Below, piece by piece: positions 1-64,000 of a stretch of DNA of 64,000 nucleotides. The notes beneath the pieces are model-generated. The model saw only the letters and a list, made by a program, of their open reading frames with translations, was not told the origin of the DNA and ran no database searches. Source of the stretch: Rhizophagus irregularis (taxonomy: Eukaryota; Glomeromycota; Glomeromycetes; Glomerales; Glomeraceae); NCBI RefSeq assembly GCF_026210795.1, contig NC_089430.1:3348001-3412000 (forward strand). Direction: 5' to 3'. The translations under genes were made by a program, and so were the position numbers. Positions within the stretch are counted from its first letter, which is position 1. Every line of letters begins with the position of its first letter.

Positions 1-1660
1 TAAAAAAAAAGTATTAATAAAAAAAATTAAAAAAAAATTTCAAAAAAAAGTTTTGAAGAAAAACTTCAAAACTTATATAAGAAGCTGACCCAAATTTCGA
101 AAACAATTCCTACAAATAAACAAAAGAAGAAATGATTAGTTTTTTTAAAATAAAACAAAAAAAATTTAAAAAAAAAGTTTTAAAAGTAAACTAAACTTTC
201 AAAATTTACTGATCATATTCACAAAAAAGCAGTGCCTACAAAAAAAGAAAAAAAAAGATTAAAATAATTTTAAAAGTTTTAAAAGTAAACTTTACTTTCA
301 AAACTTACAAATCATATCATTTAAAATCTGGAAAGTTCAATCTACAATACCTGCAAAAAAAAATCAAAAAAATCAAAAAAAAAATAAATAAATACCATAT
401 ATCCAAGATGTTGATCTACAGCAAGGTACCATTTTACAAAAAAGAAATCATTAAAGTCAGCTATTTAATATCAAAAAATTTAACCAAAGAAGTTCAAGAA
501 GCCATTATGTAAAGATATTCTTAGTTTATTAGTTTCATCTAATGAGTTATATATTAAAGAAGTATCAAAAAATTATACAACTATATTCAAGATTATTTAA
601 TCGAACCAGAAAGAACTGAAGTTCAATATCAAAAGAACAAAAAAAATATCTACAAAAAAAAAATTATCAAATAAATTTCAAATAGAAACTTACCATATCA
701 ATATTTGCATATCTGAATTCATGCTAAAGTAACTGATCTTACAAAAAAATAATATAAAATTTAAAAAAAATAAATTAGGAAAAAAAAGTTATATTTCAAA
801 TTTCAAATCAAAATTTACCATATATTTAAATTCCAAAGCTGAAAAAATTGATACCTACAAAAAAAACAAAAAAAATTAAAAAAAAATAAATTAAAAAACA
901 TAAATTTTGAATCAAAGTTAAAAAACTGGACCTCTACAAAAAAATATTAAAAAAAACATTAAATCGTTTCTTATATTTAAAATAAAAAAAAATTTTTCTT
1001 TTCCCATTTCTCACTACCTTAAAGTCCAGTTTTGTAATATTCAAGCTGACATCTTCCTAATTAGTGATTGGAATCGATTATCATTATTAGAATCGATTTT
1101 AGAATCGATTAATCATCAATTAATCGTTAATCGAAATTATACTACTGTCAGTCACGTGACTATCAAAATTATTAAGATCGACATAAAAAATTTCCTTTTT
1201 GGGAATTTTGTACAACATAACTTGAATTTTATTGGATAACAAAATTTCCTTTTTTTGGATTTTTGTTAATGTCACGTGACATCGACCTAACTTCTTATTA
1301 ACGAACTACCTCAAAATATCACGAAACAGCCGGCATTAAGAAATTAAGAAATTAACTATGTGACAAATAATGTGTGACAAATAGGCCAATACTTGTAGGG
1401 TACACAGGGAAAATCTTATTAACGCTACTGCGTCACAATAAGTAAATTCGATTTTTATTCAATAATCGATTTAAAATTGATTCTTATCGATTTTTGATAA
1501 ATTCGATTATTGTAAAATCGATTCCAATCTCTATTCCTAATATATGTCTATCCTACAAAAAAAATAATAATAAAAAATGTTAAGTTGTTTCTTAAATTAA
1601 AAAAAAAAATCAAAAAAAAATAAATCAAAAAAAATATGTAAGTTTTAAAATAAAACTTAT
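1..1660 (-). repeat. Array A of intron/micro-exon-like units
   Basis: Read on the minus strand, this AT-rich stretch repeats one pattern: a T-rich tract ending TTTGTAG or TTTGCAG, a 26-44-nt segment of higher complexity, then GTAAGT or GTAAAT followed by a TTTTGAAAG-like stretch. Clear segments lie at 77-109 (donor degenerate, ATAAGT), 210-235, 309-350, 694-737 and 819-854; weaker ones end near 421, 650 and 933. A further unit at about 1020-1550 is split by the hAT MITE at 1062-1533. Segment lengths (33, 26, 42, 44, 36) are not all multiples of three and no shared reading frame is visible, so a protein-coding mini-exon gene is not supported. Related arrays are at 8.7-9.4 kb and 40.2-40.7 kb. 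Confidence 0.6.
1062..1533. mobile_element. hAT-type MITE, 472 bp
   Basis: The terminal inverted repeats read TAGWGATTGGAATCGATT at both ends (left W=T, right W=A) and are extended by several AATCGATT repeats inside. The element is flanked by the perfect 8-bp duplication TTCCTAAT (1054-1061 and 1534-1541), the size typical of hAT elements. It has no coding potential. Two TCACGTGAC palindromes lie inside. It interrupts one unit of array A. Confidence 0.85.
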
Positions 1661-1667
1661 ATTACTT

Positions 1668-2053
1668 TCAAAAAAAAGAGGTGAAAGAAAAGTGTGAGAA
1701 AAAAGATGGATGTAAGAAAAAGAAAATAATGAAAGGGGAAGGAAAAAACAATAGGAAAAAGAAAGAAAGTAAAGAAGTATAGGAGAAAGAAAGAAGGAAA
1801 AGGGAAAAGTTTAAAAAAGATAATCTTTTTTTAAACTTTTGATATGTATAACGCATAATGACATAATATTTAATTTTAACCAACATATAATTATAAATTA
1901 TGATTGAATTATTTAATTTTACTAGTCAAATATAAGCCAAATTTTACTAAGGCTGAATATTCCTTTTTCAACTAATGAGAAAAGAGGAAATGTGAGAAAG
2001 AGAAAGAACGGAAAAAGAAAAAATAAAAAGATAAAGAAGAAAAGGAAGTTTTG
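1668..2053. repeat. Purine-rich (GA) tracts
   Basis: The plus strand is almost pure A/G at about 1672-1812 and 1975-2053, with an AT-rich stretch between. A similar tract (about 40,695-40,800) follows array C in the same relative position, so the GA tract and the intron-like array may belong to one repeated unit. The open frame on the minus strand (1668-1886) is a low-complexity Phe/Ser/Leu translation of the pyrimidine strand and is not a gene. Confidence 0.5.
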
Positions 2054-2203
2054 TTTATCATATTGCTAAGATTATATTACGTAATGTGATAATAAATAAG
2101 GGCTAATATAAAAATTTATTTTCAAATACATTATATAAATTTATTCATTCAGTGTCATTTGATAAACATTAAATTTTCATTATTAAATGCTGCACATCAT
2201 AAT

Positions 2204-2869
2204 TTTTTTTTTTTTTTTTTTAAAAACTTTATTATAGATGCGATCATGTCTTATTATAATCACGCTTACTTACATATATAAACTTACAAATATAAGATAA
2301 ACAAATACATATAAGAATTAAGCATTATGAAACAATACTACTTTTCATAAAGAACAAGTCGACTTGTCACCTAAACGATCACATCATTGTTAAAAACCAT
2401 GATGCGACCTCAAATTCAGAGGTGACTGTCATGATCTACCTAAAAATTTGCCCAATGACCATCACAATGGAATGCCAAATCATTCCATTTGTTCCAATTA
2501 CTTTCTAACATATAATAGTCAACATCTTTGACACCTACTTCAGTGCTTTTACTATGTGACTTAGCTTTTTTATCTTTACCACTAATACCACACCTCATTT
2601 CTTCCTTTACTACATGTTATAAATAATATGCATGTATGATTCTTTCTTTATTAAAAAAGCTGTATGTACATACTATCAGATACAGAAAGATAAAATAAAC
2701 GAAAACAAATTTTCTAAATAATTCGTTAAAACTACTGAAGAAGTCTATATATTTTTCTTTCAAATAAAATTTGCCATATGTAAATATAATCAAATATGGA
2801 ATGATGTGAAACTAAAAATAAATTCAATAGACAAAACTGACTATATATTTTTCTTTCTAACTGAATAGC
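2204..2869 (-). mobile_element. LINE-like insertion with poly-A tail
   Basis: A run of about 18 T (poly-A on the minus strand) begins the insertion at 2204. The 14-bp sequence CTGCACATCATAAT occurs perfectly at 2190-2203 and 2870-2883, immediately flanking it. A poly-A tail plus a long, variable-length target duplication is the signature of target-primed reverse transcription. Only about 650 bp is present and no intact frame is visible, so it is a 5'-truncated or SINE-like copy. Its start (TTAAAAACTTTATTA) resembles the starts of the relics near 4360, 22,870 and 41,870. Confidence 0.65.
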
Positions 2870-3191
2870 CTGCACATCATAATAAAAATCTCATTGATGA
2901 TATTTATTAACATTAAATATTACATATTTATTTAAAATAATGAATATTATAATATATATGATCTACAAAAATATATATATGATAAACATTATTTCTGTGA
3001 TTTTCTAATGTTATTACACCACTTGGAAGTCTGGGTAAAGTTATTTCTATTAAGATTACTCAGCAAAAGAAGTATAATACAATTAGATTAAAATTAAAGA
3101 TATTGTAAGCTTATCTTAAATAATAAAATCTAGACAGTTTCATTAGGAAATATTTTAGTGAAGTGATTTCCAGCCACCTGATCTCTCTAAT

Positions 3192-3749
3192 ATGAAAGAA
3201 AATAAAGAGAGAGATTTCAATAGTTTCTCTTTGAATATATCAGATGATTATACTGCTATATTGTTTTCTAATAATCAAATCTATCTGGCTTTATTGGCAA
3301 TAAGCAGTTTCAAAGCCTTTAAAGTTATCATTACTGAAGAATAGAAGTACAAACTTGTAACTTATCTGGAAAAATGGGAAGATCTTAACAATCTTATAGG
3401 AAAGAATTACAAAATTGATGGTAAAACTTTAGATTGATATCATTATACTTTTTCATATTTTACCAGAAAACCTAAAGATAGGTCAAATATTAAAAATAAA
3501 TTTAAAGGTTTCAACAACTTTCAGAAAAAGAATTTCAATCCAAAGAATAAAGTTACAGGTACTAATCAAATTCTTCTGAATATTTGAACATATCAAGATC
3601 GAAAGAGGTTTTAATCAAGGATAGATACTAGTAATAAACAAGACAAGAAAAAAAGAATCCTAGAATCTTCAAGAAAAAAATTATACAAGAAAGTAACAGA
3701 ATAAAAGGAGATGTTAAAGAAGCTAACAAACAGAATCTGAAACAGGTGA
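3192..3749 (+). pseudogene. Decayed gag-like ORF
   Basis: One frame from an ATG at 3192 to a TGA at 3747-3749 reads as coherent protein-like sequence (for example SLNISDDYTAILFSNNQIY, then a Lys/Asn-rich stretch containing FKGFNNFQKKNFNP) but contains several in-frame stops, including TAG in EE-stop-KYK and TGA after KTLD. The basic, Asn/Lys-rich C-terminal half suggests a gag-like nucleic-acid-binding protein of a retroelement. No catalytic domain is visible. The family is not recognised with certainty. Confidence 0.4.
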
Positions 3750-4660
3750 CCTATTTTTGGTTTATATATGAGAAATTGGATTTTTATTTAATATAGATTT
3801 AGTTTTAATTTTTATTTTTTAGATAGAAATTTTTGTTTCTTTCAGAAATTTTTTTTATTCTAATTAGTTAGTATGTAAATTTAAATACGGATTTCTACTT
3901 TTGCTGCTAACTACTTTTTTTTTTTTAGATATGATGTGTTATCTTATGAAATATATTTGTCATTGTATGTCAACGAGTAAGCTATTATTTCAATTGTTTA
4001 AGTTTTTAAAGATTCGTTTCCTTTTATATTGATTTGTAATAATTTTTTTGAGTATAATAAAAAAAAATAAAAATAAAAATAAAAATATTTTAATTTAAAT
4101 AGCTAATTATCATTTTTTTTTTTACTAAAAATAATCTTATTTTTTTTTATAAAAAACAGTACAATTTTAATCATAAAAGATAACTTATTTATTTAAAATA
4201 TAATATTACAATATTTTATATATTGTTTATAATTAAAGTTTCAATTTTTATTGGCTAATATTTAATTATATAATTGTACTATATTAATTTTAAATATTTA
4301 ATATATTTTCTGTAAAATAATTATATTACTATTATTTGTTATTATTATTATTATTATTATTTGCTGCAATATATTTAAACTTTTATTAAAATAAATGAGT
4401 TTGTAATATATTATACAAATGAAAATAAACTATATAAACTAATTTAATAATAAGATTTAAACTACTCGTCATCCTAAAAAGAATCTCACATATACACTAT
4501 CAGATCATTTAGGTGGAATTTAGGTTATGAGTTTGTTATTATTAAATAATATATTTTTATTAATATTTTAAATAAAATAATAGTTTAAAAATTTGATAAA
4601 ATAATTATAAAAATTATTCTTAATATATTAGATATAAAAAATAGAAAATTTCAAAGTTTA
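3750..4660. other. AT-rich stretch with LINE 3'-end relic
   Basis: No gene is seen. A short (TTA)n microsatellite lies at about 4335-4362. From about 4358 to 4515 the sequence (GCTGCAATATATTTAAACT, later CTCACATATACACTATCA) matches the 3' end of the relic at about 41,865-42,000, so it is a degenerate copy of the same LINE-like 3' end, minus-strand orientation. Confidence 0.45.
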
Positions 4661-5031
4661 CACAGGGTGTTTGAACACGGGTCATATGAAATATAATGAC
4701 ACCAATGTCACACCCTTTTACTTTTTCTATGCAATATATGTATTTTTGACTGCTCTGCAAGTTTACTTAAGGCATCAAAGGGGGTTTTGAATGCCGTTGT
4801 TGACTAATATATGAAAAACTGTCTTTGCCGATCATTTCCTAAATTTTTTCAAGAGAGCGATCGGCAAAATCAATTATTCATAGGTAAAGTCAAAACTGAC
4901 ATTCAAAAGCACCTTTGATTCCTTAGATAAACTTGTAGAGCAGGTAAAAATCCATTTATCTACTAATTTTGAAGTTTATATTATTAGTCAAAATGGTAAT
5001 AATCACATGACCCAGATTCAAACACCCTGTG
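4661..5031. mobile_element. Tc1/mariner-type palindromic MITE
   Basis: The ends are CACAGGGTGTTTGAA and TTCAAACACCCTGTG, flanked by TA on both sides (4659-4660 and 5032-5033). The whole 371 bp is a long imperfect palindrome (for example TGCCGATC near 4835 and GATCGGCA near 4860, TTTACTTAAGG and CCTTAGATAAA). It has no ORF. TA duplication and CAC... termini indicate mobilisation by a Tc1/mariner-superfamily transposase. Confidence 0.85.
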
Positions 5032-6033
5032 TATAAATAGAAATTGCCTAAAAAATATGATATTATATTTAAAATAACAAAAATTATAAAAAATTTAGCT
5101 TATTTTTATCAATAATTATTTTTAATATTGATAATTATTTTGTTAACAGATATTTCACTAATAATTATTTTATTAACAGTTTATCCATTTACCTTAATTT
5201 AATTTTAACTTAATCTTAACTCTATTTTTCTATTTTATTAACTTTAATTTTAATTTTAAATTTCTTTATTAGTAAGATAATTAAAGATTTCTAATGTGAT
5301 ATCTACTTATTGCTGTTTTCTAATTACTGTGATCTAGCATTTTTTAATAAAAAAAAAAATTTTTTGAGAAAACATATGAAAATAAAAATTTTATTGCATT
5401 TTCAAATAAAGGAAATATGATTATAAGCTAAAAATTATAATTTTAAGAAAAAATTATCAATCTTTAAATAAGTTTGCTTATAAATAACTTTTAAAAACAA
5501 TTTGTTACACAAAATTTTAAAAAGTTACTTTATAGATGCCGTCGGAATTATTTTTACGGTTACGGCATGTGCCGTATCACCGTAAAAAAAAGCCGCAAAT
5601 CGTAAATGCCGTAATGCCGTAATTTAATTTGACGCCGTAATGCCATAATTTAATTTGGTGCGTAATGTCGTAAATTTACATGGCGTAAATAGATAATTAA
5701 AAAATAATTCATTTACATTTATTTTTAAGAAACTTCAAATTCTCTTTTTTTGCAGAACGATATCACTAAGTCGAAAAGGATTTTCTTTGAAATTTACTTT
5801 AAGAAATGACATTTAACTTCGTTTCTTATTCTTTTTTTTTATTTACTAAACGTAATCAACTAAATATAATGTTTATTTATATAATTAATTTTATTCACTA
5901 ATAATTATAATGTTTATTTACTAATTATCATGTTTTATAACGTTATTTAATACTAATTATAATGTAATTTCATTTACATTGTTTACTAATCTGTTTCCGA
6001 TTCTTCATCAAATATTGCTTCAAAATCAATATT

Positions 6034-8407
6034 TCAATCCTCATAATTTATAGATTCATCAGGTTGTTGGTCCGAAATATTTGAATTCGAATTATCATCA
6101 TTTTGTTCGTTAAAACTATCTAAATTCATGATATTTTCCATAATCAAATCATTAGTATTAGCATCATCATCATTCAAATCAATACTTTCATCATCCAAAA
6201 CAATATCATCATCATCAATGAAAATATCATCATTATTAATCATAGCTGTAGTAATTTCTTGTAATGCAGTTTCAAGCTCATTTTCACTTAAATCACTACT
6301 AGAAAATTTTAACTCGATTTTGCATTTGTAATATAGTAGGAGTGCATTTGAGCCATGGATTGGAGGCGATCAATATCTAACCTAAAAAAAAAAATTATTA
6401 ATAAATTAATATTATATTATTACTGTTATTAAAATTAAACAAATACCTTGTTCTCCGCTTTCCTATCATCCAATTTAATACTGAAAAGGCTCGTTCACAT
6501 GCAGCTTGATGAGGAGTAATAGCAAATAACTTTAAAGCTAATTTTTGAATATAATTATTTGGCTGTCGACAAGTTGACCACCAAAGTTCAGGCGTATCAT
6601 ATTCATCAATATATTCCATATCATAAGGTGGTTCATTATCACCATATGATCGAAGTTGCGATAGCAAAATTTTGCAACTTCTTTTATCACTACCAAATTT
6701 TGACCAAATTTTCATAGCAGTTAATGCCATTTGACGAAATGTACTGTCTTGAAATTTCTTGTCTAATATGAAAAGTAGGAACAATAAATACATTATATTT
6801 AACAAATAAGTTAGAAAAATAATCAACTTTACCTCTATATCTTGGATGGAGGAAAAAGGCAACAAGATATGTATCAGTATCAAACTGTGCCCAACGTTTA
6901 TTAAATATGTTAATACAATTCTTTTTGAAATTTGGATCAAAATAATTTGAAATCTTTTTAATTTCAACTGCCATCTGAATTAATTGCAAAAAAATTGATG
7001 CCATATTACTCGAATTAGCTTCAACAGCTTGAATTGCTTTTTTAGCAGGTGCAAGAATTGTATGAAGTTGTTCAACATCTTGAAAAAACTGGCGATTTTG
7101 AAGAAGATTTTTTATTGCTATTGCATTAATAAAAATTTCAGTTTGAGTTTCAAGAACCTAAATTATAATCCAAAAATAAATATTATTAATTTTAGTTTAT
7201 TATTAAATATGTTATTATTTGTTAACTTACATTTTTGAGATTATTTTCCAAACGGATAATTGAGTCACAACAAGTCCATGCAGTAGACCACCTTGTTTTT
7301 ACTGATGTCTTAAGGCCACCTCCTTCTGTTAAAGTTTGAATAATATCTTTTTGGAAATTTGCACCTGCACGATATGATGTTTTAAAAAAAGTTATAATAG
7401 ATTGGCATTTTTTTAATGTGTTTTTTGCAAAATCCAATTTAATAATATCACTTGAAACTAAATTCAAATGGTGTGCCATGCATCATATAGATAAAATATG
7501 GGTGTACTTTTCAGTAATTAGTCTTCTCGCCATTTGCATTGCTGATTCAAAGATCGATACTACAGCTGCAAATTTTTCTGTCCAATTGTGTCAAAACTTT
7601 TTCAATTTCAGTAGCATTAAAAGTTCCAGTATGGGAATCCATTGACGTATCTTTCAAAGTACGAATATATTGCCTTTTACTTGGGGTAATTATTATAAAT
7701 GCATAAATAGATCTTCCTAAAGGATCACACCATCCATCAACCGCTATAACAAAATTAAAAATATTAATATGTATGTAAAAATATTAATTAATTTGATATA
7801 CAGTAATTAAATAAATTACCTAATGTTAAATTTTTTTCATATTTGAGTTCTTCGATTTTATTTAAAATTATAGCAGTTTCATGATTTAAGAAAGTTGTTG
7901 ATAGGTTGCTTCTTTTATTTTATTTAGGCAAAACAGTAGACTTCTTTTAACAAAAATCAATAAAATAAAGTGGATGACTAACGGTTGATAATCGGTATTC
8001 CACAGCAAATAAAAAATCGTATGTGCTTGATCAATTTTATCTTTTCTATCCGCAGTGTTCAAATCACCGATTTAATCAGAATCTGTTTTTTGTTTTCTAT
8101 TCATAGTACATGGCCTCCAACAGCCAGCATTTCCATATATTCTGTTTTAATATATAGTAACATCTTTACAATACAATGCTAAATGCGACTTCAAAATTTC
8201 TGGTTTTCCTCTAGACCAGTTTTGATTACAGTAATGACATCTAGCTGCGTAATGCCCACTACCCAACGGTTCTTTAAAATAATGATCCCAGACATGCGAT
8301 TCTTTACGACCCCTTCTAACTTCTCTAATATTTCGATTATCAAATAAATCTGTCAATCCATTTTTACAGTCACAAAGATTATGTAAAAGCAAAAACGTAA
8401 TACACAA
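6034..8407 (-). pseudogene. hAT transposase, BED finger to hATC, broken
   Basis: Reading down the minus strand: an N-terminal BED-type zinc finger (8147-8407; ARCHYCNQNW with downstream HLALYC), the VDGWCDP motif containing the first catalytic Asp (about 7740), the CMAHHLNL motif (about 7485), a middle region (6690-7004), and a C-terminal hAT dimerisation domain (WWSTCRQ, ACERAFSVLNWMIGKRRTR, 6440-6600), ending in a very acidic Asp/Asn tail (6034-6243). Introns are recognisable: GTAAGT..TTTAG at about 7158-7230, GTAAAG..ATTAG at about 6760-6832, and GTATTTG..TTTTAG at about 6380-6448. Damage includes a TGA just before CMAHHLNL, frameshifts near 7590 and 6313, and loss of the expected SD motif (VVSIFESAM instead of a VVSD-like sequence), so it should be inactive. 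Confidence 0.85.
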
Positions 8408-8699
8408 TTTGTAAGATTATTTAAGTTAAAAAAAAGATTATCAAAATCGTGATTCATGTTACACATCAACTGATTAGAAGTCTATGTAACACAAAATATT
8501 TTTTATTTCGTAATAATAAAAAATTTCAAAAATTTCTAAGTTGTTTGATTTGTTTCAATTTTATTTATCAATGGTTTAGACATTTGTCAATTGCTAGTTC
8601 AATTCCAACAGGTAAGCTAGATAATGTTCCTAAAGAATGAAGGAATGAAAGTTAATAATATTTCTTAAAAGTAAATGCAAGAAACTTTCCTCTGCTTAC

Positions 8700-9420
8700 C
8701 ATGTAGATTCGTCGATGGTTGAACCATTCCCTACCTACAAAGTTCTTCATGTATCTTATTTAGTTCTTTGTATTTTGTACAAATTAACGTCTTAATAAAA
8801 ATAAAAATAAAAACATTTTATATACATTCTATTGTTGGATTACTTTTTATTAGACGTGTTTTTTGCATACATTATTATATAAAAATAAGCACATTTTTAT
8901 ATACGTACTTTTGTTGGGTTACTTTTTATTAGACATGTTTTTTTTTGCATACATTATTATATAAATGTTAAGAAAAATCCTCTCCACTTAACCAATGAAG
9001 TCGTCGAAAGTCCACAAAAATTGTTCTGAAAAAAAGAAATAAATTTAGTTGTTGTTTTTGACAGTAAATATCAAAAACAACCTCTTTCCACTTACCAGAA
9101 AATCCAAGAAATCCTGCAAGAACTGCTTCTTAAAAAAGAAAAAAGAAAGCGAAGTTAATCAAGTCGTTTCCTAAAGTAAATATCAAAAAAAAAAAAATCC
9201 TTTACTACTTACTAGGAGGTACAAGAAGTCCACAAGAACTGTTCCTAAATACAAAGAAAAAGAAATGAAGTTAGTTAATATCATTTGCTAAAAGTAAATA
9301 AAAAAAAAACTTTACCTACAGGAAGTCTGGGAAATATAAGAAAATACTTCTAAAAATAAAAAAAAAGAAGTTAATGATATTTCAGAAAGAACTGTCCCTA
9401 AAAAAAAAAGGTGCGCTGTA
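8700..9420 (-). repeat. Array B: micro-exon-like units in hAT leader
   Basis: On the minus strand, at least five units of roughly 110 bp each show polypyrimidine-AG, a 32-35-nt segment and a GTAAGT-like donor: 9316-9349 (donor GTAAAG), 9213-9244 (GTAAGT), 9096-9128 (GTAAGT), 8993-9025 (GTTAAG) and 8700-8734 (GTAAGC). Three segments are clearly homologous (GAACAGTTCTTGTGGACTTC, AAGCAGTTCTTGCAGGATTT, AACAATTTTTGTGGACTTTC). The array lies just upstream of the hAT transposase start and in the same orientation, so it would form a multiply spliced 5' leader if transcribed. No long frame crosses it. Confidence 0.55.
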
Positions 9421-9805
9421 AACATTTTTTTTAAAAAAAAATATTTACGGCATATATATTTGCGGCATTACGGCGCTAGATTAAAATACGGCATTACAGC
9501 GTCAAATTAAATTACGGAATTACGGCATTTACGATTTACGGCATTTTATTACGGTTACGGCATGATTTACGACATATGTCGTAACTCCGAAATGTCATAA
9601 TTAGGGAATTCCGACAACATCTATAAGTTACTTATAAGTAAACTTATTTAAAATTGAAAATTTTTTCTTAAAATTATAATTTTAGCTTATAATCATACCT
9701 CCTTTATTTGAAAATGCAATAAAATTTTTATTTTCACATGTTTTCTCAAAAAATTTTTTTTTTATTAAATAATGCTAGATCACAGTAATTAGAAAACAGC
9801 AATAA

Positions 9806-10726
9806 TTAATTAGTACAAAACTTATATTCAATAAATTTTTTTTAAAAAAAATTTATAGTATGGCTGAACCAGGTTTTATTAAAAATTTAAAATCATACAT
9901 AATTACAAATATGAGAAAACCCTTCACTTCCACTATGCAATAGGAATTTCCTGGCATATTTGTATTAAATAATACTTCGCACCAATAAGAAATAAAATGA
10001 AAATAAAAAAAATAAAAATAAAAATAAAGGGAAACAGTCAGTAATGAAACCACTCTACAAATTATTACACTCCTAAAATTAGGCTTTACTGATCATTTTG
10101 TATGGAATTTCTCAAGATACTTCTAATTTTTTTAGCATCGATCTAATATCAGCTAAAATCGTAAGTTTATTAATACCGTTTAAATTCTTGTCAATTTTTT
10201 TGGCTTGCTTGGTTACCTTAGTTTTTTTACTTAACTATGTTGTATTAGTAAAATTCTGAAAGACCTTAGAATTATTATCTTACTTCATCTTCTGATGGCA
10301 GTTTTTTTTTTGCTTTAAGTTAAAAGTAAAGTATCCTTTCCAATTCTTTTAAGCTGAAAGCTTTATTAAGAACTTTATCCAAGTCAGCCTATGATTCATA
10401 GTAAGTAATCAACTTACAGAATACAGACACTCCTATCTTGAATGCTTTACATCCAATAGGTATAAATATAAAATAAGCAGAATTAACCAGATATAAAGTT
10501 GTAATAATGGTATAGAAGCAAAAACTTCTATTAATACTGCCTGAAATCGTTTCCATTCTTTCCTTTGTTTGAGATTCCAATTAGTTAGAAACTATTGTAT
10601 GGTAAACTTTCAAGTGGAGCAATCCAAGTTCCACCATTCTATAGATCTATAGCCATCTCGTTGAAATCAACTAACACTGTAACAGTAGTGTATTTCTATT
10701 GCGATTTAAATTTAATTGCAATTACT
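9806..10726 (-). pseudogene. LINE-like ORF relic, part 1
   Basis: No intact frame is present, but the stretch at about 10,080-10,726 is alignable with 42,200-42,890 in the same orientation: GATCTAATATCAGCTAAAAT here and GATCTGAATTTCAGCTAAAA there, then TTTAATTGCAATTACT here and TTTTGAATGCAATTACTTGA there. In the 42.8-kb copy the minus strand encodes segments such as WEIVIYDIPFTISQ and VIAFKIKTQKKYVTV, suggesting an RNA-binding, ORF1-like protein. The relic is interrupted at 10,727 by an AGGAYC element and resumes at 11,515. Confidence 0.45.
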
Positions 10727-11506
10727 AGGATCCTAAATATCTAATATAAAGGTCATAATAAACTTTTAGCCAAAAACACCTCTTTTTATTGAAACTTAAA
10801 AATTCATTTTTGTAAATATCTCAGCATCCAGTGATTCAATTTTAATGAATTTTTTTTATTTCATAGCCCTTATTTAGCTCTACAATTTAAAAAAAATTCA
10901 TCAAAATTGGACTACTGGATGCCAAGATATTTACAAAAAACAATTTTTTGAACCCTTGAAAAATGGGCCAATTTGCCAAAAGTGTGATTTATGAAAACTA
11001 CTATGCCATGTTTACTCCAAAAGTATGATTTGTGTACTTACACGCCTTTCATCTCTTTACCTCCTCCAACCTTCAATGTATCACGTAACTCTGGAACTGA
11101 TTGTTTTATTATGGATCATATTGGTATAATCACTTTATAGGTTTTATGGGTCATTTAACAGTGCTACTTAACAACTGTTTTTACAAGATGAAATGCTGAG
11201 TTTTATATTAGGTGCACTATCTGTTGTTTTATTAGCATAGTTGCATTTACTTTGATTGAAATATATCAAGGGAAATGATCTAGAAAGATTTAGTATAAAT
11301 TGATATTTTATTTTATAGAAGTCATTTATTGTATTTCTTTTTAGGAGACTATATAATTTATTTTTAGTTAGTTTTTTATTTTTAAATTTTTTTTTTCTTA
11401 TATATATTGTAAATTTTGATAAATTATTATTAATAAAAATAAGGCTACTATGCCATGTTTGCTCAAAAATGTGATTTATGATCTGTTTTGGAGATATTTG
11501 GATCCT
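10727..11506. mobile_element. AGGAYC-ended element, copy 1
   Basis: The left end is AGGATCCTAAATATC and the inverted right end is AGGATCCAAATATCTCC. A perfect 8-bp duplication CAATTACT flanks it (10,719-10,726 and 11,507-11,514). The related LINE-like relic near 42,880 has the same target uninterrupted (GCAATTACTTGACTCC), which is direct evidence for insertion. Inside is the hairpin module (10,807-10,940). There is no convincing ORF; the 113-codon frame at 11,168-11,509 has low-complexity Lys/Asn/Ile composition and runs into the terminus. 8-bp duplications fit hAT-like or P-like transposition. Confidence 0.8.
10807..10940. repeat. Hairpin module, copy 1
   Basis: This is an imperfect palindrome. 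The left arm (10,807-10,858) reads TTTTTGTAAATATCTCAGCA then TCCAGTGATTCAATTTTAAT; the right arm (10,889-10,940) is its inverted counterpart (ATTGGACTACTGGATGCC, AAGATATTTAC). The loop contains TAGCCCTTATTTAGCTCTAC. The same module occurs at 17,419-17,570, 41,097-41,224 and 50,519-50,660. Confidence 0.8.
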
Positions 11507-12542
11507 CAATTACTTGATTCCAAGTTTTTAAGTAATTAAGTATGTCAAGTTAAATCCATCTAGAGAGAATATCATAGACTGTAATTTCACATATATTATC
11601 CTTAACTTCAGGATCATATCCAGTTATCACAGTGCTAATAGTCTTAAGTGTTAGTGTTACTAGTTGTTTCATAGTGATCATAGAATAACTCTTACTAGTA
11701 GGACTAGCCTTTAAAACTTGCACAGTTTTCCTTTTCTTATCCTTTATAGGAATAGGTGAATTCAGTTTACTAGAGTTACTATTTGAGTTCTATTTAACTA
11801 TCTTTGCATAAGAAATTTATCCATTCTTTTCTTAGGAGTAAAAGGTATAGCTTTTGCATTGAAAGAAATAATTAGTTTCTCAGGTTGTGCAATATTCACT
11901 GATTGGTACATTGAATTTTCTAAAATTTCTATATCTATCAGTTGATTCTCTACTAATTTGGTTTATTGTGATAACATTATATTATGACTTATGAATCATA
12001 CTTTCTGTACTGTTTAGTCAAACTTATTGACAACCAAATTTCTAAAGTACACAGAAACTTCAAGCAAAATAAACAGAAAGTGATAAAACTTGGTGAAGTC
12101 TTTCATACTAAAAATTCTAAGAGTATCTTAAAACTCTAAATATATTATTTATAAGAGAGTCAAGTCTTAGTTACAAATATCTTTAACAGTCTTTACTATA
12201 TTTTATTCAGTAAGCTTTTTTAAGGAATATTTTGTAAGATTAAACCTATAAACAAGTTTAAGAACTTATATTTAATAATACAAAAAGTTCAATCTATATA
12301 AATGAAAGTAATATAAAATAAATAATGCAATATAGTTGTATTCAGATATTCTGATAATTGTTAATAAAATATTTGTTTACAAAATAATTCTATTAGTAAA
12401 ATATATCAGTGAAATAATTATTAATAAAATAATTGTTAGTATAATAAATGTAACCTATTAAGTTATTTAGCTTATTATAAAATTACCTTTCTTTTTAATC
12501 AAATTTAATAGCTAATTAAGTTATTATATTTATAAATGGAGT
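11507..12542 (-). other. LINE-like relic, part 2, then AT-rich DNA
   Basis: After the insertion, TGATTCCAAGTTTTTAAG resumes the LINE-like relic (compare TGACTCCATTTCCCTAGG near 42,883). To about 12,000 the sequence retains scattered protein-like minus-strand fragments with many stops. From about 12,130 to 12,542 it is featureless AT-rich DNA leading to the MULE terminus. Confidence 0.35.
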
Positions 12543-12830
12543 TTGCTATTTATCACTGGTGGTGATTATCACCGGTATTACAATTTTTTATTTTTCACGT
12601 GATTTAAGATCAATTTAACATTTTATTGTTAAAAAATATAAAATTTTATTGCGTAACAGTAAATCATGCGTCTAATAGTAATTATTATTTCAAAGTTTTT
12701 TTTTCAGCCGATTATACAAGAAATCAAGAATACGCAACTAACAAATATTTTACATTAAACTAAACTTTAAACTCCACTCCTACTAAATCTACTATGTCAA
12801 CTAAAGTTTAGTTATTATTTTCTTTATCAA

Positions 12831-15595
12831 CTAAGTCAGCTTTATGTTGCCTACAGTACATCTTCTAATATTATGCCCTTTTTCCAGACAATAACTACAG
12901 GTTTTAGAAGATGAAGATATATGTTGATTATTGTTCTCTTCAGTTGATGATTTATATCATTTCGAAGGATGACCTTTTGGCTTGTGATATTCTGGATTTG
13001 ATATTTTCAGAATATTACATTCTTCCACTACAACTAATAGCTGTCGCTGGTAATTATAGAAGGATTCTTGAATTTCATCATTAAAATGTGATATAGAATA
13101 AACTTCCTTTATATTTAATCCAGTATTACGACGATATTTCATAATGAATTGGATAAGAAGTCTGATCAATTCTGATGCAACACCTTCTGCTACAGCAACT
13201 TGAACACTTGTCTTTGCTACTGACATAGTAGAACCAAACTCAATCTTTTTACTAACTTTTTCTTTAATATTTGACGTATAAACATTTGCAGACCGAATTT
13301 ATATAAAGCTTTGGTAGTATAATCTTTATTTCCTTGAGCAACTATAATATAATTAGTTGTTTCAGTTAATATTGATTCATACCAACGTGGATGAATAAAC
13401 CCCATATGAAAAATAACTTTACTAGACTGAAGTAAAACCCGATACTGATGTCGACATGGCATTCCTTGATTGATAATATACATACATGTACAAAATAATG
13501 TTGAATCTTTGAGAATTACTACATAATGTGGTGTAGATGTTGATGATGTTATAGTGATATAATAAATCTCACATATTTCTTGGATTTCGTCACTGTTTAT
13601 ATCTGATAAAAGATCTTGTAATCTAATTTGCGGTTTATCATATATACGTTCAATTATATCATTAGACTGCTCATTATCAGATTCTTTAACTTGATCAATT
13701 GAAATTAATATTCTCTGATATAATAATGACTGTTTCATTTGAGCTCGTTGAAGTGATAATGGAATAGGTGCTAAATGATCCTTTAAAATAGAGTCAATAT
13801 TTTTGAAAATCGTATTATACGTTGACAGAAGACCAGTTGATAGATTTGACCCATAATATTCCTTAATTCGATTATATTGTGCTTCTTTGTCCAGTTCATT
13901 TTCAATGACTTTTACTAACTCCTTTAATAAAGTTCCTTGATCTAAATGTTTTTTAAGAACACCATTAATGGATTCAACTCGTTGAGTTGACTTAACACCT
14001 GCTGTAAATACTTTTGAAATCACGTATCTTGCCCATGATTCACGATTAGGGTAAAGTTTTTTTCAAGATAAAATCGACACAACTTATACTTTGTGAGCAT
14101 TTCAGTGTATTTTAATTCAAATTGATACTCAGTGTAACTATTACGCATATGATAAAAATCTTCAATAAAATTCTGAACCATATCATTACATAGTAAGGCT
14201 TTGGCTTTCTTTTTTATATTTTCTGCAATATGATAAATACATAACAAATGACGCGTTTGTGGATAAACAATTTGAACAGCAGCTAGCATTACCGTGTTCC
14301 CGTCTGTGTATAATACACGAAGTGAAAAATTATTTGTTACTTTTAAAGTGCATTGTAATATCCAAATATAATCAGCTTGTATCTCATACTTCGTAAGAGC
14401 TTGAGCAAGAACTCTTGTTTTAAAATTATTGTCAATTCCAACAAACAAGCTTAGCGTCATTTCGTATCTATTCATTTTTGCCGTATTATCATGAATGACA
14501 ACATCATAAAACTTAGGCCAAAGTTCATTACGCTGTTTACTTGTTAACCAAAAAAGACTGGTAAGTTCGTTAGATAGCCTTTCTAAGCGTGATATTACTA
14601 CATAATTAGGATCTTCTTCATATTGTTTAAAAGATATAGGAACATTGTAGCAGCATCAGTTTCGTCATGAATCCGAACACCTCGAAACTTTTGGATTGCG
14701 TTATAGAGGTTTTTTTTTTAATATGGTACTGTGGAAACTCATGAACAAGAAGATCATATTGTTATCCTGCACTTAGGTTATCCTTTGTAGTATAATGTTC
14801 AATTTTATCTAAAATTGATTGTGGAAAGCGTAAGTTTTTAGGAGCTAACTCTATTGAAATAGGATCACATTGATGATTATAGCTATTGTTAAACTTCATA
14901 AGATGTATATCAGCAGCACGTTTGCTAAAATAGAAGTTAGCTTGACAAGGACAGTTTGTTTTAGTTGAACTACTCTCACGATGTAATGTAATATCCTCTA
15001 CTTTTTTTGGATTATTAATTTCAGCTTTTCAACATTGATAAACACGACGATGAGTAATAGTTTTATCAATAATGTCAAGATCTTTACGAAATTTAATAGC
15101 AACAAAACCATTGTTTTTTGCAAACGTACTATTAACAGCAGTTTCAACTGCATTCCAATCTTTGAAGGTATCGTTAACATTTAATATTTCAGTTGTAATT
15201 GTTGTATTATTAATATTAGCTATATTATTATTACCATTCATATTATTTTGTTCACAATCAGGTTCAGTAATTATATCTAAAGATACCGTTACTTGCTTTC
15301 CTTTATTTGTTAGATGAAATTGGTCAGATGGTTGGCCTTGATATTGATATTCGTAATCCATCAATTGAAGCAATTGGCCTTGGTTTTGATATTCATAATC
15401 CATCAGCTAAAAACCAGATGATAATTGGCCTTAAATTTGATATTCGTAATCCATTAGCTGGAGATAAGATGATAGCTGGTCCTGATTTTGATATTCATAA
15501 TCCATCAGCTGATCAGATGATGGTTGGCCTTGGTCTTGATATTCATAATCCATCAGTTGAAGGTTAAATAGTTGGTTTTGATATTCATTATTCAT
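12831..15595 (-). pseudogene. MULE transposase with FAR1, SWIM and zinc knuckle
   Basis: The best start is an ATG at 15,593-15,595, opening an N-terminal tract of repeated MDYEYQNQGQ units. A FAR1-type DNA-binding domain follows (about 14,860-15,190: FKDWNAVETAVN.., HRRVYQC.., TNCPCQANFYFSKR). The MULE DDE domain is at 14,020-14,475 (LFVGIDNNFKTRVLAQALTK, LRVLYTDGN, HLLCIYHIAENIKKKAKALL), a SWIM finger at about 13,440-13,500 (CTCMYIINQGMPCRH), and a CCHC zinc knuckle near 12,860-12,900 (CSYCLEKGHNIRRC) before a final TAG at 12,831. Damage includes two stops in the N-terminal repeats, TGA after HRRVYQC, another stop near 14,763, a frameshift around 14,020 and near 13,220, and a TGA before the knuckle. 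It is certainly inactive, but the architecture is complete. Confidence 0.85.
15329..15595 (-). repeat. Coding tandem repeat, DYEYQ units
   Basis: Six imperfect units of about 40-50 bp encode, on the minus strand, the N-terminus of the MULE transposase: (L)MDYEYQNQGQ.SS.Q. Two units carry stops (TAA after DYEYQI and TAG after SSGF), each one C-to-T change from a Gln codon (CAA, CAG). The plus-strand open frame here (repeats of FDIHNPSA) is the antisense shadow. Confidence 0.7.
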
Positions 15596-16093
15596 AATTA
15601 ATATTCGTAATTTATAGGTTGATTATCAATATTATAGTGACTGATATCTAACTTTAAAGTTGTTTATAAGACTGGCCGTGAAGACAACTGAAAAAGAAGC
15701 TTAAAAACCTAAAAAATTGGAAAGAGTATTTGTGGGAAAATCAAGTTAGTTACTTCTTTTGTAAAATAAAGTAAGTATTAGTTCTATAAAATTTACTAAC
15801 TTGTTAAACTTTGATATCTAACTTCAAATTTTTTTTCAGATGCTAACTATGAAGCTTAAAGAAAAGACGTGTCTAGAAAGAAAGTGTTTATGGGAAACGC
15901 GTTTATGAAAAGCATTTGGGAAAAGAATAACTTAACGAAACAAATAATGATGGAATAAGTTACGTGATAAAGCGAACTATATCATTAGTAGTAAGATTAC
16001 GCAAAAATAATTACCAGTGATGATCATCAGTAAATAAAGTTAAAATCTAATTATATAACACCGGTGATGATCACCGCAGGTGATATGTAGCAA

Positions 16094-16674
16094 TTTTCTA
16101 TAAATTATATGATTTTATTAAATATAATGTAAAATTTTGGCTATTTTTTTTTTCTTTAATAATTATATTATAAGTATTACTTTTTTAAATAATATACTAT
16201 TATTAGAAAATTTATATAGTATAATATCTATCAGTTATCTATTTTATTAATAGTAATAACTAATTAAATATAATTTATTACTAGTAAAATATTTGTTTAT
16301 ATATATAAATTTACATTACTTAATATTTAGTAAAATTATGTAATCTCAAAATTATAAATATTACTATTTTTCCAATTATATATTTAAAATTTTTTAAATT
16401 AGAAATTATATAATTTACTTTAAAAAGTAAAAAATAAAATGTATTATAAAATAAATACAAATAAAAATAAACCAAATAAACTTTTAAAAAAGTTATTTTT
16501 TTTTATTATAAAAATAAAAATTAATTATAACATAAATTATATATTTTTATTATTAGGGGTATACCAGAAATTAGCTAATTTGAAAGAAGGTGGGGGGAGT
16601 CAAGTTCAAATCAGGTCTATATATATTATATGATATTTATATATCTAAATATAAATGCTATATAAATAATTTAA
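16094..16674. other. AT-rich intergenic stretch
   Basis: No gene or clear repeat is seen. The short open frame at 16,439-16,633 has Lys/Asn/Ile-rich low-complexity sequence and is not supported as a gene. A GGTGGGGGG run occurs at about 16,589. Confidence 0.4.
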
Positions 16675-17393
16675 TTGCCGATCCGCATGTGATCGATAGA
16701 ATTTACATAGTAAAATGTGGCGTTATGTTAATTAATAAAAAAAATGCCGTTTGAAATCTCTGTTTCCCCAAGAAACAATAACGTCAAATACATACATAAC
16801 TCCAAAAAAACTTATTGCAACTGGCGCTATTATATCAGAACTTCATTATTATGTCCATATTTATATGACTTGTTTATTATTTTTTAAAAAAAAATTCAAG
16901 ATAACTATTCCTATTTTGAGATTACGCTAAAACTTAATAAAAGTCCTTTTATTATTCATATATTTCATTATATTCATATTTTTTACAAACTGGACATATT
17001 TGTGAAAGAAAAAGAGATATAAAAGTGCGTAGTGTTATTAAAAATGTAATAGTTGACAGAAATAATAATCAAAAAAAGTTTTATAAGTGTCAAAGAAAAG
17101 TTAAAGAGCTAGAAATCGTTTATACCATAGAAGTAAAATAGTAGTAAATACTATGAAATCTCCGTTTTCCACATATGAAACTTTATAAACTGCAAAGAAA
17201 AAAAACTTTTTATAAAAAAATTTTTTTTTCTTTTTTAAGATCTTAAACGTATATTGCAGGTGTTAAATTACGTAATTGTATAACAATATGGTTGCATTTT
17301 ATTTGATATAAAAACATGATCGACATGGCTTATATATAAATGTTGCGCCGCATTTTATTATATAAATTCTATCGATCACATGCGGATCGGCAA
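16675..17393. mobile_element. TTAA-flanked non-autonomous element
   Basis: The inverted ends are TTGCCGATCCGCATGTGATC at 16,675 and GATCACATGCGGATCGGCAA ending at 17,393; the match continues for about 40 bp (GATAGAATTTA..AAAATG.GGCG). TTAA lies immediately outside at 16,671-16,674 and 17,394-17,397. A TTAA duplication is the hallmark of piggyBac elements, although the termini do not start with CCC, so a TA duplication (Tc1-type) with a longer terminus is the alternative. No ORF is present. Confidence 0.75.
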
Positions 17394-17418
17394 TTAATTA
17401 TTTTTATATATAATTGCT

Positions 17419-17570
17419 ATAATACAATTATTTTGACTTCTAGTGACCCAATTTTAATAAACTTTTTTTTTAATTTATAGCTCTCATTTAGCTTTAAAAA
17501 ATTTAGCTTTATAAAACAAAAAAGAAGTTTGTTTAAATTGAATCACTTGAAGCCAAAATAATTGTATAAT
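17419..17570. repeat. Hairpin module, copy 2
   Basis: The arms ATAATACAATTATTTTGACT.. (from 17,419) and its inverse ..AGCCAAAATAATTGTATAAT (to 17,570) enclose TTCTAGTGACCCAATTTTAA and the loop TATAGCTCTCATTTAGCTTT. The inner part matches module copy 1 (CCAGTGATTCAATTTTAATG; TAGCCCTTATTTAGCTCTAC) although the outer arms differ. Confidence 0.65.
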
Positions 17571-18674
17571 ATTAATTATTATATATATTAATAATAAAAA
17601 TTTTTTTAACCAATCAGATTTAATCAGATAGGAGTGGATTCAAAGCTACTAATTAAAAAAAATCAGCTGATTTCTGGCATGCCCTAATAGTAATTAGTAA
17701 TAATTGATATTTATTTTATAATTTATATAATAATAATTTTAAAAAACTTTTATTAGTAATAATATTTATAATTAATTTATTTATTAAATATAATAAATAT
17801 TAATAATATTATATATCAAAAAGAATTATTTTATTATTATATTTCTATTATATAATTTTATAAAGTTTATTATAAATTTATTAAACAATAGGATTAAAAG
17901 AAGAATACTAGACTCTAACCATCCTTTATGAGTATTTATTAGCTTTTACAACTTTAAAAAAACCTTTTCAAAATTCATTATTGACATATGACTTTTTGTT
18001 ATCTTTATATCTAATTGGATTTTGTATAGCTATTAAGCAGTGTTATTACAGGACAATATTCAGAATATGTTATATAAAAAAAAAATGATAATCCCTTGAA
18101 ATTTTTCTATAATAACCTTGTTCAATATTCAGCAAAAATATTTAACATCTAATTATACATAAATATATATAATTTTTAGAGTTTTTTAAGTTATAGAAGA
18201 GTACAGACAGAACGCAAACATATTTGAGATAACCAAAAAAGGCTGCAGATATCATAACATTGATTATTAAGTATTTTGGAATATACTGTATATATACTTA
18301 AAAGAATATTAAATTACTAATTATTCAATATATAAAGGTTTCCAATTAAAAAAAAATGGTTTATAAAATTTTATTGACCTGAAGTTAAAAAAAACTGCCT
18401 ATAAAATTTTACTAATTTAGGATCAGAAAAAACTACTATGAAATTTTATTAACTCAGAATTAGCTAATAACTAATTACTCATGAAAAATACCTAACTGCT
18501 TATAATTAGTAATCATACTTATTCAGCTATTTCTTGCTAAATAACTAATTTTCATTCTGGTATTTTTCTATAAGACTAATAAGATTTTTATATATAGTAA
18601 TATATCAGTGATTAAGTAATATAAAAAAAATTTTGTCTAACTAGATTTAATACTTTATATCAATAAGAAATAAG
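17571..18674. other. AT-rich intergenic stretch
   Basis: No gene is seen. At 18,340-18,460 three loosely similar segments (AAAATTTTATTGACCTGAAG, AAAATTTTACTAATTTAGGA, GAAATTTTATTAACTCAGAA) suggest a decayed ~55-bp tandem repeat. Otherwise the stretch is low complexity. Confidence 0.35.
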
Positions 18675-18906
18675 AGGATCCTGCTTACTATTAAGATAGA
18701 TCACTCTATGGTCTAAGCTTCTAAGGTAAGGTTTACATATAAAACTCTTTAAAGATTCTACTATAAAAGGAAATTTTATGTTACATTGTTATAATTTTTT
18801 TTCTTTTAGTTAATTAACCAATTAAATTTAAAGAAATTTTAAAGTAAGGTTTCATATAAAAGTAAAATTTTCACTAATAATATATTTTAATAGTAAGCAG
18901 AATTTT
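18675..18906. mobile_element. AGGATCC-type MITE, degenerate
   Basis: The left end AGGATCCTGCTTACTATTAA and the inverted right end AAAATTCTGCTTACTATTAA match. The body (AAGATTCTACTATAAAAGGA, AAATTTTATGTTACATTGTT) is clearly homologous to the intact copy at 39,468-39,692. Flanks GAAATAAG and AAAACAAG are an imperfect 8-bp duplication (6 of 8). Confidence 0.6.
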
Positions 18907-19221
18907 AAAACAAGTCTTTTTTTCTGATAAAATTAAAAGATTTTAAACTTAGGATGCTTATATAATATTTTGATTTTTTTAGACTTTTAAATCTTTATAA
19001 AATACAGTTTAATTTTAATATACTGATATTTAATATATTAATATACCGTAAAATCTTGAATTTAAGCACTCTCTTTTTGCAGTCATGTGATAGACAAAAT
19101 TGGTAATAGTGCTTAATTTTGATTTTACTATTAATTTTTTTAATCAACGTACATTAACGTACATCTTACCCCTATTTCTTTCAAAAATTCTTCACGTGTT
19201 TTAACAATATTTCTAGTAGAA

Positions 19222-20615
19222 ATGACGCGTAAAAAAGTGGATGTAAGACAACGTATATCATATTCACTTGAAGAAAAATTAATAGTAGTTAAGTATGCCC
19301 AAGAAAATGGAAGAAATGCTGCAGCAAAGCATTTTAATTTAGACGCACCTATGGTAGGAAGATGGATAAGACAAAGTTCTAAATGGGAAGAGGAAAATAA
19401 AAAGAAAAAACGTTCTGGAACTTCAGGAAGAAAAGCCTTTTATCCTGAAGCAGAAAAGATTTTATATAGTTGGATAATAGAACATTGGAAAAAAGGGTTT
19501 GCTGTTAATTATATCTCCATAAGATTACAAATGTGTAAAATTCTTAAAGAATCTTCAATTCAAGCATTATATCTAGCGGGAGAGTATGAATTCTAAGGGA
19601 ATCTTTTTTGGATTAATTCTTTTATGAAACGATTTGGATTGTCATTAAGGAGAAAAACCAAAATTTCTCAAAAATTGCCTGAAGATTTAGAAGAAAAATT
19701 AGATGAATTTAGACAATATATTATAAGACTGAGAACACTATATAATTTTGATTTGAATAGTATTTTTAATATGGATGAAACTCCTGTGTGGTTTGACATG
19801 GCAGGAAATATAACTGTTAATAATAAGGGTGATAAAACAGTGCATATTCGTACTACTGGAAATGATAAAAATCATTTTACCGTAGTTCTAACTTGTTCTG
19901 CAGGTAAGAAGTTTTATTTTTTTATTTTTTTATATTTACTTTAATTATTTTATATATCAAATTAATAAGTTCATTGTATTTATTTATAGATGGAACAAAA
20001 TATCCACCAATATGTATTTTTAAAGATAAACAACTTCCAAGAGGTGAAGTTATTTCGAAAGGTGTTATTTGTTAGTTTCAAGATAAAGGTTGGATGACTT
20101 CAGACTTAATGAAGAATTACATTGATTTTTTATTTAAAATTCAGATGTCTGAAAATTTGTCAAAAGAACCTGCTATGATGTTGTATGATTCTTTTCGTGG
20201 TCACTTGGAAGAAAGTGTTAAAGCTAAATTTAAACAACATAATTTTCAATTAGCCGTTATTCCTGAAGGATTAACTAGTGTATGTCAACCATTAGACGTA
20301 TCAATAAACAAACCTTTTAAAGATAATTTACGAAAAGAATGGCACAAATGGATGTGTAAAGGTAGTTCAGGTGTAACTGAAGGGGGTAACTTAAAAAAAG
20401 CAAGGATAAGTAAAGTATGTGGATGGGTCAAACGATCTTGGGATGCCATTTCAGATCAAATTATTTTTAATTCATTTAAAAAATGTTCTATTTCAAATTT
20501 ATTGGATAGGTCAGAGGATAATATGGTCTATAAAGAAATTGATAGATTGATCGCTAAGTATGAAAAAGAAAATTTAGAAGAGTTAGGTGATGATGTTGAA
20601 ATTGTCTGCAATTAA
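19222..20615 (+). pseudogene. pogo/Tigger DDE transposase, two stops
   Basis: It starts at the ATG at 19,222 (MTRKKVDVRQRISYSLEEKL). Residues about 12-60 form a psq-like HTH (IVVKYAQENGRNAAAKHF..MVGRWIRQ), followed by a CENP-B-type HTH region (FYPEAEKILYSWIIEHWKKG). The DDE domain shows NMDETPVWFDMAG (first Asp), MLYDSFRGHL (second Asp) and CQPLDVSINKPFKDNLRKEW (third Asp). A GTAAGA..TTATAG intron at about 19,902-19,989 restores the frame (CSADGTKYPP). In-frame stops occur at 19,594-19,596 (TAA) and at about 20,072 (TAG, one G-to-A change from the Trp usual at this position). The rest is open, so inactivation is recent or mild. Confidence 0.88.
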
Positions 20616-20831
20616 ATAACCAAATAAAAAATTTTCTTACATTCATTTCGATATTGTCAATGAGTTTATTGTCATAGTTCAGCATAATCTCATCACACTC
20701 AATTCGAAAAATCCAAAGCTGTTCTTAATACAAAAGAAAATATTAAAAAAAACTCAAACTTAAATTAAACAAAAAACAAGTATTTAATTTACCTTTCAGT
20801 CCATTTAAGTTCCAAGAAGTTAGTGCCGCTG

Positions 20832-21191
20832 GTATACATGCCACCCAAATTATTTTGGATTGCCATAATTATAAGTAAAATCCCAAATTCAATTAGGGAG
20901 CTTACACATATTATGTAATTATTATAGGGGGGGAGGGGGGTAGTTAAAATTTTACGTTACACTTATTTAAATCATATGATTTATAAATATTATAATTTGA
21001 TTGGTTATAAAATCTAACAGGGGGGGGGGTAAGGTTTATAATAAAATGAATATTACGTGATATGTGTAAGCTCATATGGCGATCCCAAATTATTTTGGCA
21101 CTTTACATAGTAAATTATATATAAACCGAATGAATTATGACATCCCAAATTATAATTACGCATCCCAAAATAATTTGGGCAGCACGTATAC
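20832..21191. mobile_element. Palindromic MITE nested in the pogo element
   Basis: The left arm GTATACATGCCACCCAAATT ATTTTGG and the right arm CCAAAATAATTTGGGCAGCA CGTATAC are inverted copies, with inner CCCAAATTATTTTGG motifs repeated on both sides. It lies in the 3' untranslated part of the pogo element, between its stop codon and its right terminus. The ends read TATA(C) on both sides, compatible with a TA duplication. It has no ORF. Confidence 0.7.
20898..21073. mobile_element. G-run palindromic MITE nested in the MITE
   Basis: The ends GAGCTTACACATATTATGTA and TACGTGATATGTGTAAGCTC... are inverted repeats. The interior holds long G runs (20,927-20,940 and 21,020-21,029), striking in this AT-rich DNA, and the core ACGTTACACTTATTTAAATC. 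The core and G/C runs resemble the element at 22,668-22,822. It is the innermost of three nested insertions. The target duplication is unclear. Confidence 0.65.
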
Positions 21192-21726
21192 ACTTTGGCG
21201 TTCCTTAAAAAGAAGAAAGAAATGTTAAAGTTTAGAACATTTCTTATTTACATTTCTTAATCTATACCCTTTTCCTTTCTAATTTACCTTAATATTAATT
21301 AAGTCTGTTCGTCAAAGTTGTCAGGTATTCCCACAATAAGAAAAATATTTTTTTTGGACTAACTTAAAGGGAAATTGTAAAGAAGTGTCTTTAAAAAAGG
21401 CCAAAATAAATGTTTTTAACTTAAAAAAGGATGAAATAAATTAAAAATGGTTTGTGCTTATATAGTTATTTTATTATTATTTGCGAAAAATTTTATCAAT
21501 TAACGCTGATGTATAAAAGAATTTTGCTATGCCAAAAAAATTTTTTAAAAAAATTATTAAAAAAAAATAAAATTTTGATATATCGTATTATGCAATTTTA
21601 TACCGTAAAATTTATATTTGGAGGTGCTTAAATTTAGAGGTGTTAGATTTTAGTTTATACAGACATTGCGGCAAAAGTGACAGAGGTGCTTAAATTCAGT
21701 AGGTGCTTAAATTCAAGATTTTACGG

Positions 21727-22667
21727 TATTATTAAAAATTTGATATACTAATAAAATTTTATTTTTTTATTATATATAAAAATATAAAAATATTAGTATA
21801 ACTTTAATATTATATATCCTAATATATTATTATATAAAGGTTTGACTATATAATATTTTTTATGGTTAAATAGTGTTCAAGACTAATAGATATACTTTAA
21901 GGTATTTTTACTGAAAATCCTTATATATAAAGTAATCAGTAATTTCACTAATTTGATATTCTTCTAGGTATATATGTGTTTTAGAATATTTAATAGTTAT
22001 ACAAAATCTAATCAAATAATAGATATTTATAGAAACAAAAAAGTTATATATCACTTAAAAGGATTTTTTTAAGGTCATACTAGATGCTAATAAATATCTA
22101 TAAAAAATAACTAAAGTTTAATACCTTCTTTTTAATTTAACTTTAATTTACTAATAAAATTTTCAATTATATATAAAAATTATATATATTTAAATAATTA
22201 AAAAAATTAAAAAATTTGGTATTAGCAAATTATTATATAAAAATTGCCAAAAAGAAAGAAGTAAGTAAAAAAGTGATATATTACATATGCAAAAAAAATA
22301 TTAAATTCTTTAATTAATTTTTATGGAAATTTAATATAAATTAAAAATTAAATAAATAGAAAAATAATAGTTTAATAAAAGTTTTTTTATATAAGAAAAA
22401 TATAATTAAAAAAATTTTCAAAATAAATTAAAAATAAAAGTTTATTAAATTTATAAATATACTTTTCCACTAATTAATTATGTCATATTTCAGCGAACAG
22501 ACTAATAATTCACTATTTATTATAAAATTATTATGAATTAATTACATCTGTTAAAATACATTACGTCTATTAAAATAAATTTAATTAGTATTTTATTATT
22601 TTGATAAAAAGTATATTTATAAATATATTATTTAAAAAAAAATTATATTAAATATCAATATTATTTA
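21727..22667. other. AT-rich intergenic stretch
   Basis: No gene or well-defined repeat is seen. Base composition is close to pure A/T, with several short ATTTAATAAA-like runs. Confidence 0.4.
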
Positions 22668-22822
22668 GGGCAGTGATATTTATTACGTAATATCCATTTA
22701 CTATAAGCCCATACTCCCCCACCCCCATGTAATATGAGAAATCTTACGTTACACTTATATGTTATATGACCTTTAAATACCCTCTCACCCCCTAAAATAT
22801 TACGTAATAAATGTCACTGCCC
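22668..22822. mobile_element. Palindromic MITE GGGCAGTGAYATTTATTACG
   Basis: The inverted ends GGGCAGTGATATTTATTACG and CGTAATAAATGTCACTGCCC are nearly perfect. TTATTTA lies on both sides (22,661-22,667 and 22,823-22,829), possibly a 7-bp duplication, though the right side is a (TTTA)n run, which weakens this. The core has CTCCCCCACCCCCATG and ACGTTACACTTATATGTTAT, like the nested element at 20,898-21,073. Confidence 0.7.
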
Positions 22823-22849
22823 TTATTTATTTATTTATTTATTTATTTT

Positions 22850-23090
22850 TTTTTTCCGCAGCGCATTTGCAGTTTTATTAAAGTAAAAAATAAAAAGATA
22901 TATACAAAGTAAAATTTCTTAATAACTACTCTAATATAATTAAACTACAAACCACTCATCATACCGGTAGTACCTTACGTGTGCACTGTTGAGTGATCGT
23001 TTGACTCCGTAGGTAGACTTCGTTTAGTAACGGGTCATCTTAGCCATAAAGGCCCTATCTTCAATGTCTGGTGATCACGGGACCCAATCA
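22850..23090 (-). repeat. LINE 3'-end relic
   Basis: After a (TTTA)n and poly-T run, GCATTTGCAGTTTTATTAAA.. matches the start of the other LINE-like 3' ends (2220, 4360, 41,870). The higher-complexity part (ACCACTCATCATACCGG .. GGTGATCACGGGACCCAAT) has no intact frame and ends abruptly in AT-rich DNA, suggesting a 5'-truncated copy on the minus strand. Confidence 0.45.
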
Positions 23091-24967
23091 ATATTATTTA
23101 TACTATTAATAAATATATATATTTATTAAATAATAAATATTTAATAAATATTAAAATTTATATTTATTAAGTAATAAATAAAACAATTATTTCTTATTTA
23201 TGAGTTTATTAATTAAGAAATGTCCAGAAATAATATAATTTAAATTTTAAGATTTTTGACTTTCCTCTTTTTTATGTTATTATTCATTTTAAGAAATGCA
23301 AAATTAAAATATAATTCTAATCAGAATTATATTAACTACAAATATCTAAAAATATATAACATCATCATAATCTTAATCCTCTTTCTTCTTTTAGAAAATA
23401 ATATAATTTTTAGATATTCTCTATTTCTCTTATATATAAAAATACAGAATCATTTATTATATAACTAATTTACTAAAATTTTAAATCAGTTTTCTATCTA
23501 TAAGATTGCTTCTATATCCTATTATTATCTTATAAAAAAAATAAATATTTTATTAATATTTTAAATTAGTATTTATAAATAATTTTTAATATATTTTATA
23601 TTTAATAAATATTTAATAAGTGTATTACAAAATTAAATCAAATAAAACCTAAACTTTAAAGATTTTATACTTATTAAACAATAAAAAAATAAATGTTTAA
23701 TAATATTAAATTTAATTATTTATTAAGTATTTAAAAAATTAAATCCTTTTTTAATATTTTAAATTAATATTTATAAATCTTATATTCAATAAGTTTTATT
23801 AATAATTATTTAATAAGTATTTTAGTAAATATTATAATGTATTTTAACAAATATTATAATTAGTAACTAATAAATAAAAAGATTACAAGTTTTTATTCTA
23901 TTTTTTATATATATTAAAATATAAAATATAGTTCAAAAATTTATCTTATAGAATACTATTTTTTAAAAATATGGTTAATTAATTATTTAAAATTTTAAAT
24001 ATGAATAAATGTATTTGTAACTTTTGACCTGTTATTAGTATCTTATTTAGTAACATCCTTTTTTTATTTTTTTTTAATAATAAATTTAGTATGTGGTTTA
24101 CAAATAAAATTTTTATATGCAAAATTTAATTTGGAAAACTTTTACTTAATGTACTTAAGATAGTTTCATAGACAAAATTTCAAGTTATAAGCAGTTTCTT
24201 GAAATTTTTTAAAAAATTCTTTTGTCTTAGTTACACAACTGATCTTTTGTTTTTGTTTACATTACGCCTAATCTTAAATTTTAATTGGATAAAATTGGGG
24301 GTTATTACAAATAAGATGTGTAACAGGCTGTTACAATTATATTTATCTTTTAAATATAAATTTAAATTAATTAATATATTAGGCCAAAGAAATAAAATTA
24401 TTCGTTTTTCATGAAAAAAAATTGCTAAATTTGACTCGGCTGCTCAGAAAAAAATTTATTTTTCAATAAAAATTTAGCTGATTTCTAGAAGTTGATTGGT
24501 TGATTTAATAAATTTTTTGCCAGTGGAAAAAAAATTATTTTTTTATGATTATGATTGGTAAAAACTAAAATCACATGACTAAATAAAATAAATTTTTTTA
24601 TCTTTTTTTAACATTTACATGACCCGCCTGGTTATGAGAAATGAATAATTTTATTTACTTTGCCTTATATAATCTGGATTGAAATTTTAATAAAAAAATA
24701 ATGGATAACTATTTTAAAAATCATATTATAGTTGCTAAAAAAAAAATAATACTAAATTATTATTAATGATAATAGGATTTTTAATTTTTTAGTAATAATT
24801 ATTGATATATAGAATTAATTTATTTTAATTAATATTACTTTTATAAGTATAAAAATATAAAATTATTAAAAAATGGATAAATAATATTAAATTAATTATA
24901 TATTATAAAAGTTTAAAAAATTTACAAAAAATATTAAGTATATTATTTAAAAATATAAATTTAAATA
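23091..24967. other. AT-rich intergenic stretch
   Basis: No gene is seen. Open frames at 23,256-23,468 and 24,199-24,414 are Ile/Asn/Leu/Phe-rich translations of AT-rich DNA without recognisable domains. No clear inverted repeat or duplication was found. Confidence 0.4.
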
Positions 24968-25129
24968 CAGTCAACTCTCTTTATAGTCACACATTTGGGA
25001 CAGTCCATATTTGGTGATTATAAAGAGATGTGACTATATAAAAAATTTCTTATATTTGTATATCATAATTCCGGCCAAAAATTAACATAATTTTAGCCAG
25101 AATTATACTTAAAACTTTATTGTATCGTA

Positions 25130-25560
25130 ATTTCGTCAATATTAATCGTAGAGAGATGATCTTACCGCCATTCGATTCGTCTTGATGAGACGGTTCTAAT
25201 GGTATAAAATATGTCGAAATCCAATCACTAGATTAATTTTTGAAATTAAAAAAATATTAATGGTTTTTGTGTAATAACTCTGCCAATATTGATCCTAGAA
25301 AGACGATCTTACTACCATTCGATTCGTCTTGATGAGACGAATCTAATGGTATAAGATACATCGAAATCCAATCACTAGATCAATTTCCGAAATTAAAAAA
25401 TATTAAATGGTTTTTAAGTAATAACTCCGTCAATATTGATCACAGAGAGATGAGCTTACCATCATTCGATTCGTCTCGATGAGGCGATTCCAACGAGCTA
25501 TAAATCGTCTTTTTACAATCACTAGGTACCGAGAAATCTAGCAAAATGTTAAATGGCGCA
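25130..25560. repeat. Tandem ~150-bp repeats with hairpin core
   Basis: Three head-to-tail copies each contain AATATTGATC.., GATCTTACTACCATTCGATT then CGTCTTGATGAGACGA (a small hairpin), and AAATCCAATCACTAGATC. A fourth, partial copy lies at about 27,083-27,185, on the far side of the nested element, so the array originally continued there. Read on the other strand, the unit shares AATATTGACGGAGTTATT and CTCATCAAGA with the array at 53.35-53.92 kb. Confidence 0.75.
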
Positions 25561-25618
25561 GTAAACGTAAATCAAGAAATATTATAATGCCGATGTTTAA
25601 CATTTTGTTGAATAACTC

Positions 25619-27077
25619 AGCATAGCAGGCTTTCGATTTTATCACACGATTTTTTTCGATTTTATCACATGATATACAATTCTGATATGAAACATTGTTT
25701 AATTTTTTGAAAAATTCGGCATATTAATATATTCTTAAATTCTATCAATATATATGTCCTATGTTAAATTTTAATTATACCAATTTTTATTAAAATCAGA
25801 TTATTATTGGCCAACTTTTATATGTAACAACTTATTAATTTAACGTAATCAATACATTTTTTTGATATAAATGTTTGGTGAATTCAAAATTCTACATAAT
25901 AATTATAACTCAAACTTTCCAAATTAATAAATAGCAACTTGATATACTTGTATTCAAAATTTTACTGAATATGGATGTAAAATAAAGAACTTTAATATAT
26001 ATCATCTGTGTAAAATTAAAATCGAACATAATTCTTATAAAAAAATGCAAATAATTTAACTTACATATAAACTAGGTGGACGTTTTTATATTCACTTTAA
26101 AGAATAGTACCAAGACCTATCCAACAAATTAAAAATTACTTTGGTTGAATCATTGGTTGATGAATAAATGCGTTAACACATTTATTCCTAATTATGAATT
26201 TGATTGTCAACATTTCTATATGTAGTGAATCAATTGGAAAGATCTTTGATTCCAAAATTAGAGTGTGATTTAATCTTTTAAAATGTAAAATTATTTGTTT
26301 AGCCAATATACTTACTGAAAAAATAATACCATATTACTAATATTACATCATAAAATTTCTTACCAATAAGTTATTTTTAAGATTTTGTATTTTATTTAAA
26401 GGAATGAAAAAGAGTCATTCACTATTCAAAAAAAATAAAATTTTAGAAAGATCAGTTTCTAACAGAAAAAAATTATGTAAATAATTTATTATAAAACCCA
26501 AAAAAATTTTTTAAGAAGTTGTTAAATATACAAAGAAAAGAGCTTCTTCAAATGGGTTCTTCCATCATAAATTTCAATAAACATATAGTAGATTAAAAAG
26601 CTTAAGTAAAAACAAACCTTTGAATACGTCTGTTTCCATTGTTGTAAATAGATCTCATATTTCGTTTCTTCTAGCTTATTACAATTTGAAAGAAAATGTA
26701 CTTATGCTTATTTTCATTTTATAAGAAGTTTTCAAGTATTTATAACTTCTGGATTTCATCTCCAATAGCCAGATTCCTTTGTAATACGTTTAAACATAAC
26801 CTGAAGAATTGATTTTTTTTATCGTCCTTCGCTATTAAATTTTTTGCGGCACAATTAAAATAAATTAGTACAATTATCATATGCCGATACATTTGATATC
26901 CAGCCAATAAAATACATATCTATATAACAAACAATTACGTTAGTGTTATGACTGTTACGTCATTTAAAATTACTTGAAAACTTGATGATTTACTTAAATT
27001 TTATTTGTTATTTAAGCAAAAATCACATTTGCCAATCGTCATGTGATTATTCGAAAATCGGAAAGCCTGCTATGCTA
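25619..27077. mobile_element. Nested element AGCATAGCAGGCTTTC
   Basis: The inverted ends are AGCATAGCAGGCTTTCGATT and AATCGGAAAGCCTGCTATGC. AATAACTC flanks both sides (25,611-25,618 and 27,078-27,085), an 8-bp duplication; in the neighbouring tandem repeats the same AATAACTC runs uninterrupted into the next module. It is 1.46 kb and AT-rich with no ORF, so non-autonomous; hAT-like by duplication size. Confidence 0.7.
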
Positions 27078-27392
27078 AATAACTCGTCAGCCAGTGATCG
27101 GAAAAGGATAAAACTACCACCATTCGATTCGTTTCAGTGAGACGATTCTAACAAGCTATGATACATCTTTGTACGATTATTAGATGCCAAGTTATTTAAT
27201 ATATTCTTTATATAACTGTGATTATAAACGGTTCTTTTTAATATAAGATTTTTGAGGATAGGATATAGCACTATAAACAGATTGCGACTATATAGGATAG
27301 ATTTTAATAATAAAGTGTTTTGAACATTCAACTGATGTGACTATATAGTAGAATGTGACTATAATGGGAGTGACTATAGAGGGAATTGACTG

Positions 27393-30300
27393 TATATAAT
27401 AGTATTACAATATATAAAAAAATTAAGAAGTTTTGAAATCAAGTATTAACAGTTAGTAGAAATGTTCCCAAAAATTAGAGGGAGATTTTTTGTACTATGA
27501 TATCTCAATATAAATTATTGGAACAGTATGACTATATAGCATATAGTATATATGTAAACTTAAGGTTGGCTAAAGTTGGTACAAATGGCTAAAATCGACA
27601 ATTTTCAGATCTTAATTCTGGCCGAAATTTTCTTAATTCTGGCTGAATTTGTAATGCTGGCCCAAATTACATTAAAATCAAAATTTTCAGGTCAAAGGTA
27701 ACACCATATTTATGCAATGTAACATTTTTTCCAACAATAGTAAACATGTTCATTCAAGGTTTAAAAAATATTTTTAAACCTTTTAAAAGTCAAAAACTGC
27801 ACTTTATTCAGTTGTATCTGGCCAAAGAAAGTAGGCAATTATATGGTTATTTCAATACAACAAACTAATAAAAATTAAGAAAATTTATTTAACCTTATTC
27901 TTTTGCTTATTTTTTTTAAATATTCAATAAATATCTTTTATTTTAACGCTACTTTAGATACTTTTTATATATATAAAAAAATATTTTACTTATTCATATT
28001 ATACTATTTGTATTTATTGATTATTAGGTCTATTTACTTTGTTAAGTCATAAGAATTTTTTTATGAATAAATAATATTTGTTTTATTTTCTTGTTAAACG
28101 AACTAAAATTAAAAATTTCAAAGTTTTTTTTAATGTTATAATAATTTACATAATTACTATAATATTAAGAATTAAGCATTAAATGTCTAATTTAAATAAA
28201 CAAATAAAAACATAATATTTAACTATTTTTGCGATTAAACCTCATTTATAACGTTCAAATAGACCTAATAATATTATTCTAATAAAAAAAAAATTTTTTT
28301 TATTAGCATTATAATTAAAAAATTCAACAAAATTTATAAATAACAAAAAATCTAGTTTAATAATCACCATTTTAAGCTTAACAAAAGTTGTTCATTTCAC
28401 CAAATTATACCTAAAAATGAAATAATTGCTGATTAAGAAAGCTTTTGTATTAAAATCAAGAAAAATTTTTTTTATTATAAAAATTGGTTTTTTGCGGTTT
28501 ACACAAAATTTCCCTAAATAACTGCTTTTTTTAACTTAATAAATCTTTTTCTTCTCGTAAAATTACATATATTTGCATTATTTAAATTGTATTTTATACC
28601 CACCTTTAAGTTGCATTTTAAGGAAAACTTCATTTTTGAGACGAACTTTCTTGTAATATGTAAAGAAAAAAAAAATATTACTAAAGAGGAAATGATGACA
28701 AATATTTATAGTCCACATGATGAACTATTAATTTACTTAATTTGTATAAGCATTGTATTAAAAATTTCTTTTTTTAGCTACGTGGTGATATATTCAATTA
28801 TAGTTACACAAAATTATTTTAATTAATGATTGGTAAGAGAAATGACATTTCCACTGACTGTTAAGTTTATTAAAATTGAATATAATTTGAAAAAGACAAT
28901 ATAATTAATATTAATCATTAATAAATAATAATAAAATAATTTAATTTTAATAACTAATAAAATATGGTAATTGTAATTTTATAGAAAAATAATAAATAAT
29001 ATTATTTAAAAATTCCAATTACTTTACTTTTAATAAAAGTTATAGTAATTGTAATCATAATTATATATAAAAATTATTATAAATAAATAAATTATATATA
29101 TTATAAATATTAAAAAATTTATAATAATTTATTGAAATTCTTTATTTTTTTTAAAAAAAATTTAAATAAAGTATTTATATCTAATAGAATAAATGAAAAA
29201 AAATAAATTTTTTATATTTTTCAAATGGTATATATTTGGTAATTTAATAATTATAAATATTTATAAAAAAGTGAATTTTTTTAAATTATTATATATATAT
29301 TATTATTAATTATTTCTTTTATACTAAAATTAAATTTCTTTTGTATGATTAAAATTATACTAGCAGATATAAAATTTCAATAAATACAAGTATAATTAAA
29401 ATATAAAAAATTTTTTATATAGCTTTATTGTAATTTTACATATATAAATATATTTAATATATAATAAATTAGATAACATTCTCTAAATTATTAAACAAAC
29501 TTTTTTTTATAAATTTATGTTAAGTTTGTTAGTGTATATTTTTATTATACAATTACACATTAACAATTTTTTTTTGCATCTTAATAAAAATATTCATAGT
29601 CTTATAGTTAAATTGATCTGAATTAATTAACTATTAAAGAAATAAGAAAAAATTTACATCTGTTATATATGTTATAATCGTTTATTATTGTAATACTGCT
29701 TAAATTTGTTAAAATCAAAATTTATAAATTTACGAGAAAGGCAAAATTTTTATTTTTGTATTTTGGTAATTTTTTAAACTTGCTCTTGCGCCAAAAAAAT
29801 GATAATTAAATTTGACAATGATCATCAATAGTAAATGCCTAAACAAGTTCGAATGCATGAATTAATATAAACAAAATAAATTTACTGCGGAAAGCTAAAT
29901 AAAATGTAAGAAATAATTTATAACATTTAGTGGTTATGTTGCGATATCATTCGGTCGAAATACTAGTATACTAATTGAAAGGCTGTACACCCAATTTTTA
30001 TAAATAATATGAACACACCCCTTTCATACCTTTGAAGGAGGAATTGTGTAAGTGTGAGTGTGGGTATATTTTTCAAACCTGCTTATAATAAATTTTAAGG
30101 ACCCCGTTTTTAAAATAAATATTTTTTGTACCCTCTTTTTTTGTTCATTGATAATAACTTATTATTGAACATACTAATATTATTATAGAGTGGGCGTGGA
30201 AGGTGAAAAATTTTTTTCTTTCTTTTCATTCCATTAAGAAAAAAAGGTTGTCCTATTACACATAATAGTGTGCTTATTACACAATAATCCACTAACAAAG

Positions 30301-31189
30301 CCTTAATTTGAACACGATTTTCCACAACAATTAAGAATTCTTTTTATCAGATGACTTTTATAATATACAGATATATAATAAGAAATGCATTCATAGGGTC
30401 ATATGGTGTTTATGATTACTATATGTGTATTAAACACACGATAAAAGTTTTATTTGCCAGGTGCAACAATTCCAAATTTTGACTTGTATATGAACTTGTT
30501 ATCTTGTAAATAGCGTGGCGCAGCAAAATTAATTTCAAGCCTTTGATTTTCTTCGTAAATCATCTCCTTATAAAATATTTAAACGAGCGGAATTTATAAA
30601 TTTATAAATTTACTACTCACTAATCCAGTTGTGTTTACTATTAAATGAATAAGAAATGAGTAAATGAATGATTACGAAAATTTTTTTTTGCTATCGGCGG
30701 GTCGTCTTTTTCTGGGCTGTGAGTAACAAATATGAATTTACAATGATAAAAAAAAATACAATAACTGATATTATGGATAATAAGAAGTTTATAATAGTAT
30801 ATATGATATATAATAATACACGTAATACTAAATTACTTTTGCGCCGTGTGAAGTATTACTAGTACTAAATGTCAAGGAGTGTCCATATGAAGTATATACT
30901 TCATATGTAAGGCTGTCCGATATTAGAATATGTATGTCACAAATATCAATCTATATTTCTGCTATACTATATGTGAAAAAAAAATAAGCTAATTGAGAGG
31001 GAAACAAAAAAAAACAATCCCCATAAGACACATCCATATACACCCCATATACTACATATATAATAGACGAAAAAAAAATACCTTAGAGTAAAACCCCCAA
31101 CATACCTGCTTTTCTCGTTACTACCAAACATAACTCAATTTTCTCTCATCATCTTACCAAACTTCTAGTTCTAAGCTTGAAAGTTCAAA
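27393..31189. other. AT-rich intergenic region upstream of genes
   Basis: No supported gene. Short open frames (28,587-28,826; 30,110-30,325; 30,668-30,862) are low-complexity or lack recognisable domains. A possible MITE is at 28,018-28,275. A perfect 24-bp palindrome occurs at 30,884-30,907. From about 31,000 the sequence is pyrimidine/C-richer (CCATAAGACACATCC, AACCCCCAACATACCTGC), a change of composition consistent with the promoter and 5' UTR of the HMG gene. Confidence 0.4.
28018..28275. mobile_element. Possible small MITE
   Basis: TATTAGGTCTATTT at the left end and its inverse AAATAGACCTAATA at the right end lie about 250 bp apart; the match continues weakly (TTTGTTAAGTCATAAG and the inverted CATTTATAACGTTCAA). 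No coding potential. The target duplication could not be decided because the flanks are AT-rich. Confidence 0.45.
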
Positions 31190-31818
31190 ATGCCTAAAGC
31201 CAAACCTGCAAAGAAAGCTACCGGTGGTGAGTATTTTCGTATTTATTTTAACTTTCAATTATATGTCTATATATATTATATATGGGAAATTTAAAAGCTC
31301 TTAATCCAAGAGCGTGTTCTTCCAAATTATTATTATAAAGAATGCTTTGGGGAGGACAGGGGAGCTCTACGTCCACGTTATTTCACGCTTTTTTTTGCTA
31401 CTTGTATACTGCACTTATAAACGTCGCTTAGACCGCGACTGTACATATATTTTTATATATATTATATATTACCTATATCTTCTAATATATATCGTTTTGA
31501 ACTCTTTATTAAAATTTAAAATTATTAGGTGGTAAGAGAAAACTCTCTCCATACAATGCTTTCATGAAGTCTGAACTACCTAAAGTTAAGGCAGAAAATC
31601 CTAACCTTGAACATAAAGCTGCTTTTAAGCTCGTCGCTGAACGGTGGAAGAATAGTCCCGATAACCCAAAGGTATATCTTTTTTTCTGCGTTTATTTTGC
31701 TCTCCCTAAATGTTTCGTCATCTAGAGATGACGTCAACTTTAAAAATTAACACGTATTTACCTAAAAACTTTTCTTTTTTAAATATTTTTTAATTTTTAA
31801 TAGAACCAAGCAAGCTAA
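31190..31818 (+). CDS. Small HMG-box/YABBY-like protein, 64 aa
   Basis: Three exons: 31,190-31,226, 31,529-31,671 and 31,804-31,818, joined by GTGAGT..ATTAG and GTATAT..AATAG introns; the last exon encodes only NQAS and the stop. The 64-residue product has a basic N-terminus (MPKAKPAKKA) and one domain beginning KRKLSPYNAFMKSELPKVKA and containing HKAAFKLVAERWKNSPDNPK. This KRKLSPYN..MK.EL..VK..NP....EAF...A..W..SP.NPK pattern is known from small fungal HMG-box/YABBY-like proteins and from plant YABBY domains, suggesting a nuclear DNA-binding or chromatin role. The ATG follows a CAAA context and is the first in the transcript side. The function beyond DNA binding is inference. Confidence 0.85.
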
Positions 31819-32551
31819 ATGTCACGTGATCTATAAATAATCTGTATACGAAAAATTTTTATTCTTCGTTCGTCTTAACTTTCTGAAATATACAATATTA
31901 GCGAATAATATTTACAAATTATTTGACCTAATTGATCTAATCTATTCATTTCATTTTTTTTTCTTTTCTTTATATACTTTTTTTTATATAAAAAAATTAT
32001 CCCCCATAATTTTCGTATAAATTTTTGTTAACTACCTCACACCACCAAAAAGATTAATTTCTTTGAAAATTTTTTCTCTTCTGATATGGTGTTTGTGTAA
32101 ATAAAAAAAATATTCTTTACATTTTTAAACAAAAAGATTTTATTAAGTGAGCGATATTTGTGCTAATTTAAAATTTTAATAAGGTTTTGTTTTGTAGCCA
32201 ATTTTTGTTCTTATATAAAAATTAATATACTTGCATAATAACACGAAAAAAAAGAGGAATCTAGATATTGAATTTCCAAAAACAATCATAATACATTTAG
32301 TAATTTAACGTAACTAATTTACTAATTTGACGTCAATTTAACACAAAAAGCGACTAAAAATACTAAAAATGGCAAAATGGCACCCGCGTAATTTCGTTTA
32401 AATAGCACGAACTTCATTTGTTAAATTGGATTCTCGTTTTATCTGATTTATTATTTGGCTGGAATTAAGTCCTTAAAAATTTGTAGGATTAAATTTTGCC
32501 CAAAATAGAATAATTATTTAGCGTCAAAAAAATTTTTTTTTCCTTGACATT
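31819..32551. other. Intergenic spacer, HMG 3' side to SF3B4
   Basis: This 730-bp AT-rich spacer between two genes on the same strand should hold the 3' UTR of the HMG gene and the SF3B4 promoter. ACGTCAA/ACGTAA-like motifs at 32,300-32,340 and a CACGTGA at 31,824 are visible, but no element can be assigned with confidence. Confidence 0.35.
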
Positions 32552-33950
32552 ATGGCTCGTCCTACAGAGGAACGCAATCAAGACGCTACGGTTTATATTG
32601 GTAACCTTGATGAACGTTGTACTGAAGCTCTGATTTGGGAGTTAATGCTTCAGGCAGGGCCCGTTGGTAATTTTCACACTCTCCGCTCATTTTTATTGTT
32701 ATCAGTTCAGCATTACTAATCAGAAAATATGTTTTGACTTCAAGTCAATGTTCACTTACCAAAAGATCGCGTAACTCAAACACATCAAGGTTATGGGTTT
32801 TGTGAATATATGAGTGAAGATGACGCAGATTATGCTATTAAAATAATGAATCAAATCAAACTGTATGGGAAGCCTATTCGTGTCAATAAAGTAGGCGTAA
32901 ACATTTTTGGCTTGTTTTTATTGTTTGCTGTGTAGCATTGACGCTTCGTCGTATTATTATTAGGCAACTTCGGACAAAAAGAATTTGGACGTAGGCGCTT
33001 CATTATTTATAGGAAATTTGGATCCTGATGTTGATGAAAAAATGTTGTACGATACGTTCAGCGCTTTTGGTGTTATCGTACAGACTCCCAAGGTATTGAT
33101 ATAGACTAATTATCGAATATCGAATTCATTTTACATATTTAATTTAATTAAGTCGAAATATTTAATTTAGATTGCAAGAGATCCCGATACTGGTAATAGT
33201 AAAGGGTATGGGTTTATTTCATATGACAATTTCGATTCTTCAGATGCGGCAATTGATGCAATGAACGGGCAATATCTGATGAACAAACCAATTACTGTAT
33301 CATACGCGTTCAAAAAGGATGGTAAAGGCGAAAGACATGGAAGTGCTGCAGGTTCGTATTTTCTTCCGAATCGAATATATTACTTTCAATGGGTGACCAT
33401 TTTTTTTTTTATTTGCATACCCTAGAACGGTTATTGGCAGCCCAAGCGAAGAAAAATCAAAGTCTGCCGAACCGTTTGTTTGCAGATGTTCGTCCACCTA
33501 CTGTTCCACCTCCAATGATAGGAGTTCGCGCACAGATACCAGCTTCGCCACAACAAATAAATACTGGAATGTCTCGTCCTGGCATACCACCTTCAATCGT
33601 TTCTCCAACAAACGTGTACGGAGGATATCATGCGCCAGGGACAAACACACAAACAACAACACAACCACCGCCTAGACCATCTATGATGAACGGAGCGTCA
33701 GGTGCACCATCACAACAATACTTCATATTTAGTATAAATATATTTGTAATATGTCTTAAAAAATTTTTTTTTTTTATCGTTAGTTCGCCCACCGCCGCCA
33801 CCTACATTTGGGACTTCGGCTCCTAATCCTAATCGGCCGTCTTTTCCGCCACCACTGCGTCCTTCAGGTCCTTACGGTCAATACCAAGGCTCCACTCCAT
33901 CCGGACAAGCTCCAAATTCACAAGGGTATAATGAATATAGTACGGGATAA
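32552..33950 (+). CDS. SF3B4: Splicing factor 3B subunit 4 (SF3b49)
   Basis: Six exons: 32,552-32,666, 32,745-32,890, 32,964-33,092, 33,171-33,351, 33,426-33,731, 33,784-33,950; together 1044 nt, 347 aa. It starts [20 protein letters not shown], the family's conserved N-terminus. RRM1 spans about residues 14-92 (RNP2 VYIGNL, RNP1 GYGFCEYM); RRM2 about 102-180 ([14 protein letters not shown]). The C-terminal half is Pro-rich ([20 protein letters not shown]). In the U2 snRNP SF3b complex this protein contacts pre-mRNA upstream of the branch point and binds SF3B2. The exon 5/exon 6 junction at 33,731/33,784 is the least certain, because YFIF before it is unusual for the family. All other junctions keep strongly conserved sequence in frame. 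Confidence 0.93.
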
Positions 33951-34311
33951 TCGTGATGAAATTATCAATTTTTATTTATCAATTTTTTTTTATTTTTCTG
34001 TATAGGTAAAAAATTCACATGTGAAATAAAATTTCTGAATAAACGATGCGAGTATTTTTATGTTTATCAAGAAAACGGGTAAGGACACTATGTATATAAA
34101 TATTTACATTACAATGCTATATATCCCTTAATCATACATTTTCACTTTATGCGATTTATTTGAATAATTTGAATATAAATTTTTTTTGCGTGTCATAGAA
34201 TATTCAATAAATTACAATAAATAAATTCGAATCAATGTCAACCTATATTAGACTATATTTGGTATTAATTAATTAAAATTACCAGATTGCAATATAAGTA
34301 TGATAGATATT
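33951..34311. other. Convergent 3' spacer
   Basis: This 361-bp stretch lies between the stop codons of SF3B4 (+) and the peroxiredoxin (-), so it holds both 3' UTRs. An AATAAA lies near 34,026 on the plus strand, and AATAAA-like motifs on both strands near 34,200-34,230 may serve polyadenylation of either gene. Confidence 0.45.
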
Positions 34312-35120
34312 CTAGGTAGAAACAACTTGATTTTTAACGAATTCTACAGATTTTTTGACGTGGCCTTCAAAATCCATCATAGAATTAAAAACGTCGCGAA
34401 CGATACCATCTTTATCAATCAGAAAAGTAGCTCTTCCGGGTAAAAAACCTAAAGTCTTCGGGACCTAAATTAGAGAAATAAGATTATCAAATTAAAGTAC
34501 AAATTTAAGTAGTGAAATAAATATACAAAATACATCGTAGAGCTTTCTTGCTTCGCTGTTTGGATCGGATAATAATGGGAATTGAAGGTGTTGAGTATCA
34601 TAGAATCTTTTATGCTTGTCAACAGGATCCGAAGAGATACCAACTACGGTAGCGCCAGCGTCGGAAAATACTGAATATGAGTCACGAAAACTACAAACCT
34701 ATAATTTAAGAAATTTACTTAGACGAGAAATATGGAGACATTTGAAACGGTATTGTAATGTTTTAAAGAAAACGCGACATTAAGCTGTAATTTTACCTCT
34801 TTGGTGCAGCCATAAGTTTCGTCTTTAGGATAAAAGAATATAACTGATGGTTTACCATTACCAATAAAAGACTTTAATTCAACCGATTCGCCTTCTTGAT
34901 TTTGAAGAACAAGGTTAGAAGGAGCAGGTTGATCCATTAAACTATGTTTAGTCATTTTATACGAGTAAGTAAATAACGATTTCTTTTGTAAAGTTATGTT
35001 TGTATTCGAAAAATTTCGTTTATATTTATATATTAGTGTTTTGTCGTGTATGAGTAATCTTTTTTCGCACGAGTTAATTAAATTTATTATAATAACGTCA
35101 CAAAAAGATTTTCGAAACAT
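34312..35120 (-). CDS. Peroxiredoxin, PrxQ/Bcp type
   Basis: Three exons on the minus strand: 34,797-35,120, 34,534-34,698 and 34,312-34,464 (642 nt, 213 aa). The enzyme reduces hydroperoxides with a peroxidatic Cys. The core matches the PrxQ/Bcp family: SVIFFYPKDETYGCTKEV then CSFRDSYSVFSDAGATVVGI, SSDPVDKHKRFYD, FPLLSDPNSEARKLYDVPKT, LGFLPGRATFLIDKDGIVRD. The peroxidatic Cys is in YGCTKE, with a resolving Cys five residues later (VCSF), as in PrxQ. Tyr replaces the Pro usual before GCT. From the upstream ATG the product has a ~55-residue basic N-terminus (MFRKSFCDVI.., KYKRNFSNT) that could be a mitochondrial leader; the ATG at about 34,955 (MTKHSLMDQPAP) would give a 158-aa cytosolic/nuclear form. 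Confidence 0.9.
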
Positions 35121-35293
35121 TGTTCTGATTGAAATTTAATTGATTTCCTTATTTATACTATTGGTTTATACAATATTCACGTTTCAATTATAATTTGCTA
35201 ATCTTTTTCTGATGATTCACTAAGTACAAATTTAAAAGAAAAACAATTAGTAAGAATATTTCGAAAGTATATACATAATTAATAAACATGCAT

Positions 35294-36653
35294 TTATTTA
35301 CTCATGAATTCTAATAAAGCCCGGTGAGAATCTTCAGATAATATTCTAATATATAGCAAATAAAAAGTAAATCTTAATAAGAAAAACAAGTATTTAGTGA
35401 TTAGTAATTAAATTACCTTAATAATAATAGATCATTTTCACGTTTATTAATTTTATGTAAATATTCTCTTTCATCTTTACGTATTAATTCTTTTGATTTT
35501 ATTATGGCTTCAAAAGAAAACTTTGTTACTCGTGTTGCTTCTTTTAATGTTTCTTGAATCAATTGATCTTCCGGTATTAAACGGCTAATTTAATTAAGAA
35601 CATAAATTCGTTTTTATTATTTTATAGTTTACTACTATAATTATTTAAATTTACCTGATGAATCCTATTTTAACTAATTCTGGTGCTGTGTATGTCTTAT
35701 TCATTAACTAAAAAATCAAGCAAGATAAATTTACTTTCTAAAACGGAAAATTCTCCAATATTTAACATACCAACAATTCGCTAGCAATTGATTGTCCCAA
35801 ATATCTTAAAATTATTTAAATTATTCATTAAAAAATATATATAAGCAAATTATTTTTTATGTACATAATATGTATGACTTACTTCGGGAATAAATATGAA
35901 GAACATCCTTCGGCACAGAATGCTAATAAAAAAATATGCAAATAATTATAAAAAAATATACTGTAAGTTTAGTATTTAATGTATTTAATCTTTTAATATT
36001 TTTAATATTTACCCCATTGCATAAATGGAGTTTGAAAAGTTGCTTCTGGTATCGAATATACTACATCACAATGGGGTAAAAATGTAACTCCAAATCCAAA
36101 TGCTTTTCCTATACGAAAATAAATAATATTATAAAATACTTAAAAACAAGTAAGGTACAGTATTTCATATAGTAACTTTACCATTAACAGCTGCTATCAA
36201 CAATTTAGGAAAATCTATTAATAAGTCGACCAATTTTCTATATATAATGTCAATTATTTATTATTTGATTTTATATTTTCTTTTCCTTAGCTTTGAATCC
36301 ACATACTTAAATAGATTATTATTAGCTTCTGCCGTTCTTTTCAGTTCTTCCATATCGCTAGGTACATTAGGTAGTTCCAATCCACTGCAAAAAAAATTTC
36401 CTTTTCCTGTTACAATGACGATTTTAACTTGTTCTTCTTCATTTGCCCACTTAATCGAGCTAATCCAATCCTGCAATTAATAATAAATAAATAAATAATT
36501 AATTTAACTTTATTTTATCAGAATGGTCATTACTTGTAAGAGTTCGTAATTCAACGCGTTTGCGCGTTTAGGTCTATTCAAGGTTAAAATAGCTATTCCG
36601 TCTGGATTAACTTCTATTTCAAACGTTTTAAGTATTGGTACTGGTTTTCTCAT
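35294..36653 (-). CDS. Enoyl-CoA hydratase/isomerase (ECI-like), 9 exons
   Basis: Minus-strand exons: 36,534-36,653, 36,307-36,470, 36,182-36,237, 36,013-36,108, 35,883-35,922, 35,771-35,804, 35,655-35,707, 35,417-35,584, 35,294-35,345; 783 nt, 260 aa, all phases consistent. The crotonase fold is clear: ILTLNRPKRANALNYELLQD, the first oxyanion-hole segment GKGNFFCSGLELP, the second AAVNGKAFGFGVTFLPHCDV, then SIPEATFQTPFMQWAFCAEG and SSYLFPKYLGQSIASELLL. The AFCAEG..SSYLFP pattern resembles delta3-delta2-enoyl-CoA isomerases (ECI), which shift double bonds during beta-oxidation of unsaturated fatty acids; a hydratase role is the alternative. No classical C-terminal SKL is present (it ends EFMSK). 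It is divergent from KARS. Confidence 0.85.
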
Positions 36654-36785
36654 ATTCTAATTCAGGCTCAAGGAAGCTCAGAATTTAAATTATGATTTCG
36701 TAAAGATTATCCTTATCACCGATACAACTGATCATAGATTATCAAAATTTTTTTAACTGTAAGTCTTTAATGATGTACAGACAAA
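36654..36785. promoter_or_regulatory. Divergent promoter, isomerase / KARS
   Basis: Only 132 bp separate the start codons of the two divergent genes, so this stretch must hold both 5' UTRs and core promoters unless one starts inside the other. GATTATC..GATAC and TGATCATAGATTATC are visible (GATA-like TTATC motifs on both strands near 36,708-36,740), but no TATA box is obvious. Confidence 0.55.
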
Positions 36786-38882
36786 ATGTTTGCATTGAGA
36801 CAATTTCGTTTACCATTATGTTCAATTCGAGGTTTAATTTTAGCACGAGATAAGAATGCATTGCGACTTTTACAAGTACAAACCCGATACAAAGTATATA
36901 ATATTAACAAATAAATGTGCTCTGTAAAATTAGTGACTAAAATTTTCCTCTTATTCGAATTAGTCAAATGGATCACTTAAAAAGCAAAAAGTGCCCGATT
37001 TAGAACAGACCGCGAGCGTACGTTTAATATTTTATCACCATCATTTCCGTTCTTGATTTCAGTCAATAACTTTTATCAACGTTACATAGCAATATTTCGA
37101 ATATCGTTCAAAGATAATTGATGATCTTCGCCATACAAAAGATCCAAATCCATACCCACATAAATTCAGTGTAGATATCACTATTTCACAATTTATTCAA
37201 AAAAATTCGCATATAAAAGCAGGACAAGTAAATACTGAAGAAACTGTAAGAATAGCTGGTCGTATCCATAATCAAAGGTCTCACGGCGAATTAATTTTCT
37301 ATGATTTACACGGTGATGGAACCAAAATACAAATTAATGCTCAGGCGCAGTAAATGTTATTACCAGTTAATAAAATATTTTTGCTACAATCCTTTGATTT
37401 ATGAATGTAATATAAATTAAATAACGTATTTTTTTTTTTTAGATATTCGGAACGTGATTTCGCAAAAGTTCATGAACACATCCGAAGGGGTGATATAGTT
37501 GGAGTTATAGGATTTCCTGGAAGAACAAAATTAGGCGAATTATCAATATATTCGAAAGACATTATATTGTTATCACCATGTTTACACCAATTACCAACCT
37601 CACATCAAGGATTTAAAGATAATGAAATGCGATATCGACGAAGATATCTTGATTTGATGATGAATAATGAAATACGAGAAAAATTCTTAATTAAATCAAA
37701 AATTATTAATTATCTTCGGCGATATTTGGATGACCAAGGGTTTTTGGAAGTAGAGACACCGATGATGAATTTTATTGCGAGTGGAGCATCAGCTAAACCA
37801 TTTGTAACCCATCATAGTCATCTTAAACGTGATTTATATTTAAGAATTGCACCGGAATTATTTTTAAAACAATTGGTCATAGGCGGATTAGAAAAAGTTT
37901 ATGAAATTGGAAGACAATTTCGGAATGAATCGATCGATACTAATCATAATCCTGAATTTACTACAGCAGAATTTTATTTGGCTTATGCTGACATGTTTGA
38001 TTTAATGCAAATTACTGAAGATTTATTGGGAAATTTGGTTTATGATTTTAAAAAAAAATATGTTATAGATTATGTTATGGATGACAAAAAAATGCAAATT
38101 GATTTTAAACCACCATTTAAAAGAATTGATATCATAGAAACTTTGAAAAATAAGTTAAATGTGAAATTCCCTGATGCGGATCAATTACATACTGAAGATA
38201 CAAATAAATTCTTATGTGATTTATGTGAAAAACATAAAGTTGCTTGTAGTCCACCAAAAACAAATGCTAGGATGTTTGATAAGGTAGTAAATTTGTTTCT
38301 TGAGTAATATATCCCATAGATTTATTAACTTATCATTTACATTAAATATAGTTGATTCAAAAATTCATTGAATCAGATTGTATATCACCAACATTTATAA
38401 CAGGTCATCCACAAATTTTATCACCATTAGCAAAATCACATCGTGAAATTTCTGGATTATGCGAAAGATTCGAGTTAATTGTCGGTACTAATGAAATTAT
38501 TAATGCATATACTGAATTAAATGATCCTTTCGAACAACGGAAAAGATTTGAAGAGCAAAGTCATCAAAAAGACTTAGGTGATGAAGAAGCTCAAATTGAT
38601 GATGGTGTATTTTGTACAAGTTTAGAATATGGTTTACCTCCCACGTAAGTTTAAATATTTTAAATATTCTTAATATTATTTAATATTGTAAGCATCTGAC
38701 TAAAATTTATTTTATAGAGCTGGATTGGGTTTAGGTATTGACAGATTAGCCATGATATTAACTAATAGTTCCAGTATTAAAGAGGTATGTTTGATTTAAT
38801 TTTCTACTTTCATTTTCAAAAATATTTATTTTTCTTATTATTGTAGGTTTTATTATTTCCAGCTTTGAGACCTTTGAATTAA
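36786..38882 (+). CDS. KARS: Lysyl-tRNA synthetase, class II, mito leader
   Basis: Six exons: 36,786-36,893, 37,090-37,349, 37,443-38,283, 38,352-38,644, 38,718-38,784, 38,847-38,882; 1605 nt, 534 aa. It charges tRNA-Lys with lysine. The first exon encodes an Arg/Leu-rich leader ([22 protein letters not shown]) typical of mitochondrial import. The anticodon-binding OB fold follows ([20 protein letters not shown]). Class II motif 1 is around [10 protein letters not shown], motif 2 is [20 protein letters not shown], and motif 3 is [29 protein letters not shown] and EYGLPPTAG are diagnostic for LysRS. The N-terminal basic cytosolic extension is absent. Intron 1 (196 bp) is longer than its neighbours, leaving room for an alternative first exon. 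Confidence 0.94.
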
Positions 38883-39467
38883 ACTGTGAATTTAATAGTT
38901 ATTACGTATTTAAAATTAGCATAGAAACGTCATGTATTACGTACGGGCTATAACCTAACTTTGTCTGTATTAATAAAAAATTGATTTGCAAAAAAGAAAT
39001 ACTAGTGCATTCGGTTCAATTGACGATCACTTCGTTGGTATATACGTTGTTTTTCTCATCTTCGCAAAATTATTATGTACGGTTAAAAAATTTCCATTAT
39101 AGCGAAATGTATTAAAATAGCTATCAAGTATCATTTATGGTTTATTTTGTGATTATTTACATTATGAAATTTCAAGAAAATATTATTTTTTCATATTATA
39201 AAATTAAGGAAAAGTTAAATAAAAGAGATAGAATTTATCTGATTGTCTAGAAGTAGTACTTTAACTAGGATTTACTTATTTATAAGATAGGTTATTTCAA
39301 ACCTAAAGTAAAAATCATATATTATATATTATATAGAATTCTTTGCAGATTCTATTATAAAAGAAATTTTATATTATATGAGATATTAAAGTACTGAAAA
39401 AAAAAACCAAATTGGATATTATCTGATTCAGAACATTTATTACAATTAATTTCTTTTATAGTTACAC
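38883..39467. repeat. KARS 3' region and MITE relic
   Basis: It begins with the KARS 3' UTR. From about 39,257 to 39,400 (CTAGGATTTACTTATTTATA .. TTCTTTGCAGATTCTATTAT) there is a degraded, truncated copy of the MITE at 39,468-39,692. No gene is seen. Confidence 0.5.
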
Positions 39468-39692
39468 AGGATCCATCTACTTATAAGATAGGTCACCCTC
39501 AGGCCTAAGGTAAAAATCATATATAAAATTCTTTGCAGATCCTATTATAAAAGGAAATTTTATGTTATGTTGTTATGATTTTTTTCCTTTTTAGCTAATT
39601 AACCAATAGAATTTAAGAAAAAAGTAAGGTAAAAATCATTAGTAAAGGACTAATTTTCTATAGTAATTTTTATTATAAGTAAGCAGAATCCT
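39468..39692. mobile_element. AGGATCC-type MITE, 225 bp
   Basis: The left end AGGATCCATCTACTTATAAG and the inverted right end AGGATTCTGCTTACTTATAA match. A perfect 8-bp duplication AGTTACAC flanks it (39,460-39,467 and 39,693-39,700). Homologous copies are at 18,675-18,906 and 39,257-39,400. No ORF. By terminus (AGGAYC) and duplication size it groups with the elements at 10,727, 41,015, 43,218 and 48,212. Confidence 0.85.
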
Positions 39693-39700
39693 AGTTACAC

Positions 39701-40189
39701 TCAACATTATAATGTTTATTAAAGTATTTATTAAATATTTATAAATAGCACTTATTAAATACAAGATATATTGAAAAAGTGCCTATAAGTGTTAAATTAA
39801 AGTATTAAAAAAATATTTAAAAAAAATATTTAAAAAATTAAATACTATAAATAATAAAATATTGCAATATTTAAGTATTAATTTTTTTATTACTTAATAA
39901 ATGTAAATTTTTAATACTTATTAAATACTTTTATTTAGTAAATACAAAACTCCATTTGATTAAACTTCATGATATTATTATTAAAATCTATTTTATATAG
40001 TCATAATCTACACACCTATTCTCAAAAATCATATTAAAAAAAAACTATTTCTAGTTATAGTTATATAAAAAAATATATTAAATTACTTGATATTTAATAA
40101 TCATATAAAAATATACTCATATAAGCTGATTTGTTTACTTTGCATTAAAAAGAGTTAATGACTGATTTGTAATTTTGTTTGATGTTTCT
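39701..40189. other. AT-rich stretch with a repeat fragment
   Basis: No gene is seen. At about 40,122-40,165, AGCTGATTTGTTTACTTTGC ATTAAAAAGAGTTAATGACT is a fragment of the element nested at 48,276-49,206 (GGCTGATTTGTCTACTCTGC). Confidence 0.45.
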
Positions 40190-40690
40190 AAAAAAAAAAG
40201 AAAGGAAATGTTAGAAATGTTTCCTAAAAAAAATTAAAAAAAGTAAATTTTGAACATGTTTAAACTTACCATTTCACTTTCTGAGATTGAATGCTGAAAA
40301 AATTATACAAAAAAAATAGGAAATGTTAAAATGTTTCCTTACAAAAAAAAATTAAAAAAAAAATTTTTTTTAAAAAAGTTTTAAAGTGAATGTTTTAAAA
40401 CTTACCATTTTGTTTTCTTGTCAAAAATACTGAAAGACCTAAAAAAAAAATAAAGGATTATTAAAAACATTTCTTATAAAAGTAAAAAAAATTTTTTTTA
40501 TTTTAGTAAAGTTTTAAAACAAAACACTTTAAAACTTATCATCATTTCAGTTTCTTATTTCCTGAAGTCAAAACATCAAAAATCTTACAAAAAAAAAAAA
40601 GAAAACATTAAAAACATTTCCTTATAATAAAGAATTAACAAAAAAAAATTTAAAAAAGTTTTGAAGCATTTTGCTTTGAAACTTATTATT
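40190..40690 (-). repeat. Array C of micro-exon-like units
   Basis: On the minus strand about four units of ~115 bp show a T-rich tract ending in AG, a 24-45-nt segment, then GTAAGTTTTAAA. Segments include CATTCAATCTCAGAAAGTGA AATG (TTTCAG before, GTAAGT after), GTCTTTCAGTATTTTTGACA.. ending AAAATG, and ATTTTTGATGTTTTGACTTC.. (donor degenerate, ATAAGT). The intron-like parts (GTAAGTTTTAAAACATTCAC, CTTATAAGGAAATG) match between units and resemble those of array A. GA-rich DNA follows on the plus strand (40,695-40,800), as after array A. Confidence 0.6.
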
Positions 40691-41014
40691 GTTTTTCTGA
40701 AAGATAGTTTTAGAAAAGAAAAAGAGAATGGGAAAGAAGAAAGAAAAAGAAAAGGAGTGGAGAGAAAAAAAGGAAAGGGAAAAAAGTAGAAGAAGAGTTT
40801 AAAGATAAATATGAAATTTTTGAAAAATGGTAAATAAGTAATTTATTTGTTTCTTTATATTAATTTCTTACATTTTTTTATACTTTCATTAATAATTCTT
40901 TAAATCTTCATAATCTCTTAAATTTACTAAAATTTAAATGGATAAAAATTGAATCTTTGAATTTATAATATAAATTTTCTTTTATTTAATTGAATAAAAT
41001 GTATTAGCTTAATT

Positions 41015-41299
41015 AGGATCTCAGATAGTATCTCTTATAGAACTCACAACTAACTTTTTGCCAAAAAACCCCAATTTGCTCTTTTTTTATTTTCAGTTTT
41101 TTGTGATTATCTCAGCATCTAGTAAACTGATTCATGCAGAATTTTTTTATTTTATAAATCTTAACAAAACAAAAAAAAGTTCACATAAATTAGATCACTG
41201 AATGCCAAGATAATTACAAAAAAGTGAAATTTATTTTAAAATTTATGCCAATTTGCTAAAAAGATATTTTCTGAGTTGTATATGTAATATTTGAGTCCT
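41015..41299. mobile_element. AGGAYC-ended MITE with hairpin module
   Basis: The left end AGGATCTCAGATAGTATC and the inverted right end AGGACTCAAATATTACAT are flanked by a perfect 8-bp duplication GCTTAATT (41,007-41,014 and 41,300-41,307). The interior is the hairpin module (41,097-41,224: TTGTGATTATCTCAGCATCT .. AATGCCAAGATAATTACAAA) framed by TTTTTGCCAAAAA and GCCAATTTGCTAAAAAG. No ORF. Confidence 0.85.
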
Positions 41300-41339
41300 G
41301 CTTAATTAAGTACAGATTATCTTATTTAATTACTGTACC

Positions 41340-41470
41340 ATTCTGCTAAAGAGAAGGAGAAAGAAGGAAGGAAAAGAAAGAGGAAAGGGAAAGGTAAAAG
41401 AAAGAAATGGGAAAGAACAAAAAAAGGAAAAGTAAAAGTCGCCAAGAAAAAAAATTAAGCTTTTTCTTAA
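41340..41470. repeat. Purine-rich tract
   Basis: The plus strand is nearly all A/G from about 41,347 to 41,452, like the tracts at 1.7-2.05 kb and 40.7-40.8 kb. No coding role is evident. Confidence 0.5.
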
Positions 41471-41608
41471 AAAAAGTTTAATTTTTTTTTATTATACTGC
41501 AGCTGAAGCTGTAGTAATTATTAAGCAATATCACATGATATACATGATAAATATTTTTAAGCTTTTTTCCTGAAATTTTTTTTTTATTTTTTTAATTTAA
41601 TGATAGAT

Positions 41609-41631
41609 GTATATATATATATATATATATC
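41609..41631. repeat. (TA)n microsatellite
   Basis: An uninterrupted run of about eleven TA units, next to AT-rich DNA. Confidence 0.9.
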
Positions 41632-41854
41632 TAATAATTTTATGAAAAATCCCTCTTCTATAAATAAGTAAAAGCTATAAAGTATTTATAGCAAAAGAAC
41701 CATTGCTACTTCTTTCGCCTATTTATAGTGATAAAAAGAAGGAATCTTTAGTAGTAAGATTTAGTATTAAATTAAATAACACATCTGTCATATAGTTTGA
41801 ATATACTGATATGTTTAGTATATTTTATAGTGTTAAATAATGCATATTTTTTTT

Positions 41855-43217
41855 TTTTTGCTAATTGCAGTGTATTTAAAACTTTATTAGAAAAAAATAA
41901 TTCATATTACACACACAAGTGAATACAAAAGTTCTAATCTAATTTAGTAAGTTCTAAACCACTTATCATTCTCTTGCAAAATCTCACATATACACTGTCA
42001 AGTAAACATTTTGCTATGAAAGTACTTTCTGCTCTTCATGCATAAGTATTCGTTTTTAGAGGGAATCCCTCCTCTTAGTCTAAGCAGAAAAAGTCTATAA
42101 AATTCATTACGAAACAGGAAAAAAAAAGGATTTAATAAATAAAAAATAGGATAAAAAAAGGTTAATATATATAGACGTAGTAGTGAGTACACTAATTCAT
42201 CCCTATAATACCATATTTAATCCAATCATCCTCATCAGTTAGCCAGTGATCTTAGCAAGATCTGAATTTCAGCTAAAATAATAAGTTTATCCCTATTGTC
42301 AAAGGTTCTTATTATTCGATGTAAAATACTTCTTTTTTCCTTTAGACTTCTCTTTCTTATTTTGTCTACTATTATTGTCTTTCTACAAAATATTCAGAGT
42401 CTTCTATTAATTCTGCTTCTAAGTAGAATCTGTCTTTTTTGGTGGTCTATTTTTAAGCCAATTCAAGGTGAACAAGAAATATCTAGTCCAAACACCTTTA
42501 AATTTTTTGAAGTTAAATTCCATATTGAGTGCTTTATCCAAACTTATCCAAGTGTCAAAATACACAATCAACTTTCTTTGCCAACAGTCTTGAATAATCT
42601 TGAAAACTAAGGCATTTTCCAGTTATGATAGCATTGATTAGATGGGTTCTCTGTATTGTAAACAACATTATTAGTAACAAACTTGGGTATATCCATTACA
42701 ACAACCTGAAATTCTTTGCATTGCTTTAAAATCCAAGACGCAAGGAATCATTGTATAGATATTCCTTCAAACGGAGCTGTTCAGACTCAGTTATTCCAAT
42801 TGTGCAAAGCCCACTTGTTGAAGTTGATAGACATGGTCACAGTCACGTACTTCTTTTGTGTTTTAATTTTGAATGCAATTACTTGACTCCATTTCCCTAG
42901 GTTCGTAAGGATATTGAGTTGCGATATGGTAAAAGGGATATCATAAATCACTATTTCCCAGACATTAGCAGTATTTTGTGGCGTATATCTGGACATAACA
43001 ATTGATATAGTTTTCTCCAGTGTAAGTTTGGACTTCTTAGTCTTATGCTGCTGTGTTTTGTTGACATCTGTACTACTTTTATTAGAAGTCTGTTGAGTGT
43101 TTCGTTTTTCTTAAAGGATGGTGACATAGATTAGAAATCATCAGAATTAGAATTTAATACAACCTTAGTGTATGTTACGCACTTCTTTCCTCTTGAAGTA
43201 TACGACTGAGCTTGTAC
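41855..43217 (-). pseudogene. LINE-like element relic with ORF fragments
   Basis: A poly-T run at about 41,849-41,862 followed by GCTAATTGCAGTGTATTTAA marks the poly-A/3' end (minus strand). Upstream on the minus strand are broken protein-like stretches, the best being 42,787-42,996 (NTANVWEIVIYDIPFTISQL and GKWSQVIAFKIKTQKKYVTV), which looks like an RRM-like or ORF1-type nucleic-acid-binding segment. It is interrupted at 43,218 by an AGGACCC element; the relic resumes at 44,543. Many stops and frameshifts. The family name is inference. Confidence 0.5.
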
Positions 43218-44534
43218 AGGATCCCGGAAAATGCTTATATATGTAAGGTACCAAGGTGCTTAGCCAACATAGTAAAGTTTTATGATGTAAAAATTTTATA
43301 ATGCTTAATTTTAAGAAAATTTTATACTATGTAAGATAATTAAATTGCATATTTTTGGTATTATTTTAAAATACTAAGAGTTTTTAGTTGCTTATTTTTC
43401 ATATTTATATAACTTTTTAAAATATTATATATTGAATTTATAATTAATTTTTATTTTATTTTCACTAACGGTAAGTGTTAATTTTGTACTACATTTCACA
43501 ATTTTATATAAATATATAAACAAAAATTTTTTTTTGATGAAATTTCATTTTTTTTTCAATGTTTTATTAATTATCTGTCAATAGTATCTTTTTAATTTTT
43601 ATTAAACTCAGTGTATTATTTTTAATATAAAATTACTATATTATACATGTTTATTTTGTTAAATAAAATTACTATAAATATGTTTTACTTTAAAATATAA
43701 TTTCACTACTCACCACTTTGGTTATATCAAATTATCTTTTATGTTTAAGTAAGTTTGTTCAGCAAGTTAAATCTACTTGTATTTTAATTTTCATAAGGCT
43801 AAGTATGATATTTATATAGAAAAGCATATTTTTTTTAATGGTAATAACTTTTAAATTTTTCACTTTTTCGTTTATAACTTCAGAGCGTAATTACACCACT
43901 TCAGTCAAATGAAATCGACTTTCTAAATTAATTGAAAGTTGTTCGGCAAGGTCGAAACTACTTATATATTAATTTTTATGAGTGTGGGTATAATACTTAT
44001 GGAGAAACGTGCATTTTTCATAACAGTACTAACTTCCAAATTTTTCATTTCTCCGTTTACAACTTCAGAGCGTAATTACACCTCTTTGGTCAAATGAAAT
44101 TGACTTTCTAAATTAATTGAAAATTGTTCAGCAAGGTCGAAACTACCTACATATTAATTTTTATGGGTGTAAGTATAATACTTATAGAGAAATTTACATT
44201 TTATGTAATAGAATTAATTTCGAATTTTTCTTTTACTGTTTATTAACTTTATTAATTGAATATTGTTAATCTACTTGTATATTATATTTAGTTTAGCTTC
44301 ACAACATATTTAAAATTGGATTTAATAAAATATATTAATTAATAAATATATTTTATAAATTATATGTGTTATAATAAAAATTTAATTAGGTTAGAAGATT
44401 AATTTGCTTATTTTTATATAATTTTTAAGGTTAGATATCAACAATGCTTAGCGATCATAGTAAAAACCTATGCTTAGAGCTACTAATAAAAAATATTTTT
44501 GGGACCTTACCTATATAAGTATTTTCTGGGTCCT
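43218..44534. mobile_element. AGGACCC element, 1.3 kb, copy 1
   Basis: The left end AGGATCCCGGAAAATGCTTA and the inverted right end AGGACCCAGAAAATACTTAT match, followed by TATARGTAAGGTMCC. A perfect 8-bp duplication GCTTGTAC flanks it (43,210-43,217 and 44,535-44,542). TGCTTAGC motifs lie near both ends. The interior has about three ~180-bp tandem units (ACTTCAGAGCGTAATTACAC .. TTGTTCGGCAAGGTCGAAAC). No ORF. A second copy in opposite orientation is at 48,212-50,468. Confidence 0.88.
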
Positions 44535-45080
44535 GCTTGTACATTCAATTTTGTTTATGTTATAAGAAGTACAACCAGTGTTTAATGTTTGGGCTCCTCT
44601 AAAATTTCTATTTCCATTGAGTGATCAATCAGTAAAGCTGGTTCTTGATTAAATGATGGTGTTGTTTTTTGTTAAACACATAATTCCTTTTATAATTCTT
44701 CTACAAAGGTATTTGCAGCCTCATAGAAGAGGGTGGCTCAAAGATCTTTGAAGGTATAGAAAAAGAACAAAAACTTATCATAGTTATTATTAAATATTAA
44801 CGCTAAGTTGTTCAAGTTCTTACTAAAAGGAGACTCAAGTTCTAGTAAACGCTTATATATTTTGAAGTTTATTTCTTCTAAAGTTTGAAATAAACCAGTT
44901 GCACTAGTCGAATGATAAACTTCAAGCATTTTCTTGAAAAGGTTAAAAAATGCTTCATCATTAAAAAAGTTTAGCAAGGATTTGACTAAACATGGGTATT
45001 GAAACTGAAACTACCTGAAATCACACAGGTCAAAAAGTGAAAAATCAGGCATCAATCAGTCACCAATCAGTCACCAATCA
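44535..45080 (-). pseudogene. LINE-like relic, continued
   Basis: The minus-strand frame 44,738-44,977 (NDEAFFNLFKKMLEVYHSTS, RLLELESPFSKNLNNLALIF) reads like real but truncated protein sequence and lies in the orientation of the relic at 42-43.2 kb, so it is probably its N-terminal part. At 45,040-45,085 short CAATCAGTCAC repeats occur. Confidence 0.4.
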
Positions 45081-45165
45081 GATATCAAATGGCAAGGTAA
45101 AATAACAATTTTTTAAACCATTCAAAATAAAATAACTTATATTTTTAATTAATTGTTAAATTCAG

Positions 45166-46307
45166 TTATGAAAAATTAATGCCAAAATTTGAGGGTGAAA
45201 ATTTAGAAGTTCTAATCAATTCTATTTTGCAAGAGAATGAACATTTACATATTTTAGTTACTTATGATGAAAACACTTTTCATTCTAATGATAGAAGACA
45301 ATCAGGATAGGCGCCACATGGGGAACAGCCTCTTCATAAAAAAGGAAAAGGTAAAGCCATTCATGTTAGTGATTTTTTATGTGAAACTATTGGACGATTG
45401 CAATTAAATGAAAAACAAAAGCTTTTAGAGAAAATGATTAATATTTCACATGAAGCTAGAGTAATAATGAATCCAGGAACAAATAATGACAGTTGGTGGA
45501 ATATTGAATTATTGGTTCAACAGGTAATTTATTTTAACTTTATTTTTATTTAGTTTAATTTTTTTTTCAATAGTTACTAAAAAAAAGTGATTTTACAGAT
45601 TATTGATCATGTAATTCCAATATTTGAAGCAACTCATCCTAGAGTTGTTGCAATTTTTGCATTTGATAATTCAACTTCTCATGGTGCATTTAGTTCCGAT
45701 ACTCTTATTGCAAATCGCATGAATGTGAAACCAGGTGGCAAGCAATCAAAAATGAAAAATACTGTTTTTAATGGTAATGTTCAATATATGAATTATCCTG
45801 ATAATTTTCCTGATGAATCTCTTCATGGAAAGCCAAAAGGGATGAGACAAATTTTACATGAACATCAATTATTAAAGCCAGGTTTAAAGGGTTTTTGTAA
45901 AAATAAGGATTCAACAGATAATCAATGTTGTATGCAGCATATATTAAAAAATTAATCTGATTTTCTTGTACAAAAATGCATGATTCAAGAAATTATTGAA
46001 AGTAAAGTTCACAAAGTAATTTTCTATCCCAAGTTTCATTGCGAATTGAATTATATAGAAATATATTGGAGTAGCAAACCGTTATTCAAGGGATAATTGT
46101 GACTATACATGGAATGGATTGCAACAGATTGTTTTTATTACATTAAAACATGTTTCTTCATCAAAAATAAGGGCATATGCTAGAAAATCTTATAGATATA
46201 TGGATGCATATAGGAAGGTCTTAAATGTAAAACAAGCAGAATATACTGTTAAGAAATATAAAAGACATCGTATAATTCCTAATAATATATTGCAAAATAT
46301 CATATAA
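45166..46307 (+). pseudogene. IS630/Tc1-type DDE transposase, copy 1, broken
   Basis: The DDE catalytic domain is present almost completely: LVTYDENTFHSNDRRQSG (first Asp, about 45,255-45,307), a GTAATT..TTACAG intron at 45,524-45,600, VVAIFAFDNSTSHGAFSSD (second Asp, about 45,650), MNVKPGGKQSKM, CCMQHIL, then FYPKFHCELNYIEIYW (catalytic Glu, about 46,050) and the C-terminal RKSYRYMDAYRK..EYTVKKYKRHR. The D..DN..H..E pattern and ELN.IE place it in the IS630/Tc1/mariner superfamily. Inactivated by TAG at 45,308-45,310, TAA at 45,953-45,955 and a frameshift near 46,065. The N-terminal HTH is missing or too decayed to see. No terminal repeats were recognised. Confidence 0.85.
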
Positions 46308-46664
46308 ATTTGGCCAAAATTATAAAATAAAATCTTAATGCTGGTCAAAATCATGTGATTTGATAAAAAAGCAAATTTGGCCCCTAATTTTAAGAGTTAA
46401 CGTTAGTGCTCTACATGAGTCAGCTTGATTTGAGCCAAAATATGGCTTGAACTTGGCTCAGAAAACTGCAGTAAGCCAAGCCTGTAATGAGCGAAATGCC
46501 CCACAAAAAATATTACTTCAGCTTGTTTAGTCAAGCTAGCTTATTAAAAATCCTGGCTTGAAGTCAAGTTGGGCTCAAGTTAGCTCGAGCTTTATCATAA
46601 AAATGTTTTTGCAATGTTTTTACTTTAAATTATTAAAAAAATGTTGTGAAACATTTTTTCCTTT

Positions 46665-47815
46665 TTGTTTTTATATATAAAATGCAAAAACTATTTATTT
46701 CAGCATTTTTTTTTGATTTTACATGTAAAACTGCCAAAACTAATAGTTTCAGCAGTTTTTTTTAATTTTACATGTAAAACGTTAGAATCATTAGTTCTGG
46801 CGTATTTCTTTTTGATTTTACATGTAAAAATACTAAAACTGATATGGTGGCTGTCACCTATAAATCACACTAATATTAAGTGACTTCAAATTTTTATAAA
46901 TTGTAAATTGAATAGTAAAAAGAAAAAACTAAACCGATAAAATGATATAGCAACATGTACTGAACATTTCTATCGGATTATTTTATAGAATTTAATAAGA
47001 ATTTTTATTAATATTATGGGTTAAAGTTGGATAATTTTAATAAGTAGCAATAATAAAAATATAAAATTTCGGACTAGTTTTCATGTAATTTTTATGGATT
47101 TTACAAAAATTCCATGGAAATCCACAAGAATTCCATGTAATATGGCAAAAAAAATTTTGCAAAAATGCTCACGCGGCAATTAATATTTTGACAAAGTACT
47201 TTAAAACATAAGTTACACAATATAAATAAATAAATTTCAAAATTTTGGACTATTGTTGTTTATAGGTGACAGCCACCATAGTTTCAGCATTTTTTTTTCG
47301 ATTGCACATATAAAAAAATGCCAGAATAATTAGTTCTAATATTTTTCTTTTGATTTTACATGTAAAAATGCCAAACCTATTCATTTCAGCATTTTTTTTG
47401 ATTTTACATGTAAAAACGCCAAAAGTGATAGTTTCAGCAGTTTTTTTCGATTTTACATGTAAAACGTCAGAATCATTAGTTCTAGCGTATTTCTTTTTGA
47501 TTTTACATGTAAAAATACCAAAACTGATAGTTTCAGCATTTTTTTTCAATTATACATATAAAAAAATGCTAGAATAATTAGTTCTGGTATTTTTCTTTTG
47601 ATTTTACATGTAAAAACGCTAAAACTATTAGTTTCAGTATTTTTTTCAATTTTACATGTAAAAGTACCAGAATAATTAGTTCCAGTATATTTTTTTTTGA
47701 TTTTACATATAAAAATGCTGAAACTGATAGTTTCAGCATTTTTTTTTGATTTTACATGTAAAAATACTGGAATTATTAGTTCTGGCATTTTTTTTTTATT
47801 TTACATGTAAAAACT
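46665..47815. repeat. Satellite of TTTTACATGTAAAA palindromes
   Basis: Units of ~55-60 bp each contain the perfect palindrome TTTTACATGTAAAA separated by alternating spacers (AGTTTCAGCATTTTTTTT and TTAGTTCTGGCGTATTTCTT). I count eleven perfect and about four degenerate palindromes, three or four of them left of the nested MITE and the rest right of it. Because the units have no stops in several frames, overlapping open frames exist on both strands (DFTCKTPK.., FTCKIKKK..); these are by-products of the repeat and not genes. Confidence 0.9.
46845..47278. mobile_element. Tc1-type MITE nested in the satellite
   Basis: The ends TGGTGGCTGTCACCTATAAA and TTTATAGGTGACAGCCACCA are inverted and flanked by TA (46,843-46,844 and 47,279-47,280). 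The satellite unit ACTGA-TA-GTTTCAG is split exactly at TA, giving an internal empty-site control. The end resembles the left end of the IS630-type element at 54,681 (TGGTGTGCGTCACCTATAAA), which may supply its transposase. No ORF. Confidence 0.88.
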
Positions 47816-48211
47816 TAAATAAACATTTTTGCAACATTCTTTAATAAACAATAAAAAAAATTGCGAAACCATTTTATTTATGATGCATTATTATATAAAA
47901 ACATTTCGCAACATTTTTTGTATAATAGCTCATTTGACTCATGAGCCACCAAGTCAATTTAATCATAGCTTAATGCTTGGCTTAAAAACTTGAAAAACTT
48001 GAGTCAGTTCATAAGCTGGCTCGACTCATGTAGAGCACTAGTTGCCGTGACTAAAGGTCTCAAGCTGTAATATTTTTTAGTGCAATTCCACATAATCTAA
48101 TATAGTGCTATATTTTTCAATATAATTTAATATAATGTGAAATTTTTCAAAAAATGTAATAATTTTAATACTTTTTAGAGGACCTCAGACATCTAATATA
48201 AAGGTCATAAC

Positions 48212-50468
48212 AGGACCCCAGAAAATACTTATATAGGTAAGGTCCCAAAAATATTTTTTATTAGTAGCTCTAAGCATATGGGCTGATTTGTCTACTCTGC
48301 ATTAAAAAGAGTTATTGATTGATTTTCACAATTTTTGTTACTCAAAATTGTTTTGTAATACCAAAAAATCATCTGATTGATGATCACTTGACTAAATAAT
48401 AAGTTGAACAAAAATTTACATTTGCAAAACTTAAATTATTAAATGTAAAAGAGCTGTGAAAAAACCCATTTCACTAATAAAAAACCCATTTTTCATATAT
48501 ATGGAATTTTTAACATATATTATTAAAAAGTAAGTATATTTTAATAAAATATAAAGTAAAATAAAAATTTATATAGCCTTAGTAGCTATAAATGTTTATA
48601 AAAGTATAATAAAAATATCATATAAAAGATGGTATTATAATAAATATTTTCAAACAATAAAAATAATTATTTTATATCGGAGTTTGTATTACCATCTTTA
48701 AACGTAAATATATCAAGATTCACTAATCCATTTTCTATAATTTTAGGCTCGTTGGAAAGCCCTTGTTCTGGACTTTATAGGCGAAAAAAAGCTCGTCGAT
48801 TGAATCATTAGATCTGGAGATATTTACGTTTAAATTTGAGGTACAAACTTTTTAACATGCTTAAATGCAAATATCTTGTGATCCACTGATCCATTTTTTA
48901 TAAATTTAGGCTCTTTGGAAAGCCATTGATCTGGTCTATATGAACGAAAAAAGAGCTTGCCAATTGAATCACTGGATCTGGAGATATTTACGTTTTAAGT
49001 TGAGATACAAATTTTTAATATATATAGTAAGTGCTAAGAATTATATTAATTTAAAAGAAATATTTACCAAATTATAGTATAATAACATTAAATAAAAAAT
49101 TTTTTAATACTCATTTCCAATTTACTGTATATTATATAGTATTTTGTATAATAAAAATGTAATAAAATTAATATTTTAATTAAAAGTAGACAAATCAACC
49201 CATATGGCATAGGTTTTACTATGATCGCTAAGCATTGTTGATATCTAACTTTAAAAATTATATAAAAATTAGCAAATCAATCTTCTAACCTAATTAAATT
49301 TTTATTATAACACATATAATTTATAAAATATATTTTATTAAATCCAATTTTAAATATGATCAATACATTGTAAAGCTAAACTACTGACTAAATATAATAT
49401 ACAAGTAGATTAGTAGAATAATAATATTCAATTAATAAAGTTAATAAACAGTAAAAAAAAAATTTGAAATTAATACTATTACAAAAAATGTAAATTTCTC
49501 CATAAGTATTATACTTACATCCATAAAAATTAATATGTAGGTAGTTTCAACCTTGCTGAACAAATTTCAATTAATTTAGTAAGTCGATTTCATTTGACCA
49601 AAGAGGTATAATTACGCTCTGAAGTTATAACTGAAGAAATGAAAAATTCAGAAGTTAGTACCATTATGAAAAATGCACTTTTCTCCATAAGTATATTACT
49701 CACACTCATGAAAATTAATATATAAGTAGTTTCGACCTTGCTGAACAACTTTTAATTAATTTAGAAAGTCGATTTTATTTGACTGAAGTGGTGTAATTAC
49801 GCTCTGAAGTTGTAAACGAAAAAGTGAAAATTTAAAAGTTATTACCGTTTAAAAAATATGCTTTTCTATATAAATATCATACTTAGCCTTATGAAAATTA
49901 AAATACAAGTAGATTTAATTTGCTGAACAACCTTACTTAAGCATAAAAGATAATTTGATATAACCAAAGTGGTGAGTAGTGAAATTATATTTTAAAGTAA
50001 AACATATTTACAGTAATTTTATTTAACAAAATAAACATATATAATATAGTAATTTATATTAAAATAATATATACACTGAGTTTAATAAAAATTAAAAAGA
50101 TACTATTGAAAAATAATTAATAAAACTGAAAAAAAAAACTGAAATTTCATAAAAAAAAATTTTTGTTTATGTATTTATATAAAATTATAAAATGTAGTAT
50201 AAAATTAATACTCACCGTTAGTGAAAATAAAATAAAAAATTAATTATAAATTCAATATATAATATTTTAAAAAGTTCTATAAATATGAAAAATAAGCAAC
50301 TAAAAACTCTTAGTATTTTAAAATAATACCAAAAATATGCAATTTAATTATCTTACATAGTATAAAATTTTCTCAAAATTAAGTATTATAAAATTCTTAC
50401 ATCATAAAATTTTTCTATGTTGGCTAAGCACCTTGGTACCTTACATATATAAGCATTTTCCGGGTCCT
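48212..50468. mobile_element. AGGACCC element, copy 2, inverted
   Basis: The ends AGGACCCCAGAAAATACTTA and, inverted, AGGACCCGGAAAATGCTTAT are flanked by the perfect 8-bp duplication GTCATAAC (48,204-48,211 and 50,469-50,476). Apart from a nested ~930-bp insertion the sequence is the inverse of the copy at 43,218-44,534, giving a 1.3-kb inverted repeat 3.7 kb apart. No ORF. Confidence 0.88.
48276..49206. mobile_element. Element nested in AGGACCC copy 2
   Basis: The ends CATATGGGCTGATTTGTCTA and, inverted, CATATGGGTTGATTTGTCTA interrupt CTCTAAGCATAGGTTTTACT, which is continuous in AGGACCC copy 1. Two ~155-bp tandem units (about 48,670-49,015) share GGCTCKTTGGAAAGCC and ATTGAATCAYTRGATCTGGA GATATTTACG, that is, the inverted hairpin-module motif. 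A fragment is found at 40,122. The duplication length cannot be decided because the ends overlap the target sequence. Confidence 0.7.
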
Positions 50469-50701
50469 GTCATAACTGACTTTTGGCCAAAAACACCACT
50501 TTTTACTAAACTCAAAAAATTGTTTTTTGTAAATATCTTAATATTCAGTAATTCAATTTTAATGGATTTTTTTTATTTTGTAGTCCTCATTTAGCTCTAC
50601 AATTTAAAAAAAGTTCATCAAAATCGGACCAATGGATGTTGAGATATTTACAAAAAAATGATTTTTTGAACTCTTAAAAAATGAGCTAATTTGCTAAAAG
50701 T

Positions 50702-50875
50702 GTGATTTAGTAATCATCGTACTTTCTCTCCTGTTGAGTTTTGCCCATTTTTTTCAAGAAGACATGAATGAAAAATATGAGGATTTTTTGCCTTAAGTGA
50801 TAGTAAAAGGACTTTTTGACGTTATATAAAATTATTACTAAGGTCTTTAGTTTCGCCTAAACTCCTTACAGCTTA
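50702..50875. repeat. Dispersed direct repeat, copy a
   Basis: AAAGTGTGATTTAGTAATCA .. TCGTACTTTCTCTCCTGTTG .. GTGATAGTAAAAGGACTTTT is repeated in the same orientation at about 53,076-53,245 with roughly 85-90% identity by eye. The minus strand has protein-like but broken frames. The pair is 2.37 kb apart; it could be two TE copies or terminal repeats of one decayed element. Confidence 0.6.
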
Positions 50876-51600
50876 TATTGAGTTAGAACCATTATCATGA
50901 GTCTTGGAGTTATCAACAATAATGTAAGATGGTAATTCTATACAAATGTTCTCCTGGATTTTCTAAAAGGTTAAAAAGTAGTGTGTCTTAGTTCCTACGC
51001 CTTTAAAGTTTAACTGGCCAAGTAGTTTGCAAGCCAGACCATTATTTCTTAGAAAAAGCTCATCAACTAACGTATTTCTTACTAGTTGTATGTTAATGGG
51101 GGAGTTAGTCTTCTAAAATAAGAAGATGGAGTTGAGGTGTATATTTAGTGTTTTTTACTCAGGTTTTTCTCATTGCACTGCGAGTTTTCATGAGTTTTAT
51201 AATTTTATTTTTTATTTTTGTTTTTTTAGTCATTTTTTGGTATAACCTTATTTTCTTTGAAAGATAAGGGGATACTGGAAAATTTGATCATCATGGTGGT
51301 TTAGTGTTACTAATTTTCAAAATTGATGATTATTTAAGTGATAAGAGGAGTAACAGGTTAGGTACTACAGTTTTTGTAGTATGCCAATCAAGGTGGTTAT
51401 ATGTTGAACTATCATTGGATTGACTTATTTAGATAGATCTTAAGCTGATAGATTGTTCAAAATGAGGTGGATATCTTCCGGTAGGAATCGTTCGAAATGA
51501 GATAGATGTTCCTGTTAGAATTACATAACATTAAAAAGTTTCCCTAACAGCTGGACTGCATGACACTAAAAAGTTTCTGAAAGTTTTTTTAAAGTAGGTT
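50876..51600. other. Decayed TE sequence
   Basis: Of mixed composition, less AT-rich than the intergenic DNA, with no intact frame. Probably part of a decayed retroelement related to the 42-45 kb relic; I cannot assign it further. Confidence 0.3.
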
Positions 51601-52711
51601 AGGACTCCGAACAATATATATAAAGGAAGGTTTTGAGTTCGCTTAACCAATATATAAAAATTTTTCCTATATGAGATTTATTATTGCTTATTTGATAACA
51701 TAATTTTAAAATAGTCAGATATAATTATGTGTAGCAGAGTATTAAATTATTAATAGTCAAATATATATTTGCATAGCAGGATAGAATTTTTTAATATATA
51801 TATAATATAATATACTATATTTTACATTTTTCACATTAAAAAAATCTAATAAAATATGTAAACAAAGTTATAAACATGTTTGTGTAAAAAAAATTTACTA
51901 TTTTTAATACTTTTTTAATACAAAGATTAAGTTAATTGTATACGTAATACAGGAAACATTTTAGACGTGATCATGTAATGTGTTTTTGATAAAACAAATA
52001 CGCGTTCGCATAACATTAAAATTATAAATCATATACGTGTTCGTGTAATATTTAAAAAATATATATTAAAAATGAGAAGCAACAGGTAGGTGGGAAAGGA
52101 AAAATAAGTGTTTTTCTGTTTTTTTATAATTTTACACTATAATTTTTGTAATAATCAATAAAAGTTATTTCATTTTTACTTAGAAAATTTTTTAAAAATA
52201 TTTTTTTTGACAAATTTTACAGTAAATTTTAAAAATAAAAATTCTGTGTATTGGTAGCATTACAAAAAACATGAATAAATCCATATATATCTATTCAATC
52301 ATGATAAAAATTTATATGTAAGTAGATTCGAACCAGCTGAATAACTTTACTTAAGAAGGTTTTGGATGTTTCATTTGACTAAAGTGCCTAATTTACGCTT
52401 TGAAGTCACAGAACAGATATACAAAATATTAATAAAAAACATTTATAAGTTGTAATATTACAAAAAAATAATAATAGCTTTATCCATACATTATTTCAAA
52501 AATTTTTGTTTTTTAGTTTTTTTTATATACATATTTTATAAAAAAAATTATATATAAATATATATATGTCATAAAATAAGTTGCTTAGCAGTGTAAAAAA
52601 TTTATGGGGTAGATAGAAGTTTGCTTAGCAGACATGAAAAATATTTGCTTATTGATCTTAGTAAATTTTAAATTTTTCATCTGACCTATATATATATTGT
52701 TTGGGAAGGTT
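51601..52711. mobile_element. AGGACTCCGAACAATATATA non-autonomous element
   Basis: The left end AGGACTCCGAACAATATATA at 51,601 and a degenerate inverted right end (TATATATTGTTTGGGAAGG, to about 52,711). The inverted last ~150 bp (GGTCAGATGAAAAATTTAAA, ATTTACTAAGATCAATAAGC, TGCTAAGCAAACTT) is homologous to 59,645-59,800, next to the transposase gene at the right edge. Three to four GCTTAGC motifs lie at the end. No ORF. The target duplication is imperfect (AGGTTAG on both sides at best). Confidence 0.65.
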
Positions 52712-53345
52712 AGTTATCTATAGTATGTAGTCAAATAGGGAAAATTGAATTTTGTTCTTTTTTGATAGTGCTACAGTATTTGGCTTTGGGGTGCTTTGAT
52801 CTTTAAATGTAGTGGGATGCTTTGCTGAGTATGTATAGCATAGTCGATTCTACCTTGTTTGAAATACTGTATAACTCAGGAGAAGGGGTAGTTATAATTA
52901 TTTATATAAAGAGTAGTGGGTTTTAAATCTTAGCTTTTCTATATTTGTATTTTTTTGAAAATTTGTATTAGTTAGTTCTGCATTTTGTTGTGGTTCTTTA
53001 CTGAATACCTGGTATTCTCTAAAGTATCTTACAGTAAAAATTAATAAAATTCAAGCACAAGCTATGTTAAACTAAAAGTGTGACTTGAGTAATAATCGTA
53101 CTTTCTCTCCCGTTAGGCTTTACCCATTTTTTCCAAGAAGTTTTGAATGAAAAGAATAAGGACTTTTTGCCTTGAGTGATAGTAAAAGAACTTTTAGACA
53201 TTATATAAATTTATTACTGAGATCTTTAGTTTCACCTGAACTATACATGAAACCGAAATTGGTTAATTTTGACCTCTGAAATGGTCGAAATGGTCAAAAT
53301 GATTTCGACTTGAGCCCCTCCAAAAGTCAAAATAGTCAAAATTAC
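52712..53345. repeat. Decayed TE sequence with direct repeat, copy b
   Basis: 53,076-53,245 is the second copy of the direct repeat at 50,702-50,875. At 53,250-53,345, GAAATTGGTTAATTTTGACC and AAATGGTCGAAATGGTCAAA are a short GGTCAAAAT-type repeat. No gene. Confidence 0.5.
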
Positions 53346-53920
53346 GTCATAGTCATATAATTTTATAGTAAACAATAATATTAAAATTCAAAGTTATCGG
53401 ACTTCGCATCCAGTGATTCGATTTTTATGATCTTTATACGATTGGAATTAGCTCATCGAGAGGATTCCAATGATATGTAATTCATATATGTAGCATCAAT
53501 ATTGACGGAGTTATTCACGTTTAAAATTTGGTATTAAATAGTCTTATAATTTTTATAGTAAACAATAATTTTAAAATTCAAAGTTAACGATCTCCGCATC
53601 CAGTGATTTGATATTTATGATCTTTACGCGGTTGGATTCAGCTCATCAAGAGGATTCCAATGATATGTATTTCATATATGTAGCATCAATATTGACGGAG
53701 TTATTCATGTTTAAAATTTGGTATTAAATAGTCTTATAATTTTTATAGTAAACAATAATTTTAAAATTCAAAGTTAACGATCTCCGCATCCAGTGATTCG
53801 ATGTTTATGATCTTTACGCGGTTGGATTCAGCTCATCAAGAGGATTCCAATGATATGTATTTCATATCTGTAGCATCAATATTGACGGAGTTATTCACGG
53901 TTAAAATTTTATATTAAGAC
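53346..53920. repeat. Three tandem ~180-bp repeats
   Basis: Head-to-tail copies start at about 53,350, 53,553 and 53,733. Each has TTTTATAGTAAACAATAATW TTAAAATTCAAAGTT, ATCTCCGCATCCAGTGATTC GAT, GGATTCAGCTCATCAAGAGG ATTCCAATGATATGTATTTC and AGCATCAATATTGACGGAGT TATTCA. The last two copies are nearly identical, implying recent amplification or gene conversion. Modules are shared with the array at 25.1-25.6 kb (opposite strand) and with the hairpin modules. Confidence 0.85.
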
Positions 53921-54308
53921 TGGACCAAGTGGATACTCTGTTTAACATAACCCCCTCCTATTTAGTCCAAACGGAGTAGTTTAACATCATCATTTAATAT
54001 TATGAAGTCACGTTATAGTTAATGAGTTTTTTTAAAAATAAAGTTACATTTTTGATTAAAAATGTTATTGTTTGCCTATTATGTAAACGAAGAACAATAC
54101 CTACCATCTATTATGTAAATTATACTCAAGAATAACTATTACATAAATACCACCTTATTTTTATCCATAATGACCTTTTTACATGAATATTTTTTGGGTA
54201 TTTTTAGATCTATTTCCCTTATAAATTTCTGGGTTCATGACCTTTTATTTTCAAATCCAATAAAAAAATGCCACATTTTGTAATACATGTAGAAAAAGTA
54301 CGAAAATT

Positions 54309-54680
54309 GTGATAAGTTCAAAAATAATGAAAGTTGATATTAATTCAAAAACTTTCAATGATATTTTTGAACAACTTACTACCAGGAAGTTTTATCTGCA
54401 TCAGGTTGAAGTTTATGTCAGCAAAGATGGCGCGTTCTGGACGTTCGTTCAAGATGAGTTAAATGACGAACTTTCTTTAATGTCTACATTTGCATATACA
54501 CATATCAAGTTTGTAACACAAACTGAAGAAAAATTACCAATTGATAACACTTCAACTTTGGCAGCTGCAGCCCATTTTAATGCATTTAACCGAATTATGC
54601 AAAGCTCTACACAGCAGCCTTCTTTACTATCATTAAAAATGGAAAATAATCAAAATAATTTACTATTTAATGATATTATA
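54309..54680 (+). pseudogene. Unrecognised ORF truncated by IS630-type element
   Basis: An open frame from the ATG at 54,309 encodes 124 residues of ordinary composition (KTFNDIFEQLTTRKFYLHQV, DGAFWTFVQDELNDELSLMS) before it enters the transposon end at 54,681; the last residues of the open frame (WCASPINHKI) are transposon sequence. The original C-terminus is missing. I do not recognise the family. The real start may be downstream (MKVDINSK) and earlier exons may exist. Confidence 0.45.
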
Positions 54681-54838
54681 TGGTGTGCGTCACCTATAAA
54701 TCACAAAATCTGAAATTTTAAATGTAGATTTTCACGTGACATGATACTATTTGCATGTGACTTCAGTGACAAAAAAATTGCGCGCGCGTATTTTTTAATT
54801 TTATTCAAATTTATTTAACTTGTCTAATATATATTCAG

Positions 54839-57019
54839 TAGGGTAGGGTGTCTAGGATTTATTGATCATGATTTTATAACAAATTTGGCTATTTTTTTGC
54901 GATTTAGACATGATCACGATTTTTGCCAAAAATTTGCGATTTTTGTGACATTTGAATTTAATTGGATAATAAATCATATGATCGGTAAATTGATATCTTA
55001 AAAAATTTTTTTCACTAACTACTTTAACACTTTGTGATCTTAGTATTTTTACAATAAAGAAACAAAATGGTTGCGCCTCATGTACATCTATTATAAAGTG
55101 CTGAATATCAAAAAAACTATATTGTACAAGGGAATTTATTATGGTATCATTTTTGCAATGTAGAAGTTGATTATAAAAGAAAAGACTCTGTAGACAAACA
55201 TATTAAAACAGTAAAGCACCTTAATAATAAAAATAAAAATAATTCTAATTCATTACTTCAAAGAACTTTACTTTTATTTGAAAATACATTAAATGAAAGA
55301 GAGAAAATTAATAAAGAAGTAGTAGAGGCTTTTACTTATGCAGATATTCCCTTAGAAAAAATAGAGAAATTAAAAATTTTTTTATTAAGGCATTGTAATA
55401 ATGGTATAAATTTTCTATTTTTATATATTATTATAATTGAATTTATTTAATATATTTATTTATATTTGTAGGAGGTTTAATTACTGGAGCAAATCAATTT
55501 CGCGAAAAATATCTTTTTTTATCATATAATGAAGTAGAGCTCCAAAAATTGAAAAATGATATTGTTGACAAAATTATTTGTTTAACGATCGATGAGACAA
55601 CAGATCATTGTGGACGGCATGCGGTCAATCTTTTATTTAGTTTTGATAATCAAACTAAATTAGCTAGAACTGAATTTCTATTTAATGTTAATGCTTCATC
55701 CATTTCACAATTTGTTATGAATACCATTCATTTTTATAATATTTCTTATCAGAATATTATTTTTTTTATATCTGATAATGCTTTATATATAAAATTAGCA
55801 TTTTCGCATTTATCTCCTTTTTTACCAAATTTAAAGCATAACTGTTGTTTAGCTTATATTCTCAATTTAATTGGCGAAACTTGGGTGAATTTCCAAAAGT
55901 TTGAATTAGTTGATAAACTAATTATGAATGTCAAAACAATGTTTACTTATAATTTACAAAGAAAAATTTGTTGGAAAAAGCATTTAATACAAAGTGGTGT
56001 TGAATCACCTACTCTAGCGCCATTACCTGTAAAGACTCAATGGAACTCCTGGTTTTTATTTTTATGTTGGATTAAACCCTTATATTCTCACTTAATTACT
56101 TTTATTATTGCAGAATATTCTATTAACCATGATTCTCGAGATCTCTATAACTTTTGTCAAAATAATAACCATGTTTTATATGTTAAAATATTCATTTATT
56201 TTATTATGTTAATTAATTGTTTTAATAATTCTATATTATACTGATGCATTATTTTATTTAGGCTGATTAATGATTTGGAATTTTTTAAAGTTCCAATTTC
56301 AAATGAGATAATTCAAGTTTTAAGTAAGATAAATAATAATATTAATCTTTATATACCACTATTTGCTAAAGCTTTTACATTAGTATATGAAAAAAGTGAA
56401 AAACATATATGTTAACATCCAGCTTTACCATTATTCAAGGCAATACAATGTTTTGATCCAAGATTTATTCAATCTAATACAGCTAATCATAATATGGAAG
56501 ATTATAGAGTTGTTAAAGAATTTCATTTTCCAACTGATGCTTTAATACAAGAATGGGCTATTTACTGTGGATTTAATGAATCTATCAAAGAATTTAATAA
56601 TTTAGATGTATATTGGCGAAGTAAAATACATATACTACCAGAACTTAGTTTATTGACTTTAATATATATATGGTTGCCAGTATCTGGTGTAGATGTTGAG
56701 CATAGTTTTTCTAGTTATAAAGGTATCTTATCCAATAGAAGAGTGGCACTTAAAGAAGAAAGCATTCAAATGCTTAATTTTCTATATTTTAATCTTGGTA
56801 GTAATATTGATAATTATGATTTAATAGAATAGTATGGCAATTACAAATGTAATATTCAATATTATTGATTTTAAATAAATAAATTTATATAAAATTATGG
56901 ATATATTTCGCTGAAATTAAGTTAATTTAAGCTGAAATTAAGGCCACGATTTTTATGATTTTCACGATTTTCATCTCAAGATTTTTAGATCATCACGCCA
57001 ACAAATCCTGGATACCCTA
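54839..57019 (+). mobile_element. hAT element 2, TAGGGTRTCYAGGATTT
   Basis: The ends TAGGGTGTCTAGGATTTATT (54,844; preceded by an extra TAGGG from 54,839) and, inverted, TAGGGTATCCAGGATTTGTT. A perfect 8-bp duplication ATATTCAG flanks it (54,831-54,838 and 57,020-57,027). Sub-terminal TCACGATTTT/ATCATGATTTT repeats occur at both ends. It carries one plus-strand transposase relic. Confidence 0.9.
55067..56832 (+). pseudogene. hAT transposase 2, nearly intact
   Basis: It begins MVAPHVHLL at 55,067. An N-terminal zinc-finger-like segment LWYHFCNVEVDYKRKDSVDK HIKTVKH resembles the C2H2 finger of CGG-binding-protein-type hATs, with Tyr where the first Cys is expected. The RNase-H core has LTIDETTDHCGRHAVNLLFS (first Asp), FFISDNALYIKLAF (second Asp) and NCCLAYILNLI. 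The C-terminal domain has PELSLLTLIYIWLPVSGVDV EHSFSSYKGILSNRR (catalytic Glu and dimerisation). Introns at about 55,403-55,470 and 56,180-56,262. In-frame stops at about 55,094 (TAA) and 56,413 (TAA). Few lesions, so fairly young. Confidence 0.85.
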
Positions 57020-58390
57020 ATATTCAGGAATACAGCGGTGAGATTTATATTTTTTGGCTGCATATTCTGCCAACTTACCTGTAATTCCATTTCTATATAA
57101 ATCCATATAACGCCACGTTTTCTTTGCAAATTTTCTTATCATTTTTGTATCAACAGATTCTAAAGCTGCAGGAACAACACATTGCAAGCTTGACCATGAA
57201 TAATCACAATTCTCACAAGCATATCTTTTTGCTGCCCCCCAATATCTTTCAATAAAGTTAAGTTCACAATGGAACTTTGGATAAAAAATGCATTTATGTC
57301 CAGCTTCTAATATTGCTTTCTCTAATGCACTTTTTTGTTCCATAAAATCAGGTTGTAATGAAATAATTCGGCGAGCATAACAATCAATTTAGGTTACATC
57401 ATCCACTTTATCTTTACACAACTGACAATCAGTATTTAGACCATTTTTCCATTAGTCTCGTTCAATTAAAACTTGTTTCATTCCCTTGGACTTTCCATTT
57501 TCATTTACCATCAATTGGTGCTGATTGTTTAATCCAAAAACTGTATCCTCATTTTTGGTTGCTTGCCGCCAGGTTTTAAGTTCATTTTATTTGCTACAAG
57601 AGCATCAGGTTTAAATGCTGCATGGTTTGAGCTATTATCAAATGCAAATAATGCAATACAATTGGGAAAAAGGGTTTCAAAAATGGGAATTGCTTTTGTT
57701 TTTATTTGATTAATTAGGTGTTTACTTGTCCAATACCCTTCACGATCTTTGCTAGGTTGGAGATACACGCATGCTTCTTTAGGTATAAAAGGATTTTCTT
57801 GATGCTGTTATATATTTAATTTAAGTCGTCCACATTCCTCTAACAAAATTCACTAACCATTATCAAACATCTATTTCCTTTTTTGCGTAATGGCAATTCT
57901 CCCAATTTCGCCTATACATCCCGTTTTCCATCATTAGAGTAAAAGATACATTCATCATGCGTTATAAGAATTATCTCTTTATCATCAAATTCAAGTATTG
58001 GTGGTATTCGTTCCATAGTTTTACCTTCATATTTCACCATATACTTCTCATAACTATAGATTTCATCTAGAAAGGATTTTCAATATTCAACAACATCAGG
58101 ACGTTCATGACCATCATAATAAATACCTTAAATCCTTAATATTTAAATAATAGGGTTATTTTTTTGTATAACAATGTGTTAATTAATCTTTTTACCTTGC
58201 TTTTGTGATTGAAAAGTATAATTAAGAACATTTAACCATTATGCTGCAGTTTTCATGCTGATAGTTTTTTTTTTGTTATTCCAGAATTTGCAAGCAATTT
58301 TTGCTCAACGAATTTCTTAAACTTCAATGGAGTGGTTATTCCACCTTGAGATTGAATCCATATATGGCATTCTGTTGCTATATTTTCATC
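57017..58390 (-). pseudogene. IS630/Tc1-type transposase, copy 2, broken
   Basis: Minus-strand order: an N-terminal HTH region (CHIWIQSQGGITTPLKFKKF, VEQKLLANSGITKKK, about 58,250-58,370), YYDGHERPDVVEY (58,110), the first Asp in LITHDECIFYSNDGKRD (about 57,945), the second Asp in CIALFAFDNSSNHAAFKPDA (about 57,630), MNLKPGGKQPKM, and the catalytic Glu in FYPKFHCELNFIERYWGAAK (about 57,230), with the C-terminus KTWRYMDLYRNGITGKLAEY. It ends RCIPEY exactly at the hAT insertion point. Several stops between 57,780 and 57,930 and a break between 57,343 and 57,529. More complete at the N-terminus than copy 1. Confidence 0.85.
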
Positions 58391-58489
58391 ATCTATCAAT
58401 CGTATTATTTTTTTAATACTTTTCTTGACGGCTTACTGGAAGACGATTATGCTGAAGCCAAAAATTTGCCCAGTATTAACCGTAATTGA

Positions 58490-58700
58490 TTAGCCAATGC
58501 CGTAATATTACAGCATACAGCATTACAGTTACAACACTTTTCGTAATACCGTAATTAGGCCGTAATGCTGTAATTAGGTCGTAATGCTGTAATTAGGTCG
58601 CAATGCTATAATTAAGCTGTAATGTCGTAATTTTTAATGGCATAAAAATTTAAAATAAAAGTAATGAATTATAAAAGTAAAATTACAATAGTTTATATGT
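58490..58700. repeat. GCCGTAAT sub-terminal-type repeats
   Basis: At least six tandem near-copies of GTAATGCYGTAATTAGGYC. The GCCGTAAT core is the same as in the sub-terminal repeats of the hAT element at 5531-9625. An inverted counterpart (GGAATTACGGCATTACGGAT) lies at 59,536-59,555, suggesting the two ends of a decayed non-autonomous hAT of about 1.1 kb enclosing the MITE below. Confidence 0.5.
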
Positions 58701-58708
58701 CGTGTAAT

Positions 58709-59270
58709 TTTAATTTTTAAGGGGTACATAAAACGCGTCACATTTTTTTTTGTATTTTATATACGCGTTCGTGTAAAAAAAAAAATTATATAATAAACCA
58801 AAATCCACAGGGTGGGTGGTCGGGGGTGAAAGGTAGGAAATATTAAGTTTTTTTCAAAAAATTTATATTAAATTAGCATAATCACTGGTAAAAAAATGAT
58901 TTATCCTACACATATCTTACACATATTGGGTACTCAAAATGTAGAAAATCATACACATATCGGGTACTAATATATATATCATACATACTATATCAGGTAT
59001 CTGATAGGTATACTATATATATAAGTACCCAATATGTGTATGATATGTGTATTATTTGTGTATGATTTTCTACATTTTTAGTACCCGATATATGTAAGAT
59101 ATGTGTAGGATATGTGTAGGATAGACCATTTTTTTACCAGTGAATATCTTTAATAATTAGATGATTTTATGCATAATTTACATATAAACTTTTTTACAAA
59201 AAAAAAAAATTATTATTATTATTATTTTGATATTATTTACCCCTTAAAATTGAAATTACACAGTCATATA
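58709..59270. repeat. Inverted repeat around nested MITE
   Basis: GTGTAATTTTAATTTTTAAG GGG near 58,712 is repeated inverted near 59,238 (CCCCTTAAAATTGAAATTAC AC). The arms are about 30-35 bp. The stretch inside contains the MITE 58,883-59,142 and GGTGGGTGGTCGGGGGTG (58,811). Possibly an older palindromic element. Confidence 0.45.
58883..59142. mobile_element. CACTGG-ended palindromic MITE
   Basis: The ends CACTGGTAAAAAAATG and CATTTTTTTACCAGTG are perfect inverted repeats. AAT flanks both sides (58,880-58,882 and 59,143-59,145), a 3-bp duplication. CACTR termini with 3-bp duplications suggest the EnSpm/CACTA or a related superfamily. The body is a near-complete palindrome built of ATGTGTAGGATAT / TACACATATC and GGGTACT motifs. 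No ORF. Confidence 0.8.
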
Positions 59271-59644
59271 TTTCCTAAAATCCGAAATCCGAAATCCGAA
59301 ATATAATTCCGGCCGAAATTAACGTAATTTCACTTAAACATGTAATTTCAGCCGAAAATCATAATTCAGCCAACGGAATGCAGATCTTTCCTTTTTTGGC
59401 GATAGCCGTTCCACAAAAATTGATTTTAGTGGGAACAACACTGGAATTTTGTGTAACATCACTTTCCTTTTTAGGATATTTGTTAATTTCTGCTAAAATT
59501 AAGTGCATAATTCTGGCCGAAATTACATATTTAATTTCGGAATTACGGCATTACGGATTAGGAGCATCCTTAACGTACGCATCATGTGTATGATATTATC
59601 GTACGCATCCTTGATGTGTACGATAATAATGTACGCACTCTGAT
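59143..59644. other. AT-rich spacer with short repeats
   Basis: It contains (TTA)n at about 59,209-59,226, AATCCGAAATCCGAAATCCG at 59,279, AATTCCGGCCGAAATT and TTCAGCCGAAAATCA motifs, and three GTACGCA repeats (59,575-59,637) with TTATCGTACGCATC. The open frame 59,378-59,593 has no recognisable domain and is not supported. Confidence 0.4.
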
Positions 59645-62600
59645 AGGACCCCGAACAATATATATATATGTCAGATGAAAATTTCAAAATTTATTAAGAT
59701 CAATAAGCAAACTATTTTCAATCCTGCTAAGCAAACTCTTATTATAACATTGAGATTTTTTATACTACTAAGCAATTTATTTTGTGACTTTATAAAATTT
59801 TATCTTTTATTTATTGATTACTTTATTAACTAAATTGATATTATTACATCATATGAATAATACTATTTTTAATAGTATTACGGTTAAAATAATTAAAAGT
59901 ATCACGTGCTACTCCTGTTAAAGTTAATGAACTATCACCAATTATTACACCATTTGATTTAATATGATATATAATATTTTGAGGACAATGATGAGTAAAT
60001 AACGTATAACCTTCCACAGTTTGGCTTGCAAAAATATTGAGATGAATAGGTAAATATACTTGTAACGAAATATATGATAAATCTTCAATCTGAGTTACCG
60101 CATTTTGACTATAACAATGGTTACCATAACCTTCATAATACATTGCTATTACTTTAGCAATACAAATTTTCATCCCATATAGTACAATTACATAGTCACC
60201 TTGCTGTAATGGAAAATCTTGAGTAATATTTGCTGATTCAAGATAAATGACTAAATAAATAGCAAATTATTAATATTAAAATTATGTAAATAAATTATAT
60301 ATTTGATATTATATTTACTTTTGTTTGTAATTCTATCAATTTGTTTTTGTCTTGATAATTCAAATTGTTGTAAATTTGCAAGATTAGCTGTCATTGTTTT
60401 CCAATTTTCTTTCCATCGCTTTTCACGTTGTTTTACAAATCGTATTTCAGGATCATCGTTGTTTGTAAGATGTGAAATTATATGACTAGCCTTATTTGGA
60501 TTAATAGTATTTTCTTTTTCATAACCAATTATATGTGCACGATTTTGTCTTTCAATTGGTCTTGAATTGTATGCTTCATGATGCTTTCGTAATGCAATCA
60601 TAACCGAATAATTTAGCTCTCCTGTTTGAAAAATATATCTAATAGTAGGATCTTTTAAGATTATGTTAATACTTAATAATGTATTATTAAAAGTTTCAAT
60701 AAATGTATAAAAAAAAATAATAATAATACCATGAGTAAGTTGCTCATTATAAAGTATTCTTGTATTATTTAAAGTTGAAATAATTTGTGTCTGGATTTGA
60801 TCATCGATATTCTCAATATTTGATAGATCAAGAATATCATCAACTGTTTCAATAGCATGTTTGGAAGCTTGACTAATTGCATCAGAAATTTCTCTATCAA
60901 TTTCAAAAAATTCATTTGGATCATTTCCAAATTCCGAACTTGACTTATTGATTCCAGTTGATATTTCCAAATTTTGCTCCTCTATTATTACAAATGGCTG
61001 TAATAATGAATTATTCGTATTTGTAGTAGGTTTCATATCAAGTGCTTTGGCGAGTTCAAATGCCAATTTGTAAGAAAATTTAACAGTTGAAGTAATATCA
61101 GTATCTGACGGCCAAGCACATAATTTTGTTAATTTGCTTGAACTAATATTTCCCATATTATAATCAAAATGATAACCTATTTGAAAGTAATATAAAAAAG
61201 GGAGATTTAATTAGTCAGCAAAGTTTAATCTAATTATAAACTTAATTTTTATTAGTAGTTTTGGCTTCTTTCATTAAATTAAATAGAATCAATAATCATA
61301 ATTATGCTAATTTGCCTGCTTACCATCACGAACCGATTTTTCTTTTTCCAATGTAATATTTCTTATTCTTAACGCTTTGGCGCATTGAGAAATTTTTGGA
61401 ACTAATTGTAACAATTCTGAATAATTAAAATCAGAATTAATTTGACGCGCCATACCAAAAAAGTGTTCACAGGCCTCCAATCCATGCATCCATGGTAAAA
61501 ATGGATAATTTGGGTAATATTCCCAATGTGCTTTTACCAACAAAACCATAGACTCTGCAAGAGAAATAAAAATTGCAAAGCTTTGGTCCGCTAAAAAATT
61601 TTTACTAACAGAAATAAAATCAGGATACTTTTCACTCATATTCGTTACATATTTTCTCCAAAATCGTAAAAAGAAAAAGGACGTCATTGACATTCTAATT
61701 CTTTCTAAAGGAGTTATTTCACGATTTAGGTAACTATCGATAAGTTCGCCTAATTTTCAAATTACAATTAAATTATGAAAAAATAAATTGTAATAATTAT
61801 ATTATAATAACAAAATTATTTTATCTAACCCATTATGAAAAGGTATACAAAAAGTCCTTGCATGTCCTCTTCAATATTATGAGTTCCATGACAATTTCGT
61901 AAATTTTCTGAACAAAATACACGATATGCCACACCATCGTCTTGGCGATCAAGCTTTATTACATCATGATGATACATTACGGAATTAGAAAGATTTGACA
62001 ATTTTAACAATTGTTCAAATCGTGCAGTTGAACTTCCAAGGGTAAGAAGACGGGCGCCAGACATAATTGCATTACGGCTAGTTTTTTTAGCATGCTTAGG
62101 ATCTTGTACACGAATAACAGGTCCTACGTTCGGAAAAATTGGGCAGCTGAAATCAACTCCAAGTTTATTATTTTTAAAAGTCAACCGTTCGTCTATTGAA
62201 TATGACTGAATTGCAACTTGGGCTTTAAATTCAACAATAGCACCATCTAATCCGATTAATAAAATTGGAAGGTTAAGCTGTGGTGCTATCTGAGTTAATA
62301 ATTCTTGATGAAAGCTGGTTATGATTGACATGTTATCAGATCCGTTATTGGCAATTAATGCAATAACTACTGGAGGAAAGTTCGGCAATGGTATCTAATA
62401 ATTTAAATAGTAAGTATCGTTACTTACATTATATAATTATTTTGAATAAACAAATTACCTGCAATATATAAGCGCGCACATCTTTTGCAATCGCTTTTTT
62501 TGTTTTAATATTATTAATAATTGGTTGAATGTCCTCATATTTATTGATTTTAGTTTGTTCAGTCGATAGTGTTGACCCAACAATACAACCTAAAACAGGA

Positions 62601-64000
62601 TTATAGCGAAGGGCAGGTTTCAATTTGGTATTATCAGACATAGCAACAATAGGTCCCCGATAATTTAATGTATCAATTAGCCTTTTAAATTTGGCAACAT
62701 TTTCAAATGAAAGGTTAGGATTTGTGAGGGTGTCTTCATTATTAGTCCGAAGTTTACTAATTTTTATAAAAATTGTTAATATTTTAGAAAGGTTAACAAA
62801 TGAAGCAAGCAAACTGAACTGAAGGATACCGTATATTTTGAATTGTACGTCCTTCCAAATTTTGGCGAAAGAGATCAGCAAGCCGAGATGAAACTTTCTA
62901 ATATAATAAGAAAGTTTGTAAAATCTTCATTATATTGAATATTTTGCTTGCCCTTATTATTATCTTTACGAATTGCAGCTTGGACCATAACTTCACAGAG
63001 TCCTGTAAATACAGGTTTTTCTTTAAATGCACCATTGGTTGCTTTATTTGCTAATATAATCCATATACTTGAATCATAATTGTCCTTAATAACAGACCAA
63101 ATTTCATGAAGATCCTGATTTTGCAAATGTTTTTTTAAAGAATTATTTTCAAAATAGAATTTTGGTGTAAATTTAAGATTTTCAGGTGCCGGTTTTGGTA
63201 TAGTAAGACGATGTGCCAATATAGGATTGTATTTTAGTAAATAACATTCATTACAAATCGTTTTTCCAGAATCGGAATATCCTGTGCATTCTTTAGCGCG
63301 TACAGCAATGCCTATTAACAATATTTGGAAAAGATTTTCATTAATTGATCAATTAGAATAAAAAAATAACGTAAATAAATATTTACAATCTTTATCAACA
63401 CGCCATTGAGATTCTGCATAAATTTTTCGATTTAATGCACGTTTCTGAAATGGCTTAAGTTTTTTTCTTGTAAACTTATGAGGAAATTTTCCAGGATATA
63501 TTTCCTTAGCAATTATTTCAACACGACGAGCTCCACCATAACATGCAGGTGTTCTATCAACATATTTTGCAATCAAATCTGAACGCAATCCTAAACATGG
63601 CTTTCTTTTTCTACCAGTTTGATTAGTTGCTGGATTAATAATCTCTATATTAGCATTTTCTTTTTCATTAATTCCATCCTCATTTTCATCTACTGTAATA
63701 ATATCGTCATCATCCATTGCATCTTCTACCTCACTTTCCCAATCATTCCAATCATCATCTGAATTTACATCATCGTCATCTTTTTTATCAGTTGTTGTAG
63801 GATTAAAAAAGCATAAAATACTTTTTTGTTCATTTCGTTTACATCCCGGACCATTTGCATGGCGGTTAATGTAATCTTCGTCATATTTCCTATTAAGTTT
63901 TATTACAACTCCACATATGCAGATTACCTTTTTAGCACGTACAACTTTAGCAACAAATGGATGTCTTTGTAAACGTTGTTTTGAGTATTTCCAGCCACCC
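59645..64000 (-). mobile_element. Putative autonomous AGGACCCC element, right-truncated
   Basis: The left end AGGACCCCGAACAATATATA starts at 59,645 and its first ~150 bp are homologous to the inverted right end of the non-autonomous element at 51,601-52,711 (GTCAGATGAAAATTTCAAAA, ATTAAGATCAATAAGC, TGCTAAGCAAACT). The 3' end of the transposase-like gene follows only 45 bp further on. The right terminus lies beyond the window, so the element boundary and duplication cannot be checked. Confidence 0.65.
59844..64000 (-). CDS. D(2)H transposase-like gene, 5' end cut off
   Basis: Multi-exon minus-strand gene open at the right edge. Exon estimates: >63,387; from 63,311 downward; 61,830-62,394; 61,324-61,749; from 61,176; and 59,844-60,250. 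The N-terminal part has a Cys/His cluster ICICGVVIKLNRKYDEDYIN RHANGPGCKR (probable zinc finger), then a very acidic stretch. Further down: GYSDSGKTICNECY, IVAMSDNTKLKPALR, LLIGLDGAIVEFKAQ, VIRVQDPKHAKKTSRNAIMS (a D-x2-H motif) and PWMHGLEACEHFFGMARQI (candidate catalytic Glu). This layout fits an RNase-H-fold transposase of the hAT/P-like kind. The stretch 59,844-62,394 is open and spliceable; between 62,700 and 62,890 a frame shift or unrecognised intron remains. I do not know a family name. Confidence 0.7.

Follow-up and report, generated by a model that had tools for sequence, protein, structure and literature searches.

In the analysed window, a 64,000-nucleotide segment of the Rhizophagus irregularis genome (C2:3348001-3412000; GC 25.3%; assembly of 146.7 Mb in 32 contigs), three stretches represent worn copies of mobile elements in which tiny non-coding exons alternate with intron-like units, many of the latter hairpin-forming, and comparable rows recur throughout the genome. 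As judged from their sequence, these arrays are probably multiply spliced non-coding transcription units borne by DNA transposons. Their typical unit consists of a GTAAGT-like donor, a CTAAC or TTAAC branch site, a pyrimidine tract and a terminal TAG, with an exon of mostly 25-55 nt. The intron-like stretches are bounded by GT and AG and mostly measure 70-110 nt, and roughly 8-17 units are arranged in tandem in arrays of the types A and C. The first-pass annotation had described a T-rich minus-strand tract ending in (C/T)AG, an insert of roughly 24-45 nt and a GTAAGT or GTAAAT donor, and this succession is indeed present at all three loci, with insert lengths that are not all multiples of three. 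It had also merged positions 1-9420 into a single feature, whereas array A (1-1660) and array B (about 8630-9448) sit in different transposons.

The strength of the splice signals was assessed by a chain score, which combines donor, branch site, pyrimidine tract and acceptor relative to the local composition, with 60 dinucleotide shuffles per locus as null model. Compared with shuffled sequence, as had been proposed, array B stands out clearly (score 48.5, opposite strand 11.2; z 5.5), but the values of the other two arrays are modest, with 44.7 for array A (opposite strand 10.4; z 2.7; best shuffle 43.7) and 17.8 for array C, which barely differs from the 13.4 of its opposite strand and is exceeded by the best shuffle (23.2; z 2.2). 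Taken alone, A and C of the window are suggestive only, and since these copies are eroded, the case for both rests on their younger relatives. All seven of those tested have high z values (L006 9.7, L009 9.4, L012 8.2, L017 15.8, L029 16.4, L030 20.9 and L032 20.8), with chain scores of 120-296 compared to 18-43 on the opposite strand. It is the score that discriminates and not the number of introns per chain (11-18), as shuffles yield chains of 7-12 weak introns. The chain of L030 comprises 17 introns, and among its later exons forms of 38, 31 and 30 nt occur repeatedly. The chain of L017 also includes a few spurious introns in the TIR region. Six further loci chosen by motif contain 10, 11, 9, 2, 10 and 8 strong introns, where 15 shuffles of each locus average 0.4-1.0, and the one with two, L046, reaches a high chain score. 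Among 73 strong C introns from seven loci, which were chosen partly by their branch-site score, the branch A is located 22-25 nt ahead of the exon in 56.

Array A occupies positions 1..1660 on the minus strand of an eroded element (1..3010, minus strand; in full C2:3347370-3351010), which extends 631 bp past the window edge. One TIR starts at 3010 and the other at C2:3347370, with 6 and 5 mismatches, and the element is flanked by a 2-bp duplication, AA. The best-preserved introns are found at 308-236 and 209-110, weaker ones at 818-733 and 693-606, and micro-exons at 350-309, 235-210 and 854-819, all on the minus strand. Positions 1067..1528, formerly counted as part of this array, are a MITE-like insertion of 462 bp with 13-bp inverted ends and without assigned strand, within a stretch that does not align to the relatives. 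The GA-rich tracts that were said to follow arrays A and C do adjoin them, but on the array strand they are CT-rich and located upstream (5') of the arrays, at 1660..2050 and 40690..40850 (both minus strand); from the promoter-like position of the former we infer a promoter role. A 340-bp query from array A found at least 53 matches in the genome (best 40 of 132 candidates scored), and a full young A copy at least 158 (best 40 of 582 candidates scored). The TIR of this carrier reads CATCAGGAAGTCACGGG.., and the 2-bp flanks match in all 15 loci that contain both TIRs among the 24 scanned, with the window copy being one of the 15. Among 75 A-type TIR ends listed at no more than 2 mismatches, there is no obvious pair enclosing an element of transposase length, and in eight A elements neither strand offers more than short unspliced coding runs, with a maximum of 134 aa in an A-rich stretch opposite the array of L010. 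With 34 CG dinucleotides over 3.6 kb, the window copy has an observed/expected ratio of 0.80, compared to 1.29 in L006 (72 over 2.6 kb); the deficit of the old copy is such as decay of methylated CG would give.

Array C spans 40188..40690 on the minus strand, with introns at 40686-40585 (covariance-model E 0.026), 40405-40294 and 40269-40188 (E 0.00037) and micro-exons at 40438-40406 and 40293-40270. A further part of the C-type element is located upstream at 41349..41845 (minus strand) and is about 72% identical to L029 and L032. The array recurs in at least 89 matches (best 40 of 310 candidates scored), and C arrays end with a conserved terminal exon. CACTA (CMC/EnSpm) elements are defined by TIRs starting with CAC and a 3-bp target duplication, and both features are found in two of two complete copies. 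The copy at C11:21122-26190 carries the TIR CACAGGTCGAA.. and the duplication CAT. The same TIRs, with the duplication ATA, delimit L049 (C1:7447730-7456032), which holds a tnp2-like gene and no array, and whose matches to PF02992 (E 0.00065) and DUF4218 (E 0.009) are both below the Pfam cut-offs. By its ends, the carrier of array C is thus classified as a CACTA-type element, apparently non-autonomous, and L049 is a candidate partner. As a source of the arrays L049 was rejected, with no strong intron in 9.4 kb. The strand opposite its tnp2-like gene carries a further set of open frames. We found 84 C-type 3' TIR ends, and 32 of the 37 listed terminal exons stand 784-1524 bp ahead of a C-type TIR in matching orientation. 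Only six of 16 motif arrays, picked from 25 clusters on C1 and C2, are located beside such an end, and other carriers must therefore exist.

The introns of types A and C share a structural feature, as in most of them the donor sits at the foot of a hairpin or within its loop, and a second hairpin presents the branch site in its own loop. This was investigated in an alignment of 44 of the 73 strong C introns, with the remaining 29, chiefly early-position introns of another form, left out. With no structure supplied, RNAalifold predicts the donor hairpin with 13 pairs, seven of which show double changes, but not the branch hairpin in these 44 introns, whose helix was named by us. When both hairpins are specified, 94.3% of 897 alignment cells pair, although these are not independent events since tandem units are related, and 11 of 21 pairs are doubly changed (donor stem 7 of 13, branch stem 4 of 8); the branch helix pairs in 88.5% of its cells. 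The covariation amounts to 0.188 compared to 0.031-0.072 with the partners slid, and of five measures four exceed all 500 column shuffles, whereas the number of pair types was matched by 22 of them. The C donor stem thus covaries clearly and the branch stem less so. In a permutation control, 76% of 66 A introns exceed the 95% level with their branch stem and 62% with their donor stem; for 78 C introns the proportions are 90% and 88%, and for 80 introns of other arrays 76% and 61%. These latter loci had been selected through their palindromes, and the A and C loci through sequence similarity. A covariance model built from the 44 C introns recovers A introns and introns of other arrays: across 30 sources it has 108 matches at E<=0.1, 105 of them on the array strand, and no match at this threshold in seven array-free loci (L039-L042, L049, L050 and L052). 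Within the window, array C scores best (E 0.00037). Two plus-strand matches outside the arrays, at 46727 and 47711 (E 0.07 and 0.15), outscore every match in A and B, and a palindromic C site on the plus strand also ranks above the weak A and B matches (E 0.25 and worse). A tandem repeat at 46662-46829 and 47278-47814, to which the two plus-strand matches belong and which the model thus fits weakly, combines TTTTACATGTAAAA palindromes with AACTAAT..TTTCAG strings on the plus strand.

Array B (8630..9448, minus strand) has introns at 9448-9350, 9319-9245, 9212-9129, 9095-9026 and 8699-8630, the first four of which are separated by micro-exons of 30-33 nt. As described before, a hAT transposase gene follows on its 3' side in the same orientation (6070..8380, minus strand), which has introns of its own and is disrupted in the window. 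The domain search returned DUF659, which we take to be linked to hAT, above the cut-off (E 1.5e-18) and zf-BED (E 0.0027) and Dimer_Tnp_hAT (E 0.0022) below it, and on these domains the carrier is assigned to hAT. A query with array B gave 13 matches (10 of 10 candidates scored), including four other close copies that are 95-98% identical to the one in the window. The array of the near-identical copy L036 reaches a z of 8.3 with five strong introns. L038 (z 6.6, four strong introns) and L037 (z 5.5, one strong intron) are about 69-72% identical to B, and the transposases 3' of their arrays are related, with identities of 71% (126 aa) and 76% (90 aa). In all three loci (L036, L037 and L038) the B array stands ahead of a related transposase, and the earlier suggestion of a multiply spliced non-coding leader suits this family. 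An open frame adjoining the hAT relative of L038 (2439-3326), with matches to DUF3504 and QRICH1 barely below the cut-off, is presumably tyrosine-recombinase-like.

Whether array B belongs with the other two is less evident. It might instead be the 5' part of a hAT gene that is simply rich in ordinary introns and has no relation to A and C, whose introns form a family of their own, and we grant this view slightly less than an even chance. It is favoured by the lack of hairpins in most of the ten B introns investigated, where branch stems exceed the control in 20% and donor stems in 10%, and by the C model, which has no match at E<=0.1 in L036-L038. Conversely, the size of the units and the micro-exon layout resemble those of A and C, and five B introns of the window show weak matches to the model (E 0.25-1.3). 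An ordinary origin of B is compatible with the preferred explanation of the arrays as multiply spliced units carried by transposons.

The hairpins could also reflect a role of the DNA itself, with the units being palindromic repeats that act as binding sites of a transposase or form cruciforms and whose likeness to splice sites is secondary. Counted as exact pattern matches on both strands, with fully symmetrical sites counted twice, the donor palindrome occurs 688 times in the genome and the branch palindrome 891 times, compared to 0 and 2 for the reversed-pattern controls. Most A and C units contain two palindromes, some donor palindromes are identical on both strands, a weak inverted B-like unit (5770..5842, plus strand; model E 2.4) is found near the 3' end of the hAT element, and the splicing of the units is itself read from sequence. 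Against this, no strong intron is present over 9.4 kb in the described CACTA-type element, which shares the TIRs of the C copies and holds a tnp2-like gene, so that this element does without an array as cis site. Moreover, the units hold one orientation, and donor, branch site, tract and acceptor follow each other in a fixed order at near-constant spacing, which makes a purely palindromic nature improbable. The exclusive use of the minus strand that had been noted holds within the window but not in the genome, where the donor palindrome is divided into 336 and 352 by strand. Of the hit pairs within 1.5 kb on C1 and C2, 352 of 388 are on the same strand.

On C1 and C2, which account for 9.6% of the genome, the 174 hits listed form 57 clusters, 25 of them with at least three hits, and by extrapolation from these 57 there would be several hundred arrays genome-wide. 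Even isolated hits mostly belong to arrays, as six of eight are located in arrays of at least four introns at the threshold applied. Of the other two, L057 is ambiguous, and L052 marks an intron, with no branch hairpin seen, within a gene that by eye looks dehydrogenase-like. In L048, an intron array is followed after about 670 bp by a fragment of a protein kinase domain (2547-3098) in the same orientation. Within the window, a 185-bp tandem unit is present at 43755-44192 and, inverted and about 5 kb away, at 49438-49931 (93% identical), as if these were subterminal arrays of another element.

The multi-exon layout would also be expected of protein genes composed of micro-exons, whose frame is revealed only by splicing. 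In L006 and L009, in-silico splicing yields stop-free runs of 96 aa, which are above the shuffle means of 66-72 but inside the shuffle range, and in L030 a run of 78 aa compares to shuffle means of 79 and 68. In nine out of nine arrays the longest run falls within the range obtained by shuffling exon order and dinucleotides, and exon lengths are mixed modulo three. With no frame continuing across the exons of these nine arrays, we rejected a protein-coding micro-exon gene, and consider such genes very unlikely. Rfam contains no match within the window at the gathering threshold, and a tRNA search found none. Intron-less copies would have been indirect evidence of splicing, but a search with one C array spliced in silico was negative, as the matches listed were all exon by exon (best 40 of 66 candidates scored). 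In five aligned C copies, conservation amounts to 0.85-0.97 in exons, 0.93-0.97 in introns and 0.82 in the upstream tract. The first-pass claim that inserts are less conserved than splice-like signals is borne out insofar as exons are lowest in all nine pairwise comparisons, but the signals are significantly above the rest in only one of the nine, and these copies consequently do not demonstrate selection on splicing. The argument for a putative splicing design is instead the plan common to diverged families. An AT-rich tandem satellite whose likeness to splice sites is compositional, as had been considered initially, agrees with the z values of A and C in the window alone but is hardly credible for these families in light of the z of 8.2-20.9 in their relatives, the near-constant distance of the branch site, the palindrome counts relative to their reversed controls and the covariation.

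In the preferred explanation of multiply spliced units carried by transposons, the array would be transcribed as one unit and its introns removed by the normal spliceosome, with the hairpins shortening the distance between donor and branch site and exposing the latter, although the donor hairpin could hinder binding of U1. Units would multiply by tandem duplication and whole arrays by transposition of their carrier. In the hAT family the array is found directly ahead of the transposase, whereas in A and C it constitutes the main content of the element and no transposase was seen there; for both, the earlier notion of a repeat multiplying as intron/micro-exon units is appropriate, as tandem units are found within transposing elements. 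Tentatively, the arrays may be a self-contained mobile cassette of structured spliceosomal introns, in effect a non-coding gene consisting almost entirely of introns, that is carried by unrelated transposon families of this fungus and is kept since repeated splicing protects the RNA or the locus from silencing. Speculative as well is the proposal that a heavily spliced leader might make the transposon RNA resemble a host message and slow its silencing by small RNAs. In worms, intronic barriers to nuclear RNAi are described in the accessible part of one study (PMC5554785).

Several known systems share some of these properties. As far as the available text of PMC8469720 extends, fungal introner-like elements are many similar canonical introns of stable predicted structure in one genome, which integrate seamlessly in exons of ordinary genes. 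The arrays resemble them in the many similar introns suggested by the motif counts and, for A and C but not for B, in the stable structure; they differ in that introns are in tandem with non-coding micro-exons inside repeats, and single copies in coding genes account for one of eight isolated hits (L052), in a small sample. The same portion of that source describes symmetrical stwintrons of Hypoxylaceae, which proliferate and have terminal inverted repeats of 45-55 nt and no flanking duplications; proliferation and inverted repeats are common to both, whereas our introns contain two short separate hairpins each and have a transposon as carrier. In Amoebophrya, according to the part of PMC7789003 at hand, inverted repeats of introners pair both intron ends and most have non-canonical sites, compared to the canonical sites and local hairpins found here in likewise spreading introns with hairpin-forming repeats. 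The C elements agree with CACTA/CMC elements in their CAC-starting TIR, 3-bp duplication, subterminal repeats and tnp2-like relative and deviate in an interior made of a multi-intron non-coding unit, and the B carrier agrees with hAT in its DUF659 domain and the weak zf-BED and dimerisation matches and deviates in a 5' region of micro-exon/intron units. CMC and Plavaka elements are reported from R. irregularis, where two-thirds of the TEs are unclassified, in the accessible portion of PMC11075540. In the main texts of this study and of PMC8647823 the strings 'intron' and 'splic' are absent, and among the papers listed by a literature search that covered few subscription papers, no title or start of an abstract describes arrays of introns, whether in a transposon or in Rhizophagus.

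If spliced, the arrays would be very dense and reside in transposons rather than genes, which would make them mobile intron arrays of an unusual kind. They would then allow a natural test of the idea that introns protect transposon RNA against silencing and serve as a test bed for effects of branch-site hairpins on splicing. They might explain part of the unclassified repeats of the genome and could mislead gene predictors. If the tentative mobile cassette were real, several hundred arrays would amount to thousands of introns serving transposons and not genes. Several C-type arrays are no more than some tens of kb away from the end of a contig, at about 16-22 kb of C8, about 21-26 kb of C11 and about 3.557-3.559 of 3.618 Mb on C24, and minisatellites flank both of the two contig-end arrays that were looked at.
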